Assembly: GCA_018262195.1 (NCBI GenBank)
Contig: JAGTRS010000008.1
Location: forward strand, 1-64,000
DNA length: 64,000 bases
Direction: 5' to 3'
DNA from: Pseudomonadota bacterium
GTDB lineage: Bacteria > Pseudomonadota > Gammaproteobacteria > Burkholderiales > Rhodocyclaceae
Positions 1-64,000 of this stretch are shown here, one piece after another. The position numbers and the translations under genes are program-made. Position 1 is the first letter of the stretch, and every line of letters begins with the position of its first letter. Under the pieces are notes generated by a model. That model was given only the letters and a program-made list of their open reading frames with translations, made no database searches and was not told the DNA's origin.

Positions 1-46
1 AATGATAGTGAGCATCTCGCTCGCGAAAGTAGGTCAACGCCAGACT
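1..46 (+). rRNA. rrf: 5S ribosomal RNA, 3' end (partial)
   Basis: The first bases match the conserved 3' portion of proteobacterial 5S rRNA: a GATAGT helix segment, then GCGAAAGTAGGTCAACGCCAGA, which is the terminal stem strand. The 5' part lies before the window, so an rRNA operon ends here. A strong hairpin terminator follows directly. The exact last base is estimated from the family. Confidence 0.85.
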
Positions 47-55
47 CCCATTTAC

Positions 56-88
56 AAAGCCCCTCTCGGTTAATCCAAGAGGGGCTTT
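56..88 (+). terminator. Hairpin terminator of the rRNA operon
   Basis: AAAGCCCCTCT at 56-66 pairs perfectly with AGAGGGGCTTT at 78-88 across an 11-nt loop. The stem is GC-rich and ends in a short T run. Placed right after the 5S gene, it is the expected factor-independent terminator of the rRNA operon. Confidence 0.85.
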
Positions 89-132
89 GTGCTTTACAGA
101 TCAAAAAATGGAAATCTCTGTTTCTTTTTCCA

Positions 133-158
133 CTTGAATTCGGCTGCTCTGCCCCCAA
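133..158 (+). promoter_or_regulatory. Sigma32 (heat-shock) type promoter of htpG
   Basis: CTTGAA at 133-138, a 14-nt spacer, then CCCCAA at 153-158. This matches the RpoH consensus (CTTGAA, 13-15 nt, CCCCAT) at all but one base, and lies about 45 bp before the htpG start codon. Heat-shock control of htpG is established in enterobacteria; here it is inferred from the motif. Confidence 0.7.
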
Positions 159-200
159 CTCTCAATCCACGTTCTTAATGTTTCATTGGGAGTTTCAAGC

Positions 201-2111
201 ATGTCCGAGTCTGCAACCGCGAACGCAAATCGCGAAACCCTGGGATTCCAGGCTGAAGTAAAGCAACTGCTGCAACTGATGATTCACTCCTTGTACAGCA
301 ACAAGGAGATCTTTCTGCGCGAGCTGGTTTCAAACGCCTCTGATGCTTGCGACAAGCTGCGTTTCGAGGCGCTGAACAACAGTGCGCTGTACGGCGATGA
401 TGGTGATCTGAAGATTCGTATAGCCTTCGACAAAGAGGCCCGTACTATCACTATTTCCGACAATGGTATTGGCCTGTCGCGTGACGAAGCAGTTGAGCAT
501 CTCGGTACTATCGCCAAGTCTGGCACCAAGGAGTTTTTCTCCGCCCTGACCGGTGATCAGGCCAAGGATGCCCACCTGATCGGACAGTTTGGGGTCGGTT
601 TCTATTCTTCCTTTATCATCGCCGACAAGGTTACGGTGGTTTCCCGTCGTGCGGGTGTCGAGGCCAATCAGGCGGTTTGCTGGGAATCCGGCGGCGAGGG
701 CGATTACACGGTTGAGATGGTCGAGAAGGCCACTCGCGGTACCGATGTCACCTTGCATTTGCGCGAAGGCGAGGACGAATTCCTCGGTGGCTGGAAGCTG
801 AAGTCAATCATTCGGAAGTACTCTGATCACATCACTTTGCCTATCGTGATGAAGAAGGAAGAATGGAAGGATGGCGAGCAGGTAATGACCGATGAGGACG
901 AAACGGTCAACCAGGCCAATGCGCTGTGGGTTCGCTCGAAGTCCGACATTACCGACGAGCAGTACAAGGAGTTCTACAAGCACGTCGCGCATGACTTCGA
1001 AGATCCGCTGGCATGGACGCATGCCCGCGTTGAAGGCAAGCAGGAATATACGCAGCTGCTCTACATCCCGGCGCGTGCGCCGTTCGATCTGTGGGATCGC
1101 AATGCCCGCCATGGCATCAAGCTCTACGTGCGTCGCGTTTTCATCATGGACGATGCTGAGCAGCTTATGCCGCTTTACATGCGCTTTGTGCGCGGCGTGG
1201 TTGATTCGAGTGATCTTCCGCTCAACGTCTCGCGTGAAATCCTGCAGCAGAGCAAGGACATCGACGGCATCCGCAATGGTTGCACGCGCAAGGTGCTCGG
1301 CATGCTGGAGGACCTGGCCGAGAACGACAAGGAGAAATACGCTAAGTTCTGGGAAGCCTTTGGCTCGGTGCTCAAGGAAGGTGTGGGCGAAGACCACGCC
1401 AACAAGGAGAAGATCGCCGGCCTGATTCGCTTCGCCTCGACGCACAACGATACCCCTGATCAAACGGTCTCGCTGGCTGACTATATCGGACGCATGAAAG
1501 AAGGCCAGGAGAAGATTTACTTCGTCACTGCTGATACTTTCAATGCTGCCAAGAACAGCCCGCACCTGGAAATCTTCCGCAAGAAGGGTATCGAAGTACT
1601 GCTGCTTTCGGATCGAGTGGACGAATGGGTGGTTGGCCACTTGACCGAGTTTGAGGGCAAGCAACTTCAATCCGTCGCCAAGGGCGGTCTGGATCTCGGC
1701 AAGCTGGAGGACGAAGCCGAGAAGCAGGAAGCCGAAAAGGCGGCCGACGAATACAAGGACTTGCTCGAGAAGGTGAAGACCTCACTCGGCGACAAGGTCA
1801 AGGACGTTCGCGTCACCTATCGTCTGACCGATTCGCCGTCATGTCTGGTTTCTGACGAGCACGATCCGTCAGGCAACCTGGCACGCCTGATGAAGGCGGC
1901 TGGTCAGCCGATGCCGAACTCGAAGCCTATCCTTGAAATCAACCCGCAGCACCCGGCGGTGATGCGTTTGAAGTATGAGGAAAGCCGTTTTGACGACTGG
2001 GCGGCGCTGATGTTTGAACAGGCGACGCTGGCCGAAGGTGGTCAGTTGGATGATCCAGCCGGTTTCGTCAAACGCATCAACGATCTGATGATGGCGCTGT
2101 CAGCGAAGTAA
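201..2111 (+). CDS. htpG: Molecular chaperone HtpG (Hsp90)
   Basis: Cytosolic ATP-dependent Hsp90 chaperone of 636 residues, the usual bacterial length. The N-terminal GHKL ATPase domain shows the N box ([14 protein letters not shown]), DNGIG and [14 protein letters not shown]-lid motifs; the middle and C-terminal dimerisation domains follow ([23 protein letters not shown]). The ATG at 201 is chosen over a TTG at 186 because GGGAG at 188-192 sits 8 nt before it. A sigma32-like promoter precedes the gene and a hairpin terminator follows, so it is probably a single-gene heat-shock unit. Confidence 0.97.
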
Positions 2112-2139
2112 TCTGCCGAATTTGTCGGCAACGAAATTG

Positions 2140-2164
2140 GGCTGCCCTTGGGTGGCCCTTTTTT
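2140..2164 (+). terminator. Terminator of htpG
   Basis: GGGCTGCC (2140-2147) pairs with GGTGGCCC (2152-2159), with two G-U pairs and loop CTTG, and is followed by five T. It starts 28 bp past the htpG stop codon. Confidence 0.75.
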
Positions 2165-2171
2165 ACGAGTG

Positions 2172-2203
2172 GAAATTGGCATGAATTTCCGGTTGACCGT
2201 GAC
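2172..2203 (+). repeat. Dispersed intergenic repeat, copy 1
   Basis: Plus-orientation copy of the family whose core reads TTTCCGGTTGACCGTG. The core is intact and the TTTTGGCC half is degenerate. It lies between the htpG terminator and the next gene. Best copy: 58061-58109. Confidence 0.55.
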
Positions 2204-2354
2204 CTCGTTTGTGAGGTTTCGCGCCGCCTGAACCGGCAAAGCGGGTACACTATCTCCCTTTCGAGAAACTGAATTCAGGCTGACTCTATTTTCCGGCCTT
2301 CGAATCGCTGATCCCCCGCCGTTTCTCATTCCCCAGATATTCAAAGGTATTCCG

Positions 2355-2843
2355 ATGCATCCAGTCCACGACGTTGACTCCCTTCTTATTCTCGCCACGG
2401 CGCTTTCTTCCAAGCGGCGGCCGGGCGAACTGCTCGAGATCGTCGCAGCGGCTGATCTGCTGCAGAACAACATCCCCAACGAGGCCAAGCTGGTCGAGGC
2501 TTTTGACCGTCTGGCCAAATATGGCCTGATCAAGGCCGAGGCGGGTGGTTTCGTTCTGACCGCTGCGGCGCAGGAAATTGTCACCGGTCTGCCGCGCAAG
2601 GCCGAAACACCGGAACGCCTGTTTGCCATCAAGGACAGGCTCTCGGCCTACAACGTCAAGGGCGAGCACGCTGGCGTTACTGTTGATCCTGCCGATGTGA
2701 CGAAGGCCATTCTGGCCCATCGCGCTTCCGAGAAGACCACGGCCAAGAACCTGCTGGTGCCCAAGCCGAAACCGGAAGCTGAAGTTCATAAGCCAGGCCA
2801 GCGCCAGCGCAAGCCGATGCCAGCGCGGAAGCGCAAGGATTAA
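2355..2843 (+). CDS. Conserved hypothetical protein, winged-helix-like
   Basis: A 162-residue protein I do not recognise by name. Residues about 5-75 look like a small helical winged-helix fold (LVEAFDRLAKYGLIKAEAGG followed by a beta-type VLTAAA strand), as in MarR/PadR-like DNA or RNA binders. The last 35 residues are rich in Lys, Arg and Pro (KPKPEAEVHKPGQRQRK), typical of a nucleic-acid-binding tail. It ends 7 bp before dbpA, so the two are probably co-transcribed and it may act in RNA or ribosome biology; that role is inference only. Confidence 0.75.
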   Translation: MHPVHDVDSLLILATALSSKRRPGELLEIVAAADLLQNNIPNEAKLVEAFDRLAKYGLIKAEAGGFVLTAAAQEIVTGLPRKAETPERLFAIKDRLSAYNVKGEHAGVTVDPADVTKAILAHRASEKTTAKNLLVPKPKPEAEVHKPGQRQRKPMPARKRKD

Positions 2844-2850
2844 GTCGGGC

Positions 2851-4251
2851 ATGAGCGAAGACACCACTGCCAGCCAAAGTTTCGACACGCTGCCGCTGTC
2901 ACCGGCCATGCTGGCCAATCTGGCGCAGCTTGAATACCTGAGCATGACGCCGATTCAGGCCGCCAGCCTGCCGCTTGCGCTGGCTGGCAACGACCTGATC
3001 GCCCAGGCCAAGACCGGTAGCGGCAAGACCGCCGCCTTCGGTCTTGCCTTGCTCAATCGTCTGAACACCAGCCGTTTCGCCGTGCAGGCCATGGTGCTTT
3101 GCCCGACGCGCGAACTGGCCGATCAGGTGACGCAGGAAATCCGTCGTCTGGCCCGGTTCGAAGAGAACATCAAGGTGCTGTCGCTGGTTGGCGGCTCGAC
3201 GCTGCGTAATCAGGCGAACAGCCTCGAAAAGGGTGTACATATCGTTGTCGGCACACCGGGCCGCATCATGGATCACATGGAGCGCGGCTACCTGAAGCTC
3301 GACGAATTGAACACGCTGGTCCTCGACGAGGCCGATCGCATGCTCGACATGGGCTTCCATGACGATATCGCTTACGTCGCCAAGCGGTGCCCGGCGCAGC
3401 GTCAGACCCTGCTGTTTTCGGCCACCTATCCTGAAGGCATCGCCCAGCTGGCCAAGCAGTTCCTGCGTCAGCCGAAGGAGGTCAAGCTCCTCGAGCAGCA
3501 TGAAGAAACGAAGATTCGCCAGCGCTTCTACGAAGTCAAGCACGAAGAGCGTCTCGACGCTGTCGTGCGCCTGCTCAAGCATTACCGCCCGGTCAGCACG
3601 CTGGCTTTCTGCAACACCAAGCAGCAGTGCCGCGATCTGGTCAATGTGCTGCGCCACGCCGGCATTCATGCGCTGACGCTGAACGGCGATCTGGAGCAGC
3701 GCGAGCGCGATCAGGTGCTGATCCAGTTCGCCAACCGCAGTTGCTCGGTGCTGGTGGCGACTGACGTTGCGGCGCGCGGTCTCGATATCGACCAGCTCGA
3801 AGCGGTCATCAACGTCGATGTGACGCCCGACCCGGAAATCCACATCCACCGCATTGGCCGAACCGGCCGTGGCGACCAGGAGGGCTGGGCGCTGAGTTTG
3901 TGCAGTTCCGGCGACCGCCGCCGGGTGGCAACCATTGCCGAGATGATGCAGTGCAAGCTCGACGTGCTCGACTTGAAGACGGTGGAAGTCACCGACGATT
4001 CGCCGCTCATACCACCGATGTCGACGCTGCTGATGCTTGGCGGGCGCAAGGACAAGATCCGTCCGGGCGACGTCATGGGTGCGCTGGCCGGTGAAGCCGG
4101 CTTGACCCGCGAACAGGTCGGCAAGATCACGGTGACCGATCAGAGTACCTACGTTGCCGTGGCGCGTGCTGTGGCCAAGGAAACAGTGCGCAAACTGTCG
4201 GCTGGCAAGGTCAAGGGCAAGACCGTCAAGGTACGGATTCTGACCAATTGA
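2851..4251 (+). CDS. dbpA: ATP-dependent RNA helicase DbpA
   Basis: DEAD-box RNA helicase of 466 residues. Walker A AKTGSGKT is at 53-60, PTRELA near 85-90, DEAD at 159-162, SAT at 190-192, and the motif VI region HRIGRTGRG lies near 332. The last ~75 residues (MLGGRKDKIRPGDVMGALAG onward) form the DbpA-type RNA-binding domain, which in E. coli recognises 23S rRNA hairpin 92 and supports 50S subunit assembly. The upstream gene is 7 bp away. Identification as DbpA rather than RhlE/SrmB rests on this C-terminal domain. Confidence 0.92.
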   Translation: MSEDTTASQSFDTLPLSPAMLANLAQLEYLSMTPIQAASLPLALAGNDLIAQAKTGSGKTAAFGLALLNRLNTSRFAVQAMVLCPTRELADQVTQEIRRLARFEENIKVLSLVGGSTLRNQANSLEKGVHIVVGTPGRIMDHMERGYLKLDELNTLVLDEADRMLDMGFHDDIAYVAKRCPAQRQTLLFSATYPEGIAQLAKQFLRQPKEVKLLEQHEETKIRQRFYEVKHEERLDAVVRLLKHYRPVSTLAFCNTKQQCRDLVNVLRHAGIHALTLNGDLEQRERDQVLIQFANRSCSVLVATDVAARGLDIDQLEAVINVDVTPDPEIHIHRIGRTGRGDQEGWALSLCSSGDRRRVATIAEMMQCKLDVLDLKTVEVTDDSPLIPPMSTLLMLGGRKDKIRPGDVMGALAGEAGLTREQVGKITVTDQSTYVAVARAVAKETVRKLSAGKVKGKTVKVRILTN

Positions 4252-4257
4252 TCGGTT

Positions 4258-4290
4258 TTGAAATCACGCCAGCCATTGGCGTGATTTCAA
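4258..4290 (+). terminator. Long hairpin after dbpA, probable terminator
   Basis: TTGAAATCACGCCA pairs perfectly with TGGCGTGATTTCAA (14-bp stem, loop GCCAT). It begins 6 bp after the dbpA stop, between convergent genes, so it could stop transcription from both sides. The T run is weak (ATTTT), and the right arm merges into a dispersed repeat copy. Confidence 0.6.
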
Positions 4291-4319
4291 TTTTGGCCAT
4301 TTTTTCCGGTTGACCGTGG
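4285..4319 (+). repeat. Dispersed intergenic repeat, copy 2
   Basis: Reads TTTCAATTTTGGCCATTT then TTTCCGGTTGACCGTGG, close to the family consensus. It lies in the convergent gap between dbpA and the MipA-like gene. Confidence 0.75.
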
Positions 4320-4353
4320 AAGTCGCTTCGCGTCGCTTTCCCCCGCTAACTAC

Positions 4354-5160
4354 CTAGAATTCATACGATACGGTGGCGACACCGGTGACCGACGTCGCTT
4401 GGCGGGTCAGCGGACTGTCCTTGGCATCGCCTTGCAGGCTGCTGACCGAGAGGGTGCCTAGGATCGCCACGCTCGGTGTGATTTGATAGCTCAGCGCGGC
4501 GTTGGCGCGAACGTCACGCAGGCCGAATCCCGGGCGGTAAGCCGAGTAGCCACTCGACGCAGACTGGGCTGCGGTAACGCCAAAATAGGACTGCATGTAG
4601 TCCTCGTTGGCCAGCGTCATGCTGGCGCCGAAACCGAGGCGCCACAGCGGGGACAACTTCGTCGAATAGCCCGCACCGAGATCGATGACCATCCCCGCGC
4701 TGTCATTGCCCGAGCCGTAACGCAGCGACGAGGTCAGGGTGATTTCCTTGTTGAGCGAGTAGTTCAGGAAGGCACCCAGCTCCGGCTTCGGGTCGATATC
4801 GCCCATGCCGCGCAGCGCATCCGAACGGCTCTCGTCGCGCCCGAAATCAGCGGTGACGCGCAGGCCATACTGCAATTCCCGAGTCTGGCCAAAATTGTAG
4901 CCGATGCCATTGCGGGTGCCGGCAAACCAGCCGTTTCGCCATTGATAGTCGAGCCCCGGCAGAACCAGCGTTCGCCGTTCGTCGGCGCCCTGATAAGCCA
5001 TGCCGGCAATGACGGCCAGCCCGGCGGAGCCACGATCCTTGTCAGTAGCGCCGCCAGTCAGGCGAACGGCATCAAAGGCCTGGGCAAATGCATTGGGGGC
5101 CGCGAGCGAAAGCAGTACGATCACGGCAAGGCCTTTCAGTAAATGGAAAGGTATTTTCAT
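4354..5160 (-). CDS. MipA/OmpV family outer membrane protein
   Basis: A 268-residue predicted outer membrane beta-barrel. It has an N-terminal signal peptide (charged start, hydrophobic run, cleavage near AFAQA at 25-29), alternating amphipathic strands, and a C-terminal aromatic residue (VATVSYEF) as outer membrane proteins need for BAM recognition. The pattern of strands and the GAxYxTKLSPLWRLGFGASM region resemble MipA/OmpV. MipA is known to scaffold MltA and PBP1B in E. coli, but most homologues have no proven role. The start codon overlaps the end of the ABC1 kinase gene by 4 bp, so it is the last gene of that minus-strand operon. Confidence 0.8.
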   Translation of the reverse strand: MKIPFHLLKGLAVIVLLSLAAPNAFAQAFDAVRLTGGATDKDRGSAGLAVIAGMAYQGADERRTLVLPGLDYQWRNGWFAGTRNGIGYNFGQTRELQYGLRVTADFGRDESRSDALRGMGDIDPKPELGAFLNYSLNKEITLTSSLRYGSGNDSAGMVIDLGAGYSTKLSPLWRLGFGASMTLANEDYMQSYFGVTAAQSASSGYSAYRPGFGLRDVRANAALSYQITPSVAILGTLSVSSLQGDAKDSPLTRQATSVTGVATVSYEF

Positions 5161-6542
5161 GGGGACTCCGCTGGGAAATGACTGGCTGTTAAATTGGATC
5201 GAGGCTGGATTGCGTCCGGGCTAAAACCGCTTGCCCCGGCCACTTCCTGCATGTTGACGCGGGCTTTCAATCGAGCCGCCAGCAAATAAAGTCCGCCCAG
5301 CTTGCGGTGCAAAAAAAGCGCATCGGCCGGCGGGGTGTGCCAGAAATCGCGATCCATACCGAGCACCATGCCGGCGTCGCGTATCCGTACGCCGAGGTCG
5401 GATGTGCCGAAATCGTATTCGCCCATGTGGCCGAGTGGTTCGCAAGCCAGCGCAAAAATGTCGAGCACGGCCTGGCGCTGGCCTTCCTTGATGTCCTGCT
5501 GGAAGTAACCGATGGCCACGGCGGCCTCGTTCATGCCAGGCCGGTCGTTGCGCATGGCGCAGGCCATCAGTTGCCGATAGCTGTCGACCATCGCCGCCGG
5601 ATAGGCGCGGGTGGCGCCGAAGTCGAGCAGGATCAGCTGTTGCGATGCGGCGGCATAGCGATAATTGGCAAAGTTCGGGTCGGTCTGGATCAGCCGGAAT
5701 TCGAAGATTTCGCGAAACAGCAGGCGGAATAGCTGGCTTACGAGGCGATCGCGTTCAAGCTGCGGCAGGTGGCAGAGGCTCTCCACTGGCTCGCCATCGA
5801 GGCGCGTCATGGCTAGGATGTTTTCCGTCGTCAGATCGTCGTGCATTTCCGGTACCAGAAATTCGTCAGCCCCGGCCAGCAGGCTGGAAAACTGCATCAT
5901 GCTGGCACCTTCGCGGCGGTAGTCGGCCTCGGCGTGCAACTGCTGTTTCGCTTCGTCGAGCAGTGGCTTGATATCCAGCGACTTCGGCAGCAAGCCGGAA
6001 ACGCGGAGGAGGGTGGCAACGTTGTCGACATCACTGTCGATGCTGCGGCGGATGCCGGGGTACTGGATTTTGACTGCGATTTTTCGCCCATCCTTGCGCT
6101 CCCCGAAATGCACCTGGCCGATCGAGGCCGCCGCCATCGGGGTAAAGGAGAACTGCTCGAAATGGCGATCCCAACCTTCTCCCCAGTTGGCGTTAAGGGC
6201 GGCGACGACCTGGCTCATTGGCATCGGGATGGCATCGGCGCGAAGCCGGGAGAGGATTTCTGCCAATTCCGGCGGCAACAGTTCGCCGGCATCCATCGAC
6301 AGCAGCTGCCCGACCTTCATCGCTGCGCCGCGCAGTTGCGCCAGTTGATCGGCCACGCGGCGGGCATTGGCCGGTGTCAGCAGCAGTTGATGCATTTGCG
6401 GCCGCTTGCCCTGGGCAAACTGCCGTGCGCCCTCGGCCAGCATGTTGCCGGCCACCCCGCCGGCCAGAGAACCAAGCCGGGCCAGGCGCGACCAGCGACC
6501 GTGGGGAACAGCCGAGGACTTCGTTACCGGCTCATCGGCCAT
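5157..6542 (-). CDS. ABC1/AarF/UbiB-family atypical kinase
   Basis: A 461-residue ABC1 (ADCK/UbiB-like) protein kinase-like ATPase. The diagnostic KxGQ motif is K76-Q79 (AAMKVGQLLSMD), followed by the Ala-rich loop AAASIGQVH, the VAIK-like AVKIQYPG lysine, and a DFG motif (LLDFGATRAY). Family members support ubiquinone biosynthesis or lipid extraction. The C-terminal membrane helices of true UbiB are not evident, so this is probably a paralogue. The start at 6542 was chosen because a GGGAAG site precedes it and upstream residues read like the frame-shifted neighbour; it overlaps that gene by 11 bp. Confidence 0.85.
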   Translation of the reverse strand: MADEPVTKSSAVPHGRWSRLARLGSLAGGVAGNMLAEGARQFAQGKRPQMHQLLLTPANARRVADQLAQLRGAAMKVGQLLSMDAGELLPPELAEILSRLRADAIPMPMSQVVAALNANWGEGWDRHFEQFSFTPMAAASIGQVHFGERKDGRKIAVKIQYPGIRRSIDSDVDNVATLLRVSGLLPKSLDIKPLLDEAKQQLHAEADYRREGASMMQFSSLLAGADEFLVPEMHDDLTTENILAMTRLDGEPVESLCHLPQLERDRLVSQLFRLLFREIFEFRLIQTDPNFANYRYAAASQQLILLDFGATRAYPAAMVDSYRQLMACAMRNDRPGMNEAAVAIGYFQQDIKEGQRQAVLDIFALACEPLGHMGEYDFGTSDLGVRIRDAGMVLGMDRDFWHTPPADALFLHRKLGGLYLLAARLKARVNMQEVAGASGFSPDAIQPRSNLTASHFPAESP

Positions 6543-6891
6543 GCGGCTTCCCGTGAGGTTTCCATTTCGGTGGCGCATCCAGCGTTTCTGCTTCGTCGAG
6601 CGGATAGGCGTCGGCGACATAGGCCGGGCCTTTCATCATCATGATGATGAACGCGGCAATGCCGACGGTGAATACCACCGTCCAGTGCAGGATGACCAGG
6701 CTGATGACGTAAATGTCAGTGGTGGTGATCGCCAGCGCATCATCCGGACTGGCGATCAGTCGCGCCAATAGCGAGGGAACGGCAAGCAGCAGCGTGCCGA
6801 ACAGAAATGCCTTGGGAAGCTGACGGAGGACGACACGTTCCTTGCCGGCTGGTGTGCGGGGGAAACCGGGCAAACGATTGAACAGGTTCAT
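6532..6891 (-). CDS. Small two-helix membrane protein, unknown function
   Basis: A 119-residue protein with two hydrophobic segments (about 29-48 and 59-86) and a charged C-terminus. I recognise no catalytic motif. It lies between a DUF3429 protein and the ABC1 kinase on the same strand, overlapping the kinase by 11 bp and 27 bp downstream of the DUF3429 gene, so it belongs to the same operon. Confidence 0.75.
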   Translation of the reverse strand: MNLFNRLPGFPRTPAGKERVVLRQLPKAFLFGTLLLAVPSLLARLIASPDDALAITTTDIYVISLVILHWTVVFTVGIAAFIIMMMKGPAYVADAYPLDEAETLDAPPKWKPHGKPHGR

Positions 6892-6918
6892 GGTGCGATC
6901 TCCGGGTGTATTCCGTAG

Positions 6919-7377
6919 TTAAACACAGCTAGCAAAAACACCGGCGACCAGACTGATGACGGCGACGCTCGTCAGGCGCAGGCGAAGCGGCAGATACCAG
7001 TCCGCTAGCTTCGCCTGACGGGCCAGCCGCCGGTCTTGCAGATAGTGGGCAATGAAGCCGCCAACCAGCAGCGGCGCGGCAAGTGGTGGCGAGAAGAGGA
7101 CGGCCAGCCAGGCAATCAGGGCCGGTACGACGCTCCATGTAAAGCATGCCGTACGCTGACGTTCGCTCAGTTCAGGCAGACTCATGGCCAGCCCCCAATG
7201 CAGCGCGCCAATGAAACTCAGGATGATTGCTCCGTAGGCATAGAGCGCATCACTCCACAGCGCGCCATGATGCTGGTCGATCAGGCTGGCCGGTGCCAGC
7301 GCCAGAAAGGGGAGCAGGCCGCCATATCCCAGCCAGGCAACGCTACGGGGCAGGGCGGCAATATTCTCGTCAACCAT
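6919..7377 (-). CDS. DUF3429 family membrane protein
   Basis: A 152-residue integral membrane protein with about four to five hydrophobic helices and the family-like pattern YGAIILSFIGALHWGLAM. DUF3429 has no proven role; it recurs near photolyase and light-response genes in proteobacteria, as here. The ATG at 7377 is preferred to a GTG at 7389 because GAGG lies 6 nt before it. The stop of the SDR gene is 9 bp upstream. Confidence 0.82.
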   Translation of the reverse strand: MVDENIAALPRSVAWLGYGGLLPFLALAPASLIDQHHGALWSDALYAYGAIILSFIGALHWGLAMSLPELSERQRTACFTWSVVPALIAWLAVLFSPPLAAPLLVGGFIAHYLQDRRLARQAKLADWYLPLRLRLTSVAVISLVAGVFASCV

Positions 7378-7385
7378 GATGGACC

Positions 7386-8126
7386 TCACTTGACCAAGGG
7401 GCGGATGCTGGAAAACCCGCCGTCGAGCGACCAGACCTGCCCGGTGACGCGGGCGGCCGAATCGGACAGCAGCCAGACCATCAGCTCGGCCAGTTCATCC
7501 GGCGAGCCGATGCCCGGTAGCGGGTACTGCCGGGCGGCACCTTCGCGGGCCGCCGGGCTCGCGATGACGCCGGCCGAAGCGGGCGTTTCCATGATGCCGG
7601 GGGCCACGGCATTGATGCGGATGCCGTTGGCGGCATAAGTTGCGGCGGAGCCCCGGACCAAACCTTCCAGCCCGCCCTTGGCGGCCGCAACAGCTTCGTG
7701 GTTGGGCGTGCCGATGCGCGCTGCGGCGGATGAAACCAGCACGGCGGCACCGGGCCTGCGACCCTCGCGCAAACCGCCGATAAAGGCTGAGAGCGTGTGG
7801 AAGGCGCTGATCAGATTGGCGCTCAGGCAATCGTTGAAGTCCGCCTCGCTCATGCGGTGCATGGCACCGAGGCGAATATTTCCGACGCAATGGGCCAGCG
7901 CACTGGGCAGCATCTCGTGCTCCTTGGCCACCTGCAGAATCTGCCGGGCGCCAGACACCGTTGAGCAATCGGCCACTACTTGCAGGTACTGGTCGCCAAA
8001 GGCTTCCGTCAGGTGGTCGGCCTGGCGGCTGGTCACGATCAGCTGCCAACCTTGGGCGGCAAGGCGGGCCACCACGGCGCGCCCGACGCCGCCGGCGGCG
8101 CCGGTGATCAGAGCGATCTTGTTCAT
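7386..8126 (-). CDS. SDR family oxidoreductase-like protein lacking the catalytic Tyr
   Basis: A 246-residue Rossmann-fold short-chain dehydrogenase/reductase. The cofactor motif TGAAGGVG is at 8-15; the usual NNAG is replaced by HCVGNIR near 79-85; VSS at 131-133 supplies the catalytic Ser; K150 is present and the C-terminal LDGGFSSIR matches. The YxxxK Tyr is replaced by Val146 (PNHEAVAAAKGGL). It may therefore be a non-enzymatic or altered SDR. It is divergent from the lipocalin gene across a shared 170-bp control region. Confidence 0.85.
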   Translation of the reverse strand: MNKIALITGAAGGVGRAVVARLAAQGWQLIVTSRQADHLTEAFGDQYLQVVADCSTVSGARQILQVAKEHEMLPSALAHCVGNIRLGAMHRMSEADFNDCLSANLISAFHTLSAFIGGLREGRRPGAAVLVSSAAARIGTPNHEAVAAAKGGLEGLVRGSAATYAANGIRINAVAPGIMETPASAGVIASPAAREGAARQYPLPGIGSPDELAELMVWLLSDSAARVTGQVWSLDGGFSSIRPLVK

Positions 8127-8168
8127 GCGGGTTCCTTGGTGAATATGTTTCGTCCTGAACGAAAAATA

Positions 8169-8236
8169 TTGTCTAGTACTTGTTGCGAAGATTTGGCTTA
8201 TTATTGCGACTATGTTCTACATTTGTCTAGGACAAA
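8169..8236. promoter_or_regulatory. Candidate operator pair between SDR and lipocalin genes
   Basis: A perfect inverted repeat TTTGTC-TAG-GACAAA occupies 8222-8236. A second TTGTCTAG half-site begins at 8169, 54 bp upstream. Both lie in the divergent control region of the SDR and the lipocalin-DUF2256-photolyase unit. In related clusters a MerR-type light regulator (LitR/CarH) acts at such a position; no such gene is in the window, so the binding protein is unknown. Confidence 0.5.
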
Positions 8237-8293
8237 AAAAATGTTTTGACGCCGTGCTGATAGTGTTCCGAAATGCCTGCCGAAAGCCTGCTC

Positions 8294-8839
8294 ATGTTGT
8301 TTATCCGCTCCGCCATCCTCACCCTGTTTTTCGCCCTGACACTGGCTGCCTGTTCGACGGCACCGCCCGAAGGCGTTCGTCCGGTGACCTCATTCGACAT
8401 CAATCGCTACCTCGGGCAGTGGTACGAAATCGCCCGGCTCGACCATTCGTTCGAGCGCGGCATGAGCGACGTCAATGCCACCTACCAGTTGCAGGAAGAC
8501 GGCAGCGTCAAGGTCATCAACCGGGGTTACGACACGCAGCGGCAGGCGTGGAAGGAGGCCATTGGCCGCGCCCTGTTCATCGGCGACAGCAGCACCGGGT
8601 CGCTCAAGGTATCGTTCTTCGGCCCGTTCTATGGCGGCTATCACGTGATAGCGCTAGACCAGCAGAACTATCGCTGGTCGCTGGTCGCCGGGCCGGATCG
8701 CGATTATTTGTGGATTCTCGCCCGCGACAAGACGCTGCCGGCCGAGGTCCGCGAGCAACTGGTCAGCCAGGCCAAGGCGCTAGGCTTTGCTACCGACAAG
8801 CTGATCTGGGTTGAGCAAAAGCGGATCGATACGAATTAA
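8294..8839 (+). CDS. blc: Blc-type lipocalin lipoprotein
   Basis: A 181-residue outer membrane lipocalin. The signal peptide ends in the lipobox LAAC at Cys20, and the lipocalin motif GQWYEIARLDHSFERG follows at once, then strands with FGPFYGGYHVIALD and the closing YLWILARD. Blc proteins bind fatty acids or lysophospholipids and are envelope-stress induced. A longer start at 8273 is possible, but the start at 8294 gives a normal-length lipoprotein signal. First gene of a unit with DUF2256 and the photolyase. Confidence 0.88.
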   Translation: MLFIRSAILTLFFALTLAACSTAPPEGVRPVTSFDINRYLGQWYEIARLDHSFERGMSDVNATYQLQEDGSVKVINRGYDTQRQAWKEAIGRALFIGDSSTGSLKVSFFGPFYGGYHVIALDQQNYRWSLVAGPDRDYLWILARDKTLPAEVREQLVSQAKALGFATDKLIWVEQKRIDTN

Positions 8840-8856
8840 GCCAACCGGCTTTCTCA

Positions 8857-9006
8857 ATGCCCGTCACGAAAAAATCCGATCTGCCGAGCAAAATCTGCCT
8901 TTGCTGCGGTCGCCCGTATACCTGGCGCAAAAAGTGGGCGGCGGTCTGGGCTGAGGTCAAGTATTGCTCCGAGCGTTGCCGGCGAAATCGCAGGAAAGAA
9001 TCATGA
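8857..9006 (+). CDS. DUF2256 zinc-ribbon-like small protein
   Basis: A 49-residue protein with two Cys pairs, CLCCGRPYTWRKKW and YCSERCRRNR, typical of DUF2256, a predicted small zinc-binding protein almost always found beside photolyase/cryptochrome genes. It starts 17 bp after the lipocalin stop, and its stop overlaps the photolyase ATG by 4 bp (ATGA). The very basic C-terminus would suit nucleic acid contact. Function is unproven. Confidence 0.88.
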   Translation: MPVTKKSDLPSKICLCCGRPYTWRKKWAAVWAEVKYCSERCRRNRRKES

Positions 9007-10532
9007 CGACGCTTCGCCTGATCCTCGGCGACCAGCTCAATCCGGAACACAGCTGGTTCTCGGCGCCCGATGACAACGCCGTTTATGTGCTGATGGAAGT
9101 CCGGCAGGAGACCGATTACGTCCTGCACCATGCCCAGAAAATCATCGCCATCTTCGCTGCCATGCGCGACTTCGCCCGGCAACTGCGCTGCTCGGGCCAT
9201 CGCGTGCATTACCTGGCGATTGACGACCCGGCCAACCGCCAATCGCTGCCAGCCAATCTGGATGCGCTGATTGCCGAGTATTCGGCCAGCGCCTTCGCGT
9301 ATCAGGCACCCGACGAATGGCGGCTGGACCGGCAACTCGCGGACTACGCCAAGCAGCTCGCCATCCCCGGCCGGATGGTCGATAGCGAACATTTCTACAG
9401 CCGCCGCGACGAAGCTGCGCAGCTCTTTGCCGAGCGCAAGCAATGGCTCATGGAGCATTTTTACCGCCAGATGCGGATACGTCACGGCGTGCTGATGAGC
9501 GCCAACGGCAAGCCGCTCGGCGGCCAGTGGAATTTCGATCACGACAACCGCAAACCTTGGCCCGGCCTGCCGCGCGAGCCAGCTGACTGGCGCGGCGAGC
9601 ACGATCATTCGGCGCTCTGGCAGAGCATCCAGCAGGCCGGTGTGGCCAGCTTCGGCGAGCCGAATGCGGCGCATTTTCGCTGGCCGCAGAACCGGGCCGA
9701 GGCCTTGCTGCAGCTCGACGATTTCATCGATGATGCCCTGCCGCATTTCGGTGACTTTCAGGATGCGCTGACCTCGCGCGCCTGGCGACTTTTCCACTCG
9801 CTGCTCTCCTTTGCCCTGAATACCAAGATGCTCAATCCGCGCGAGGTCGTCGCCAAGGCGGCCGAGGCGCATGCATCCGGCCACGTGCCGCTGGCCGCCG
9901 CAGAAGGTTTCATCCGGCAGATTCTCGGCTGGCGCGAATACGTGCGCGGCGTGTATTGGGCCAACATGTCGGGCTACGAGGCGCAGAACTACTTCGATCA
10001 CCAGCGGCCGCTTCCGTCATGGTTCTGGACCGGCCAGACGAAAATGCGCTGCCTGGCGCACGCCATCGGCCAGTCGCTGGAACACGCCTACGCCCACCAC
10101 ATCCAGCGCCTGATGGTCATCGGCAACTTTGCGCTGCTCGCCGGGCTTAATCCGACGGCGGTACATGGCTGGTATCTCGGCGTTTATATCGACGCCTTCG
10201 AATGGGTTGAGCTACCCAACACCGTGGGCATGAGCCAGTTCGCGGACGGCGGCAAGCTGGCCACCAAGCCCTACGTGTCGAGCGCCGCCTACATCGACCG
10301 CATGAGCGATTACTGCAAGGGCTGCCACTACGACAAGAAGGCGCGTCTAGGCGAACGGGCCTGTCCGTTCAATGCGCTGTACTGGGATTTCGTTGCCCGC
10401 AATGGCGAACGGCTGGCAGCCAACCCAAGGCTGGGGATGGTCTATCGTCAGCTTGCCAAAATGAGCCCGGAAGCTCTGAATGCCGCGCAGGGCAGGGCGG
10501 ATCAAATTCGGGCCGGGATCGAGGCGTTGTAG
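9003..10532 (+). CDS. Iron-sulfur cryptochrome/photolyase (PhrB-like, FeS-BCP class)
   Basis: A 509-residue protein of the deoxyribodipyrimidine photolyase-related family, whose studied members (Agrobacterium PhrB) repair (6-4) photoproducts with FAD, a lumazine antenna and a 4Fe-4S cluster. The N-terminal Rossmann domain opens with LRLILGDQLNPEHSWF; the FAD-binding helical domain follows. Cys350, Cys438, Cys441 and Cys454 fall at the positions known as cluster ligands in PhrB (YCKGC, GERACPFN). AGGAAAG precedes the ATG at 9003, which overlaps DUF2256. Substrate preference is inferred from the class. Confidence 0.92.
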   Translation: MTTLRLILGDQLNPEHSWFSAPDDNAVYVLMEVRQETDYVLHHAQKIIAIFAAMRDFARQLRCSGHRVHYLAIDDPANRQSLPANLDALIAEYSASAFAYQAPDEWRLDRQLADYAKQLAIPGRMVDSEHFYSRRDEAAQLFAERKQWLMEHFYRQMRIRHGVLMSANGKPLGGQWNFDHDNRKPWPGLPREPADWRGEHDHSALWQSIQQAGVASFGEPNAAHFRWPQNRAEALLQLDDFIDDALPHFGDFQDALTSRAWRLFHSLLSFALNTKMLNPREVVAKAAEAHASGHVPLAAAEGFIRQILGWREYVRGVYWANMSGYEAQNYFDHQRPLPSWFWTGQTKMRCLAHAIGQSLEHAYAHHIQRLMVIGNFALLAGLNPTAVHGWYLGVYIDAFEWVELPNTVGMSQFADGGKLATKPYVSSAAYIDRMSDYCKGCHYDKKARLGERACPFNALYWDFVARNGERLAANPRLGMVYRQLAKMSPEALNAAQGRADQIRAGIEAL

Positions 10533-10551
10533 GCAGACTGCCTGGTTACGC

Positions 10552-11058
10552 CTAAGGCTGGCGGTCGCGCATCCAGTCAGCAAACCAAGCCGTCAGCGGC
10601 CGGCTTTCGCCCAAACCGGCCAGCCGCTGGTCGATGGCATCGTGGTTGCCCCACACCACATCCGGCAGGGCGCCATCGGCCACCTGTTTTTCGATGTCGC
10701 GACAAAACAGCCCGAGATCCCGCTGCATGTAAAAACCGTAGGTGCGGCATGCCACCGGGCGGTGCAGATAGACCGGGCAGGCACCGGTGGCATGGTCGAG
10801 TAGTGGGCAGACGACGGGGCGGGCCGTTGAATCCGCCACGGCGGCGATCTCGCGGCTGATGGCTTGGAGGTGATCAGCCGCCAGTCCGGCCAGACCCTCG
10901 CGCAGCAAGTCCCATTCGGCCCTAGTCAGTTGCGGCACCTCGGCCAGTCGCTTGCAGCAGCTATCGCAACCCTTGCCGCACAGCCAGTCGCCCTTGTTTT
11001 CCCGGATGCTTGCCACCCGGGCGTCGATATCGACGTGCAGTTCGGTCAGTTGGCTCAT
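10552..11058 (-). CDS. YkgJ-family cysteine cluster protein
   Basis: A 168-residue protein of the YkgJ (CxxxCC) metal-binding family. Cysteines occur as CGKGCDSCCKR near the N-terminus, VCPLLDHATGACPVYLHRP in the middle, then ACRTYGF and FCRD, a set expected to bind iron or zinc. The biological role is unknown. Its start is 6 bp from the stop of the upstream lipoprotein gene, so they are co-transcribed. Confidence 0.85.
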   Translation of the reverse strand: MSQLTELHVDIDARVASIRENKGDWLCGKGCDSCCKRLAEVPQLTRAEWDLLREGLAGLAADHLQAISREIAAVADSTARPVVCPLLDHATGACPVYLHRPVACRTYGFYMQRDLGLFCRDIEKQVADGALPDVVWGNHDAIDQRLAGLGESRPLTAWFADWMRDRQP

Positions 11059-11064
11059 TGTTTC

Positions 11065-11937
11065 TTATTTGATCGGCCGGGCGGCTTCTGCAGCTTTGGC
11101 TGAGAAGCTCGGTCCGGCAATGTCCGTCTCGCTGAGCCCCCGATTCACATCCAGCCCGATCAGGCGCCAGTCATGCACCGGCAGGCTCGGGATGGGCTTG
11201 CGCAGACGCTCGTAAAAGCGGGTCGGCCAGATGACGCCGGCGATCTCCTTGTGATCGAAGAAATCGACCTCGGCGATGGCGCCCTGCGTCGATTCCAGAC
11301 CTTCCATGGTGAAGCGGACACGGCGCAGCAAATGGTTTTCGGCATCGATGAACAGCAGGTAACGATCCTCGGCCGACAGCCCGTGACCGGGGCGACGCAC
11401 GGCGACCAGCGTCGTGCAGGCTCGGCCTTCGACATCCTCGTTGTCGCCCACTTCCAGACTCAGGTTGCCGTCGAGAAAATAGAACGGCCCGGTCAGAAAC
11501 ATCCGGTAACCATCGGCGACCAGCGCCGCCGCGGCGAGCACATCGCGGTCGTCGGTCGGCGCGTCGTTGTAGAAAACCTCCACCCCACCACTGCGGCGGA
11601 TGACCTGCTTGCTGCCCTTCGGGCCAAGGTGGCGCTGACCGATCAGCGGCCCGCCCTTGAAGATGATCCGCTCCTGCGAACCCTGACGGAAATCGGCGTC
11701 GATCAGCGTCGGCTGTACCTTGCTGACCAGTCCATACCACTCACCGGCATAGCCGACGCTGAGATCATCGATCTGGCGGAAGGCAGCCAGGCCATGCGCT
11801 TCCGCCGACTTCTGCAGCATGGCGCGCGCTGCCGGCTGTTCGCCGCTGCCGGCAGCCTGCGGAATGCCACGCGACATGCAGCCGCCGAGGAGCAGCAAAA
11901 GGGCGATTGGTAGCAATCTGATCAGGCCTGGGTGCAT
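11065..11937 (-). CDS. Putative lipoprotein, unknown function
   Basis: A 290-residue predicted lipoprotein with lipobox LLLLGGC (Cys20). After a short linker comes a mostly beta region (about 40-270) with repeated strands such as LLFIDAENHLLRRVRFTMEG, FFDHKEIAGVIWPTRFYERLR. The layout recalls LolA/LolB-like or outer-membrane lipoprotein-sorting folds, but I do not recognise a named family. First gene of a two-gene unit with the YkgJ protein. Confidence 0.78.
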   Translation of the reverse strand: MHPGLIRLLPIALLLLLGGCMSRGIPQAAGSGEQPAARAMLQKSAEAHGLAAFRQIDDLSVGYAGEWYGLVSKVQPTLIDADFRQGSQERIIFKGGPLIGQRHLGPKGSKQVIRRSGGVEVFYNDAPTDDRDVLAAAALVADGYRMFLTGPFYFLDGNLSLEVGDNEDVEGRACTTLVAVRRPGHGLSAEDRYLLFIDAENHLLRRVRFTMEGLESTQGAIAEVDFFDHKEIAGVIWPTRFYERLRKPIPSLPVHDWRLIGLDVNRGLSETDIAGPSFSAKAAEAARPIK

Positions 11938-11966
11938 GTTTTGCTACTCCGTTTGGTCGCAGAAGA

Positions 11967-12001
11967 TTTCAATTTTGGTCATTGTGAATGCTTGACCGTG
12001 A
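11967..12001 (+). repeat. Dispersed intergenic repeat, copy 3 (degenerate)
   Basis: TTTCAATTTTGGTCATT matches the left half of the family well, and the right half keeps only CTTGACCGTG. It fills nearly all of the gap between two minus-strand genes and abuts the metallopeptidase stop codon. Confidence 0.55.
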
Positions 12002-12004
12002 ATG

Positions 12005-12547
12005 TCAGCCAATATCCCCGGAAACCTCGGCGGCCCACAATGGCGGGCCGCCGGCTGCAAGGTGGCACAGATAGGCGCGCAGGTCGAACTCCAGCTGGAA
12101 ATAGTCCGCCTCCATGTACTGGCACAACTGGTAGAACGCCTTGTCGTGTTCCGGTTCCTTGAGGTGCGAAATTTCATGGACGACGATCATCCGCAGGAAC
12201 TCCGGCGGCATCTCGCGGAAGAGGCTGGCGACATGGATTTCGCGCTTGGTCTTGAGCTTGCCGCCCTGGACACGGGCTATCCGGGTATGGATGCCCAGCG
12301 CCTTTTGCAGCGTCTGCAACTTGCCGTCGAAGGCCACCTTGCTCGGCTGCGGGGCATTGCGCAAATACGTCGCCTTGATCTCCTGAACATAGTCGTAGAG
12401 CGCCTTGTCGGTGCGCACCTGATGCACTTCCGGATACTTCTGGCGCAGCACTTTGCCGAGCTGATTCTGTTCGATCAGCCGGTGCACCGATTCCGTCAGA
12501 TGGGCAGGGTAGCCGGCGAGATAGTTGGGCGAGGCGGGTTTGGTCAT
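12005..12547 (-). CDS. YgjP-like M48-type metallopeptidase (DUF45)
   Basis: A 180-residue predicted zinc metalloprotease of the YgjP/DUF45 group. The HExxH motif reads VVHEISHLKEPEHDKAFY (His, Glu, His), with the downstream His/Glu of EPEHDKAF a candidate third ligand. No signal peptide, so probably cytosolic. Substrates of the family are unknown. The gene stands alone, divergent from the MFS transporter. Confidence 0.82.
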   Translation of the reverse strand: MTKPASPNYLAGYPAHLTESVHRLIEQNQLGKVLRQKYPEVHQVRTDKALYDYVQEIKATYLRNAPQPSKVAFDGKLQTLQKALGIHTRIARVQGGKLKTKREIHVASLFREMPPEFLRMIVVHEISHLKEPEHDKAFYQLCQYMEADYFQLEFDLRAYLCHLAAGGPPLWAAEVSGDIG

Positions 12548-12647
12548 GGCGGGCCGATTTTACTGGAAGGCCGGGGTTGATCGTTTTTTCGCGTGATTTC
12601 TGAAAATCGGCGATAAGCTAGCGCGCATTTCCGAAATCGATTCACCC

Positions 12648-13814
12648 ATGCAAAATCCCGTCCTCGTCATCGTCATCGCCCAACTGTTCGGCACCTCGCT
12701 GTGGTTTTCCGCCAACAGCGCGGCCGACGACCTGATCCGCGCCTGGGGTATCGCGCCGGCCGATATCGGCACGCTGACCAACGCCGTCCAGCTCGGCTTC
12801 ATCCTCGGCACGCTGACCTTCGCCATCTCCGGCCTGGCTGACCGCTTCGCCGCGAGCCGAATCTTCGCTGTCTGCGCCGTGCTCGGCGCCGTCTGCAACG
12901 GGGCCTTTGCGCTGCTCGCCGATGGCATGGCCTCGGCCGTGCCGCTGCGTTTTGCCGTCGGCTTCTGTCTGGCCGGCGTTTACCCGCTGGGCATGAAACT
13001 GGTTGTGAGTTGGGTGCCCGAGCGGGCTGGCGCCGCGCTGGCTCAACTGGTCGGCATGCTGACGTTGGGCACGGCGCTGCCGCATGGCATCCGGCTGGCC
13101 GGGGCAGGGTGGTCGTGGCAGGCGACTATCCTTATTTCTTCCGGGCTGGCGCTGGTCGCTGCCGCAATGATTTCGTGGCTTGGTGACGGCCCCCATCTGA
13201 AGCGCCGGCACGGCGCACCACCGTTGCGTCTCGGTCGGGTGTTCTATGCCTTCTCGGGGCGCGAATTCCGCGCCTCGGCGCTGGGCTATTTTGGCCACCA
13301 GTGGGAGTTGTACGCCTTCTGGACCCTGACGCCAGCGCTGGTCATCCTGAGCGGGCTGGCCGACCAGGGAAGTCGTGCGCTTTCCGGCCTCGCCTTTGCC
13401 ATCATCGGCATCGGCGCGCTTGGCTGCCTGTTCGGCGGCTGGTGGAGCCAGCGCATCGGCAGTGCCCGGGTGGCGGCAACGGCACTGGCTGTTTCGGCCT
13501 TTTGCTGTGCCTTGTTCCCGTTGGTTGGCGATTGGCCGGCCTGGGCAAGGATCGCCTTGCTGCTGCTCTGGGGTGCCTCGGTGGTGGCGGACTCACCGCA
13601 TTTCTCTGCCCTTTCGGCCCGAGCCTGTCCGCCGGAAATCGTGGGCAGCGCGCTGGCTTTCCAGAACTCGATCGGCTTTGCCATCACCATGGTGTCGATC
13701 CAGCTCGGTACCGCCTGGATTGGCGGCTGGGGCACGAGCATCGCGTGGCTCCTGTTGCCGGGACCGCTGCTTGGTCTGCTCGGCCTCTATCCCCTGTGGC
13801 GGCTTGCCCGCTGA
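12648..13814 (+). CDS. MFS transporter
   Basis: A 388-residue inner membrane permease with about 12 hydrophobic helices. The loop 2-3 signature appears as GLADRFAASRIF, and GGWWSQRIG is the equivalent in the second half, typical of the major facilitator superfamily. The charged N-terminal half carries VSWVPERAGAALA. The substrate cannot be read from sequence; many close relatives are drug or cyanate-type exporters. It converges on the LysR gene with 7 bp between stops. Confidence 0.85.
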   Translation: MQNPVLVIVIAQLFGTSLWFSANSAADDLIRAWGIAPADIGTLTNAVQLGFILGTLTFAISGLADRFAASRIFAVCAVLGAVCNGAFALLADGMASAVPLRFAVGFCLAGVYPLGMKLVVSWVPERAGAALAQLVGMLTLGTALPHGIRLAGAGWSWQATILISSGLALVAAAMISWLGDGPHLKRRHGAPPLRLGRVFYAFSGREFRASALGYFGHQWELYAFWTLTPALVILSGLADQGSRALSGLAFAIIGIGALGCLFGGWWSQRIGSARVAATALAVSAFCCALFPLVGDWPAWARIALLLLWGASVVADSPHFSALSARACPPEIVGSALAFQNSIGFAITMVSIQLGTAWIGGWGTSIAWLLLPGPLLGLLGLYPLWRLAR

Positions 13815-13821
13815 ATCCTCG

Positions 13822-14742
13822 CTACCAGGGCAGTTCAGCTTCGCTGTCGGTAGCGCTGCGAAAGGCGGCGAAGCGCTCAGTCAGGAAATCGAGAAACACC
13901 CGCACCTTGGCCGAGAGGTTCAGGCGTTGCGGGTAAAGGGCGTAGATGTCGGCTGGGCTGCCCGACCATTCTGGCAGCAATCGGACGAGGCGCCCGGCAC
14001 GCAACTCGGCAGCCGTATCCCACAAGGAACGAAGCAGGATGCCATGGCCGTCAAGCGCCCAGTCGACGGCCACCTCGCCGTGATTGGTGCTCAGCTTGCC
14101 GCTGACCTTGATGTTCCGGCATTGCTTGCCGGAACACAGCGTCAACGTGCCGAAGGCACCAGTACCTTCGCGGATGACGATGCAGTCATGGTCGACGAGT
14201 TCATCCAGCGTCAGCGGCTGGCCGCGTCTGGCGAGATAGGCCGGCGAGGCAAACAGGTAGCGCTGGTTGGAGGCAATCTTGCGGGCGACGACACGCGCAT
14301 CCGGTGGTTCGCCGAAGCGGATGGCGATGTCGAAACCTTGCTCGCCGGGCGTGACCGGCTGGTCGCCGAGGGTGAGCTGGATGTCTACGGCCGGGTGAAG
14401 GCGGACAAATTCCGAAACCGCCGGTGCTAGTTGCCGGCGACCAAAACCGAAGGTGGCATGGATGCGCAGCAATCCGCGCGGTTCCGCCCGGGTGCGGTTC
14501 AGGGCCTGCTCCAGTGCCTCGATTTCGCCAAGGATACGGCGGCTTTCGGCCAGATAAAGCTCGCCCTCCGGCGTCAGGCTCATCCGCCGTGTGGTGCGGG
14601 CCAGCAGGCGGACGCCGAGTCGTTGTTCAAGCTGGGCGAGGCGACGGCTGACCGCCGGGCCGGTCAGGCCAAGTTCGCGCGCCGCTCGGGCCAGGCTGCC
14701 TTGCTGGACGAGCAGGCTGAAGAAAGCCAGTTCGGAGCTCAT
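13822..14742 (-). CDS. LysR family transcriptional regulator
   Basis: A 306-residue LysR-type regulator. The N-terminal winged helix-turn-helix spans about 1-60 (QQGSLARAARELGLTGPAVSRRLAQLEQRLG), and the effector-binding periplasmic-protein-like domain runs from about 90 to the end. The inducer is unknown. It is divergent from the TauE/SafE exporter across about 100 bp containing a perfect 9-bp inverted repeat, so it probably controls that gene and itself. Confidence 0.9.
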   Translation of the reverse strand: MSSELAFFSLLVQQGSLARAARELGLTGPAVSRRLAQLEQRLGVRLLARTTRRMSLTPEGELYLAESRRILGEIEALEQALNRTRAEPRGLLRIHATFGFGRRQLAPAVSEFVRLHPAVDIQLTLGDQPVTPGEQGFDIAIRFGEPPDARVVARKIASNQRYLFASPAYLARRGQPLTLDELVDHDCIVIREGTGAFGTLTLCSGKQCRNIKVSGKLSTNHGEVAVDWALDGHGILLRSLWDTAAELRAGRLVRLLPEWSGSPADIYALYPQRLNLSAKVRVFLDFLTERFAAFRSATDSEAELPW

Positions 14743-14758
14743 TGGTTTATTAATAATT

Positions 14759-14783
14759 TAAATTAACGAATGGAGTTAATTTA
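14759..14783. promoter_or_regulatory. Candidate LysR operator
   Basis: Perfect inverted repeat TAAATTAAC (14759-14767), 7-nt spacer, GTTAATTTA (14775-14783). It is AT-rich against a GC-rich background, 17 bp before the LysR start and about 60 bp before the exporter start. Its dyad form and spacing suit a LysR-type binding site. Confidence 0.6.
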
Positions 14784-14844
14784 GCGATATTTTAGTCTTT
14801 AAGCAAAGCAGTAACATGGCCCGACTTTCTTTCCGATTCTGTCC

Positions 14845-15597
14845 ATGATCCTCGCCCTGAGCCTTGCCTTGCCCCTGCTGATCGGTGCTGCCCTCGGGCT
14901 TGCCGGCGGCATCTTCGGCATAGGCGGCGGTATCATCGCCATTCCGGTGATGACCGGGCTGTTCGGCATGGACCAAAAGCTGGCGCAGGGCACGGCGCTG
15001 GTCATGATGGTGCCGAACCTGAGCATTTCCCTGTGGCGTTACACCCAGCGCCAACCGCTGCCGAAACTGCGCACCGCCTTGCTCGTGCTGTGCTCGGTGA
15101 CGGCAACGGCCTTGACCGCCCACTACGCCAGCAGTCTGGCCTCCAGCGAACTGCGCCGCTATTTCGGCGCCTTCCTGCTTTGGCTGGCCATCCACAGCCT
15201 GTGGTCCCTGCGCGCCGGGCGCTCGCGCTGGTCGTTCTCGTTGCCGGAGCGGCTGATTCCGCTGGTCGGGCTGGTCGGCGGCACTTGCCAGGGGTTGATC
15301 AGCATCGGCGGCGGCATGATCACGCCGCCCATTCTGGTTACCTTCTTCCGGCAGACGCAGGCCATGGCGCAAGGCTTCGCCATCGCATTGGTGATGCCCA
15401 GTTCCATCGTTGCCCTGCTGACCTTTGCGAACGCCGGGCTGGTCGATTGGCAGATGGGTGTGTTGTTCGCGCTGGGCGGCGCGCTGACCGTTTCCTACGG
15501 TGTGCGCATCGCCCACCGCCTGCCGGAACGCCGCCTGCGCGTGGCTTTCGCGCTGATGCTGCTGGCCACCGCTTTGTGGATGATCGTCCACGGCTGA
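14845..15597 (+). CDS. Sulfite exporter TauE/SafE family permease
   Basis: A 250-residue membrane protein with about seven or eight helices. The two family repeats are visible as GGIFGIGGGIIAIPVM near 23-38 and GGTCQGLISIGGGMITPPIL near 145-165. Members export sulfite, sulfoacetate or other organosulfonates. The divergent LysR gene is its likely regulator. The exact substrate is unknown, though reduced-sulfur genes elsewhere in the window are compatible with a sulfur anion. Confidence 0.88.
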   Translation: MILALSLALPLLIGAALGLAGGIFGIGGGIIAIPVMTGLFGMDQKLAQGTALVMMVPNLSISLWRYTQRQPLPKLRTALLVLCSVTATALTAHYASSLASSELRRYFGAFLLWLAIHSLWSLRAGRSRWSFSLPERLIPLVGLVGGTCQGLISIGGGMITPPILVTFFRQTQAMAQGFAIALVMPSSIVALLTFANAGLVDWQMGVLFALGGALTVSYGVRIAHRLPERRLRVAFALMLLATALWMIVHG

Positions 15598-15637
15598 GTT
15601 TTGGCACAATGGCGCCTTCGCCTGAAAGCCGCCACGA

Positions 15638-15850
15638 ATGAATCCAGAAGACCTGCAGCGCCTGGTTACCCTCGCCATGCCTTTCGGCAAGCACAAGGGT
15701 ACGCTGATCGCCGACCTGCCGGGCAATTACCTCAATTGGTTCGCCCGCGAAGGATTCCCGCCGGGGGAAATCGGCCGCTTGCTGGCCCTGATGCAGGAGA
15801 TTGACCACAATGGGCTGTCGGATCTGCTGAAGCCATTGCGCCGGAAATAG
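15638..15850 (+). CDS. DUF3820 family protein
   Basis: A 70-residue protein with the diagnostic MPFGKHKGTLIADLPGNYL segment of DUF3820, a small domain of unknown role related in sequence to parts of exonuclease-associated proteins. It begins 40 bp after the exporter stop on the same strand and may be co-transcribed with it. Confidence 0.82.
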   Translation: MNPEDLQRLVTLAMPFGKHKGTLIADLPGNYLNWFAREGFPPGEIGRLLALMQEIDHNGLSDLLKPLRRK

Positions 15851-16161
15851 CTTGTTGCCCGCTGCTCTATTTGCCAGTTGTCTATCGGCGAACGGCAACG
15901 ACCTTTTGATCCGTATTCTCGGGTGTCATCATGCAGAATTCGGCCAGAAGCGGATTGTCAGCAGGGTGCTTCAATAGCAGTCATTCAAGACATTTCTTGC
16001 TCGGACAACTCAAGCTATCTGTCGGGCATATTGGAATTGTTATACTGACGCCAAAAATCCCAAGTGATTGCAAACTAGTGGACCTAGAGCATCATTGCCA
16101 CCGTCAGCATTATCAATTGATATGTGGCCCCCAATGTCCGTGTAAACAATATTAGGTAGCC
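15851..16161. other. Intergenic stretch, AT-richer than surroundings
   Basis: A 311-bp gap with clearly lower GC than the flanking genes. A 74-codon open frame (15931-16155) exists but has no recognisable features or good ribosome site, so I do not call it. I see no RNA gene or repeat here; it probably holds the promoter of the next gene. Confidence 0.5.
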
Positions 16162-17046
16162 ATGAAAATTCCGCGTTCACGCATACGTGAAATTCTGGCA
16201 GCCGCGCCACGATTTACACGTAAGCCTCGACATCTTGACTTGCCCCGTCTGCTGTGTCGCCTCAGAGAGGACTTGCGAATTAAGCTTGCAGAGCACATGC
16301 AGCCGTGCATGGTTCTGCTGGACGAATCTGTCCAGTTCTTCATACATTTTGAGCGGCATCTCTATTCCACGAAACTCACTAGCGCCTCTTCGCAGTTCGC
16401 ACTACAAATCTCGCGCCTCCGAAGCGATACGATAGCAATTCGGGAAACCATCGCAATTGGCCAGGAGGCCGCGGCCGGTGTTCTAGCTAGAGCATTTCTG
16501 GAAGGAATTGAACTAGCCATGGCGCTAGCCGTTGACGAGAGCTTTGCGAAGAGTTATTCGGAAACTGAAGATCAGTCTGCCTTCTGGAGAAGGCAGATCG
16601 GCTACGGCAACATCTACAGAATTGTTGAGGAATTTCTTAGCAGGGCCGGACTTCAACCAAGCGGCATCGAAAGTGTTATCCGATATCACAATCAGGTTAA
16701 GGATGCCTTGTCAGCCCACGTTCATGGAGCGCCGCACAGTGCACTTCGATCTGCCGCAATTCCCTCCATTTCTCATCCTGGGCTACTGCACGTCAATAGC
16801 CTTGGTGAGTTGAGCGCGCATCTTCCAATGATCTGCCTCTTTGTGGCCACAACAACGCAAACCTTTTCCGGCGGCTGCATCAAGCTAATTATCAAGCCCA
16901 ATCCCCCGGCAGCATTCGCAGCCACAACAACTACCGGGAGGCTAAATGATGCGATCGCGTCTGCACACCTCATTCAGGTGCTGTTGGCGCAGTATGGAGA
17001 GGACATTCAAAATCACTATGACAGCTTGCTCAATGCAGATTCGTAG
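16162..17046 (+). CDS. Hypothetical protein, possibly DUF5677-like, likely acquired
   Basis: A 294-residue, mostly helical protein without signal peptide or membrane span. The central part (about 90-200: LARAFLEGIELAMALAVDE, then YHNQVKDALSAHVHG) recalls DUF5677/AbiV-like helical proteins that carry a conserved HG near the end of a helix, but the match is weak. Base composition and codon use are AT-richer than its neighbours (TTA, AGA, ATA codons), suggesting transfer. It is alone, with a long hairpin 30 bp after its stop. Confidence 0.65.
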   Translation: MKIPRSRIREILAAAPRFTRKPRHLDLPRLLCRLREDLRIKLAEHMQPCMVLLDESVQFFIHFERHLYSTKLTSASSQFALQISRLRSDTIAIRETIAIGQEAAAGVLARAFLEGIELAMALAVDESFAKSYSETEDQSAFWRRQIGYGNIYRIVEEFLSRAGLQPSGIESVIRYHNQVKDALSAHVHGAPHSALRSAAIPSISHPGLLHVNSLGELSAHLPMICLFVATTTQTFSGGCIKLIIKPNPPAAFAATTTTGRLNDAIASAHLIQVLLAQYGEDIQNHYDSLLNADS

Positions 17047-17075
17047 ACGAGAGCTGCGATCTAAGCCCTCCGTCG

Positions 17076-17109
17076 AGGGGCGGCTTGCGCCAAGCCGCAA
17101 GCCGCCCCT
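17076..17109. repeat. Perfect long hairpin downstream of the acquired gene
   Basis: AGGGGCGGCTTGCG pairs with CGCAAGCCGCCCCT over a 6-nt spacer (14 bp, no mismatch). No T run follows, so it is not a classical terminator. It could be a palindromic repeat or a recombination site flanking the AT-rich gene. I saw no second copy in the window. Confidence 0.6.
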
Positions 17110-17200
17110 TACGTCAAACGTTTCTGACCGTCTGCTTCCCCAAACCGTGAAGTACCGCTCAGGGAACACACCAGACAATCCATCGCCCCCGAACTGCTGA

Positions 17201-17230
17201 AAAAAAGGAACCTGAACTGGTTCCTTTTTT
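17201..17230. terminator. Bidirectional terminator
   Basis: AAAAAAGGAACC (17201-17212) pairs with GGTTCCTTTTTT (17219-17230) across TGAACT. The A run on one side and T run on the other make it a terminator in both directions, placed between convergent genes. Confidence 0.88.
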
Positions 17231-17265
17231 GTTCGGCGACTACCCATGAATAGTCCCGACACCAT

Positions 17266-17284
17266 GGTCAACCGAAAATGCCGG
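17266..17284 (-). repeat. Dispersed intergenic repeat, copy 4 (truncated)
   Basis: GGTCAACCGAAAATGCCGG is a short, partly matching minus-orientation piece of the family. The TTTCAATT half is missing. Low certainty; it may be chance similarity. Confidence 0.3.
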
Positions 17285-17296
17285 TATCCCTTGGCC

Positions 17297-17860
17297 TTAC
17301 TTCACGCCGAACTGCTCACGCAGGCAGGCCTTGTGTTCCGGGCCGAACTTGTCCTTGCAGGCGGCGCGGGCTTTCTGGTGCTGGTCGCAGCGGGCCTGGT
17401 TGGGCGCCTTGCTGCAATCGACCGGGGGCATCTTCTGCTGTACGCACTGGCGGAAGGCGGGGCCGGCCTGGTCCTGGCATTCCTTGTAGGCCATCTTGCG
17501 CGATTCGCATTGCTGCGGGTTGGCTGATTTGCTGCAGTCAAAATTCTGCCGCTGTTCTTGCATGCATTGCCGGCGCTGTGGCCCGGCGCTGTCCTTGCAG
17601 GCTTCGAAGGCTTTGGCGCGGGCTTCACGGTGAGCCGTGCAGGCGGCGGGGTTCGGTGCCTGGCTGCAGTCGCGCGGGGCGCGGGCGCGCGGTCCGCCGC
17701 CTTGTGCCATGCCTGGACCCATTCCGGCGCCCATTCCCGGTCCCATGCCTGTCATTCCTCCGCCCATTCCACCCATGCCGGGTCCGGGTTGGGCGCTGGC
17801 TGGCAGGCAGATCAGGGATGTCATCAAGGCAGTAGCGATCATCATCAGACGGGTTTTCAT
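17297..17860 (-). CDS. Secreted cysteine-repeat protein with Gly/Met-rich head
   Basis: A 187-residue exported protein. A signal peptide (cleavage near ASAQP at 21-25) is followed by a Gly/Met/Pro-rich stretch (about 26-55) with many GM pairs, then about 130 residues built of three to four repeats of roughly 35 residues with the pattern DCSxAxNPxxC, then ACKDxAGPxxRxC. The regular Cys spacing suggests either disulfide-linked helical hairpins or metal binding; Met-rich heads are seen in copper-handling proteins. Not recognised as a named family. Divergent from the orphan GspE-like gene. Confidence 0.78.
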   Translation of the reverse strand: MKTRLMMIATALMTSLICLPASAQPGPGMGGMGGGMTGMGPGMGAGMGPGMAQGGGPRARAPRDCSQAPNPAACTAHREARAKAFEACKDSAGPQRRQCMQEQRQNFDCSKSANPQQCESRKMAYKECQDQAGPAFRQCVQQKMPPVDCSKAPNQARCDQHQKARAACKDKFGPEHKACLREQFGVK

Positions 17861-17995
17861 TTTGGGCTCCTTGTGAGTGGTTACAGCTTCATTCTAGGTG
17901 TCATGTAGGGATTGTTCCCGGCAAGTTGTAAAGGAGTGCTAACAGGCTGCTTGCTGCTTACAAATGGTTACGTGCTGCGTGCTATATTGCCGCGC

Positions 17996-19780
17996 ATGAA
18001 TGACAAGAATGTAGGCGAACATCGCCTGGCACTGACTGAAGTGCTCGACTGGATGGTGGAGGATGAGCTGGTTGGCCGCGAGGCAGCCGACTCGCTGAAG
18101 ACCGAGCGCCGTTTGCATGGGGGAAAGATCCATCCCCTGGTTGTCATCGCCGATCAAAAGTGGCGCACCACCAAGCCGACTACCCGCCTGCTCAGCATTG
18201 AGGCGCTCACCGAATGGCTGGCCGCCCGGGTTGGCCTCGATTACCTGCACATCGACCCGCTGAAGATCGACTTCACCGGTGTCGCCGAGGTGATGTCCAG
18301 CGCCTATGCCGCCCGCTTCGGCATTCTGCCGGTGCAGGTCACGACCCGGGAAATCGTCATTGCCACGGCCGAGCCTTTCGTTCGCGAATGGGTCGAGGAA
18401 TTGCAGCAAATCCTGCGCAAGCAGATTCGCCGGGTGATGGCCAATCCGGATGACATCAGCCGTTATCTGGTCGAGTTCTTCAACCTGGCCAAGTCGGTCA
18501 AGAAGGCTGCTGCCAAGGGCGAGATTACATCCGGGTTGTCGAGCTTCGAGCAGCTAGTCGAGCTGGGCAAGGGCAACAAGCAGTTCGACGCCAACGACCA
18601 GCACATCGTCCATATCGTGGACTGGCTGTGGCAATACGCCTTTGACCAGCGGGCTTCAGATATTCACATCGAGCCGCGGCGTGATCTAGGTATCGTGCGT
18701 TTCCGGATTGATGGTGTGCTGCATCAGGTCTACCAGATTCCGATGGCCGTGATGAACGCCATGACCAGTCGCATCAAGCTGCTCGGTCGGATGGACGTTA
18801 TCGAGAAGCGCCGTCCGCAGGATGGCCGCATCAAGACACGCACGCCATCCGGGCAGGAGGTCGAGTTGCGCTTGTCGACCTTGCCGACGGCCTTTGGCGA
18901 AAAGCTGGTGATGCGGATTTTTGACCCGGAAGTGCTGGTCCGTGATTTCCGCTCGCTCGGTTTCTCGGATGAGGACCAGACGCGCTGGAAGCAGATGACT
19001 GCCTCGCCGAATGGCATCATCCTGGTCACCGGGCCGACCGGTTCGGGCAAGACGACGACGCTCTATACGACGCTGAAGCAATTGGCGACGCCGGAGGTGA
19101 ACGTCTGCACCATCGAGGATCCGATCGAAATGGTCGAGGCCTCGTTCAACCAGATGCAGGTCAGCCACGCCATCGACCTCGGCTTCTCCGACGGTGTGCG
19201 TGCCCTGATGCGACAGGATCCGGACATCGTGATGATCGGTGAAATCCGCGATCTGGAAACGGCTGAAATGGCCATCCAGGCGGCCTTGACCGGCCACCTC
19301 GTGCTGTCGACGCTGCACACCAACGATGCACCGTCGGCGATCACACGCATGCTGGATCTCGGCGTGCCGGCCTATCTGATCAACTCGACCCTGCTCGGTG
19401 TCATGGCCCAGCGTCTGGTCCGGACATTGTGCCCGCATTGCAAAAAGCCTACGCCGACCACCGAGGAGCAACGTGCTGCCTGGCGGTCGCTCGTGGCTCC
19501 ATGGAAATCGGCCGAACCGGCCCAGATCTGGCAGCCGGTTGGTTGTCTGGAATGCCGGATGACCGGTTATACCGGGCGGGTCGGCGTCTATGAAATTCTG
19601 GTCAATTCGCCCGAGATTCGCCGGCTGATCAAGCCCTTGACGGAAATCCCCAAGCTGCGTGAGCAGGCTTTCCGCGAGGGCATGCGTCCGCTGCGTATTT
19701 CCGGCGCGCTGAAAGTGGCGCAGGGGCTGACCTCGCTGGAAGAGGTCATCAAGGTCGCGCCACCATCTGATGATAGTTAG
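17996..19780 (+). CDS. Orphan GspE/PulE-type secretion ATPase
   Basis: A 594-residue type II secretion/type IV pilus ATPase. An N-terminal MshEN/T2SSE_N-like domain covers about 20-160; the RecA-like motor has Walker A GPTGSGKTTTLYTTL, Asp box EDPIEM, Walker B-region IVMIGEIRDLETAE and His box TGHLVLSTLHTNDA. Paired cysteines LCPHC and CLEC form the usual zinc module. The ATG at 17996 aligns with family starts, though no clear ribosome site precedes it. No pilin or GspF gene is adjacent, so it may serve a pilus machine encoded elsewhere. Confidence 0.88.
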   Translation: MNDKNVGEHRLALTEVLDWMVEDELVGREAADSLKTERRLHGGKIHPLVVIADQKWRTTKPTTRLLSIEALTEWLAARVGLDYLHIDPLKIDFTGVAEVMSSAYAARFGILPVQVTTREIVIATAEPFVREWVEELQQILRKQIRRVMANPDDISRYLVEFFNLAKSVKKAAAKGEITSGLSSFEQLVELGKGNKQFDANDQHIVHIVDWLWQYAFDQRASDIHIEPRRDLGIVRFRIDGVLHQVYQIPMAVMNAMTSRIKLLGRMDVIEKRRPQDGRIKTRTPSGQEVELRLSTLPTAFGEKLVMRIFDPEVLVRDFRSLGFSDEDQTRWKQMTASPNGIILVTGPTGSGKTTTLYTTLKQLATPEVNVCTIEDPIEMVEASFNQMQVSHAIDLGFSDGVRALMRQDPDIVMIGEIRDLETAEMAIQAALTGHLVLSTLHTNDAPSAITRMLDLGVPAYLINSTLLGVMAQRLVRTLCPHCKKPTPTTEEQRAAWRSLVAPWKSAEPAQIWQPVGCLECRMTGYTGRVGVYEILVNSPEIRRLIKPLTEIPKLREQAFREGMRPLRISGALKVAQGLTSLEEVIKVAPPSDDS

Positions 19781-19854
19781 AATTAACTAATTCGTCGGAA
19801 CTAGCCAATCGGACACATTGTGTAGATAATTGCCCCTCTTCGATTGGGGGCATT

Positions 19855-20628
19855 ATGGCCGTTGAACTTTTCAATGATGGTAACCACATCGTCCACGCGT
19901 TCTACGATCTGGTGGATGATTCGGCGAGTGGCGCAGTTCAGTGCAACCAGTTCCTGGTCGTCAATCATGGCCACGGCGCCCTGATCGATCCCGGTGGCAA
20001 CATGACCTACACCGGCCTGCTGATGGACATGCAGAAGCATTTCTCGTCGAAGGATCTGGACTACATTCTGGCCTCGCACCCGGATCCGGACATCATTGCT
20101 TCGGTCAATAAATGGTTCATCGCCTCGCATTGCAAGGTGATGATTTCCAGCCTGTGGACACGGTTTGTACCGCATTTTACGACCGGCAAGGACATCTCCG
20201 GCCGCATCCTCGGCATTCCGGATCAGGGGGCGGTGATTCGCCTTGGCCAGTGCCAGATATTGGCCTTGCCAGCCCACTTCATGCACGCTGAAGGCAATTT
20301 TCAGTTCTACGATCCGATTTCGAAGATCCTGTTTTCGGGCGACTTGGGCACCTCATTGGTGACCCACGAGCAGGCAGCCGAGCCGATCACCGATTTTGCC
20401 AGCCATGTGAAATATATGGAGCCATTCCATCGGCGTTACATTGTCTCGCGCAAGGTTTGCCGATTCTGGGCCAATATGGTTCGTCAGCTCGACATCGAAC
20501 AGATCGTGCCACAGCACGGGGCGCGTTTTGTCGGCAAGCAGGCGATCAACGATTTCATCAGCTGGGTCGAGAGCATCGAATGCGGCATCGACCTGATGAC
20601 GCAGAGTAGCTATCAGATTCCCCGTTAA
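19855..20628 (+). CDS. Metallo-beta-lactamase-fold protein, ODP-like di-iron type
   Basis: A 257-residue MBL-fold protein resembling the ODP/FprA lactamase module that binds a di-iron centre and reacts with O2. The first metal motif reads HPDPDI (75-80) rather than HxHxDH, as in flavodiiron-type proteins where HxExDH is usual. Further ligands are likely His141/His144 (HFMHAEGN), Asp163 (FSGDLG) and the His of PQHGARF. No flavodoxin domain is fused. It begins 74 bp after the orphan GspE-type gene on the same strand. An oxygen-sensing role is inference from the family. Confidence 0.78.
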   Translation: MAVELFNDGNHIVHAFYDLVDDSASGAVQCNQFLVVNHGHGALIDPGGNMTYTGLLMDMQKHFSSKDLDYILASHPDPDIIASVNKWFIASHCKVMISSLWTRFVPHFTTGKDISGRILGIPDQGAVIRLGQCQILALPAHFMHAEGNFQFYDPISKILFSGDLGTSLVTHEQAAEPITDFASHVKYMEPFHRRYIVSRKVCRFWANMVRQLDIEQIVPQHGARFVGKQAINDFISWVESIECGIDLMTQSSYQIPR

Positions 20629-20644
20629 CGACGCCTGAGCGGCG

Positions 20645-21076
20645 TCAGATCAGGCTGGACTTGCGGCGCACCGCGTCGACGTAGGCCATCGCATCCATCG
20701 GTTTGCCTTCGCGCTGGGCGCGCCAGATCGTTTCGCCGAGACATTCGAGCAGCACATGCTCGGCATCGTGCGGGTCCATCCGGGCACGCAACTGCTCGAA
20801 GGCCATGCGAATGCCCGGTGGCTGGTCGATGCTGACCTGCTCATGAATGGCCAGGTGCAGCGACAGGTGGAGGAAGGGGTTCATCGCCCCGCCTTCCGGA
20901 GTCCATTCTTTATCGATGGCGGAATTTGCATCGCTCAGCATTGCCTGGTATTCCGGATGGCGGGCGGCAATGTCGGCCGCCGTGACCTCGGCCCCGACGA
21001 GCGGCAGACGTTCGACGTGTTTCTTCCAGGCATCACAGAAAAAGCGGCGAACCTGTTCGCGGGAGGGATTAAACAT
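20645..21076 (-). CDS. DUF1841 family protein
   Basis: A 143-residue cytosolic protein opening with MFNPSREQVRRFFCDAW, the hallmark of DUF1841, a betaproteobacterial and gammaproteobacterial family without known function. It contains HLSLHLAIHEQ and HDAEHVLLECLGE helices rich in His and Glu. The ATG at 21076 gives the family length and overlaps the FIST gene end by 8 bp; longer frames read through that neighbour. Confidence 0.85.
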   Translation of the reverse strand: MFNPSREQVRRFFCDAWKKHVERLPLVGAEVTAADIAARHPEYQAMLSDANSAIDKEWTPEGGAMNPFLHLSLHLAIHEQVSIDQPPGIRMAFEQLRARMDPHDAEHVLLECLGETIWRAQREGKPMDAMAYVDAVRRKSSLI

Positions 21077-22085
21077 GGATGCTTTCGAATAACAGGGTGA
21101 GTACGGCGTTGTGAAACAGGCGGTTCTGTCCGCCCTGTGGAATGATTTGACCGGTGCCGTAGGCGCCGAGCAAGGGAGTGTCGGGAAATGCCTCGCGAAA
21201 CGCCAGCAGGTCGCGGTCATCATCGCCATAAAACAGTGGCCCGCGACCGATGCAGGAGAACATCAGCCCGAAATCCGGTGCTTCATGAGGGGAGGCTGCG
21301 GCGCTCAGCGCCTGGCGTATCTCGTGTTCAGCGGCCAGCGGCTGGCGAATTGCCCAGGTGATCAGTTCGCCATCGTTCAAGGTGTCGGCCAAGGCCAGCG
21401 ATCCATCCCCATTGGCCGACAGGATGGCGATGCCCGGCTCGTCCAACTGGCGCAGGATGGCGATCTGGTGCAGCGGCGGGTACTCGCGCAGCTCCGGGGG
21501 GAGCGCACGGTAAAGGCTGTCGATGGCCCGGTGGCCTCCGACGCGTCCCAGTTCGTAGCCTTGGCAATGCTCGACCGGCAGCGGTTCGCCGAGCAGGCGC
21601 AAGCCACTGGAACGGGCCATCCGGACATTCAGGCCGGGGAGATGGGTTTCAGCGCAAGCGTTGTCCGTGGTTCGGCCATTCGACCAAGCCATAGCATCGG
21701 CATCGATCAATCCCGCCCGAGGCGAGCCATCCTGCCAGTCGAAGGGCAGACGGCCCTGGCCGCTGAAGGAAAGGATCGGTGATCCGGTCGGCGTTTTCTT
21801 GCTCGGCGAGGAATAGACGAGTACAGCCGCCGCTGGCTGGTCGAGTCGCCAGCCGCGCTCGGTAAACAGGCCGCTGGCGGTGCAGCCGCTGACTGAGAGG
21901 GTACCGGCAGCGCGTGCTGCGGCAAGAATGGCTGGCTGCGGGTTGCGGATGAAATCGCGGGTCAGCAAAAGAATGACGTTTTCCGCCCGTTCCATTCCTG
22001 CTGCCGCCAATGCGGCTTGAACGGCGTCGCGGGCCAACTCGGGCGCCGGTCGATGCCCGGTGACCAGTCCGGTGGCAACTTTCAT
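21069..22085 (-). CDS. FIST domain sensory protein
   Basis: A 338-residue FIST N/FIST C protein, predicted to bind small ligands such as amino acids. The N half opens with VATGLVTGHRPAPELARDAVQAAL and contains the SVSGCTASGLF glycine turn; the C half ends with FSCIGRGPLFYG and PLLGAYGTGQIIP, the typical FIST C motifs. No output domain is attached. The ATG at 22085 overlaps the nth stop (ATGA), showing translational coupling in an nth-FIST-DUF1841 operon. Confidence 0.82.
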   Translation of the reverse strand: MKVATGLVTGHRPAPELARDAVQAALAAAGMERAENVILLLTRDFIRNPQPAILAAARAAGTLSVSGCTASGLFTERGWRLDQPAAAVLVYSSPSKKTPTGSPILSFSGQGRLPFDWQDGSPRAGLIDADAMAWSNGRTTDNACAETHLPGLNVRMARSSGLRLLGEPLPVEHCQGYELGRVGGHRAIDSLYRALPPELREYPPLHQIAILRQLDEPGIAILSANGDGSLALADTLNDGELITWAIRQPLAAEHEIRQALSAAASPHEAPDFGLMFSCIGRGPLFYGDDDRDLLAFREAFPDTPLLGAYGTGQIIPQGGQNRLFHNAVLTLLFESIHV

Positions 22086-22714
22086 ACTGTTTTGCCGCGA
22101 AAACTGCAGAGATCCAGCACCACGCAGCGGCTGCATTCCGGCTTGCGGGCCTTGCAAATGTAGCGGCCATGCAGGATCAGCCAGTGGTGAGCGTCTTTCT
22201 TGAATTCGTCCGGCGTGACGCGGAGCAACTTTTGCTCCACTTCCTGCACCGTTTTCCCCGGAGCCAGACCGGTACGGTTGCCAAGACGGAAGATGTGGGT
22301 ATCGACGGCGATAGTCGGGTGGCCGAAAGCCGTGTTGAGGACGACATTGGCTGTCTTGCGGCCAACGCCGGGCAGTGCCTCGAGAGATTCCCGGTCTTCG
22401 GGCACGTTGCCGCCGTGCTGTTCAACGAGCATGCGACAGGTCGCAATGACATTCTTGGCCTTGGTCCGGAACAGGCCAATGGTCTTGATGTATTCCGTCA
22501 ATCCCTCTTCACCCAGGGCCAGCATGGCCTCCGGCGTCGGTGCCACCGGGAATAGTCGCAGCGTCGCCTTGTTGACGCCAACGTCGGTCGCTTGCGCCGA
22601 CAGGATGACGGCAATCAGCAACTGAAACGGAGTGGCGTAGTGCAGTTCTGTCGTCGGCGCCGGATTGGCGTCGCGCAGGCGACTGTAGAACTGTTCGATA
22701 TGGGTTTTTTTCAC
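22082..22714 (-). CDS. nth: Endonuclease III
   Basis: DNA glycosylase/AP lyase of base excision repair acting on oxidised pyrimidines; about 210 residues, the E. coli Nth length. Seen: helix-hairpin-helix LPGVGRKTANVVL with the catalytic Lys, AVDTH with the catalytic Asp, and the C-terminal 4Fe-4S ligands C-X6-C-X2-C-X5-C (CKARKPECSRCVVLDLC). The GTG at 22714 matches the family N-terminus (KKTHIEQFYSRLRDANPAPTTEL), although no clear ribosome site was seen. In enterobacteria nth lies just after the rnf/rsx operon; here two genes intervene. Confidence 0.95.
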   Translation of the reverse strand: MKKTHIEQFYSRLRDANPAPTTELHYATPFQLLIAVILSAQATDVGVNKATLRLFPVAPTPEAMLALGEEGLTEYIKTIGLFRTKAKNVIATCRMLVEQHGGNVPEDRESLEALPGVGRKTANVVLNTAFGHPTIAVDTHIFRLGNRTGLAPGKTVQEVEQKLLRVTPDEFKKDAHHWLILHGRYICKARKPECSRCVVLDLCSFRGKTV

Positions 22715-22805
22715 GGAGTAGGTAGTAATACGGATTGTCAGTCGCCGGTGAATGCGCGATATTGCTGAAAACAAAATTCTACCTGACAGAGAAGGTGGGG
22801 ACGCC

Positions 22806-24215
22806 ATGCCGCAAACAACAGAAGGCAATTGCATTGCCCTGACGCACTTGGTCGAAGGAAATCCTGTGGCGACGATTGTCATCGACGCCCAGCATAAAGT
22901 CACTCACTGGAATCGGGCCTGCGCCGTTCTGACCGGGGTCGCGGCCGGAGAAATGATCGGGCGTTCCGAACAATGGCGTGCGTTTTATGATTTTGCTCGC
23001 CCGATTCTTGCCGATCTGGTGGTCGATGACGTCGTCGATGCCGAAGTCGAACATTTCTATGATGGAAAATCCGGGCGTTCCGCGCTGATTCCCGATGCCT
23101 TCGAGGCGGAGGATTTTTTTCCGGCTTTCGGGCAGGGCGGACGCTGGTTGTTTTTTACTGCTGCCGCGATCCGCAATGCTAATGGTGAAATCATCGGGGC
23201 GATCGAAACGCTGCAGGATGTGACCGAGCGGCGCGTTGCAGAAGCTGCCCTGCGCGAGAAAGAGGCGTATCTGGCGCAAATTGTCGATGGCTCTTCGGTG
23301 GCAACGCTGGTCATTGATTCGCAGCATCGGGTCACTCACTGGAACCGGGCTTGCGAGGTGCTGACAGGAACCTTGGCCAAGGAGGTCATCGGTACCGGCA
23401 AGCAGTGGAAAAGCTTCTACCCCTCCCCGCGTCCGATCATGGCCGATTTGATCATCGACCATGCCAATGAAAATGCTGTCGATCGCCTGTATCACGGGCG
23501 ATTTCGTCCTTCGCCTCTGATTCCAGGAGGCTACGAGGCGGAAGATTTTTTCCCGCATTTCGGGGAGAGAGGCCGCTGGCTGTTTTTCACGGCGGCGCCA
23601 CTACGCAACGGCACTGGTCAGGTGATCGGCGCCATCGAGACACTGCAGGATGTGACAGAGCGCCGACGGGCCGAAGAGGCTTTGCGCGAAAGCGAAGAGC
23701 GCTATCGTTCACTGAGCCAGACCGATTCACTGACCGGCCTGTTCAATTCGCGGCATCTGCATGAACAACTCCCTGGCGAACTGGAGCGAACGGCACGCTA
23801 TGGGCGACCGCTATCGCTGCTGGTGCTCGATTGCGATAACTTCAAGTCCGTCAATGACTGCTACGGTCATTTGGGTGGAGACAAGGTATTGCAGAATCTG
23901 GCGACAGCGATCAGGCAATGCTTGCGGCGTTCGGATTTGGCATTCCGCTATGGTGGAGAGGAATTTGTCGTTTTATTGCCGGAGACAGACATCCTGGCTG
24001 CTACCGCCATAGCAGAGCGTTTACGCGAACTGTTTGCCGGCATTGAAACGCATGTGCCCTCCGGCTATGCCGTTCGCTGCACGGTCAGTATCGGGGTGGC
24101 TGAATGCATGGCAGGCGACGACGAAGCATCGCTGGTCCGCCGCGCCGACGAAGCATGCTATGTCGCCAAGGAGCGTGGCAAGAACTGCGTCGTCACGGCA
24201 AACTTACCCAGCTGA
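22806..24215 (+). CDS. PAS-PAS-GGDEF diguanylate cyclase
   Basis: A 469-residue signalling protein without membrane span. Two PAS domains (about 10-140 and 150-285) are near-duplicates sharing THWNRAC, ADL, AEDFFP, GRWLFFTAA and GAIETLQDVTERR. A GGDEF domain follows with signature RYGGEEF and an upstream inhibitory-site RRSD. It should make cyclic di-GMP in response to a signal sensed by PAS. Start at 22806 is preferred because AAGGTGGGG lies just upstream. The 3' end overlaps the convergent rlmN-like gene by 12 bp. Confidence 0.88.
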   Translation: MPQTTEGNCIALTHLVEGNPVATIVIDAQHKVTHWNRACAVLTGVAAGEMIGRSEQWRAFYDFARPILADLVVDDVVDAEVEHFYDGKSGRSALIPDAFEAEDFFPAFGQGGRWLFFTAAAIRNANGEIIGAIETLQDVTERRVAEAALREKEAYLAQIVDGSSVATLVIDSQHRVTHWNRACEVLTGTLAKEVIGTGKQWKSFYPSPRPIMADLIIDHANENAVDRLYHGRFRPSPLIPGGYEAEDFFPHFGERGRWLFFTAAPLRNGTGQVIGAIETLQDVTERRRAEEALRESEERYRSLSQTDSLTGLFNSRHLHEQLPGELERTARYGRPLSLLVLDCDNFKSVNDCYGHLGGDKVLQNLATAIRQCLRRSDLAFRYGGEEFVVLLPETDILAATAIAERLRELFAGIETHVPSGYAVRCTVSIGVAECMAGDDEASLVRRADEACYVAKERGKNCVVTANLPS

Positions 24216-25277
24216 TTGGGTGGCATTTTTCAGACGTTTCAGCGATATCTTTTGAGCACCGCTGGCCTCGGTAGCGCCCTGGCTGCGTGCCCGTAGCTGG
24301 CCACATCCGCCATCGACATCCTGCCCGACCGAATTGCGCACCGTCGTCCGGATGCCCTTGGCGTGGAGATAACGGGTCAGTTCGGTGATCCGCTCGACCG
24401 GTGGGCGCTGGTAGGACAGAGCCGCCGTCGCGTTGTACGGAATCAGGTTCATGATCGCGTACTTGCCTGTGAGCAGGCGAACGATGCCGTCCATTTCTTC
24501 AATGCTGTCGTTGATGCCGTCGATCAGCGTCCATTGGTACTGGATTGGGTAACTCGTTGTCCGTGCGTAATGTTCGGCCAGTTCGACCAGTTCAACCGGA
24601 GCTATGCGGGACGCCTTGGGCAGCAATTCGGCACGCAGTTCGGCCCGGGTCGAATGCAGCGAAATGGCCAGTGCCGGCTTGACGGTTTCCTTCGGCAGCC
24701 GCTCGAAAACGCGCAAATCGCCAACCGTCGAGAAAACCAGATTCTTGTGGCCGATGCCGCCGGCCGTGCCAAGCAGATCAATCGCTTCGAGCACGTTTTC
24801 GATGTTGTGCGACGGCTCGCCCATGCCCATGAAAACGACGCGCGTCACCTTGCGCCGGGCGCGGCCGATGATGACCTGAGCGACCATCTCGCCGCTGCTT
24901 ACCTGACGCAGCAGGCCATCACGACCGGTCATGCAGAAGGTGCAGCCAACGGCGCAGCCGATCTGCGTCGAAATGCACAGGCCGTCGCGCGGCAGCAGCA
25001 CGCTTTCAACGGTCTGACCATCGGCCAGCTCGACGAGCAGGCGCGACGAGCCATCCTCGCCCGGATGTTCAGAGCGGACGCGAGCCAGCGCCGAGAGTTC
25101 ATCGTGCAAGCCGGGTAGCGCATGGCGCAGGGCCAGCGGCAGAAAGGTTTCCGGTGGGTGGTTGCGTGGCCCGGAATCGAGCGGTTTGCCCTGCGCCCAG
25201 GCGCGCATGACGCGGTCGACGTGGCAATCTTTGGCACCCGTGGCGAACAGGGCTTGGCGGATGGTTTCGATACGCAT
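24204..25277 (-). CDS. rlmN: RlmN/Cfr-family radical SAM methyltransferase
   Basis: A 357-residue radical SAM enzyme of the RlmN type, which methylates C2 of A2503 in 23S rRNA and A37 in some tRNAs. Radical SAM cysteines are C108, C112 and C115 (CAVGCTFC); the thiyl-forming Cys is C325 (GGCGQLR). GMGEPSHN and ISLHSTRAE are typical. It is somewhat short at the N-terminus and lies 42 bp behind rnfE, away from the ndk/pilF context usual for betaproteobacterial rlmN, so it could be a second, paralogous copy. Confidence 0.82.
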   Translation of the reverse strand: MRIETIRQALFATGAKDCHVDRVMRAWAQGKPLDSGPRNHPPETFLPLALRHALPGLHDELSALARVRSEHPGEDGSSRLLVELADGQTVESVLLPRDGLCISTQIGCAVGCTFCMTGRDGLLRQVSSGEMVAQVIIGRARRKVTRVVFMGMGEPSHNIENVLEAIDLLGTAGGIGHKNLVFSTVGDLRVFERLPKETVKPALAISLHSTRAELRAELLPKASRIAPVELVELAEHYARTTSYPIQYQWTLIDGINDSIEEMDGIVRLLTGKYAIMNLIPYNATAALSYQRPPVERITELTRYLHAKGIRTTVRNSVGQDVDGGCGQLRARSQGATEASGAQKISLKRLKNATQSAG

Positions 25278-25319
25278 GCGGGCGTTTTTGTCAGGCCCGC
25301 AACGGGCAGCCGGGAGCGA

Positions 25320-26009
25320 TCAGTGGCAGCCGGCGGTGGCGACCGGGGCCGGCGGCTTCTGTTTGTTACGCTCGGCGGCGCGGGCTTCCATCCAGTTTTT
25401 CCAGGCGATCAGGCAACCGAGCAGGATGAAGGCGCCGGGCGGCAGCAGGGCGAGCAGGAAGCCGGGGTAGCTTTCGGGCAGCACCTGAATAGGTTGCAGG
25501 TTGGGGAAAACCATGTCGATGCCGCCAAGGATGGTGCCGCTACCGAGAAACTCGCGCATGGCGCCAAGCAGGGCAAGGGTCCACAACATGCCGACGCCCA
25601 TGAAAATCCCGTCAAAGGTCGACTGGAGAGGGGCGTTCTTGGCAGCAAAGGCCTCGACGCGGGCGAGCACAATGCAATTGGTGACGATCAGCGGAATGAA
25701 AATGCCGAGCACCAGGTAAAGCTCGTGCAGGTTGGCGTTGAACAGCAGGTCGACGACGGTGACCAGGGCGGCAACGATCAGGATGAAGACCGGGATGCGG
25801 ATTTCGTGCGGGATCAGGTTGCGCAGGCTGGAAATCGCTACACCCGAGAGTGCCATGACGATGATGGTGGCCAGCGACAGCATGATGCCATTGACGGCGT
25901 TGGTGGTCACCGCGAGCAGCGGGCACAGGCCGAGAATCTGGACGATGGAGGTGTTCTGCTTCCAGATGCCGTTGCTGGCGATGGTCTTGAATTCGTCACG
26001 CGTGATCAT
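25320..26009 (-). CDS. rnfE: Rnf complex subunit RnfE
   Basis: A 229-residue polytopic subunit of the ion-translocating ferredoxin:NAD+ oxidoreductase (Rnf/Rsx). About six helices, with the paired LGLCPLLAVTTNAVNG and IPLIVTNCIVLARVEAFA motifs whose cysteines hold the intramembrane iron-sulfur cluster with RnfA. Last gene of rnfABCDGE; it overlaps rnfG by 4 bp. The C-terminal tail is Lys/Pro-rich. Confidence 0.95.
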   Translation of the reverse strand: MITRDEFKTIASNGIWKQNTSIVQILGLCPLLAVTTNAVNGIMLSLATIIVMALSGVAISSLRNLIPHEIRIPVFILIVAALVTVVDLLFNANLHELYLVLGIFIPLIVTNCIVLARVEAFAAKNAPLQSTFDGIFMGVGMLWTLALLGAMREFLGSGTILGGIDMVFPNLQPIQVLPESYPGFLLALLPPGAFILLGCLIAWKNWMEARAAERNKQKPPAPVATAGCH

Positions 26010-26668
26010 TTGGCGGCTCCTTCGGCGAACAGTCGGTCACGGTTGGCCTCGGCCCATTGGGCAGCCTTGAATACGGCTTTCGAGACCGCACGCGGCGTCA
26101 CGGTGGCGCCAGCGTGATAGTCGATCTGGCCGCCATCCTTCTTGACCTTCCAGTCCTTGTCTGTCACTTGGGCCAGCGACATGCCAGTGAATTGGGTGAT
26201 CCACGGCCGGGCCTTGTTCTTGTCCTTCTTGATCTCAACGTAATCGCCGAGTCCGGGAGTTTCCTTGTGCTGGGTAACGCGTACGCCCGCCACTTCGCCA
26301 TTGGCGCGAATGGCAATGATCAGCCGGATCTTTCCGGCATAGCCATCGGGGGCGACGGCCTCAAAAACCAGACCGAGCGGCTGTCCAGCCTTGCGGGCAC
26401 GGTAGAGCAAGGTGGGGTCGGTCAGGCCTAGTTCAGGCGTTGCCGGCAAGGCGAGCGTATCTTCGAGCAGGGCGTTGTCGTATTCGGTGCGCGGTAGCAC
26501 TTCGTCGACCAGCTTCATTTTCTCTTCGGCCGCCGAGGCTTCAATCGCCGGCTTGGTCCACAGGAAGGCTCCGGAAAGCAGGCCGGTGAAGATGATGACG
26601 AAAACGAACAGGGTGGCGGCAGTACGGACTGCCATGCCGGCTGCGGAAAATTCCTTGCCTGCGCTCAT
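26006..26668 (-). CDS. rnfG: Rnf complex subunit RnfG (FMN-binding)
   Basis: A 220-residue membrane-anchored periplasmic subunit. One N-terminal helix (about 13-36) is followed by the FMN-binding domain; the flavin is joined by phosphoester bond to the Thr of the HAGATVTPRAV motif near residue 190. The ATG at 26668 follows GGAGAAG and overlaps the rnfD end by 4 bp. Electrons pass from RnfC/B through the RnfD and RnfG flavins. Confidence 0.94.
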   Translation of the reverse strand: MSAGKEFSAAGMAVRTAATLFVFVIIFTGLLSGAFLWTKPAIEASAAEEKMKLVDEVLPRTEYDNALLEDTLALPATPELGLTDPTLLYRARKAGQPLGLVFEAVAPDGYAGKIRLIIAIRANGEVAGVRVTQHKETPGLGDYVEIKKDKNKARPWITQFTGMSLAQVTDKDWKVKKDGGQIDYHAGATVTPRAVSKAVFKAAQWAEANRDRLFAEGAAK

Positions 26669-27681
26669 GGCTTCTCCTTCATGCCGAAAATCGGCGGCTG
26701 CGTCAGGAGATCGATCAGCGGAGCGGACAGGTTCATGAGCAGCACGGCGAAGGCCACGCCGTCCGGATAACCGCCGAATACGCGAATGATGTAGGCGAGC
26801 AGGCCGCAGCCGGCGCCAAAGATCAGCTTGCCGCGCGGCGTTGTGCAACCGGAAACCGGGTCGGTGGCGATGAAGAAGGCACCGAGCATGGCGCCGCCGG
26901 AGAGCAGGTGAAAGAGCGGGCTGGCAAACTGGCTCGGGTTGTAGAGCCAGAGCGCGCCGGAGAGCACGGTCATGGATGTGATAAAGGCGAGCGGCACATG
27001 CCAGGTGATCAACTTGCGCTGCCAAAGCCACAGGCCACCAAGCAGGTAGCCGGCGGCGACCCATTCCCAGCCGCGACCGGCGAAGTTGCCGTAGATGTCC
27101 TGGTTGGCCAGCAGCGTGGTGACATCGAAACTTCCTTCGCCCAGCTTGAGTGCTGTCTTCATCGCATCGAGCGGCGTGGCACCGGACAGGGCATCGACGC
27201 GCGGTGCCCAGCCCAGAATGATGTTCATCTGTTCCACCAGACCCAGTTGCAAACCGACGCTTGGCCACTGCGACATCAGCGCCGGGAAGGCGACGATGCA
27301 GACGGCGAAGGCCACCATGGCCGGGTTGAAAGGATTCTGGCCCAGCCCGCCGTAAAGGTGCTTGGCGACGATGACGGCAAATAAGGTACCGGTAACGATC
27401 AGCCACCACGGCGCCAGCGGCGGGAAAGTCAGGGCGATCAGCCAGGCGGTGACAATGGCTGAGCCATCAGTCAGGAAGAGGGCCAGCGGTTTGCCGCGGA
27501 CCTTGAGCATAATCGCCTCGGCAACCAGTGCGGCGAGCGTGGCAATGACCAGCTGAACGAGGATGGCCGGGCCAACTAAGCTGGCATAGGCGGCAATGCC
27601 CGGGATCAGCGCAACGCAGACCTGGATCATCACCTGGCTGACGCTGACATCTTTGAGGAGGAAGGGGGCGGGGGCGAACAT
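26665..27681 (-). CDS. rnfD: Rnf complex subunit RnfD (FMN-binding)
   Basis: A 338-residue polytopic subunit with about nine helices. The covalent FMN site is the Thr of DALSGATPLDAMK near 187. LFLTDGSAIVTAWLIALTFPP and GGLGQNPFNPAM are family motifs. Its ATG shares a base with the rnfC stop (TAATG), and its end overlaps rnfG, showing tight translational coupling. Confidence 0.95.
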   Translation of the reverse strand: MFAPAPFLLKDVSVSQVMIQVCVALIPGIAAYASLVGPAILVQLVIATLAALVAEAIMLKVRGKPLALFLTDGSAIVTAWLIALTFPPLAPWWLIVTGTLFAVIVAKHLYGGLGQNPFNPAMVAFAVCIVAFPALMSQWPSVGLQLGLVEQMNIILGWAPRVDALSGATPLDAMKTALKLGEGSFDVTTLLANQDIYGNFAGRGWEWVAAGYLLGGLWLWQRKLITWHVPLAFITSMTVLSGALWLYNPSQFASPLFHLLSGGAMLGAFFIATDPVSGCTTPRGKLIFGAGCGLLAYIIRVFGGYPDGVAFAVLLMNLSAPLIDLLTQPPIFGMKEKP

Positions 27682-29468
27682 TACTCGGGTTTCTCGCTGG
27701 CCGGGGCAGGGGCGACCGGCTCGGGCTCTATCAGGTGGGCAGACACGCGGCGCGCCTCGATGTCGGCTGCAGCCTTCTGTTGTTCCGGTGTCAGGTTTTC
27801 GGTGTTCTTCGGCTGGGCCGCTTCACGTTGCGCCTTGGCGCGGGCCATGGCAGCTTCGATGGTGGCGCGTTTTACATCGTTTTCCGGGGCGGCCCTGGGG
27901 CCAGCCGTTGCTTCCATGGTCGTGGCAGAGGGTGCGTCGGTGGAGGTGGTGACTGTCGGTGCGCTGGCGGTATCGGCAACCGGCGCGGCGCTGCTTTCCG
28001 CAGCCGCAGCTGCCGCTTCGGCAGCCTTCTTGGCGGCTTGAGCAGCGGCGGCCTTGGCCAGCTTTTCTGCTTTGTCGGCCTTTTCGCGCTCTTCGCGCAA
28101 CTGCTTGAACTCGAAGCGGGTCTTGGCTTGGTCGGAAGCGTTCTTCTCTCGTTCGCGTGCCCAGATTTCGCTCTTGGCAAAACGGAAATACTGGACCAGC
28201 GGGATACGCGACGGGCAGACGAAGGAGCAGCAACCGCACTCAATACAGTCGAAGATGTTGTATTCCTGTGTCTTGCCGAAGTTTTTGGCGCGCGAGAACC
28301 AGTACATCTCGAAGGGTTGCAGTTCGTGCGGACAGGCCCGGGCGCAGGCGCCGCAGCGGATACACGGCATTTCCGGCGCCTTGGGCGGGAACAGGCGATC
28401 GTCGTGGGCGATCAGGCAGTTGGTCGCCTTGACCACCGGCACCTGCCGATCGGGCACCAGGAAGCCCATCATCGGGCCGCCCATGATGATGCCGTCGGTG
28501 TCCGGATGGGGCTGGGCGAGCTTGAGCAGTTCGCCCATCGGTGTGCCGATCAGCACTTCGTAATTGCGCGGTGCGTGGACGTTGCCGGTGACAGTGACCA
28601 GCCGCGAAACGACAGGTTCCCCGTGGGCAATGGCCCGCCACGCGGTGTAGGCGGTGGCGACGTTGAAGCACTGGACGCCGAGATCTGTCGAGCGCTTGGA
28701 CGCCGGAACTTCCTTGCCGGTCAGGACACGGATCAGTTGCTTGGCACCACCGGCAGGGTAAAGCGTTGGTACCTGGACCACCACGAAGGTCTCGCCAAGC
28801 GCCTGTACGGCAGCACGCATGGCGGCGGCGGCTTCCGGCTTGTTGTCCTCGATGCCGATCAGGACCTTTTTCGGTAGCAACAGGTCGCGGAAAATGCCAA
28901 TGCCGCGCACGACTTCTTCGGCGCGTTCGCGCATGAGCAGGTCATCGCAGGTGATGAAGGGCTCGCACTCTGCCCCGTTGATCACCAGCTCTTCCATCGG
29001 GATCGTTTTCGAGGCGGTCAGCTTGCCATGGGTCGGGAATACCGCGCCACCGAGGCCGACGACGCCCGATTGCTGCAGATGTTCGCGCACGGCTTCCGGG
29101 GTCATTGCGGCGTAGTCGAGGGGGCCATGGGCGATCCACTCGTCCTTGCCATCCGGTTCGATGACGACGCACAGCGCATCAAGGCCGGAGGGGTGGGGCT
29201 GGACGTGCATTGCCACTTCGAGCACGGTGCCCGAGGTCGGGGCATGGACAGCGGCCGAAATCCAGCCGTCAGCCTTGCCGATCAACTGGCCTTTCAAGAC
29301 CTTGTCGCCAGCCTGGACCACCGGTTGCGGCATGCCGCCGATGCTCTGGTGGAGCGGCACGACGAGGCGCGAAGGAAGCGGTGCCTGGGCGATCGGCAGG
29401 GTGACCGATTGCGTCTTGTTGGTCGGCGGCTTGACGCCACCCTTGAATTTGAACAGGTTCATCAACAT
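27681..29468 (-). CDS. rnfC: Rnf complex subunit RnfC with long Ala/Lys-rich tail
   Basis: A 595-residue peripheral subunit, the NADH- and FMN-binding entry point. Residues about 130-300 hold the nucleotide/flavin domain (VGLGGAVFPTHGKL, VINGAECEPFITCDD); two 4Fe-4S motifs follow (CIRCGACARACP, CIECGCCSFVCP). The last ~150 residues are an Ala/Lys/Glu-rich, low-complexity and probably coiled tail, as seen in gammaproteobacterial RnfC. Start at 29468 overlaps the rnfB stop (TGATG); an ATG at 29462 is the alternative. Confidence 0.95.
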   Translation of the reverse strand: MLMNLFKFKGGVKPPTNKTQSVTLPIAQAPLPSRLVVPLHQSIGGMPQPVVQAGDKVLKGQLIGKADGWISAAVHAPTSGTVLEVAMHVQPHPSGLDALCVVIEPDGKDEWIAHGPLDYAAMTPEAVREHLQQSGVVGLGGAVFPTHGKLTASKTIPMEELVINGAECEPFITCDDLLMRERAEEVVRGIGIFRDLLLPKKVLIGIEDNKPEAAAAMRAAVQALGETFVVVQVPTLYPAGGAKQLIRVLTGKEVPASKRSTDLGVQCFNVATAYTAWRAIAHGEPVVSRLVTVTGNVHAPRNYEVLIGTPMGELLKLAQPHPDTDGIIMGGPMMGFLVPDRQVPVVKATNCLIAHDDRLFPPKAPEMPCIRCGACARACPHELQPFEMYWFSRAKNFGKTQEYNIFDCIECGCCSFVCPSRIPLVQYFRFAKSEIWAREREKNASDQAKTRFEFKQLREEREKADKAEKLAKAAAAQAAKKAAEAAAAAAESSAAPVADTASAPTVTTSTDAPSATTMEATAGPRAAPENDVKRATIEAAMARAKAQREAAQPKNTENLTPEQQKAAADIEARRVSAHLIEPEPVAPAPASEKPE

Positions 29469-30031
29469 CAGGCGGCCTTCAGGGGAGCTACTGCGGCCTT
29501 GATTTCAACGACCGGGTATTTCCATTTCCAGTTGTCGATGTTCTCGCCGATCGCTTCCATGTGGATGCATTCGACGGGGCAGGGTGGCAGGCACAGTTCG
29601 CAACCGGTGCATTGCTGGGCAACGATGGTGTGCATCTGCTTGGCGGCGCCGACGATGGCATCGACCGGGCAGGCCTGGATACAGAGCGTGCAGCCGATGC
29701 AGGTGTTCTCGTCAATGATGGCGATTTGCTTTGGCTTTTCTTCGGCATCGAGCGGCTTGACCTCGCGACCAAGCAGATCGGCCAGTCGCTGTACACCTTC
29801 CGCGCCACCCGGAGGGCACTTGTTGATTTCATCGCCATTGGCGATGGCTTCGGCGTAGGGCTTGCAACCGGGGTAGCCGCACTGGCCGCACTGGGTCTGC
29901 GGCAGGATGGCTTCGATTTTCTCGATCAGCGGGTCACCTTCGACCTTGAACTTGATCGCGGCGAAACCGAGCGCGGCGCCGAGCACGACCGCGCCGAGGG
30001 CCATGATGGCGATGGCGAGCAGGATATCCAT
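29468..30031 (-). CDS. rnfB: Rnf complex subunit RnfB (ferredoxin subunit)
   Basis: A 187-residue subunit with an N-terminal membrane helix, a 4Fe-4S Fes domain ([19 protein letters not shown]) and two ferredoxin-type clusters ([24 protein letters not shown]). It passes electrons between ferredoxin and the membrane core. Overlaps rnfA (TAATG) and rnfC (TGATG). Confidence 0.95.
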
Positions 30032-30615
30032 TACTGGTACTTGTCCAGGCCGGCAAAGCCCATGAAGGCGAGTGCCATCAGGCCGGCAGTGACCATGGCA
30101 ATGGCGACACCACGGAAATGGGTGGGTACGTCAGCGCCTTCGACCCGTTCGCGGATGCCGGCAAAGAGGATCAGCACCAGCGAGAAGCCGACCGCGCTGC
30201 CGGCTCCGAACAGCAGTGAATCGACGAAGTTGTAGCCGTTCGAAATGTTGAGCAGCGGCACGCCGAGCACGGCGCAGTTGGTGGTGATCAGCGGCAGGTA
30301 GATGCCCAGCGTCTGCTGCAGCGTCGGCGAGGTCTTGGCGATGACCATTTCGGTCAGCTGGACGATGGCGGCGATGGTGACGATGAAGGACAGCGTGCGC
30401 AGGTATTCGAGCCCGAACGGCATCAACAGGTAGTGATCGATGATGTAGCTGGCGCCGGTCGCCATGGTCAGCACGAAAGTCGTGGCGGCGCCCATGCCGT
30501 AGGCGGTTTCCAGTTTCTTGGAAACGCCCATGAAGGGGCAAAGACCGAGAATCTTCACCAGCACGACGTTGTTGACCAGCACCGCGCCGACGAGGATGAA
30601 TAAGTAGTGGCTCAT
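30031..30615 (-). CDS. rnfA: Rnf complex subunit RnfA
   Basis: A 194-residue six-helix membrane subunit, partner of Rnf[16 protein letters not shown] and [17 protein letters not shown] carry the conserved cysteines of the membrane cluster. First gene of the rnfABCDGE operon, whose promoter should lie in the 72-bp gap before pyrD or further up if co-transcribed with it. Confidence 0.95.
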
Positions 30616-30687
30616 AAATTGGGCAAGCGTTAAGCGCGCATTATCGGACTTTGTTGCAGTGCAAACAACCGCGGGCTGCTTATGGCT

Positions 30688-31734
30688 TTATACGGTTTTC
30701 TTCCGCAATATGTTAGCGAGGGTTTCTGCCACTTCGCTGACCAGATCAGGGCCGCGGTAGATGAAACCGCTGTAGAACTGCACCAGGCTCGCGCCGGCGC
30801 GGATTTTCTCGGCTGCATCCTCGCCACCCATGATGCCGCCAACGCCGATGATCGGCAGTTCGCCAGCCAGGGCAATCGAGAGTTTTTTCTGTACCGCAGT
30901 TGATCTCGCGAAAACCGGCTTGCCCGACAGGCCGCCGGTTTCAGCGGCATTCGGCATGCCTTCGACCCCTTCGCGCGAAAGCGTGGTGTTGGTGGCGATC
31001 ACGGCATCGAAACGGTGGCGGCGCAGGGCGTCGGCAATGGCGGTGATCTGCTCGTCGTCGAGATCCGGGGCGATCTTCAGCGCCATCGGCACGTACTTGC
31101 CGTATTGGTCGGCCAGTTGCAGTTGTTTGGCTTTCAATTGAGCCAGCAGGTCGTCGAGCGCCTCGTCCTTCTGCAGTTCGCGCAGGTTCTTGGTGTTCGG
31201 CGACGAGATATTGACCGTGACGTAGCTGGCGTCGTTGTACACCTTGTCGAGGCAGATCAGGTAGTCGTCAGCGGCCTTCTCGATCGGTGTGGTCGCGTTC
31301 TTGCCGATGTTGATGCCGAGAATGCCGCCTTTTTTCGGGAACTCGGCCGCGCGGACATTTTCCAGCAGCTTGTCGACGCCGGCATTGTTGAAACCCATCC
31401 GGTTGATGATGCCCTGCGCTTCCGGGATGCGGAACAGGCGCGGCTTCGGGTTGCCATCCTGCGGGCGCGGGGTGATCGTGCCGATTTCAATGAAGCCGAA
31501 GCCGAGCTTGGCCAGACCGTCGATGTGATCACCGTTCTTGTCCAGGCCCGCAGCCAAGCCAACCGGATTCGGAAACTTGAGGCCCATGACCTCGACCGGG
31601 CAGGCGGCGACCGGTTTGGCGACGGCGCAGGCCAGGCCGGCGGCGTTCATGAAATCGATGCCCTTCATGCCGATACCGTGGGCGGTCTCAGCGTCGAGGG
31701 AGAAGAAGAATTTGCGGATGAGGGGATATAGCAT
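30688..31734 (-). CDS. pyrD: Dihydroorotate dehydrogenase (quinone), class 2
   Basis: A 348-residue FMN enzyme of pyrimidine synthesis, oxidising dihydroorotate with quinone at the inner membrane. The N-terminal membrane-associating helices ([19 protein letters not shown]) mark class 2. Seen: [34 protein letters not shown] with the catalytic Ser, [10 protein letters not shown] and [11 protein letters not shown]. No fault in the frame. Confidence 0.96.
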
Positions 31735-31809
31735 GATGGGGCAGCATTTTACCGCATTGCGCCGGCCCTCGCCCGGCGTTCGCTATCCCTTTGGTCGTAT
31801 GCCTCCTGC

Positions 31810-33147
31810 TTAGCGAAATTTTTGCTTGAAGCTGGCTGGGTCCAGGCCATGCCGGGCGAGAAGTTTGTAGAACTCTGTCCGGTTGCGTTGGGCGACCCGT
31901 GCGGCATGGGCGACGTTGCCACCGGTGGTCTGCAACAGGCGGATCAGGTAGTCACGCTCGAAATCGCGCCTTGCGTCATCGAAGGCGGTCAAGCAATCCT
32001 CTTCGAGTTCGCGCATGACGCGGCGAACGATTGCTTCCGGAATGATCGGGGTCAGACTCAGTTCCGCGACTTGGCCAAGCACATTTTTTAGTTGCCGGAC
32101 ATTCCCCGGCCAACGCCCTTCCAGCAAGGCTGAAAGCGCCTCGGGGGCAAGGGCCAGATTTGCCTCGGGGCGAAGCCTTGATAAAAAATGCTTGGCCAGA
32201 ACGGGGATGTCTTCCAGCCGGTCGCTCAAGGGCGGCAGGAGTAGTGTCGAGCCGCTGAGTAGATAAAACAGGTCGCTGCGGAAAGCCCCTTCGGCGACTG
32301 CTCCATCCAATGGCCGCGGGCTTGAGGTGATTACCTGCGCTGCAGGGGCGATATTTCGTCGCGTCGGGGCATTTAACCGATGCAAGGGATCCTTCACTTG
32401 CATCTGTGCGAAAAGAAGCTGGAATAAACGGGATTGTGCGAGCGGCGAAAGGGTGCCGACGTCCTGCAGGTAAAGTACGCCATTTCCCGCTTCGGCAAAG
32501 ACGCCGGCAGGGTCGTCCTGGGACAGTAACTGTTCCTGCTCATGGGCCGGGAAATCGGTGCACGATAGCGTGACGAACGGCTGGTCGGCGCGTTCTCCAG
32601 CCTGATGAATGGCTTTCGCCAGGGTGCTTTTCCCCGAACCGCCCGGCCCGACCAGCAAGGTAGTGCGCGATTCTTCGCTGATGCGCAATGCCTGGCGCAG
32701 CAGTTCTTCCATCCGCACATTGACGGTAATCAGCTCCTTGCGCCATTGGGCCGAGTCTTGATCTGGGTCGAGCGTCGGTGATAGACGGATGGCATCTGCC
32801 GTTCGCCGCAGGAGTTCCTGGCCATCGAAGGGCTTGGTCAGGAAGCTGAAGACGCCACGGTGGGTGGCAGAAACTGCATCGGGTATCGTGCCATGGGCGG
32901 TCAGGATGATCACCGGCATGGTGGGCGCTTCTTTTTGCAGGTGATCGAACAGGGTCAGACCATCCATTTCACCCATGCGCAGGTCGGTGATGACCAATTG
33001 CGGGCGCTGCTGGCGGAAGCTGATGAGGGCAGCCTCACCCGACTCGGCTTGGGTTACTTGATAGCCGGCCGCCGTCAGTCGGACTCCGATCAGATGCAGC
33101 ATGTCGGGATCGTCATCGACGATCAGGATTCTGGCGCCCTCGTCCAT
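31810..33147 (-). CDS. GlrR/QseF-like response regulator with degenerate AAA+ domain
   Basis: A 445-residue NtrC-type regulator. The receiver is intact (DDD at 11-13, Asp55 in TDLRM, Lys105). The AAA+ domain keeps Walker A GPGGSGKS (167-174), but the sigma54-contact GAFTGA loop is absent: the segment between about 205 and 220 is shortened (LLSQDDPAGVFAEAG). Walker B is LYLQDVG instead of LFLDEIG. FRSDLFYLLSG has lost one of the two usual Arg. A C-terminal Fis-type HTH (NVAHAARVAQRNRTEFYKLL) remains. It abuts the QseG-like gene. Probably a DNA-binding regulator that no longer activates sigma54. Confidence 0.88.
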   Translation of the reverse strand: MDEGARILIVDDDPDMLHLIGVRLTAAGYQVTQAESGEAALISFRQQRPQLVITDLRMGEMDGLTLFDHLQKEAPTMPVIILTAHGTIPDAVSATHRGVFSFLTKPFDGQELLRRTADAIRLSPTLDPDQDSAQWRKELITVNVRMEELLRQALRISEESRTTLLVGPGGSGKSTLAKAIHQAGERADQPFVTLSCTDFPAHEQEQLLSQDDPAGVFAEAGNGVLYLQDVGTLSPLAQSRLFQLLFAQMQVKDPLHRLNAPTRRNIAPAAQVITSSPRPLDGAVAEGAFRSDLFYLLSGSTLLLPPLSDRLEDIPVLAKHFLSRLRPEANLALAPEALSALLEGRWPGNVRQLKNVLGQVAELSLTPIIPEAIVRRVMRELEEDCLTAFDDARRDFERDYLIRLLQTTGGNVAHAARVAQRNRTEFYKLLARHGLDPASFKQKFR

Positions 33148-33483
33148 TCAGCGATTTTTCCCTCGGCTACGCAGGTCGCGGTCAATGGCGAGCAGGGCAT
33201 CGAGCTTTTTTTGCAGTTCGTCGGTACGCTTCTGGTTTTCCTTGAGCGCCAGTTCAAGCCGGCGTTTTTCATCCTGGCAATGACGTTGTCGCTCCGCCAT
33301 CAAACGCTCGGACTCACTCATTTTTGCAGGCTCTGACGACGAGTGTGCGGCGGACGACTCCGCGCCAGCCGATGATTCCTGTCTTTCTCCGGTCATCGAT
33401 GCACATCCGGCAAGCACAATGCAGACAGCCAGGCAGGCTGCTTTTGTGGCGTTTGCGTGAACATGGAAACGGTTTTTCAGCAT
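33148..33483 (-). CDS. QseG-like lipoprotein
   Basis: A 111-residue lipoprotein with lipobox VLAGC (Cys near 27), a Ser/Ala-rich linker and a C-terminal coiled coil (residues about 60-105, Lys/Glu/Leu-rich). In enterobacteria QseG (YfhG) lies between glrK and glrR and interacts with the kinase in the periplasm; the same order here supports the call, as sequence alone is too variable. Its stop abuts the glrR start. Confidence 0.72.
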   Translation of the reverse strand: MLKNRFHVHANATKAACLAVCIVLAGCASMTGERQESSAGAESSAAHSSSEPAKMSESERLMAERQRHCQDEKRRLELALKENQKRTDELQKKLDALLAIDRDLRSRGKNR

Positions 33484-33492
33484 GGCATGGAC

Positions 33493-34929
33493 TCAGATAT
33501 TTTGCGGACGACGCAGGTAGGGGGCGTGGAGCGGCAGGATGACTTTGAAGTGCGCCCCTTCGGGTGTCGGCACCAAGCGCAATTCGCCGCGATGGGCCAG
33601 CACGAACTCGCGGGCAATGGCCAGGCCGAGTCCGATTCCGGCGATCTGGCGTGATGCCTTGCTGCGATAAAAGGGTTCAAAAATCTGCGGCGCGTCGTTG
33701 GCATCGACGCCCGGTCCTTGGTCAATGACCTCAAATATTGCCTGATCGGCGTTGTGGGTTAGCTGAATATGGATGCAAGCGCCATCCGGCGAGAATTTGA
33801 CGGCATTTGACAGCAGATTGTGAATGATGGTCGTCAGCCCTTCTCGGCCAGCGATGATTTCGGTTTCCTGCAGGCTGCACTCGAAATGAAGTTGACGTTC
33901 GCCGGCGCTGAGCCGGTAGGTTTCAAGGACTTCTTCGATCAATTGATCGAAACGAAGTTTTTCATGGCCGATGCGTTCGGCGGCATGGCCGGCTTGCTGC
34001 AGGCGTAGCAGGCCCTCGATCAGATCCTGCAGGCGCCGGGAGTTGCTCTGGAGGATGCCGACAATCCGATGCTGTTCTGGCGTCAGGGGGCCGGCCACCA
34101 GTTCATTGAGCAGCGATGCGCCTTCGTGCATGGCGGCCAGCGGTGTCTTGAGTTCGTGGGAGACGTGGCGCAGGACCTGTGTTCGGCTCTCCTCCAGCGA
34201 CAGCAAGCGGCGGCGCAGCCATTCCAGCCAGCGCCCCAGCCAACGCAGGTCGCCTGGTCCATCAAGGGCGATTTCCTGTTGCAAATCACCTTTGCCCAAC
34301 CTCAGCACGGCCTTTTCGAAGCGGCCAATCAGGCGAGATAGCAGGCGACGGATCAACCACAGGCAACACATGGCGACCAGAGCCGCACTGGCTGCCGCGA
34401 CAAGAAGCCGGATGCGCAGGGCCTCGGATTCGGCCAGATACTGATCCTGTTCGCGCTCAAGGATGTCGTGTGCTTCATCGAGCGCTTTTTGCGAGCGCAG
34501 TTTGATGTCATCGATGGCGGTATGCAGGGGATTGGTGTTTCCCGTTTCCCTGAGGGTTATGTAGGCATCCTTTTCCGTCGCAATCTGGTGGCGCAATTCA
34601 GAAATCAATCGTTCCGGCAATGGCGGCAGACGGGTAAAGGATTCGAGATTCGATTGCCACTCGCTGCGGACTTGCGCGTAGTCGCTCAAGGATTGCCCAT
34701 CCTTGAGAACCTCATAACGCCGCAGGTCGCGTTCCATGTGAACCAGATCCTCGGTCAGTTCCCCGCTCAGTCGCGACGAGGTCGACACATGCTCAATCGC
34801 AGCGCGATAGCGGCTGTTGAGCGTATCCAGAGCGACGAAGACATAGGCGCCGGCTACCAGCAATGGCAGGGCGACCAGGATGTGGCCAAGGGTTACCAGC
34901 TGCAGGAAGGAGCGCGGATAGCGTTTCAT
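33493..34929 (-). CDS. GlrK/QseE-like sensor histidine kinase
   Basis: A 478-residue membrane kinase. Two transmembrane helices (about 15-35 and 175-197) flank a helical periplasmic domain; a HAMP region follows, then the H box HVSHELKTPLAAM, N box NLLSNAVKFSPDG, and DQGPGVDA and GIGLGLAIAREF ATP-binding motifs. It heads the kinase-QseG-GlrR cassette and is divergent from fccA. ATG at 34929 preferred over 34938. In E. coli the signal is linked to envelope stress. Confidence 0.87.
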   Translation of the reverse strand: MKRYPRSFLQLVTLGHILVALPLLVAGAYVFVALDTLNSRYRAAIEHVSTSSRLSGELTEDLVHMERDLRRYEVLKDGQSLSDYAQVRSEWQSNLESFTRLPPLPERLISELRHQIATEKDAYITLRETGNTNPLHTAIDDIKLRSQKALDEAHDILEREQDQYLAESEALRIRLLVAAASAALVAMCCLWLIRRLLSRLIGRFEKAVLRLGKGDLQQEIALDGPGDLRWLGRWLEWLRRRLLSLEESRTQVLRHVSHELKTPLAAMHEGASLLNELVAGPLTPEQHRIVGILQSNSRRLQDLIEGLLRLQQAGHAAERIGHEKLRFDQLIEEVLETYRLSAGERQLHFECSLQETEIIAGREGLTTIIHNLLSNAVKFSPDGACIHIQLTHNADQAIFEVIDQGPGVDANDAPQIFEPFYRSKASRQIAGIGLGLAIAREFVLAHRGELRLVPTPEGAHFKVILPLHAPYLRRPQNI

Positions 34930-35086
34930 GGCCGCCATCGTAAGGCAGTGTGCGGTTCAGCAAAAGTGTCGGGGGTGGACGACAGCTGTCACGGCTTGAT
35001 TTAAACCGGATGATCCGTCCTGCGAATTCGGCCAGGGATTCGTTTCCTAGTAACCAAGACCATTGAGTCAATTGCGGAGGATCATC

Positions 35087-35488
35087 ATGAATCCAAAGAA
35101 AATGCGTTTGCGGAGCCTGCTTGGGCTTCCCTTCGCCCTGGCCAGTTTTTGCGTGGCCGCCCAGACGACACCGGCCGAGCCGCCAGCAGGTCGCCTGCTT
35201 GCCTCGAACTGCTTCCAGTGCCACGGCTACAACGGCAAGTCGAGTATCGGCTTCGAGCGTCTGGCTGGCGAGTCGTCTTCCGAGATCTACAACGAGTTGC
35301 GCGAAATGCGGACCAAGATGCCGCCCAAGATGATGGACATGCATGCCCGTGGCTATACCGACGCGCAGATGCGTCTGATTGCGGATTACTTCGCCAAGGT
35401 GAATACGACCACGACTGCAACATCGACCTCCACCGCAACTGCCACGACGACTTCGAGCAAGTCTTACTCGCGCCAGAAATCTGATTAA
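35087..35488 (+). CDS. fccA: Flavocytochrome c sulfide dehydrogenase, cytochrome subunit
   Basis: A 133-residue periplasmic class I c-type cytochrome with signal peptide and a single heme site CFQCH (42-46), followed by a Thr/Ser/Ala-rich C-terminal tail (about 105-130) of unknown use. Directly followed (17 bp) by the FccB flavoprotein, with which it should oxidise sulfide to sulfur and pass electrons to soluble cytochrome. GGAGG precedes the ATG at 35087. A one-heme version, smaller than the two-heme subunit of Allochromatium. Confidence 0.85.
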   Translation: MNPKKMRLRSLLGLPFALASFCVAAQTTPAEPPAGRLLASNCFQCHGYNGKSSIGFERLAGESSSEIYNELREMRTKMPPKMMDMHARGYTDAQMRLIADYFAKVNTTTTATSTSTATATTTSSKSYSRQKSD

Positions 35489-35505
35489 TTCAAGGAGACT
35501 GCATC

Positions 35506-36807
35506 ATGAATCGTCGTGATTTTTTCCGTCTGGCCAGCATGGCTGGTCTTGGCGCTACGGCTGCCTCCTGGACACAACTGGCGGGTGCCGCAACGGCACC
35601 GCAACTCGGCACCGTGCCGACCAATACCGGCATTACCGGCCGTGTCGTCGTCATCGGTGGCGGCATGGGTGGCGCATCGGTTGCCAAGTATCTCCGCCTG
35701 TGGGGTGGCACCGGAGTTTCGGTAACGCTGGTCGAACGTGACAGCGCCTATACCTCCAATATCCTGAGCAACCTGGTTCTCAACGGTCAGCGCACCATTA
35801 CCTCGCTGCAATACGGCTACAGCAACCTGGCCAGCCGTTACGGCATTCGCATGGTCAAGGGAGACGTGACCAATATCGATCCAGTCGGCCACAGCGTCAG
35901 CCTGGCCGATGGCACCAAGCTGCCTTATGACCGTCTGGTGGTTGCCCCGGGGGTCGATTTTGATCTCTATCCCGGCCTCGAAACCGCCGCTGCCCAGGCC
36001 AAGGTGCCGCATGCCTGGAAGGCTGGCGTGCAGACGACCCAGCTGCGCAACATGATGGTCAATATGAAGGCCGGCCAGACCTTCGTCATGAGCATTCCGG
36101 CCAAGCCGTACCGCTGTCCGCCGGGGCCGTATGAGCGTGCCTGCGTCGTTGCCGACTGGCTGAAGAAGAATCGGCCCGGCTCCAAGGTCATCGTGCTCGA
36201 TGCCAACCCTGGCATCATTGCCGAGCCCTTGGCCTTCGCCAATGCTTTCGACGTGGTACACAAAGGCGTCATTGAATACCACTCGGGCGTCACCATCAAC
36301 AGCATCGACGCAACGACGATGACGCTGAACACCAGCCTTGGCAACCTGAAGGGCAATGTGATCAACGCCATTCCGCCGCATCGTGCCGGCAAGGTGGTTG
36401 CCAGCAACGGACTGGCCAACGTTGGCGGTCGCTGGGCCGGGGTTGATGTGCTGACCTATCAGTCCACCGCTGCGCCGGGTGTTCACGTCATTGGCGATGC
36501 CTCGGCGACGACACAGCCCAAGGCCGGCCACATCGCCAACCAGGAGGCCAAGATCTGCGCCGACGCCATTCTGCGTCTGCTCTCCGGCCGCAGCCCCGAT
36601 CCGTCACCGATCACCAACTCGGCTTGCTATTCGCCGATTACCTCGGATACGGCCTCGTGGCTCACGGCTATCTTCGCCTACGACCCGGTCAGCGGCACCA
36701 TGCAGCCGGTGCCGGGCGCCGCGGGCGAGGCCCCGACGCGTTCGAAGGACAACTACGAGGAAATGATCAAGTGGTTTAACACCTTGATGGAAGATTCCTT
36801 CGCCTGA
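35506..36807 (+). CDS. fccB: Flavocytochrome c sulfide dehydrogenase, flavin subunit
   Basis: A 433-residue periplasmic flavoprotein with a Tat-type leader (NRRDFFRLASMAGLG). The FAD Rossmann motif VVVIGGGMGGASVAKYL lies near 46-62; the redox-active cysteines match FCSD (YRCPPGPYERAC and ITNSACYSPI), and GDASATTQPKAGHIANQEAK is the second FAD-binding region. It oxidises sulfide at the flavin with a nearby disulfide. Operon with fccA, then 64 bp to the secretion operon. Confidence 0.92.
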   Translation: MNRRDFFRLASMAGLGATAASWTQLAGAATAPQLGTVPTNTGITGRVVVIGGGMGGASVAKYLRLWGGTGVSVTLVERDSAYTSNILSNLVLNGQRTITSLQYGYSNLASRYGIRMVKGDVTNIDPVGHSVSLADGTKLPYDRLVVAPGVDFDLYPGLETAAAQAKVPHAWKAGVQTTQLRNMMVNMKAGQTFVMSIPAKPYRCPPGPYERACVVADWLKKNRPGSKVIVLDANPGIIAEPLAFANAFDVVHKGVIEYHSGVTINSIDATTMTLNTSLGNLKGNVINAIPPHRAGKVVASNGLANVGGRWAGVDVLTYQSTAAPGVHVIGDASATTQPKAGHIANQEAKICADAILRLLSGRSPDPSPITNSACYSPITSDTASWLTAIFAYDPVSGTMQPVPGAAGEAPTRSKDNYEEMIKWFNTLMEDSFA

Positions 36808-36871
36808 TATCGGCTTCGGGCTCGCGCCCCGATTGGGTCGCGAGCCCTTTTCCGGACTAAGGAAATACACC

Positions 36872-37300
36872 ATGCTCCACAAACCATTCGAATTTCGCTT
36901 TTCTGCCGGCTTCACGCTGCTCGAACTGCTGGTCGTTGTCGCCATCATCGGCTTGCTGGCCGCCTATGTCGGGCCGCGCTACGTATCACAACTTGGCAAG
37001 TCCGAAGTGACGGCGGCCAAGACCCAGGTCGAGGCAATCGCCAGGGCGCTGGAGTCTTTCCGGCTGGACAATGGCGGCTATCCAAGCGCCGAGGTCGGTC
37101 TCAAGGCGCTGATCAGTCGCCCGACCAACCTGCCGCGCTGGAATGGCCCTTATTTGCAGAAGGACGTGCCGCTCGATCCGTGGGGACATGCCTACGTCTA
37201 TCGTCCGGTCGCCGCCAACGGCCGCGATTTCGAATTGCTCTCCCTGGGCCGCGACGGCCGCCCGGGTGGTAGCGGCGAAAACGCCGACATCCGCTTCTGA
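36872..37300 (+). CDS. gspG: Type II secretion major pseudopilin GspG
   Basis: A 142-residue pseudopilin. The prepilin peptidase site is G-FTLLELLVVVAIIGLLAAY, and the globular domain has the GspG calcium-loop style ending (PLDPWGHAYVYRP, ELLSLGRDGRPGG). AAGGAAA precedes the ATG at 36872. First gene of the coupled secretion operon. Confidence 0.92.
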   Translation: MLHKPFEFRFSAGFTLLELLVVVAIIGLLAAYVGPRYVSQLGKSEVTAAKTQVEAIARALESFRLDNGGYPSAEVGLKALISRPTNLPRWNGPYLQKDVPLDPWGHAYVYRPVAANGRDFELLSLGRDGRPGGSGENADIRF

Positions 37301-37307
37301 TCAACCC

Positions 37308-38519
37308 ATGAATTTCGCGATCCGAGCCATTGGTCCCCACGGTGTGGAAACCCTCCACATCGAAGCGCCCAGCCAGGCAGAAGCCTGTCGGCAGCTGGCG
37401 GCTCGTGATCTGCGTCCGCTCTCCGTCAAGGTGGCGGACAAGGCTGCCTGGCAGCAATGGTTCGCCCGCAGCAACGGGGTGGCCAGTTTCGATCTGCTGC
37501 TGTTCAGCCAGGAACTGCTCGCCCTGCTCGAAGCGGGCCTGACTCTGACCGAGGCGCTCGACGCCCTGCATGAAAAGGAGCGCCGGCCGGCGATTGCCGC
37601 CATCCTTGCCGAGCTGCGTGGTCGGCTTGGCGAGGGCCTGCGTTTTGCCGAGGCGCTGGCCGCCCAGCCGGCTGTTTTTCCGCCGCTCTACAGCGGGCTG
37701 ATGCGCGCCGCCGAACGTACGGCCAGCCTGGACAACTCGCTGGCCCGTTATATCGAATACCGTGGCCGCGTCGATCTGGTCCGTCGCCATATCACGCAGG
37801 CCATGATCTACCCTGCCATCCTGTGCGGCGTCGGTCTGCTGGTCAGTCTTTTTCTGCTCGGTTATGTCGTACCGAGTTTCGCCAGTGTCTATCAGAATTC
37901 CGGGCGCGATCTGCCGTTTGCTTCTCAATTGCTGATGCATTGGGGGCGCTTCGTGGCGGATAACAGCCGTCTGCTGGGGGCGGTTGCACTGGTGTCCGGT
38001 GGGGTGGCGGTCTGGCTTTTCGGTCGCCCTGGGACGCGGGACTGGCTGCGCACCGGCATGTCCGATTTATTGCGTCGCCTGCCGCAGATCGGCGAGCGGA
38101 TGCAAACCTTCGAACTGGCCCGTCTTTATCTGGCGCTCGGCACGTTGCTGGCTGGCGGCTTGCCGGTACTCCTTGCCCTCGGCTTGTGCGATGGCCTGGT
38201 TGCTCCCCGCACCGGCCTTGCCCTGCAGCGCGCCGCTCGTCGCATCGGTGAAGGCCTGCCGGCCTCGACTGCTTTCGATGAAGCCGGACTATGCACGCCG
38301 GTTGCCCTGCGCCTGATGCGCGTTGGCGAACGTACCGGTCAGCTTGGCGACATGCTGGCCCGCGCCGCCCGTTTCCATGATGGCGAGATCGAGCGTTTCA
38401 TCGCCCGCTTCACCCGCAGCTTCGAACCCTTGCTGATGGCTGCCATCGGCATTGTCATCGGGGCCATCGTCGTCCTGCTTTACATGCCGATCTTCGATCT
38501 GGCCGGGAGCTTCCAATGA
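37308..38519 (+). CDS. gspF: Type II secretion inner membrane protein GspF
   Basis: A 403-residue GspF/PilC-type platform protein. Two homologous cytoplasmic helical domains (about 60-165 and 260-370) alternate with three membrane helices; GLTLTEALDAL and GGLPVLLALGL are the repeat signatures. Start at 37308 is 7 bp after gspG. Its stop overlaps gspE (ATGA). Confidence 0.92.
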   Translation: MNFAIRAIGPHGVETLHIEAPSQAEACRQLAARDLRPLSVKVADKAAWQQWFARSNGVASFDLLLFSQELLALLEAGLTLTEALDALHEKERRPAIAAILAELRGRLGEGLRFAEALAAQPAVFPPLYSGLMRAAERTASLDNSLARYIEYRGRVDLVRRHITQAMIYPAILCGVGLLVSLFLLGYVVPSFASVYQNSGRDLPFASQLLMHWGRFVADNSRLLGAVALVSGGVAVWLFGRPGTRDWLRTGMSDLLRRLPQIGERMQTFELARLYLALGTLLAGGLPVLLALGLCDGLVAPRTGLALQRAARRIGEGLPASTAFDEAGLCTPVALRLMRVGERTGQLGDMLARAARFHDGEIERFIARFTRSFEPLLMAAIGIVIGAIVVLLYMPIFDLAGSFQ

Positions 38520-40087
38520 ACGCACGCCTGCCCGCAGTGCCGGTTGCCGATTATCCGGCCGCGACATTGCCCATGCTGCACCAGTTGACGCCGGTCTTCG
38601 AGCGGCTGCCGCTGGCCGAGGCGATTGCCCGCCGCTGTGTGCTGTTTCGAGACAATGCCGCCGTCGACCGTTATATCGGAGTGATTGCCGATCCGCTTGA
38701 TCACAAACTGCAGCGCTGGGCCGAGGCCCGCGCCGGCGATCCGGTGATCTGGCATCTGGCCACGGCGGAGGATCTTGGTGCCTGGCTGGACAAGCAGGCC
38801 GCCGGAACACGCCTGCTCGCCGAACCGGAGGCCGCCGAATCTTTCTCGGCTGCCCAGGCGGGCAGCGACAAGGCGTTGTCGGTGACGCAGAGCAGCGCGC
38901 AAACCAGCCCCGTCGTCCGCCTGCTCAACGCCACCTTGCATGACGCGCTGCGTCTGGGGGCCAGCGATGTGCATCTGGAATCGACCGGCCAGGGGCTGGA
39001 CATCCGCTACCGGATCGACGGCGTGCTTGAACATATTCGCAGCGTGCGCGGGGCTGATGTGGCGCCGCAGGTGATCTCCCGGCTGAAGGTGCTGGCCGAA
39101 CTCGACATTGCCGAAACACGTGTTCCGCAGGATGGACGCCTGGCCGTTCGCCTCGGCGACGGACAGCGCCGCATCGATCTGCGGGTTTCGATCATGCCCA
39201 GCATGCACGGCGAAGACGGCGTGCTGCGCATTCTCGACAAGAGCCGGCTGATGCAGGGGGAGCAGGCCCTGACGCTCGAGGGCCTGGGTTTCGCAGCGGA
39301 TGATCTGCACCGCCTGCGCGATCTCGTCGCCCAGCCCTACGGCATGCTGCTGGCCAGCGGCCCGACAGGCAGTGGGAAGACGACTTCACTCTATGCGCTG
39401 CTGTCGGAAATCCACGATGGTCGGGAAAAGATCATCACCATTGAAGATCCGGTCGAATATCAGTTGCCGGGCGTCCTGCAGATACCGGTCAACGAGAAGA
39501 AGGGGCTGACATTCGCCCGTGGCCTGCGCTCCATCCTGCGCCATGATCCGGACACCATCATGGTCGGCGAAATCCGTGACCGAGAAACGGCGGAAATCGC
39601 CATCCAGTCGGCGCTGACAGGCCATCGCGTGCTGTCCACGCTGCATGCCAACCATGTCTTCGATGTCTTCAGCCGCTTTGCGCACATGGGCATCGATCCC
39701 TATTTGCTGACTTCGGCGATCAGCGGCGTCTTTGCCCAACGCCTGGTGCGCAATCTCTGTCCGGCCTGCGCCCAGCCGCACGTGCCGAGCCGGCAGGAAA
39801 TTGATGCTTTTCAGTTTTCCGGCGACGGGATGCAACACGGCTTGAAAAAGGCCGTTGGTTGCGAATCCTGTCGCGGTACCGGCTATCAGGGACGCAGTGC
39901 CATTGTCGAGATCCTGGCCCTCGATGACGTGCTGCGTACCCTGATAGCCCAACGGGCGCCGCTCAACGAGATCCACAGCGCCGCCCGTCGGCTTGGTATG
40001 CGCAATCTGCGCGAAGCTGCGATTGCCCTGGCACGCAACGGAGTGACCACGCTTGAGGAGGTGCGCCGTGTCACGGCTCGCCATTAA
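38516..40087 (+). CDS. gspE: Type II secretion ATPase GspE
   Basis: A 523-residue motor ATPase. An N-terminal GspE domain is followed by the RecA-like core with Walker A GPTGSGKTTSLYALL, EDPVEYQ, TIMVGEIRDRETAE and LTGHRVLSTLHAN; the zinc module shows CPAC and CESCRG. It overlaps gspF by 4 bp and the next gene by 20 bp. It drives pseudopilus assembly. Confidence 0.93.
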   Translation: MNARLPAVPVADYPAATLPMLHQLTPVFERLPLAEAIARRCVLFRDNAAVDRYIGVIADPLDHKLQRWAEARAGDPVIWHLATAEDLGAWLDKQAAGTRLLAEPEAAESFSAAQAGSDKALSVTQSSAQTSPVVRLLNATLHDALRLGASDVHLESTGQGLDIRYRIDGVLEHIRSVRGADVAPQVISRLKVLAELDIAETRVPQDGRLAVRLGDGQRRIDLRVSIMPSMHGEDGVLRILDKSRLMQGEQALTLEGLGFAADDLHRLRDLVAQPYGMLLASGPTGSGKTTSLYALLSEIHDGREKIITIEDPVEYQLPGVLQIPVNEKKGLTFARGLRSILRHDPDTIMVGEIRDRETAEIAIQSALTGHRVLSTLHANHVFDVFSRFAHMGIDPYLLTSAISGVFAQRLVRNLCPACAQPHVPSRQEIDAFQFSGDGMQHGLKKAVGCESCRGTGYQGRSAIVEILALDDVLRTLIAQRAPLNEIHSAARRLGMRNLREAAIALARNGVTTLEEVRRVTARH

Positions 40088-41297
40088 CCGTTTCCTGCCA
40101 TCTACGCCTGTCTGCCTCGACGTCGGACGTAAGCGGCTGCTTGTTCGGCACGGCAAGGTGGTCGAGCGTCGAGCCATGCCGGCTCCGCTCAAGGCCGGTA
40201 TTCCATCGGCGGAGGCCTTGGCCGGGCTGCGTGCCTGTCTGGAAGAATTGTTCGCTCTCTTGCCGACCGGCCAACATCGGCTCGATATCACCGTCAGCGA
40301 TGCGCTGGCCCGAAGCTGGATCGTCGAGCGGATTGCCGGTCTGACCACACCACAGGAAATTTCGGCACTGGCTGAAAGCCAGATGCAGGATATCTACGGC
40401 GACTCGATGGAGGCAGCCGGTCAGTGGGCTGTCCGGGTCGATGCCACACCCTTTGCCGAGCAGTGGCCGGCCATTGCGCTGCCCAAGGCACTGCTTGAGT
40501 TGCTGTTCGAGTTGGCGGCAGGCAAGGGTTGGTCGGTTGGGCTGGTCACGACCCGCTTCGTCGCGGGCGTCAACGCACGGCGTGACAATCTTTTCCGTCG
40601 GCCCGGATCCGAAATATTTACGCTGGAGTCGAGTGACGGACTGACCATCGCCATTCGCGATAAAACGCAATGGCGCGCCCTGCGTACGCATCCGCCGCTG
40701 GCGCTGCTCGGTAGCGATCTGCCAGCCATGCTGCGTCGCGACTGCCAGGCTGCCGGCCTGCAAGTCGAGGATTGCCGGGTCGAGAAACTTGCCCGCAAGG
40801 TTTCGAATGGCAATGATCTGCAGCTCGATTTTGCCCCGGCCCGCAGTGAGTCATCGCTCCGTGTAGGCCTCGGTTCGGCCATGCTGGCCCTGGTCCTGGC
40901 GGCAACGTGGAGCCTGACCGGTGATACCGAAGCCGGCCCCCCACCGCATCAGGCTGCGCTGCCGAGTGTCGAAGAGGTACAGGCGATCAATACAGCGGTC
41001 GATGAACTCAATTTCCCCTGGGGGCGGGTGCTCGGCCTAGTCGAGACAAGCATCGACGACAGCCAGCGCATTACCCGTTTCGAAGGCGATGCGAGGGATG
41101 GGCGTCTGAGTTTTCAGGGCGAGGCGCGTGACAGTAGCGCAGTGTTGGCGCTTCCTGGCCGCCTGCGGGCCGATGCGCTGGTTACCGATGCCCGCGTGCT
41201 TAGCCAGGGGCCGGCCAATGCCACGGAAAACGGGGGCTTTCCAATCCGCTTCGCTCTCGAGGTGAGCTTGCAGACCAGTTCGGGAGAACAGCCATGA
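40068..41297 (+). CDS. GspL/PilM-like assembly protein
   Basis: A 409-residue bitopic protein. The N-terminal cytoplasmic part (about 1-260) resembles the actin-like PilM/GspL fold (PVCLDVGRKRLLVRHGKVV at the start); one membrane helix near 268-285; then a periplasmic PilN-like portion. Start GTG at 40068 is chosen because GAGGAGG lies 6 nt before it, inside gspE. It is coupled to the next gene by a 4-bp overlap. Role: linking GspE/F to the periplasmic components; assigned by position and topology more than by sequence. Confidence 0.72.
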   Translation: MSRLAINRFLPSTPVCLDVGRKRLLVRHGKVVERRAMPAPLKAGIPSAEALAGLRACLEELFALLPTGQHRLDITVSDALARSWIVERIAGLTTPQEISALAESQMQDIYGDSMEAAGQWAVRVDATPFAEQWPAIALPKALLELLFELAAGKGWSVGLVTTRFVAGVNARRDNLFRRPGSEIFTLESSDGLTIAIRDKTQWRALRTHPPLALLGSDLPAMLRRDCQAAGLQVEDCRVEKLARKVSNGNDLQLDFAPARSESSLRVGLGSAMLALVLAATWSLTGDTEAGPPPHQAALPSVEEVQAINTAVDELNFPWGRVLGLVETSIDDSQRITRFEGDARDGRLSFQGEARDSSAVLALPGRLRADALVTDARVLSQGPANATENGGFPIRFALEVSLQTSSGEQP

Positions 41298-41797
41298 AAC
41301 CACTGACCTGGCTCGATCTCCGCCTGATGCTGAGCCGGCAACCTGCCGTGGCGGCTTTGCTCGGCATTATCGTTGCGTTGAGCGGCGTCCTCATGGCGCA
41401 TCCGCCGCAGACGCAGGATGCGAACTTGTCCATGGCCATTGATCCAGCCCGGGTCATTGCCGCCCAGCGTAGCTTTCGCGGCACCCTGATTGCACCGTCG
41501 GCGCTGGCAGCAGCGCAGCAGGCTGTTCTCGAAGCAGCGGCCAGCCAGAGACTGACGATCGGGCCGGTGGATTATGTGCAGGAGGTTGATCCAGCCGGCA
41601 ATTTCATCACTGCCAGCATGCGCCTGCCGCTGACCGGCAGCTATGCCGATATTCGCCACTTTGTCGATGCAGCGCTGAGTTCTCAGCCGGCAATGTCGAT
41701 TCGTCATTTGAGCCTGCAGCGCGAGGCGGCTGACGGCATGGTCGTTCTGAATGCGACATTGACCGTGCAATTCCTGGTTGGGGAGGCGATCCGATGA
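41294..41797 (+). CDS. GspM/PilO-like assembly protein
   Basis: A 167-residue protein with one N-terminal membrane helix (about 17-36) and a periplasmic ferredoxin-like alpha/beta domain (YADIRHFVDAALSSQPAMSIRHLSLQRE), the pattern of PilO or GspM. Overlaps both neighbours by 4 bp. Named by topology and operon place. Confidence 0.68.
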   Translation: MKPLTWLDLRLMLSRQPAVAALLGIIVALSGVLMAHPPQTQDANLSMAIDPARVIAAQRSFRGTLIAPSALAAAQQAVLEAAASQRLTIGPVDYVQEVDPAGNFITASMRLPLTGSYADIRHFVDAALSSQPAMSIRHLSLQREAADGMVVLNATLTVQFLVGEAIR

Positions 41798-42300
41798 ATT
41801 CACCGATATTCGTTCTCGGCGCCGGAGCGCTGGCGCTCGTGTTCATGGTCGGCAGCGGCCGACCGGTCGTTGCCGGCACCGAAGCGCCGGCCAGCATGGA
41901 TGGCGGTTCTGCGGTACAGATTCGCGTCCTGCAACGCTCGGTCCGGAGTGCATCGACGCCGGGCAGTACGTCTGTCCGCGACCCGTTCGCCAGCGAACCC
42001 ACCGCACCTCACATGGCCACCGATTTTCAGCCGACTTCACCCCCCGTTCCGGTGCAAGCCTCGGCGCCAGCCTTTCCCGATTTTCGTGTCCTCGGCAAGC
42101 AACAGGATGACGAAGGCTGGGCGGTGTTCATCGGTGAGCCAGGAAAGCTGGGGCAGGTCTGGGTCGTCCGCCAGGGCGAATCCTTCAACGACCGCTTCCT
42201 GGTCAGCAAGCTGGCCCCGCCCGTACTGGTCATCAAGAGCACCCGTGGCCGGCAGAGCCGGACTTTCGACATCGGCAAAGACGAAGACATAGAAGAATGA
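41794..42300 (+). CDS. PilP/GspC-like periplasmic link protein
   Basis: A 168-residue protein with an N-terminal hydrophobic signal/anchor, a Pro/Ser-rich linker and a C-terminal beta domain (FRVLGKQQDDEGWAVFIGEPG, VWVVRQGESFNDRFLVSKL) like the PilP/GspC homology region that contacts the secretin. Four-bp overlaps on both sides. Confidence 0.68.
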   Translation: MNSPIFVLGAGALALVFMVGSGRPVVAGTEAPASMDGGSAVQIRVLQRSVRSASTPGSTSVRDPFASEPTAPHMATDFQPTSPPVPVQASAPAFPDFRVLGKQQDDEGWAVFIGEPGKLGQVWVVRQGESFNDRFLVSKLAPPVLVIKSTRGRQSRTFDIGKDEDIEE

Positions 42301-43919
42301 AAAAATATCCTGCCAGAATCATGATTCGCAAGTGGCTGTCCGGCCTGATTTTGGCCATGCTGCTCGGTGCTTGCGCCAGCAAATCGCCAATTCCCCCCGA
42401 GGGGCAGGCGCTGTTCGCCCAAGGGCAGCTGGACGAAGCGCTGGTCCGCATGGAAAGCGCCTTGCGCGACAACCCGAACAATGCCGAACTGCGTCTTGCC
42501 GTGGCACAGATCCGCGAACGGATCATGGCCCGCCAGCTGCAGCAATTGCAGGCGCAGAGCGAGCAGCAGGAGATCGCCCGGCGCCAGCTGGCCGAGGCTG
42601 CCCCGGTGGCGATTGAGAAGCCTCGCCCGGTTGGTCTGGACAAGCCGATCAATGTCGATTTCAAGGAAGCAACCCTGAATCAGGTCTGCCAGGTATTGTT
42701 CCGCACCGCCGGGCTGAATTTCGTCTTCGACAAGGAAGTCCGCACCGACCAGACGATCAGCATTGCGATGCGCCGGACGCCGGTGCGCGAAGTGCTCACC
42801 CTGATCCTGCGTTCGCAGCAGCTGGAGCAGCACTACATCAATGCCGATACGGTGATGATCTATCCCAATACCCCCGGCAAGGCGCGGGAATACCAGCCGT
42901 TGAGCGTGCGCAGTTTCTATCTGACCAATATCGAGGCCAAGGCGGCGGCCGCGACCTTGCGCACCATCCTGAAGGCGCGCGATCTGGTCGCCGATGAAAA
43001 GCAGAACGTCGTGGTCATGCGCGATACGCCGGAGGCCATCCGGATGGCCGAAAAGCTGCTCGCCGTGCATGACAAGCCGGAACCCGAGGTCATGCTCGAA
43101 GTTGAGGTGCTGGAAGTGAAACGCAGCCGACTGCAGGAGCTTGGCCTGCTTTGGCCGAGTTCCCTGATGCTGTCGCCGCTGGCCTCGACAAGCGGAGGCG
43201 CGTTGTCGCTGAAGGATCTGATTGCCGCACCCAAATCGAGCATGGCTGCCAGTTTTCCGACCTTCGGCATCAATGCCCGGGCCGAAAGCGGCGACACCAA
43301 CCTGTTAGCCAATCCGCGCATCCGCACTCGCAACCGGGAAATTGCCAAGATCATGATCGGTGACCGCGTGCCGAACATCACAACGACCTCGACGGCCACC
43401 GGCTTCGTCGCCGAATCGGTGCAGTACATCGATGTCGGCCTCAAGCTGGACGTGCAGCCGACCATCTACCTCGACAACGAGGTGGCCATTCGCATCTCGC
43501 TTGAGGTGAGCAATATCGTCAGCCAGACGCAAACAAAATCCGGCACGCTGGCCTACCAGATCGGTACCCGCAATGCCTCGACCGTACTGCGCCTGAAGGA
43601 TGGCGAGAACCAGGTGCTGGCCGGCCTGATCAGCGACGAGGAACGTTCCAGCGGTGCCAGAATTCCCGGCTTGGGTGATCTGCCGATGCTCGGCCGCTTG
43701 TTTGGCTCCAAGCGTGACGAAGGGCAGAAGACCGAGCTGGTGCTCTCCATCACCCCGCGTCTGGTTCGCAACAACCGCCGGCCGGGGATCGAACAGAGCG
43801 AATTCAGCATCGGTCCGGAAGCGGCCATGCGCCCGCTGGCCCAGGACATGTCCTATTTCACCGAAGCCGTGCCGGCCGCCACGGCACCGACTACCCCGGC
43901 GCCCGGAGCGGTGCAGTGA
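42297..43919 (+). CDS. gspD: Secretin (GspD/PilQ/MshL type), lipoprotein with TPR-like head
   Basis: A 540-residue outer membrane secretin. It has a lipobox LLGAC (Cys near 26), then a TPR-like helical segment (ALFAQGQLDEALVRMESALRDNP) and coiled stretch, an STN-like N domain (INVDFKEATLNQVCQVLFR), one N1-type domain, and the secretin core with VEVLEVKRSRLQELGL and PGLGDLPMLGRLFGS. The lipid anchor makes a separate pilotin unnecessary. Fewer N domains than classic GspD, closer to MSHA-type secretins. Confidence 0.9.
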   Translation: MKKYPARIMIRKWLSGLILAMLLGACASKSPIPPEGQALFAQGQLDEALVRMESALRDNPNNAELRLAVAQIRERIMARQLQQLQAQSEQQEIARRQLAEAAPVAIEKPRPVGLDKPINVDFKEATLNQVCQVLFRTAGLNFVFDKEVRTDQTISIAMRRTPVREVLTLILRSQQLEQHYINADTVMIYPNTPGKAREYQPLSVRSFYLTNIEAKAAAATLRTILKARDLVADEKQNVVVMRDTPEAIRMAEKLLAVHDKPEPEVMLEVEVLEVKRSRLQELGLLWPSSLMLSPLASTSGGALSLKDLIAAPKSSMAASFPTFGINARAESGDTNLLANPRIRTRNREIAKIMIGDRVPNITTTSTATGFVAESVQYIDVGLKLDVQPTIYLDNEVAIRISLEVSNIVSQTQTKSGTLAYQIGTRNASTVLRLKDGENQVLAGLISDEERSSGARIPGLGDLPMLGRLFGSKRDEGQKTELVLSITPRLVRNNRRPGIEQSEFSIGPEAAMRPLAQDMSYFTEAVPAATAPTTPAPGAVQ

Positions 43920-44389
43920 AATCACGGCGCGGCTTCACGCTGATTGAAATGATGGTGACGCTTGCCATCATCGGCGTGCTGGCCGCACTGGTCGTTCCCG
44001 TCGCCCAGATCGGCGTACAACGGGCCAGGGAGCAGGAGTTGCGCTCGGCCCTGCGCGAAATCCGGCAGGCCATCGATGCCTACAAGCGGGCCAGCGAGGA
44101 AGGCCGTGTCCCGCGTGACAGCAATTCGAACGGCTATCCGGCCTCGCTGCAGATCCTGGTGGACGGGGTGAGTGATGCGAAACACCCGAAGCGTCAGAAA
44201 GTCCGCTTCTTGCGGCGTTTGCCACGTGACCCGTTGCATCCCGATGCCAGCCTTGATCCGGCCCAGACCTGGGGTTTGCGCAGCTATGCCAGTGAAGCTG
44301 GCGAGCCGAGGGAGGGCAGCGATGTCTATGACGTCTATTCGCGCTCGCCGCAGCTTGGCCTGAACGGCGTTCCCTACAGGGTCTGGTGA
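43916..44389 (+). CDS. Pseudopilin (GspG/H-like)
   Basis: A 157-residue type IV pilin-like protein. The short leader MKSRRG precedes FTLIEMMVTLAIIGVLAAL with the cleavage Gly and Glu5. The globular part is rich in Arg (RFLRRLPRDPLHPD) and ends in a GspG-like way. GTG start overlaps the secretin stop. Confidence 0.85.
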   Translation: MKSRRGFTLIEMMVTLAIIGVLAALVVPVAQIGVQRAREQELRSALREIRQAIDAYKRASEEGRVPRDSNSNGYPASLQILVDGVSDAKHPKRQKVRFLRRLPRDPLHPDASLDPAQTWGLRSYASEAGEPREGSDVYDVYSRSPQLGLNGVPYRVW

Positions 44390-44757
44390 TGGCACGCGGC
44401 TTCACACTGATTGAATTGCTGGTCGTGCTGGCCATCGTGGCTTTGCTCTCGGCCATATCGCTGCCGCGCTATACCCAGTATGTCGAGCGCAACCGCGAAG
44501 CGGTCCTCGCCGAAAACCTGCGCCTGACCCGCGATGCGCTGGAGCAGTTTCACGCCGATCGCGGGCGCTATCCGGAAGCGCTGGAGGAACTGGTCACTCG
44601 CCGTTATCTGAAGGCCTTGCCGGTCGATCCCATCCTTGAGAGCAGCCAGTACTGGCGTGTCAGCGAACCACTGCCGCCGGCCGAGGGCAAGATCGGCGAC
44701 ATCCACAGCGCCGCGCCGGGTATCGGCCGCAACGGTCGGCGTTACACCACTTGGTAA
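44389..44757 (+). CDS. Pseudopilin (GspG-like, short)
   Basis: A 122-residue pilin-like protein. MARG is followed by FTLIELLVVLAIVALLSAI, with Glu5 present, then ALEQFHADRGRYPEALEELV, the GspG/PulG-type helix and loop. ATG at 44389 shares a base with the previous stop (TGATG). Confidence 0.86.
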   Translation: MARGFTLIELLVVLAIVALLSAISLPRYTQYVERNREAVLAENLRLTRDALEQFHADRGRYPEALEELVTRRYLKALPVDPILESSQYWRVSEPLPPAEGKIGDIHSAAPGIGRNGRRYTTW

Positions 44758-45260
44758 TGTTGATGACACCGAGCAAGCCCCAGCGCGGCATGATCTATCT
44801 TGCTCTGCTGCTCTCTGTGGCCCTGATCGGTGGTGTGTCGGCCGTCGGCCTGAAGGTGGCGCAGACGATACAGACACGCCAGGCCGAAGCGGAACTGCTG
44901 GCCATCGGCCTGGAGTTTCGTAACGCGCTGCAGTCCTATGCCGAAGCGACACCCAACGGCATTCCGCCAGCGCCAGAATCGCTGGCCGAGTTGCTCAGAG
45001 ATCCTCGCTACCCTGGCGTCAGGCGGCACCTGCGCCGCATCTATCACGATCCGCTGACCGGCAAAGCCGACTGGGGGATCATTCGTGGTCCGGATCGGCG
45101 TATCGCCGGAATCCACAGCCTGAGCAAGGGGGCGACCATCAAGCGCGATGGTTTTCCCGGCGAACTTGCTGCACTGGTGGGCAAGGACAGTCATGATCAG
45201 TGGATATTTTCGATCTTTGACCTTCCACCCGCTGGTGCGGGCAAGGGTGAAAGGAAGTGA
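44757..45260 (+). CDS. Minor pseudopilin-like protein
   Basis: A 167-residue protein with a single N-terminal hydrophobic helix (QRGMIYLALLLSVALIGGV) reminiscent of a pilin whose leader site is GM in place of GF, then a periplasmic domain (LLAIGLEFRNALQSYAEATP, RHLRRIYHDPLTGKADWG) like that of minor pseudopilins. No Glu5 is seen. TAATG overlap with the gene before; last member of the coupled operon. Confidence 0.7.
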   Translation: MLMTPSKPQRGMIYLALLLSVALIGGVSAVGLKVAQTIQTRQAEAELLAIGLEFRNALQSYAEATPNGIPPAPESLAELLRDPRYPGVRRHLRRIYHDPLTGKADWGIIRGPDRRIAGIHSLSKGATIKRDGFPGELAALVGKDSHDQWIFSIFDLPPAGAGKGERK

Positions 45261-45384
45261 TTGATACTGTGGGTCCCGGTCAGCGATTGAGCGCAGAATT
45301 GCCATCATCGGTGTGGCATGCCAATCCTCTGTGCGTTTCCGACAGTTTTTGTTTCTGCTAGTCCACTTCTACGGAGCTTACGTT

Positions 45385-45807
45385 ATGAAAAAAGTCCTCG
45401 TTACTCTTGTCCTGGGTTGTTTCTGGGCATTGCAGGCCAATGCCGATACCGCGTCCGAGTTATTGGTCACGGTCAATTCCGCTAATCCGCAGACGCAAGG
45501 CATGGCGCTGGTTCTGGCCACCCAGGCCATGGAACAGAAAGTCGGCGTCCGTGTTCTCTTGTGCAGCGAAGGCGGCCAGCTTGCCGTCAAGGGGAAAGAG
45601 TCGGCTGTTCTCAAACCACGGAATGTCACGCCGAATCAGATGCTTCAGGGCCTGATGAAAGCCGGTGCGAAAGTTGAGGTTTGCGCCCTGTTCCTGCCGA
45701 ACAGCGATTTGAAGCCGGCTGATCTGATCGATGGTGTAGGCGTCGCCAAGCCGGCGGATATCGCAGCCTATCTGTTGCAAGGCAATGTCAAGACGCTGAC
45801 CTACTGA
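45385..45807 (+). CDS. Exported DsrE-like protein
   Basis: A 140-residue protein with a signal peptide (cleavage near ANADT at 19-23) and a DsrE/DsrF-like alpha/beta domain (LLVTVNSANPQTQGMALVLATQAM, VGVRVLLCSEGGQLAV, GAKVEVCALFLPN). Two cysteines lie at positions where DsrE proteins carry persulfide. Cytoplasmic DsrE moves sulfur; an exported one is usually of unknown role. It lies 124 bp after the secretion operon, so probably has its own promoter. Confidence 0.83.
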   Translation: MKKVLVTLVLGCFWALQANADTASELLVTVNSANPQTQGMALVLATQAMEQKVGVRVLLCSEGGQLAVKGKESAVLKPRNVTPNQMLQGLMKAGAKVEVCALFLPNSDLKPADLIDGVGVAKPADIAAYLLQGNVKTLTY

Positions 45808-46113
45808 AAGTCCGTCAGGTTTGCCTGGATGGCCGTGGCCGCCTGAGTGTCGGTTCAAGACAGAGCGGTTCGGCCTCCGGGGGGCATCTACTACAGCGAC
45901 CGAGGTGACAGCTATTTGCGCCAGGATTGTGGAGAGGATTCGAGCTGTCTGATTTTCTTGATCTGACAGCTATCTCGGCAAGGGAGTGATGACGATAATC
46001 GGCGGGTCTTCATTGTTGGCCAAGCTACTGATTCGGTTACTGTGGCGGATTGAACTCAAGCCCGAAACAAACTGTAACGACTGATTTGGCACGGTAAGGC
46101 TAAACTTCCGTCC
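45808..46113. other. Intergenic control region before the TolC-MacAB operon
   Basis: A 306-bp gap without coding frame. It holds GACAGCTAT twice in direct order (45907-45915 and 45965-45973) and AGCTGTC inverted at 45943-45949, so two dyads AGCTGTC/GACAGCT can form. These look like regulator half-sites for the exporter operon, or a weak hairpin terminator for the DsrE gene. Confidence 0.45.
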
Positions 46114-47502
46114 ATGCGATTTTTACCCTGCTTTTTCCTGTTGAGTGCTGCCAGCCTGTCGGCATGGGCTGGCGGGCTCAATGATCCGTTTGGTACTGAC
46201 GCCATGGCGCCGCTCAAGCCATCGCCGCAATTGTCGGCGCGGGTCAGCGAGGCGCCATGTGCGACGGCCTTGCCGGCTTCGGCGTTGACGGCGATCGATG
46301 CAGTCGATCTGGCCCTGTGCAACCATCCGCAGACGCGGGAAGTCTGGGCTGCTGCTCGCGTTCAGGCGGCACTGGTTGGTGTGGCGAAGGCTGGCTGGCT
46401 GCCGAATCTCGATGCCAGCGCCAGTACGACGCGATTTCAGTATGAGAACAACGCTTACACCAGGAATGCTGCGGCGCTGACGCTGTCCTGGCTGCTGATT
46501 GATTTTGGCCAGCGTTCAGCCAATGTCGAGAATGCCCGGCAACTACTGAATGCCGCGGCGGCGACGCAGGATGCAACGGTGCAATCCCTCTTCCTCGCCG
46601 CGCTGCAGAGCTATTACTCGGCACAGGCGACGCAGGCGGCGGTGATTTCGGCCAACGAGGCAGAGCGTTCGGCGCGGGAAAGCTATCAGGCTGCCAATGC
46701 GCGTTACGAAGTTGGTGTGGCGACACCGGCGGATCGCCTGCAGGCCCAGACGGCGCTGTCGCAGGCGACGCTGAATCGCATCCGGGCCGAGGGCGATGCC
46801 CGCAATGCCTTGGGGGCGCTGGCCAATGCGCTGGGTTTCGCGGCGCAGCAAAGAATTGTCCTGGCCGATCTGCCGGCGGCGCCAGCCGAAGCGGTTTTCC
46901 AGAAGGAAGTCGATGCGCTGATTGCGGAGGCGCAGTCCCGTCGTCCTGATCTCAAGGCTGCCGAGGCACAACTGAAGGCGGCTGAAGCCAGTGTCGATCT
47001 GGCCCGTGCGCAGGGCCGGCCAACGATTTCACTGGGGGCAGGCCCAAGCTGGCAGGATTCAGCCGGCGTGATCACGCAGGGCGGCAGCGTCGGCCTGACG
47101 CTGAATGTGCCGATTTTCTCCGGTTTCGACACGACTTACCGGGTCCGTTCGGCGGCAGCGCAGGCTGATGTTCGTGCTGCCCAGCGCGACCGGATCAGGA
47201 ACCAGATTGCCCTCGATGTCTGGAAGGCCTACCAGAGCCTGACGACGGCGACGCAAAGCCTGAAGACGACGGCTGATCTGGTCGCCAGTGCCGAACAGTC
47301 GGAGCGCGTCGCGCTAGGCCGCTACAAGGCCGGCGTTGGCACTGTGCTCGATCTGCTGGTGGCGCAAAGCGCGCTGGCCAGCGCCCGGCTGCAACGGATA
47401 CAGGCCCAACTCGACTGGAATGTTTATCGCGCCACGCTGGCTCAATCGATGGGCGCGCTCGATTACACGCTGCTGCAAGCGGCAGCGGAAGGAAGACCAT
47501 GA
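46114..47502 (+). CDS. TolC family outer membrane efflux protein
   Basis: A 462-residue TolC-type channel. Signal peptide (cleavage near AWAGG), then two homologous halves of long coiled coils and barrel strands (SWLLIDFGQRSANVENARQLL, NVPIFSGFDTTYRVRSAAAQA), each with the usual EAxxRRPDLKAAE-type motif. It overlaps the MacA gene by 4 bp, so the three exporter parts are made together. Confidence 0.9.
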   Translation: MRFLPCFFLLSAASLSAWAGGLNDPFGTDAMAPLKPSPQLSARVSEAPCATALPASALTAIDAVDLALCNHPQTREVWAAARVQAALVGVAKAGWLPNLDASASTTRFQYENNAYTRNAAALTLSWLLIDFGQRSANVENARQLLNAAAATQDATVQSLFLAALQSYYSAQATQAAVISANEAERSARESYQAANARYEVGVATPADRLQAQTALSQATLNRIRAEGDARNALGALANALGFAAQQRIVLADLPAAPAEAVFQKEVDALIAEAQSRRPDLKAAEAQLKAAEASVDLARAQGRPTISLGAGPSWQDSAGVITQGGSVGLTLNVPIFSGFDTTYRVRSAAAQADVRAAQRDRIRNQIALDVWKAYQSLTTATQSLKTTADLVASAEQSERVALGRYKAGVGTVLDLLVAQSALASARLQRIQAQLDWNVYRATLAQSMGALDYTLLQAAAEGRP

Positions 47503-48743
47503 AACGACTTGGCAAGATTTTGATTGGCGTCACCGTGGCGGCCGGGCTGATCGGTGGCGGCATCTGGTATTTCAAGCAGCGCAGCGCGCAGAACCCGGAA
47601 ACCCGCTACAAGATGAGCACGGTCGAAAAGGGCGATGTGACGCAGACGGTGTCGGCCAACGGCACGCTCAATCCGGTAGTACTGATCAGCGTTGGTACGC
47701 AGGTGTCGGGTACGGTGAAGAAGCTCTACGTCGATTTCAACGACAAGGTGAAGAAGGGCCAGCCGCTGCTCGAACTCGACGATGCGCTGGTCTCGGCCAC
47801 CGAGCGGCAGAGTGCGGCGAGCGTGGTCAATGCCCAGGCGACGCTGGAACTGGCGCAGGCCAACGAGGCGCGCATGAAGGCCTTGCTGGCCCAGGAATAT
47901 GTCTCTAAGCAGGAATACGATCAGTCCAGCCAGGCACTGAAGTCGGCCCGGGCTCAGGTCGCGTTGGCCAAGGCACAGAACGAGCGCGACCGGGCCAACC
48001 TTAATTTCACGGTGATCCGCTCGCCGGTGGATGGGGTGGTGATCGACCGGGTGGTCGATCTCGGCCAGACGGTGGCGGCCAGCTTCCAGACGCCGACGCT
48101 GATCAAGATCGCCCAGGATCTGTCGGAAATGCGTATCGACACCAGCTTTGCCGAGGCCGACATTGGTGGCATTCGCGAAGGGCAGAAGGCGCGTTTCACG
48201 GTCGATGCTTTCCCGAACCGCAATTTCGTCGGCGATGTGCAGCAGATCCGCCTGAATCCGACCAATCAGCAGAATGTGGTGACCTACAACGTTCGCATCA
48301 ACGTCTCGAATCCGGAGCAGGTGCTGCTGCCGGGGATGACGGCCTACGTCAATATCGGCGTACAGAAGCGTGAGGGCGCCTTGCTGGTGCCGAATGCGGC
48401 GCTGCGTTTCAAGCCGGCTGATGCGGCCGAGAAGAAGGCTGAAAATGGCCAGAAACCGGCAGCTGCAGGCATGTCCGGCATGGCTCCGGGTATGGGGGCC
48501 GGTGCCGATGGCGCTGCGGCCAAGGCCGGTGGCGGCAAGGGCAAGAAGCGCGATGGCCAGAGCGGCACGGTGTACATCCTGTCCGGTGACGAAATCAAGC
48601 CGGTCGCCATCCAGCTCGGCATCACCGACAACCGCAATACCGAGGTGGTCGGCGGCGAGCTGAAGGAGGGCGATCGCGTGATCACCGGCGAAAACATCAA
48701 CGGCGTCAAGCCGCCGTCCAGCGTCGGCATGCGGATGTTCTGA
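47499..48743 (+). CDS. macA: MacA-like periplasmic adaptor (HlyD family)
   Basis: A 414-residue membrane-fusion protein with one N-terminal membrane helix (about 5-23), lipoyl halves (VSVGTQVSGTVKKLYVDFNDKVKKG near 63-90 and VIRSPVDGVVIDRVVDLGQTV), a coiled hairpin between, and beta-barrel domain. A Gly/Ala/Lys-rich low-complexity insert (AAGMSGMAPGMGAGADGAAAK) lies near 325-350 in the last domain, unusual for MacA. Stop and start overlap with the ATPase by 1 bp. Confidence 0.9.
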   Translation: MKRLGKILIGVTVAAGLIGGGIWYFKQRSAQNPETRYKMSTVEKGDVTQTVSANGTLNPVVLISVGTQVSGTVKKLYVDFNDKVKKGQPLLELDDALVSATERQSAASVVNAQATLELAQANEARMKALLAQEYVSKQEYDQSSQALKSARAQVALAKAQNERDRANLNFTVIRSPVDGVVIDRVVDLGQTVAASFQTPTLIKIAQDLSEMRIDTSFAEADIGGIREGQKARFTVDAFPNRNFVGDVQQIRLNPTNQQNVVTYNVRINVSNPEQVLLPGMTAYVNIGVQKREGALLVPNAALRFKPADAAEKKAENGQKPAAAGMSGMAPGMGAGADGAAAKAGGGKGKKRDGQSGTVYILSGDEIKPVAIQLGITDNRNTEVVGGELKEGDRVITGENINGVKPPSSVGMRMF

Positions 48744-49444
48744 TGGCTGAGTCGGTCATCCGGGTGGTCGGCCTGGGCAAATCCTATGAAACGGCGGCCG
48801 GGTTGTTCCCGGCCCTGAAGGGCGTCGACCTCGAAATCCAACCGGGCGAATACCTTGCCATCATGGGCCCATCCGGTTCCGGCAAGTCCACCTTCATGAA
48901 CCTGCTCGGCTGCCTCGATACGCCGACGCTGGGCGACTATTTTCTGGCTGGGCAGAACGTTGCCCACATGGACAAGGACGCCCTGGCCATCCTGCGCAAC
49001 CGGACGCTGGGCTTTGTCTTCCAGGGCTTCAACTTGCTGCCGCGGATGAGCCTGCAGGACAACGTGGCCCTGCCGCTGGTCTACGCCGGTTTCGACAAGG
49101 AGGCGCGGCGGGCCAAGGCGCGCGAGCTGCTCGGCAAGGTCGGCCTCGGCCAGTATGCTGAGTCGCTGCCCAACCGCATTTCTGGCGGCCAGCAACAGCG
49201 CGTGGCGATTGCCCGGGCGCTGGTCAATTCCCCGCGCCTGATCCTCGCCGACGAGCCGACCGGCAACCTCGACAGCCACACCAGCGAGGAAATCATGCGT
49301 CTGTTCGACAACCTGAACGCCGAGGGAATCACCATTGTGCTCGTCACGCACGAGCCGGATATCGCGGCGCACGCCAAGCGGCAGGTCAAGTTCCTCGATG
49401 GCCAGATCGTCAGTGATCACCTGACGGAGCACGCGGTAGCATGA
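48743..49444 (+). CDS. MacB-like ABC transporter ATPase
   Basis: A 233-residue ABC ATPase of the LolD/MacB class: Walker [20 protein letters not shown]-loop [12 protein letters not shown], signature [15 protein letters not shown], Walker [13 protein letters not shown] and H-loop LVTHEPDIA. In E. coli MacB this domain is fused to the permease; here they are separate genes, split by a repeat copy. Confidence 0.93.
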
Positions 49445-49453
49445 GGACGAACA

Positions 49454-49490
49454 TTTTATTTTTGGCCGTTTTTTCCGGTCGACCGTGGCA
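49454..49490 (+). repeat. Dispersed intergenic repeat, copy 5
   Basis: TTTTATTTTTGGCCGTTT followed by TTTCCGGTCGACCGTGGC, a good copy in plus orientation. It sits inside the exporter operon between the ATPase and permease genes; the centre is a full palindrome here (CGGTCGACCG). Confidence 0.72.
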
Positions 49491-49502
49491 GGTAGTTTCG
49501 CC

Positions 49503-50722
<1,220 letters not shown>

Positions 50723-50723
<1 letters not shown>

Positions 50724-50961
50724 TCCTTGGAACCTCAGTTGACCGCTTGTCCATCCTTGATCAATTGCATGAACGCTGGCTTTTCTGCCTTTGAAGCGAT
50801 TCACCCACTGGGTGGCAGCGCTACGCGACCGCTGGCACGTCTGGCCGGGCGCCCGGCTTTGTCGCTCCTCCTTGCAGGCACGAGCCTGCCGCGTCGTCGC
50901 TTTGCGCCGGACACCACGCCCAGGCGCACCATCAGCCGCGTCCAACTGAGGTTTCAAGGAT
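50723..50961. mobile_element. MITE-like element with 17-19 bp terminal inverted repeats
   Basis: ATCCTTGGAACCTCAGTTG at 50723-50741 is matched at 50943-50961 by the reverse complement ATCCTTGAAACCTCAGTTG (one mismatch in 19). The 200-bp interior holds no transposase and no good frame, and the element begins at the last base of the permease stop codon. The GAGG in its right end is positioned as ribosome site for the next gene. Confidence 0.6.
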
Positions 50962-52219
50962 GAAAACAACGCGTCGCCAGTTTCTGCTGGCTGCCGGGCT
51001 GTTGCCACTGCTTGGCACCAGCCGGGCGGCAAGTCGCCGCGTCATCGTGGTCGGCGGTGGCTGGGGCGGCTTATCGACAGCTCGCCATCTGCGCGCCTTG
51101 GCGCCTGATCTTGAGGTCGTACTGATCGACCGCCAGCCGGCCTTCGTGTCGTTCGCCCTGAGCAACCGCTGGCTGGTCGATGTCGGTGCCCCGGCGCCGG
51201 AGCGCCACGAATACGCCTCCCTCGCGGCGCGCTGGGGCTATCGTTTCGTGCAGGCCGATGTCAGTGCCATTGACCGCGCTGCTGGCTTTGTCGTCGCCGG
51301 CAACGAGCGGCTGGCTTACGACTGGCTGGTGATTGCGCCTGGCATTCGTGAAAACTACGCGGCGTGGCAGGTCGAAGATCCGGCGCTGGTGGCGGAACTG
51401 CGTCGTCGTTACTCAGGGGCGATGCTCAACGGTGCCGATTTGGTGTCCCTGAAGCAACGGCTGGCCGGGTTCAAAGGCGGTGACCTGCTGATGAACATTC
51501 CGCCCGCACCTTATCGCTGCCCGCCGGCTCCTTATGAGCGGGCGATGCTGATCGCCTGGTGGCTGAAAACGCAGAAGATTCCGGGCAAGCTGATCATCGC
51601 CGACCCCAACCCGATGATGCCGGCCTTTCGCTCGATTCTGCTCGACCGTTTCAAGGACCAGATCACCTACCTCGATCACGCGAAAATTCGCCAGATCGAC
51701 CCGGTACGGAAGGCGGTCAGTACCGATATCGACGACATCCGCTTCGATGCAGCCTTGTTGAGCCCGCCGCAACAGGCGGCCGATCTGATCTGGCAGGCCG
51801 GCCTGATCCGCACCGAAGAGGGTGGCCAGCCCAGCGGCTGGGCGGCGCAGGGGGCGGTCGATTTTCGCAGTCCGGTCGATGAACGGGTGTTCATCATTGG
51901 CGACGCGACCGGCATGGTGTCACCGGCCTTTGGCCTCTATCCCAAGACCGGGCATGTCGCCAACCGCATGGGCCTGGCAGTCGCCCAACAGATTGCGGCA
52001 CAGGCCACCGGCCGTGCATTCCCCTCCTTGTTGCCGGAGAGCGTTTGCCATGTTCTGTCCAGCATCGAACCGGATGAGCAGACACGGATCGATACCAGTT
52101 ACCGCCAGCGCGGCGATGGCTTCCTGCTCCAGCAGGTCAAGCAGACGAAAAATCCCAATCCGGCCGGCGAGGATGTCGCCTGGGCCGAGGCGATGTATCG
52201 GGATTTCCTGCGGGACTGA
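50960..52219 (+). CDS. FccB-like periplasmic flavoprotein (second copy)
   Basis: A 419-residue FAD-dependent pyridine nucleotide-disulfide-type oxidoreductase with Tat leader (TTRRQFLLAAGLLPL). Rossmann motif VIVVGGGWGGLSTARHL is near 28-44. YRCPPAPYERAM keeps the first FCSD cysteine region, but the partner Cys of ITNSAC has no clear counterpart beyond SVCHVLSS, so chemistry may differ from FccB at 35.5 kb. GDATGMVSPAFGLYPKTGHVANR is the second FAD motif. No cytochrome subunit is adjacent. Confidence 0.86.
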   Translation: MKTTRRQFLLAAGLLPLLGTSRAASRRVIVVGGGWGGLSTARHLRALAPDLEVVLIDRQPAFVSFALSNRWLVDVGAPAPERHEYASLAARWGYRFVQADVSAIDRAAGFVVAGNERLAYDWLVIAPGIRENYAAWQVEDPALVAELRRRYSGAMLNGADLVSLKQRLAGFKGGDLLMNIPPAPYRCPPAPYERAMLIAWWLKTQKIPGKLIIADPNPMMPAFRSILLDRFKDQITYLDHAKIRQIDPVRKAVSTDIDDIRFDAALLSPPQQAADLIWQAGLIRTEEGGQPSGWAAQGAVDFRSPVDERVFIIGDATGMVSPAFGLYPKTGHVANRMGLAVAQQIAAQATGRAFPSLLPESVCHVLSSIEPDEQTRIDTSYRQRGDGFLLQQVKQTKNPNPAGEDVAWAEAMYRDFLRD

Positions 52220-52232
52220 GTAGAGCCCCGGT

Positions 52233-52736
52233 TCAGTGCCGGGCGTAGGTTGAAGTCTTGCCGCCCTTTTTCACCAGCAGCGTTTCGTAGAACTCGCGGC
52301 GCACGCGTGGGGTGGCGGTGCTGTCCTTGTCGAGCATCGTGCAGGCCGTTTCGCAGGTCGGGCTGGAAAATTCGCGACCGGGGGCGCCGAGCGGCAGACC
52401 GGGTACGGCCAGGCCAAGGGCCTTCGGTTTCTCGGTCAGCAGTTCCTTGATCTGGTCGGCGTGCACGTGGCCTTCGATGAAATAGCCGGCCACCGTGGCG
52501 CTGGGGATGGCTTCGAGATCCTTCGGCACCTTCAGACGGCGCTTGACGGTGTCCATGTCATCGGTTTGCGTGACCTTGACCGTAAAGCCGTTCTGGCGCA
52601 GGTGCTCGGCCCAGTCGATGCAGGCAAGGCAGACGGTCGGCATGTAGACCTCGATGGTCGGCAAGGCTGCCGGCTGGGTGGCCAGAGTGCTGCCGGAAAG
52701 CAGTGCGGCAACGAGCAGGGCCGCGGCTTTCAGCAT
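52233..52736 (-). CDS. DUF411-like metal-binding exported protein
   Basis: A 167-residue protein with signal peptide and a DUF411-type thioredoxin-like domain (IEVYMPTVCLACIDWAEHLRQNGFTVKV), with the metal or redox pair CLAC where most members have CGCC. GYFIEGHVHADQIKELL is the usual second motif. The C-terminal 50 residues carry a further CETAC pair. Start at 52736 overlaps the ankyrin gene by 7 bp. DUF411 proteins are often near copper genes. Confidence 0.8.
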   Translation of the reverse strand: MLKAAALLVAALLSGSTLATQPAALPTIEVYMPTVCLACIDWAEHLRQNGFTVKVTQTDDMDTVKRRLKVPKDLEAIPSATVAGYFIEGHVHADQIKELLTEKPKALGLAVPGLPLGAPGREFSSPTCETACTMLDKDSTATPRVRREFYETLLVKKGGKTSTYARH

Positions 52737-53203
52737 GGCTTGCCGGCCTTGCAGCCCTTGAGCACCCACAGCGAGATCACCCCGGCCGCTTCGTCGGCCT
52801 TGACCTTGCGGGCCATCGATCCGGGGTCGCGGCCGTTGTCGGTCTTGGCCAGTGGGTCAGCGCCGGCTTCGAGCATAAGCTGGGTGTTTTTCGGGCGGCT
52901 GGAATAGGCCGCCATGTGCAGAGGCGTCGCGCCGTCATTGTCACGGGCATTGACATCGGCGCCGGCGGCAATCAATGCCTTCATGGCGGAGGTATCGGGA
53001 TTGGTGGCGGCCAGATGCAACGGCGTCGAGCCCAGGGCTGTCCGGACATCGCGTTGTTTCGGATCGGCCTTGAGCAAGCGGCGGACATCGTCGCCGCTGC
53101 CTTCGCGCGCGGCATCATGGATCGGCCGGTCGTAGCTGGTTACCTCGGCGAATCCGGGCAAGGCGAGGCTGGCAAGGAACAGCAAGGTGAGCAGGCGTTT
53201 CAT
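52730..53203 (-). CDS. Exported ankyrin-repeat protein
   Basis: A 157-residue protein with signal peptide (MKRLLTLLFLASLALPGFA) and about three ankyrin repeats (IHDAAREGSGDDVRRLLKA, TPLHLAATNPDTSAMKALIAAGADVNARD, TPLHMAAYSSRP). Periplasmic ankyrin proteins are known partners of catalases and cytochromes in other bacteria. ATG at 53203 rather than TTG at 53206. First of a two-gene unit with DUF411. Confidence 0.86.
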   Translation of the reverse strand: MKRLLTLLFLASLALPGFAEVTSYDRPIHDAAREGSGDDVRRLLKADPKQRDVRTALGSTPLHLAATNPDTSAMKALIAAGADVNARDNDGATPLHMAAYSSRPKNTQLMLEAGADPLAKTDNGRDPGSMARKVKADEAAGVISLWVLKGCKAGKPC

Positions 53204-53310
53204 CAAAGGGCATCCCGGAATAGGTAATTGGGCGGATTGTCACGGTTAGCGAATGTGACCACATTGATCTGCGCTAGTTTCAGTTTTTGCTAATGCGAGG
53301 CCGCGCGACA

Positions 53311-53346
53311 CCCAGAAGAAAACGCCCTGCCGACAGGGCAGGGCGT
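53311..53346 (-). terminator. Terminator of kup
   Basis: Read on the minus strand, ACGCCCTGCC pairs with GGCAGGGCGT over a 5-nt loop and is followed by TTTTCTTCT. It lies 20 bp after the kup stop codon. Confidence 0.85.
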
Positions 53347-53366
53347 CGAGCTGCGTTCGGTGATGA

Positions 53367-55232
53367 TCAGATAACCAGTTGCGTGCCCAGTTCGACCACA
53401 CGGTTGGTCGGAATATGGAAGAAGTCGCTGGCGCTGGTGGCGTTCTTCGACATGATGGCGAAGAGCCGGGCGCGTAGCGGCATCATGCCGCGTGACATCG
53501 AAGGAACGATGGTTTCGCGCGACAGATAGAAGGTGGTTTCCATCATGTCAAAACGCTCGCCGAAACGCTTGCATTGCTCAAGAGCGCCTGGGACATCCGG
53601 GCTTTCCATGAAACCGTAGCGAATGATCAGGCGTTTGAAACCCTTGCTCATGTCGTGCATGTAGATGCGCTCCATCTCATTCACGTGTGGCGTCTGCATC
53701 GTCTGCACGGTCACCAGTACGACGCGTTCATGCAACACCTGATTGTGCTTGAGGTTATGCAGCAGGGCGGGGGGGACGCCATCCTTGGCGCTGGTCATGA
53801 ACACGGCTGTGCCATAAATGCGATGGACATCGTTAATTGACTGCAGGAAGTCATCCATCGGGATGCTCTGCTTGGCCATTTCTTCGGACACCATGCGCCG
53901 ACCGCGCCGCCAGGTGGTCAGCACGGTGAAGGAGACAATACCCATGGCCAGCGGGAACCAGCCACCTTCGGGAATCTTGATCGCATTGGCCGCGAAGAAG
54001 GCAATGTCGACGAGGAGCAGCGAGCCGGCGACGAGGACGACGAGCAGCTTGTTCCACTTCCACATCAGTATCATGACGAAGGCGACGAGGATGGTGTCGA
54101 TCAACATCGTGCCGGTGACGGCGATGCCGTAAGCGGCAGCGAGGTTGGAGGAATTCTTGAAGCCAATGACGAGGGCGATGACCGCCAGGTAGAGCGACCA
54201 GTTGGTGAAAGGCACGTAGATCTGGCCTTCTTCCATGCCTGAGGTGTGGATGATCTGCATGCGCGGCAGCAGGCCCATCTGGATTGACTGGCGGGCGACC
54301 GAGAAGGCGCCGGAAATGACCGCCTGCGAGGCGATGACCGTCGCTGCCGTGGCCAGACCGACCATCGGGATCAGCGCCCAGTCGGGAGCGAGGTGGTAGA
54401 AGGGGCTGGCGATCGCTTCCGGTTCGACCAGCAGCAGGGCGCCCTGGCCAAAATAATTGAGGACCAGTGCCGGCATCACGAAGCCGAACCAGGCGAGACG
54501 AATCGGGAAGCGACCAAAGTGGCCCATGTCGGTGTACAGCGCTTCACCGCCGGTCACGGCGAGAACGACCGAGCCGAGCGCCAGGAAGGCGAGGCCGGTA
54601 TGCTCGGCAATGAAAACGATCGCAAAAAGCGGATTGAGGGCGAGCAGAACGGCCGGGTTATGGGCAATTTGCATCAGGCCGAGAATGGCCAGAATGCCGA
54701 ACCAGGCCACCATCACCGGGCCGAACAGTTTGCCAACGGCGCCGGTGCCGTGCTTCTGGATGAAGAACAGCCCGGTCAGGATGCCCAGTGTGAGTGGAAT
54801 CACATAAGGTTTCAGCGTCGGGGCAATGATTTCCAGACCCTCGACCGCGGAGAGCACCGAAATGGCCGGGGTGATCATGCTGTCGCCGTAGAACAGGGCA
54901 GCAGCGAAGATGCCAAGCAGCGTGACGATCCACGCCAGACGCGGGTTCTTGGCGCGTTCGGTGACCAGTGCCAGCAGGGCAAGCGAGCCGCCTTCGCCAC
55001 GGTTGTCGGCGCGCATGATGATGGCGACGTACTTGATCGTGACCAGCACGATAATCGCCCAGAAGACCAGCGACAACACGCCAAGAATGTTTTCCGGGGT
55101 GACCGGGATGGGATGGTGGCCATTGAAGATTTCCTTCAAGGCATAAAGCGGGCTGGTACCGATGTCGCCGAAGACGACTCCGATGGCAGCGACCGTGATG
55201 GCCGGCAAGGCTTGCTTGTTATGTGACGACAT
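53367..55232 (-). CDS. kup: Kup/Trk-type potassium uptake protein
   Basis: A 621-residue K+/H+ symporter of the KUP/HAK/KT family. Twelve hydrophobic helices occupy about 10-445, opening with [22 protein letters not shown], the family signature; a 170-residue cytosolic domain follows. [18 protein letters not shown] is the second signature. Alone on its strand with its own terminator. Confidence 0.95.
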
Positions 55233-55392
55233 CTATTCCCCTAATGCGCCAGTGGCGCCAATTTTGTGCTGCTGCTTGCCTGGCCGCGCCATTCTGTCGG
55301 GAGCGTGTTCTGGCAAGCCCGCCAATCTAGCACTTTGCACTCACCTTTGGTATAGATGCAGGCATGGTCGGTCGTGTCGCAAGGAGCGAAAA

Positions 55393-55671
55393 ATGGCAGA
55401 AATCAGACGTCATCTGGTGGTTGAGGGCAGGGTCCAGGGGGTGGGGTATCGCTGGTCCATGGTTGAGCAGGCGAGAAAGCTTGGCGTTGTCGGGTGGGTG
55501 CGCAACCTGGCCGACGGCCGGGTAGAGGCGATGGCGGTCGGTGAAGAAATGGCCGTGCTCGAACTGGTCAATTGGGCACAGCGCGGGCCCAGCCATGCCG
55601 TTGTGCAACAGGTCAATATCGCCATGGGCGACGGCGATTTTCAGAGCTTCGAGCAGCTGGCGAACGGTTGA
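55393..55671 (+). CDS. acyP: Acylphosphatase
   Basis: A 92-residue acylphosphatase. The catalytic signature [20 protein letters not shown] contains the phosphate-binding loop and Arg; [18 protein letters not shown] carries the second conserved region with Asn. AAGGAG precedes the ATG at 55393. It hydrolyses acyl phosphates; physiological role is unsettled. Confidence 0.95.
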
Positions 55672-55703
55672 ATGCGAATGCTATGACCATGGAAGCAATG
55701 GAT

Positions 55704-55750
55704 GGCCATACGGTCAACCGAGAAAATTGGCCAGAATTGAAATCCGGAAT
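55704..55750 (-). repeat. Dispersed intergenic repeat, copy 6
   Basis: On the minus strand reads ATTCCGGATTTCAATTCTGG then CCAATTTTCTCGGTTGACCG, a near-full-length copy in the convergent gap between acyP and the reductase gene. Confidence 0.78.
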
Positions 55751-55767
55751 AGGTCGCTGAAGGGCAA

Positions 55768-57210
55768 TCAGCCACCCGGTCCGCAATCCATGCCTTGATC
55801 GCTCACCGTCGAACCGGCGTCCAGTTGATGCTTCACGTCACGCAAGGCAGTCCGCAAGCCTTCTTGAATAACCGGATGGTAGAAGGGCATTTCCAGCATC
55901 TCATCGACCGTCATGGGTTTTTGCGCCGCCCAGGCGAGCAGATGGCCGATGTGCTCGGCATCCGGGCCGAACATTTCGGCACCCAGAAACAAGCCGCTGT
56001 TCAGCTCGGCATAGACTTTGAGCATGCCCTTGTTGTGCAGCATGACCCGGCTGCGTCCCTGGTCCTCGAACGAAGCACAGCCTGTCGCAAAGCGGCCCTG
56101 AAAGTGTTGGTTCAGCGTTTTCAGGGGGATGCCGGCGGAGGCGACTTGCGGGTCGCAGAAGACGATGGCAAGTGGTGTGCGGCGCAGGCCGGGAACGACG
56201 TTGGGATAGCGCCCGGCATTGTCGCCGGCAATGCGCCCCTGGTCGGCAGCTTCATGCAGCAGGGGAATATCGTTGCTGGCATCACCGGCAATAAAGATCG
56301 TGCTCTCGCCGCATTGCAGCGTGTAGCGGTCAAACAGCGGTACGCCGCGGTCATCCAGCTGCAGTCCGGAGTTTTCCAGAGCCAGTCCGGCAAGCTCGGG
56401 TGCCCGACCGGTCGCCGCCAGCACGTAGTCGAATTCTTCGGTGATCTGAGTGCCGTCCTTGTGCTGGTAACTTACCGCAACGCCGGTTGCCGTTTCGCTG
56501 ACCGATTCCACTTTGGCATCTGCATCGAGATAAAACTCGTCATTGAAAATCTTGTTCGCGTAGTCACGAATGCCGGGGTCGCGAATGCCCGCCAGTCCGC
56601 CGCCGATACCGAACATCTTGACCGCGACGCCCAAGCGGCTCATCGACTGCCCCAATTCAATGCCGAGCGGCCCGGTCCCGAAAACCGCCATGCTTTTCGG
56701 CAGGGTCGGCAAATCAAAAATGGTCTCGCTGGTCAGCAAGTGTTTGTCCAGGTCTTGCAGCAATGGCGGTAGAGTGGGCTTGCTGCCGGTGGCGATGATC
56801 ATGCGGCGGGCGTGAATCAACTGGCCCTTGGGCGTCACCAGCGTATTGGCATCCTGAAAACTGACCTTGGCCGTCCACCGGACGCCGCTCGGCATGGCAT
56901 CGACTGAGGCGAGGACGAATCCGACAAAACGATCGCGTTCGCGCTGTACCCGCGCCATCACCGCCGGTCCGTCGACCACGAGGTCCGTGGCCTGTATGCC
57001 GAAGCGATCGGCATGGCGTGCCTGGTGCGCGACTTCGGCCGCCGCAATCAACAGTTTGCTCGGCATGCAGCCGTCACGGGCGCATGTCGTTCCGTAGTCG
57101 CCACCTTCGATGAGCAGGATCGATTGGGTATGGGCCCGGGCGCTCAGATAGGCCGCCATTCCGGCAGTGCCGGAACCGATGATGGCGACATCGACATGGA
57201 TCGGCGTCAT
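55768..57210 (-). CDS. Dihydrolipoyl dehydrogenase-like disulfide reductase
   Basis: A 480-residue FAD/NAD(P)H flavoprotein of the glutathione reductase family. FAD motif IIGSGTAGMAAY, redox disulfide Cys43/Cys48 (TTCARDGCMPSK), NAD motif VFGTGPLGIELGQ, FAD motif II FIAGDAS, and the C-terminal His-Glu pair HPVIQEGL. No 2-oxoacid dehydrogenase genes lie near. It overlaps the Prx-Grx gene by 4 bp (ATGA), so it may act as reductase for that peroxidase instead of in a dehydrogenase complex; this is inference. Confidence 0.88.
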   Translation of the reverse strand: MTPIHVDVAIIGSGTAGMAAYLSARAHTQSILLIEGGDYGTTCARDGCMPSKLLIAAAEVAHQARHADRFGIQATDLVVDGPAVMARVQRERDRFVGFVLASVDAMPSGVRWTAKVSFQDANTLVTPKGQLIHARRMIIATGSKPTLPPLLQDLDKHLLTSETIFDLPTLPKSMAVFGTGPLGIELGQSMSRLGVAVKMFGIGGGLAGIRDPGIRDYANKIFNDEFYLDADAKVESVSETATGVAVSYQHKDGTQITEEFDYVLAATGRAPELAGLALENSGLQLDDRGVPLFDRYTLQCGESTIFIAGDASNDIPLLHEAADQGRIAGDNAGRYPNVVPGLRRTPLAIVFCDPQVASAGIPLKTLNQHFQGRFATGCASFEDQGRSRVMLHNKGMLKVYAELNSGLFLGAEMFGPDAEHIGHLLAWAAQKPMTVDEMLEMPFYHPVIQEGLRTALRDVKHQLDAGSTVSDQGMDCGPGG

Positions 57211-57947
57211 TTGGCCTTGGCCAGCCAGACCGTCAGTTCGTCGGCGCCGCCGATGTGTTTGCCGTCGATGAAGACCTGCGGCGTCGTGCCCTCGCCGCTC
57301 ACTGCCTGCAGCGAGCTGTAGCTGACGCCGTTACTGCCGAGTTCGATTTCCTCGAAGCGATCGCCCTTTTTGTTCAGCATTTCGCGGGCGCGGGCGCAGT
57401 GCGGGCATCCCGGCTTGCTGAAGAAGGTGATCCTGGGTGGCAGCACCGCTTTCGGGTTGATGTAACCGAGCATCGTATCGGCATCGGAAACCTTGAAAGG
57501 ATCACCCGGCCCTTCCGCCTCGATGAACATTTTTTCAATCAGCCCATCCTTGACCAGCATCGAATAACGCCAGCTCCGTTTGCCCAGACCGATTTCGGAC
57601 TTGTCGACCAGCATCCCCATGCCGGCGCTGAATTCGCCATTGCCATCGGGCAGGAAGTAGACGCTTTCGGCTTTTTGGGCGGTTTGCCAGGTTTCCATAA
57701 CGAATGGATCATTAACGGCCAGACAGATCACGCTATCGACCCCATTCTCCTTCAGCGTCCCGGCCAGCTCGTTGTAGCGCGGCAGGTGCATGTTCGAACA
57801 GGTCGGCGTAAAGGCGCCCGGCAGGGCAAAGAGCACGACAGTCTTGCCGGTGAAGAGGGCGTCGCTGGTGACCTTTTCCCAAGCCCCATTGATCCTGATC
57901 GGAAAAGTGACTTTGGGGACCTGCTGACCTTCTTGTGACTTGAGCAT
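57207..57947 (-). CDS. Peroxiredoxin-glutaredoxin fusion (Prx5 type)
   Basis: A 246-residue hybrid peroxidase. The Prx5 domain (1-165) has peroxidatic Cys50 in PGAFTPTCS; a glutaredoxin domain follows (about 170-246) with active site CPHC (181-184) and TTPQVFIDGKHIGGADEL. Such fusions reduce peroxides with glutathione. First gene of a two-gene unit with the disulfide reductase; no OxyR site was identified. Confidence 0.94.
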   Translation of the reverse strand: MLKSQEGQQVPKVTFPIRINGAWEKVTSDALFTGKTVVLFALPGAFTPTCSNMHLPRYNELAGTLKENGVDSVICLAVNDPFVMETWQTAQKAESVYFLPDGNGEFSAGMGMLVDKSEIGLGKRSWRYSMLVKDGLIEKMFIEAEGPGDPFKVSDADTMLGYINPKAVLPPRITFFSKPGCPHCARAREMLNKKGDRFEEIELGSNGVSYSSLQAVSGEGTTPQVFIDGKHIGGADELTVWLAKAK

Positions 57948-58060
57948 GACGATGTATCTCCTGTTGGCTGGTGCGTTGCGAAGTCAGAAAATTACGCCAT
58001 CAACCAGGTGGCTTCTGTGCGCCAGCCAACTCAGGTCAGGATATGAAGTGCTGCGGGGCG

Positions 58061-58109
58061 AATGCCTACGGTCAACCGGTAAAAACGGCCAAAATTGAAA
58101 TCCGGAATC
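58061..58109 (-). repeat. Dispersed intergenic repeat, copy 7 (best copy)
   Basis: On the minus strand reads ATTCCGGATTTCAATTTTGG, then CCGTTTTTACCGGTTGACCG, then TAGGCATT. Used as reference for the family. It lies between two minus-strand genes, upstream of the Prx-Grx gene. Confidence 0.8.
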
Positions 58110-58139
58110 TATCCGTTGTCCCAGCCAAGGCAGCAATAG

Positions 58140-58844
58140 TCAGAATTTTTTGGCCTTGATCCAGTCAAGCAAGACAGCGCAGACCAGCTCCGGTTGATCA
58201 AGCGTCGCCAAATGGCCGCAATCCGCGATCAGTTCAAGCTTGGCGTGCTTGATCCCGTCGGCAATCTCCGTCGCCAATTCCGGTGGCGTGATCTGGTCGT
58301 CCTGGCCACAGATCACCAGCGTCGGGCAGGTGATGCTTTTTAGCGTTGGCCGACTATCGGTGCGGCCCATGATGGCCCGCTGCTGACGCGCAAAAACCTC
58401 ACTGCCCAGACCGCTCGCCATCGATTGAATGACACCACGCACTGCGGGCAGATTCATTCGATCGGGATGCGAGAGAAGCGGTAGCAGTTGTTCGGTCACT
58501 GCGTCGAGATCGGTTGCCGCCAGCTCGATCAGCGCTTCCCGTTTTGCAATGCCTTCAGGCGTATCAGGGCGCGCCGTCGTATCCATCAGCACCAGTCCGG
58601 TTACCCGCTCGGGTGCCTGGCGCATGATTTCAAAGGCGACATAGCCACCAAGTGACAGGCCAAGCAGCACAAAATGCTTGGCCGAGGCCAGCTTGAGAAC
58701 GCTAGCGGCAAGATCGGGGATCGTTTCGGCCATGGTCAGGTCGCCCACTTCGACAGTGGAGATTGCCGACAAGGCGGCAACCTGATCCGTAAAAACGCTC
58801 GCGTCATTGAGCAAGCCTGGTAACAACAACAAGTTTGGTTTCAT
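58140..58844 (-). CDS. Alpha/beta hydrolase
   Basis: A 234-residue alpha/beta-hydrolase fold protein. Nucleophile elbow LLGLSLGGYVAFE (GxSxG), acid CGQDDQITPPE and catalytic His in DCGHLATLDQPE complete the triad. LLLPGLLNDASVF forms the oxyanion region. Substrate unknown; resembles small esterases/BioH-like enzymes. Divergent from the oxidase gene. Confidence 0.88.
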   Translation of the reverse strand: MKPNLLLLPGLLNDASVFTDQVAALSAISTVEVGDLTMAETIPDLAASVLKLASAKHFVLLGLSLGGYVAFEIMRQAPERVTGLVLMDTTARPDTPEGIAKREALIELAATDLDAVTEQLLPLLSHPDRMNLPAVRGVIQSMASGLGSEVFARQQRAIMGRTDSRPTLKSITCPTLVICGQDDQITPPELATEIADGIKHAKLELIADCGHLATLDQPELVCAVLLDWIKAKKF

Positions 58845-59123
58845 GGTTCATTCCTGAAAAGACAGTGAAGGCCATGCCAGACAAAGACGATTGAAATTGT
58901 TGAAAAGCAATCAACGTCCGGCACCACGGAGGCGAGTCGCCTTGAGAGCATCGTGGCTTCATATTGCCCGCAACAAACGCGATAACTCGGTGCGCGAGCA
59001 CACATAAAACTGCAAGTCGTCATGGTGCCGTCAACGGCATTGCTGTGTGTCCAATCGAACTGAGCACCCACGGAGTTCTTGAAATAATCGCGCTCAGGTG
59101 GCTTCAGGAGATAGTGATGCTGA

Positions 59124-59795
59124 ATGAAATACGCAGTGAATGCCTTCAACTGCCAGGCAACATCGACAAGTGGTTTCAACGTGCCTGACCAGGGTGAACG
59201 GCTGCAACACCACGTTCCCGAGAATGGGCGGGACAAACTTGCCTATCTGTTCGTCAAATTCCTGCGCTTTTTTGCAGACAGCTTTTTTGCCAGACGCTAT
59301 GGCCATCGCGCCGTTGTTCTGGAAACCGTCGCCGGGGTACCTGGCATGGTCGGCGGTTCGCTCCAGCACCTGAAATCGCTGCGCCGCATGGAATCTGATC
59401 AGGGCTGGATCCGCACCCTATTGGACGAAGCAGAAAACGAGCGCATGCATTTGATGACCTTCATTACCATTGCCCGGCCATCGCGGTTTGAACGCCTGCT
59501 GATCCTGCTCGTTCAAGGTGCGTTTTACAATTTCTACTTCCTGCTTTATCTGGTCTCTCCGGCAACGGCACATCGTGTCGTGGGGTATCTGGAGGAAGAA
59601 GCAGTCACCAGCTACACGACCTATCTGGCAGGCGTGGACAACGGCACCTACGCCAATGTCCCGGCCCCCGCAATCGCCATCGATTACTGGCAGCTGGCGG
59701 CTGACGCACGCTTGCGCGAGGTCATCATTGCAGTTCGAGCCGACGAGGCAAAGCATCGCGATGCCAATCATCAATTCGCTGACGATTTGACTTGA
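59124..59795 (+). CDS. Alternative oxidase (AOX)
   Basis: A 223-residue membrane-bound ubiquinol oxidase that reduces O2 without pumping protons. Di-iron ligands: Glu67 (VVLETVAG), Glu106/His109 (EAENERMHL), Glu158 region ([10 protein letters not shown]), Glu208/His211 ([12 protein letters not shown]). Hydrophobic helices near 65-80 and 125-145 insert in one leaflet. The start is uncertain: AGGAG (59106-59110) fits better an ATG at 59117 that opens a separate 23-codon frame overlapping this start. Bacterial AOX genes are known but uncommon. Confidence 0.9.
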
Positions 59796-59878
59796 TTGGC
59801 ATCGGGACAAAAGCTGATTCCGGCTTTTTTCCGGACATTAACGGGCCGGCTCAGAGGGGCTGTGTGGCATTAAGCCAG

Positions 59879-61192
59879 TCAGCCTATCAAACTACTCTCC
59901 GGGAGCGCAGAGACCAGCACTTTGTCGACCCGGTTCCCATCCATGTCCATAACCTCGAAACGCCAACCTAACGCGCAAAAGTGATCGGTCGGTGCTGGAA
60001 TGCGGCCAAGGGTGTGCATGATAAAACCGCCCAGCGTGTGAAAGCCGCGCTCATCTTCACCGGGAAGATCATCGTCAATATCGAGGACTGACTTCAGGCG
60101 TTCCACGCCAACATCGCCATCTACAAGCCATGAACCATCCTCCCGTTGCAGCATGTCACGATCCTCCGGCGCCTCAGGCACCGATAGTTCGCCTACGATG
60201 GAAGCCAGAACGTCCGTCAGCGTAACCAGACCTTGCACATCGCCATATTCATCAACGATTAACGCAAACTGCAGGCGAGCATGGCGGAAGCTTTCAAGCA
60301 GTTGCGTCGTGGTCACTGTTTCCGGCACGTATAGCGGTGGATGCAATACCGACTCGACGTCAGCCGAAGTGATGCAGTGGCCGGGAAGTGCCTTCTTGAG
60401 CAAATCGCCGGTTTGCAGGATGCCAAGCACATGATCCAGTCCATCACGACAAACCACGAGACGGGAGTATTCCGTGTCGACGATGCGTTGGCGGACGGTT
60501 TCCTCGTCCTCATCAAGGTCCACAACAAACATTTCGCGACGTGGCGTCATGATCGCGGCGATGCGCTGTTCGTCGAGGCGTAGCACGTTGGAGACGAGTT
60601 CCTGCTCGCTCTCGTGAAATACCCCGGCCTCCGCGCCTTGTTCCATCAGCACGTTGATCTCGTCGTTGGTGACCGGTTGTTCTTCTTTGGTGCGGGCACC
60701 GAGAAGACGCAGAATGGCCGAACAGGAACTCGACAGGATGACGACCAGCGGGTGGGTGAAGCGGGCCAAGACGATCATCGGCCGGGCAATCAATGATGCA
60801 ATGCCTTCCGGGGCGAGCATGGCCAGGCGTTTTGGGACCAGTTCGCCAACCACAACGGAAAAATAGGTCAGGCAGACCACCGTGATCGTGAGCGCCACTG
60901 TTTTTGCGTGGGGTTCGAGAAGTGGGATGGTCGCAAACCACTCCGCTAGCGGGTCGGCGATAGCCGCTTCGCCGATGGCGCCGCTAAGGATGCCAACCGA
61001 GGTGATGCCAACCTGGATGGTTGAAAAGAAACTGGATGGTTCCTGATGCAAATCGAGGGCCGCTTTGGCACCCAGGCTACCGTCATCAGCCAGATTCTGG
61101 AGTCTGGACTTGCGGGACGAAACGACAGCAATCTCGGACATGGCGAATAGACCATTGACGAGAATAAGTACAAAGATTAGCGCTATATCCAT
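59879..61192 (-). CDS. CNNM/CorC family protein with CBS pair (hemolysin-like)
   Basis: A 437-residue protein with an N-terminal CNNM (DUF21) membrane domain (about 1-190, GITSVGILSGAIGEAAIADPL), a cytosolic CBS pair (about 210-330, VMTPR-like IMTPRREMFVVD, VDEYGDVQGLVTLTDVLASIVGE) and a C-terminal CorC_HlyC domain. Family members are linked to Mg2+/Co2+ transport; the hemolysin label is historical. ATG at 61192 chosen, since the frame above lacks family similarity. Confidence 0.9.
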   Translation of the reverse strand: MDIALIFVLILVNGLFAMSEIAVVSSRKSRLQNLADDGSLGAKAALDLHQEPSSFFSTIQVGITSVGILSGAIGEAAIADPLAEWFATIPLLEPHAKTVALTITVVCLTYFSVVVGELVPKRLAMLAPEGIASLIARPMIVLARFTHPLVVILSSSCSAILRLLGARTKEEQPVTNDEINVLMEQGAEAGVFHESEQELVSNVLRLDEQRIAAIMTPRREMFVVDLDEDEETVRQRIVDTEYSRLVVCRDGLDHVLGILQTGDLLKKALPGHCITSADVESVLHPPLYVPETVTTTQLLESFRHARLQFALIVDEYGDVQGLVTLTDVLASIVGELSVPEAPEDRDMLQREDGSWLVDGDVGVERLKSVLDIDDDLPGEDERGFHTLGGFIMHTLGRIPAPTDHFCALGWRFEVMDMDGNRVDKVLVSALPESSLIG

Positions 61193-61587
61193 GTGGGAAG
61201 TCGCCCCTTGCCAATTGGCATGCGACTTCGGTGTTGAGGAGTGCCAGATTGTAGCAGGGTAGGAAATGCCAATAGGGGAGGGCACCATCTTCCGTTGAAC
61301 AATTGATACCCTGCAATTTTGAAAACGTCGGCTAGGCAGCAAAGTGGTTCAATCAAGCGTTATTCCCGCGAAAGCGTGAATCCACGAACCACGTATTTAT
61401 TGAGATTAACGTCCTTCGCACCACGACAAACGTCCACTAACTGAAGATCCTGAACCTGCCGGCACTTGGTGGCCATCAACTTCTTCCGGTCAATCCTGGG
61501 TGCGCGCGACCCCGCCGAGGCGGGGCCGTGCGAGATCAGCGTGGTCTTTTTGAAACGTATTTCAATGGTGGCCCGGGTTGCCAAGTC
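61193..61587. other. Intergenic region with REP-like palindrome
   Basis: A 395-bp gap between minus-strand genes. ATTCCCGC-GAAA-GCGTGAAT at 61362-61381 is one base from the common proteobacterial ATTCCCGCGAAAGCGGGAAT palindromic repeat. GACCCCGCC-GAG-GCGGGGCC near 61510-61527 is a second hairpin, likely a stop signal after the cytochrome gene. A 74-codon minus frame (61360-61584) spans these hairpins and is not called. Confidence 0.5.
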
Positions 61588-63513
61588 CTATTTGTTGCGC
61601 AGCGCCTTCATTGCCTGGAACGGCCCGAACTGATGGCTTTCCTGTGGCAGCTTGTCGGCATACGGCGGATAGGGCGCGTCAACCGGTTTCTTCTCCAGTT
61701 TCGGGTAGTCCTTGTCCAGCCCGCTCATCTGTGGCCGCTTCATCGAACTGAGGTAGCCGGCGATATCGTAGGCATCCTCGTTGGTGATTGCCGGATGGTC
61801 CCCGGTGGCGCCAAGCGGCATGTTGCCTTGTATGAAGGCGGCGGTGGTCAGCAGCCGGTTCATGCCCGCGCCATTGTTGTAACTGCCGGCACCCCATAGC
61901 GCCGGGACGACATGGCTACCGGAACTGCCGGCCGACAGCGACTGATAACCGTTGCCGTCCTTGCCATGGCACGACATGCAGAATCGGTCGTAGGCCTGTT
62001 CGCCGTTTTTCACGTCGGCCTTGCGGTCAGGCCCTTCGTACGGCGGAGTGCCGAGGCCGGCCCCACCCTTGGGCAGGTCTTTCGACAACCAGTTCATGTA
62101 GGCGACCATTGCCTTCATCTCTCTGCCGTCGGCAGGTAGTTCCTTGCCGTTCAGGCTGCGCTCGAAACAACCGTTGATCCGCTGCTCAAGGCCCTGCACC
62201 TGGTCTTCGCGGCCGCGATATTGCGGGTATGCCTGACTGACACCCATCCAGGGAAGTCCCAATTGCTTGGTGCCGTTTTCAAGGTGACAACTCGTGCAGT
62301 TCAGGGTGTTTCCCGAGAACCGCATTTTCTTGTTCTTAACGTCGGGGCCGAGTTGCGCGTAGGTGTCGCTGAGCAGCAGTGCGCCGTAGCGCACCAGATC
62401 CCCGGCTTCGCCCGGCGGAACATCCTTCATCAGCGGTGGCGCCCAGGCGGTCGGAGATGCCTTTGCCTTCATGGGAGGCGCGCTGGTCAGCTTCTCATCG
62501 GCCAGCGTGGTCAGGAATCGGAGGATGTTGTTGATTTCTTCATCCTTCAGCTTCTTGTCCAGCTGCAGGTAAGCCATCTGGTCTACCGCTGCCGCCAGGT
62601 TGCTCACTGCGCCATCATGAAAATAGGGGGCGGTCAGGGTGACATTGCGTAAACCGGACGTCTTGAAGAGGTACTTGTCGCTTTCCAGTTTGGTGACCTT
62701 GAAGCGGCCCAGATCCTTGCGATTGGGGTAGGCATGGAAAACGCCGAGTTTCTGGTAGGTCGTGCCACCCAGGTTGGGGCCGTTGTGACATTGCACGCAG
62801 CCGACATTGATGAAGCTGCGCATCCCGTCCATTTCCAGCTTGGTGAGGGCTTGCTTGTCACCGTCAATGAAGCGGTCGAAGCGGCTCCGGGAAATCAGCG
62901 TCCGCTCGAAGGCGGCAACGGCCCTGGCAAAGTGGTCGAAGGTCACGGGATCCGGCTGGCCAGGGAAGGCCGCCTTGAAATCGGCGGCGTAATGACTGAT
63001 TTCCTTGAGTCGCTGCGCCACCGCTTCGCCATTGGCCATGCCCATTTCAATCGGGTTGAGCGGCGGGCCCTTGGCCTGCTCTTCGAGTGTTGTCGCACGT
63101 CCGTCCCAGAACTGCGCAATCTGGAAGCCGGCATTCAAGGTTGATGGATCGTTGCGGTCGCCGAATTTTCCTTCGGCACCCTTGCCGGTCTTCAAGTTGT
63201 CCGCGCCGGCGCCCTTGCCGTCCAGGGGATGGCAGGAGTTGCAGGATTGGGTCTTGTTGATGGAAATGGCCTTCTCGAAGTAGAGCTTCTTTCCCAGTGC
63301 AATCATGGCGGGCGTGTCGTGCTCACTCCCCGGCATGGCGGCGGGAAGTTTGCCGAAAATCGCTTGTGCCTGGGTCAATAGATCGCCATCGGGGGCGGTC
63401 TTTGCGGTGGCTTCGGCGGTCGCTGGCGAGATCAGGTTTCGCCCGAAATCCGAATAGCTCACGGCAATAAGCCCGGCCATCAGGATGAGGGATGTTCGTA
63501 ACTTCCGTTGCAT
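61588..63513 (-). CDS. Fusion of di-heme cytochrome c peroxidase and TsdA-type thiosulfate dehydrogenase
   Basis: A 641-residue periplasmic tetraheme protein. After a signal peptide comes a CcpA/MauG-like peroxidase (about 45-345) with heme sites CNSCH (91-95) and CVQCH (239-243) and TAPYFHDGAVSNL (295-306). Residues about 370-641 match TsdA: MRFSGNTLNCTSCHLENG, RINGC with the heme-ligand Cys449, CMSCH (512-516), LWGAGSYNNGAGMNRLL, NMPLG, KKPVDAPYPPYADK. TsdA interconverts thiosulfate and tetrathionate. GGAG precedes the ATG at 63513. No stop or frameshift separates the modules. The fusion could couple thiosulfate oxidation to peroxide reduction. Confidence 0.9.
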   Translation of the reverse strand: MQRKLRTSLILMAGLIAVSYSDFGRNLISPATAEATAKTAPDGDLLTQAQAIFGKLPAAMPGSEHDTPAMIALGKKLYFEKAISINKTQSCNSCHPLDGKGAGADNLKTGKGAEGKFGDRNDPSTLNAGFQIAQFWDGRATTLEEQAKGPPLNPIEMGMANGEAVAQRLKEISHYAADFKAAFPGQPDPVTFDHFARAVAAFERTLISRSRFDRFIDGDKQALTKLEMDGMRSFINVGCVQCHNGPNLGGTTYQKLGVFHAYPNRKDLGRFKVTKLESDKYLFKTSGLRNVTLTAPYFHDGAVSNLAAAVDQMAYLQLDKKLKDEEINNILRFLTTLADEKLTSAPPMKAKASPTAWAPPLMKDVPPGEAGDLVRYGALLLSDTYAQLGPDVKNKKMRFSGNTLNCTSCHLENGTKQLGLPWMGVSQAYPQYRGREDQVQGLEQRINGCFERSLNGKELPADGREMKAMVAYMNWLSKDLPKGGAGLGTPPYEGPDRKADVKNGEQAYDRFCMSCHGKDGNGYQSLSAGSSGSHVVPALWGAGSYNNGAGMNRLLTTAAFIQGNMPLGATGDHPAITNEDAYDIAGYLSSMKRPQMSGLDKDYPKLEKKPVDAPYPPYADKLPQESHQFGPFQAMKALRNK

Positions 63514-63855
63514 GATCAATACTCCTGTAGTTGAAGAAAAATCGGGGGATGGAGAGTGGTTGAGGCTTGGCAAGCGTCGCCAACGTCATGGCGTGGCGTG
63601 CCTGTCGCAGGCGCTTACCATGTACCTGGGGCGGCCTTTTTTCCGTTCGCTAGCACACTTAGGTAATCGATTGGCATGTATGCCGGCATGCTTGGCGGCG
63701 CTGCGCTCGACAAATGACAAGTCGCCTGGCCTTGCCTGTTTGGCAAGCCAAACAGTCGTTGCTGAACGGGGTGGTACATTGGTCCCGGTCGAGCGGATGC
63801 TTGCCGATTGGCTTTTGTTTTCCGGCCAGAACACCCTTCAGAAAAGAGATCCAAC
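63514..63855. other. Divergent control region with perfect palindrome
   Basis: A 342-bp gap between the cytochrome fusion (minus) and the DUF3616-like gene (plus). An 82-codon minus frame at 63586-63834 has no family features and is not called. CTGTTTGGC-AA-GCCAAACAG at 63736-63755 is a perfect 9-bp dyad and a good operator candidate. No terminator or RNA gene seen. Confidence 0.5.
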
Positions 63856-64000
63856 ATGCCCAGCAAACGCATTAAAAACGCCATTCGTCTTGAATTCGTC
63901 CCGGGCGCGCTGGTTCAGGCCAACCTTTCCGGCACTGCGTTTTCCGGTGAATGCTTGTGGGTTGCCGGTGACGAGGCTTGTGGCATCGACCGCCTGCGCC
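63856..64000 (+). CDS. DUF3616-like protein, N-terminal fragment (cut by window end)
   Basis: The first 48 codons of a gene that runs past the window. The peptide includes NLSGTAFSGECLWVAGDEACGIDRL, resembling the opening of DUF3616 proteins (LWVAGDE ... RL), a predicted beta-propeller family of unknown function. AGAG sits 8 nt before the ATG. Assignment from this short part is tentative. Confidence 0.6.
   Translation, partial: MPSKRIKNAIRLEFVPGALVQANLSGTAFSGECLWVAGDEACGIDRLR

Follow-up and report, generated by a model that had tools for sequence, protein, structure and literature searches.

The window analysed here is a 64,000-nucleotide stretch of a Rhodocyclaceae contig. On its minus strand lies a single open frame of 641 residues that begins with ATG and whose translation is made up of two complete halves, a di-heme cytochrome c peroxidase (CCP) and then a di-heme TsdA. 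The original prediction had claimed an uninterrupted one-gene fusion of these two enzymes, and the frame, Pfam and PDB matches bear it out. The domain search it called for found CCP_MauG at residues 69-221 (E 9.6e-54, 182.5 bits against a curated cut-off of 25.6), SoxA-TsdA_cyt-c at residues 405-481 (E 5e-12) and Cytochrom_C at residues 501-592. The closest solved structure to residues 41-348 is the Neisseria gonorrhoeae CCP 6qkn (its residues 3-315, E 1.4e-73). For residues 358-596 it is the Allochromatium vinosum TsdA 4wqc (E 3.6e-45). Residues 338-623 also align to 226-505 of 5lo9 (E 2.2e-38), which we take to be the TsdBA fusion of Marichromatium purpuratum. The four predicted CxxCH sites are present, starting at residues 91, 239, 406 and 512, and so is Cys449.

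61588..63513, minus strand: CCP-TsdA fusion gene, 641 aa, stop codon included (frame, Pfam and PDB matches, at least 20 + 2 full-length homologues)
63522..63526, minus strand: AGGAG, likely ribosome-binding site, 8 bases 5' of the ATG (sequence reading)
63412..63513, minus strand: residues 1-34, signal-peptide-like N terminus, a hydrophobic core and then ATAEA (by sequence inspection)

From this N terminus we infer export of the fusion protein to the periplasm. The upstream neighbour of the gene appears divergent (locus L002). On the downstream side, after 245 bases and in the same orientation, comes a 487-aa frame (59879-61342) that is CBS/CorC-type by eye. The fusion gene may be its own transcription unit.

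The peroxidase half

Residue conservation was read from 26 aligned rows, counting only rows with letters at the column; the column of the P-heme distal His includes two more rows (L126 and L127).

62470..63393, minus strand: di-heme cytochrome c peroxidase half, residues 41-348 (6qkn match, CCP_MauG)
63229..63243, minus strand: P (peroxidatic) heme site CNSCH, residues 91-95; Cys and His invariant in 22/22 rows
63175..63177, minus strand: Ala113, at the position of the P-heme distal His (NgBCCP His75; 6qkn alignment)
63046..63108, minus strand: residues 136-156 with Trp136, Gln146 and Glu156 (NgBCCP Trp98, Gln108 and Glu118; 6qkn alignment)
62785..62799, minus strand: E (electron-transfer) heme site CVQCH, residues 239-243; Cys and His invariant in 24/24 rows
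62575..62577, minus strand: Met313, E-heme distal ligand (NgBCCP Met280; 6qkn alignment), kept in 24/24 rows

The roles of Trp98, Gln108, Glu118, His75 and Met280 are described for the N. gonorrhoeae enzyme, NgBCCP (PMC10094543, excerpt). Across the fusions Gln146 and Glu156 are each kept in 23/23 rows and Trp136 in 21/22, the exception being a Val in L049. A di-heme peroxidase half had been predicted. This holds for the heme sites, the Trp, Gln and Glu, and the Met, but not for the usual P-heme distal His. That column holds Ala in 21 of 22 rows and Ser in the other, and with the Ala of L126 and L127 it is Ala or Ser in 24/24 fusion rows. Heme-ligand loss among homologues, a worry of the prediction, thus affects this His (lost 24/24) and spares Cys449 (kept 25/25).

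In classical CCPs the P-heme distal His must leave before peroxide can bind (PMC10094543, excerpt). Its loss is therefore no argument against activity. With the His gone, the P-heme peroxide site of the fusion is probably always open and would need no reductive activation. A His in this column is also missing from L058-L062, the five standalone CCPs that the tree places nearest, so the loss seems older than the fusion. L058 and L059 have a His one residue after it.

The comparison with classical CCPs (N. gonorrhoeae, 6qkn/6fu3) is one of shared parts and one clear departure. The P and E heme sites, the Trp, Gln and Glu and the E-heme Met are all common to both, but the window fusion has Ala for the P-heme distal His and a TsdA at its C terminus. 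Judged by its residues, the peroxidase half is a member of the CCP family, but not of the classical reductively activated type. Its top NCBIfam matches are the MbnH and MauG models. Membership in either was rejected, as the scores fall far under the cut-offs (MauG 126.3 of 443.85 bits, MbnH 176.7 of 362.85 bits).

The TsdA half

61726..62442, minus strand: TsdA half, residues 358-596 (matches to 4wqc and 5lo9; SoxA-TsdA_cyt-c, Cytochrom_C)
62284..62298, minus strand: TsdA heme 1 site CTSCH, residues 406-410; Cys and His invariant in 25/25 rows
62167..62211, minus strand: residues 435-449 with Arg435, Arg445 and Cys449, the Arg pair and catalytic Cys96 of A. vinosum TsdA (AvTsdA; alignment)
61966..61980, minus strand: TsdA heme 2 site CMSCH, residues 512-516; Cys and His invariant in 25/25 rows
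61819..61824, minus strand: Asn564-Met565, heme 2 distal pair (AvTsdA Lys208-Met209, C. jejuni CjTsdA Asn254-Met255; alignment)

Cys96 and the Arg pair serve sulfur chemistry in A. vinosum TsdA (PMC6879331, excerpt). Their counterparts Cys449, Arg435 and Arg445 are each kept in 25/25 fusion rows. The TsdA enzymes of A. vinosum and C. jejuni share with this half the two c hemes in the same order, the catalytic Cys, the Arg pair and the heme 2 Met. They differ in that the window's TsdA sits behind a peroxidase, and its heme 2 pair is Asn-Met as in C. jejuni, whereas A. vinosum has Lys-Met. The claim that every TsdA hallmark is kept must be trimmed accordingly. The hemes, Cys449, the Arg pair and Met565 stand, but Asn564 replaces Lys208 of A. 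vinosum, as an Asn also does in C. jejuni. Met565 is found in 25/25 fusion rows and Asn564 in 24/25. The Asn-Met pair and the Ala or Ser at the P-heme distal position are two points that the original prediction did not contain.

The C. jejuni TsdA, whose heme 2 also bears Asn-Met, reduces tetrathionate in vivo and is biased to that direction (PMC5146829, excerpt). The shared pattern makes tetrathionate reduction a possible physiological direction of the TsdA half. It must be noted that Asn-Met is also present in 43/44 standalone TsdA rows, from which the contig-edge fragments L055 and L056 are excluded. We dropped it as a hallmark of the fusion for that reason, and for the same reason it tells little about the fusion's direction.

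Distribution

A survey of homologues, also suggested by the original prediction, found the same architecture in at least 20 other full-length single-frame copies among the matches listed in a scan of one genome per species. Two further full-length copies (L126 and L127) came from a Desulfobacterota genome sample. The homologues are about 51-84% identical to the window protein. The scan used short peptide patterns and covered the 80 matches listed, so the copy number is a lower bound. Besides full-length copies it gave two that run off their contigs (L045, L047), the three fragments L054-L056 and one copy whose frames are broken (L057).

These copies also settle whether the gene could be an assembly chimera or an accidental read-through. 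The window's genome bin has 9.95% contamination, and the broken frames of L057 could be taken in the same sense. Against this stand at least 22 other full-length one-frame copies, one of them in a genome of the same genus (G026), and an artefact is practically excluded. A missed stop between the modules, which the prediction had raised, is very unlikely with at least 22 single-frame copies in other assemblies.

The fusion is rare, scattered and centred on Desulfobacterota. Titles name Desulfobacterota families or genera for 12 of the 20 listed full-length copies: Desulfobulbus, Desulfosarcina cetonica, Desulfobulbaceae, Desulfobacteraceae, Desulfocapsaceae, Desulfuromonadaceae and Desulfarculaceae. 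The remaining titles are Deltaproteobacteria (2), Betaproteobacteria, Rhodocyclaceae, Proteobacteria, an uncultured sphingomonad, a Kiritimatiellae bin and "bacterium". Besides the window's genome itself, one of 100 relatives carries the fusion (G026, 84% identity). L033 probably comes from this genome, given the matching CCP positions, and the two were counted as one copy. In 369 genomes from the window's class the matches at E <= 1e-100 are the window and three standalone CCPs (frames of 332-340 aa). Within the phylum of Desulfosarcina 6 of 395 genomes have the fusion, and two of these are new. Plasmids gave 166 matching records, none with one place covering 80% of the fusion protein.

Phylogeny of the two halves

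The trees of the two halves differ in how well they resolve the fusions. In a 63-row tree of the CCP half, the 23 fusion rows form one clade with support of 99/98. A 56-row version that adds L126, L127 and the unfused pairs described below again places all 25 fusion rows in one clade (96/91). In a first tree of the TsdA half (69 rows) the fusions grouped at 81/90 with two non-fusion rows, L055 and L056, inside. L055 starts at a contig edge inside the end of a CCP, and the bin of L056 has another contig, L054, that ends in the same linker. We read both as cut fusions because of this contig edge and matching linker break. A second TsdA tree (62 rows), with these two dropped and the unfused pairs added, keeps 20 fusion rows together. 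The five deepest (L049, L053 and the group of L051, L126 and L127) have no firm place at the weakly supported base. The strongly supported branches require one change or more, and a single change, with the fusions kept together, is seen in 28% of 200 bootstrap trees. The first trees omit L003, L004, L054, L057 and matches aligned over fewer than 180 positions. Near-copies were also omitted, 11 from the 56-row CCP tree and 9 (plus L055 and L056) from the 62-row TsdA tree.

Over 21 fusion rows the identity matrices of the two halves correlate with r 0.95, a value that 0 of 2000 permutations reached, and 19 of the 21 have a linker stretch of 27 aa. An earlier wording, that both trees have one fusion event, was softened after the 62-row tree left its base weak. 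A single origin of the fusion is supported by the CCP half, and the TsdA half neither shows nor rejects it. Because of the trees and the unlike neighbourhoods, we argue that the window's group probably acquired the fusion horizontally.

Unfused tsdA-ccp pairs

Two Desulfobacterota genomes have tsdA and then ccp as separate adjacent genes, in the order opposite to the fusion (L128 and L142). In L128 a 279-aa di-heme TsdA (4386-5225) lies directly before the CCP frame (5167-6354), both on the plus strand, and the same genome also holds the fusion L046. The gene order of L142 (genome G614) is the same. The heme 2 pair of the unfused TsdA is Lys-Met, the A. vinosum pattern, in L128 and Asn-Met in L142. 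Both CCPs keep the P-heme distal His and group together at 100/99. In the 56-row CCP tree they fall outside the branch (99/93) of the fusions and their nearest CCPs. In our reading, the two enzymes were here brought together a second time, separately from the fusion.

As a control, TsdA loci were collected from the window's class: 44 matches in 40 of 369 genomes, of which 30 TsdA loci were kept, one of them the window itself. None of the other 29 has a CCP within its flanks (about 1.4 kb). At 17/29 loci an adjacent frame contains 2-3 CxxCH and is TsdB-like by position and heme count only. One of the 29 has 4 CxxCH in one frame.

Gene company

The gene neighbours of the fusion are not conserved overall. 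Stress genes lie near it at 6/24 loci versus 2/40 contig-start stretches, many of them short and from 20 genomes, a comparison biased by queries taken from the fusion loci themselves. Superoxide dismutases occur near the fusion in L035, AhpC in L049, and rubrerythrin (by eye) in L052 and L063. The neighbours in L042, from a Desulfobacteraceae bin, are a sulfur oxygenase reductase two genes before the fusion (4261-5142, PF07682, E 4.2e-145), DJ-1 and AhpC.

In the window, two genes of note lie within 4 kb of the fusion, one for a peroxiredoxin-glutaredoxin and one for an alternative oxidase. The alternative oxidase (59124-59795, plus strand, PF01786, E 6e-84), here in a bacterium, is encoded 1.8 kb away from the fusion. 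The peroxiredoxin-glutaredoxin hybrid (57207-57947, minus strand) overlaps a pyridine nucleotide-disulfide oxidoreductase (55768-57210, minus strand), which may serve as its reductase. L042 also has an oxidoreductase of these Pfam families close to its fusion.

One gene row including the fusion is common to L051 (1673-8940), L126 (4626-11996) and L127 (4601-11987). It consists of a TsdA-like protein, a bd-oxidase-I-like protein, a second membrane cytochrome, a DsrE-like protein, the CCP-TsdA fusion and a solute-binding protein. In the bd-oxidase-like membrane protein, the first part is similar to subunit I of bd oxidase (5doq, E 7.6e-10, as tested with the L126 protein) and the C terminus is a cytochrome c. 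The row is possibly a thiosulfate-linked oxidase.

Among the fusion genomes, many of which are draft bins, the fusion is the only SoxA-TsdA_cyt-c match over cut-off in 14/22 and the only CCP_MauG match in 11/22. The window's genome has another CCP and a SoxA besides it. DsrA is over cut-off in 13/20 fusion genomes, which is why many of the hosts look like anaerobes.

Proposed mechanism and alternatives

Fusions of either enzyme to an electron partner are known. The TsdBA fusion of M. purpuratum also has a C-terminal TsdA with a di-heme partner in front, but there the partner is the electron acceptor TsdB and here it is a CCP. The tri-heme YhjA, a quinol peroxidase, likewise joins a CCP to an electron-feeding heme domain and needs no reductive activation (PMC10301912, excerpt). 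Its extra domain is N-terminal, mono-heme and quinol-fed, in contrast to that of the window fusion, which is C-terminal, di-heme and itself an enzyme. Methylophaga thiooxydans has a one-gene fusion of a SCO1 and a MauG-type CCP domain near sulfur genes, but the partner is not TsdA and the genome is reported to lack TsdA (PMC6548844, excerpt). A prior description of a CCP-TsdA fusion was not found in the open-licence papers searched, PMC6879331 among them, in agreement with the original prediction. Those papers gave no description of a thiosulfate:hydrogen-peroxide oxidoreductase activity either.

In TsdBA the fused partner TsdB is the electron acceptor of TsdA (PMC6879331, excerpt). The thiosulfate/tetrathionate couple is at +198 mV (PMC9562282, excerpt). 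The fusion has a CCP in the acceptor's place. The H2O2/H2O potential is far above that of thiosulfate/tetrathionate, so internal flow from thiosulfate to H2O2 would be favoured. We infer two activities coupled by transfer between the domains, with a protective role for the host. The proposed overall reaction is 2 S2O3(2-) + H2O2 + 2 H+ -> S4O6(2-) + 2 H2O. The TsdA half would oxidise thiosulfate at heme 1, which is ligated by Cys449 and His, and pass the electrons to its His/Met heme 2. From there they would move on to the CCP half, first to its His/Met E heme and then, by way of Trp136, to the P heme. There H2O2 would be split with the aid of Glu156 and Gln146, and without a distal His it would bind without reductive activation. 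We put the chance that the fusion is such a soluble periplasmic four-heme thiosulfate:H2O2 oxidoreductase with direct coupling at about even.

The case starts from one frame, a conserved fusion, full modules with the catalytic residues of both kept, and tsdA-ccp neighbours that exist unfused elsewhere. We also count for it the CCP-half clade, the correlated halves, the 0/29 control loci, genomes where the fusion is the sole TsdA-type or CCP_MauG match, and fitting neighbours at single loci (L042, L035, L051, L126, L127). Coupling of peroxide to thiosulfate gains support beyond the original prediction from 22 copies, two unfused pairs and the precedents of TsdBA and YhjA. Counted against it are Asn-Met at heme 2, DsrA in 13/20 hosts, the weak base of the TsdA tree, the unconserved gene context, and the other CCP and SoxA in the window's genome.

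The main rival to internal electron flow is a two-headed terminal reductase fed from outside. One can imagine that both halves draw on the same periplasmic cytochrome pool. The P heme would then reduce H2O2, TsdA heme 1 would reduce tetrathionate, and the fusion would do no more than share a docking site. The C. jejuni pattern at heme 2 fits this, the DsrA hosts could respire tetrathionate, and the electron donors of classical CCPs are small cytochromes or copper proteins (PMC10301912, excerpt). However, the unfused TsdA of L128 has Lys-Met (but that of L142 Asn-Met), the known fusion partner of TsdA is its electron acceptor, and the bd-oxidase-like protein in the L051, L126 and L127 row points to an oxidative setting. 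We regard external feeding of both halves as possible but unlikely. A further step down in probability, and a poor prospect in our view, is that the TsdA half takes no part in sulfur chemistry and only docks, or passes on, the electrons that another donor supplies for the peroxidase. YhjA-type peroxidases bear a fused heme domain of this kind (PMC10301912, excerpt), but Cys449, Arg435 and Arg445, the residues of sulfur chemistry in TsdA, are kept in 25/25 rows. We rate equally low the idea that the CCP half acts in a MauG-like way on its own partner, for example by maturing or re-oxidising the TsdA active site, and that bulk peroxide removal is not its job. The P heme without a distal His agrees with it, the CCP_MauG family includes modifying enzymes, and MbnH and MauG are the top NCBIfam models. 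Yet those scores are far below cut-off, the E-heme Met is present in 24/24 rows as in peroxidases, and TsdA enzymes that are not fused are active with no partner of this kind (PMC5146829 and PMC6879331, excerpts).

A broader form of the direct-coupling reading, held tentatively and at somewhat less than an even chance, is that sulfate reducers and some sulfur-cycling proteobacteria have a dedicated thiosulfate:H2O2 oxidoreductase that uses available thiosulfate to remove peroxide in the periplasm and bypasses the respiratory chain. The pairing would have arisen at least 2 times, as the fusion and as the unfused operon, whose CCPs belong to another branch. If direct coupling is true, a single protein can remove peroxide with electrons from an inorganic sulfur compound and needs no NADH, quinol or cytochrome pool. 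In sediments it would connect oxygen stress with the formation of tetrathionate, and it would be a candidate route by which anaerobes at oxic borders handle periplasmic H2O2. The fusion also lends itself to the study of electron transfer between two di-heme enzymes that are each well known, and its family offers a peroxidatic heme that has lost the gating histidine.

Related loci

A wide adjacency of CCP and SoxA/TsdA was considered and rejected. It appeared in 10 of 20 Desulfobacterota genomes picked for a SoxA-TsdA_cyt-c match, and only L142 is a true TsdA-CCP pair. These 20, of 51 genomes with such a match, were the ones searched for CCP, so the count of unfused pairs is a lower bound.

The other nine loci look like a different, recurrent Desulfobacterota operon, made up of a CCP, a calcineurin-like phosphoesterase with a Tat-like signal and a mono-heme SoxA-like cytochrome. 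It is whole in L133 (4200-7534), L137 (4221-6884) and L139 (4102-7004), and partial with poor gene calls in L134-L136, L138, L140 and L141. Its cytochrome has SCDMCHP in three proteins (L133, L137, L140) and is not a TsdA.

In a Mariniphaga bin the two halves are on two contigs, L054 (5476-6726) and L056 (84-917), both breaking in the same linker. The contig end of L054 has repeat-like sequence. L060, on a contig titled Akkermansia muciniphila, is a CCP 53% identical to the CCP half of the fusion; our guess is that this label may be a binning error.
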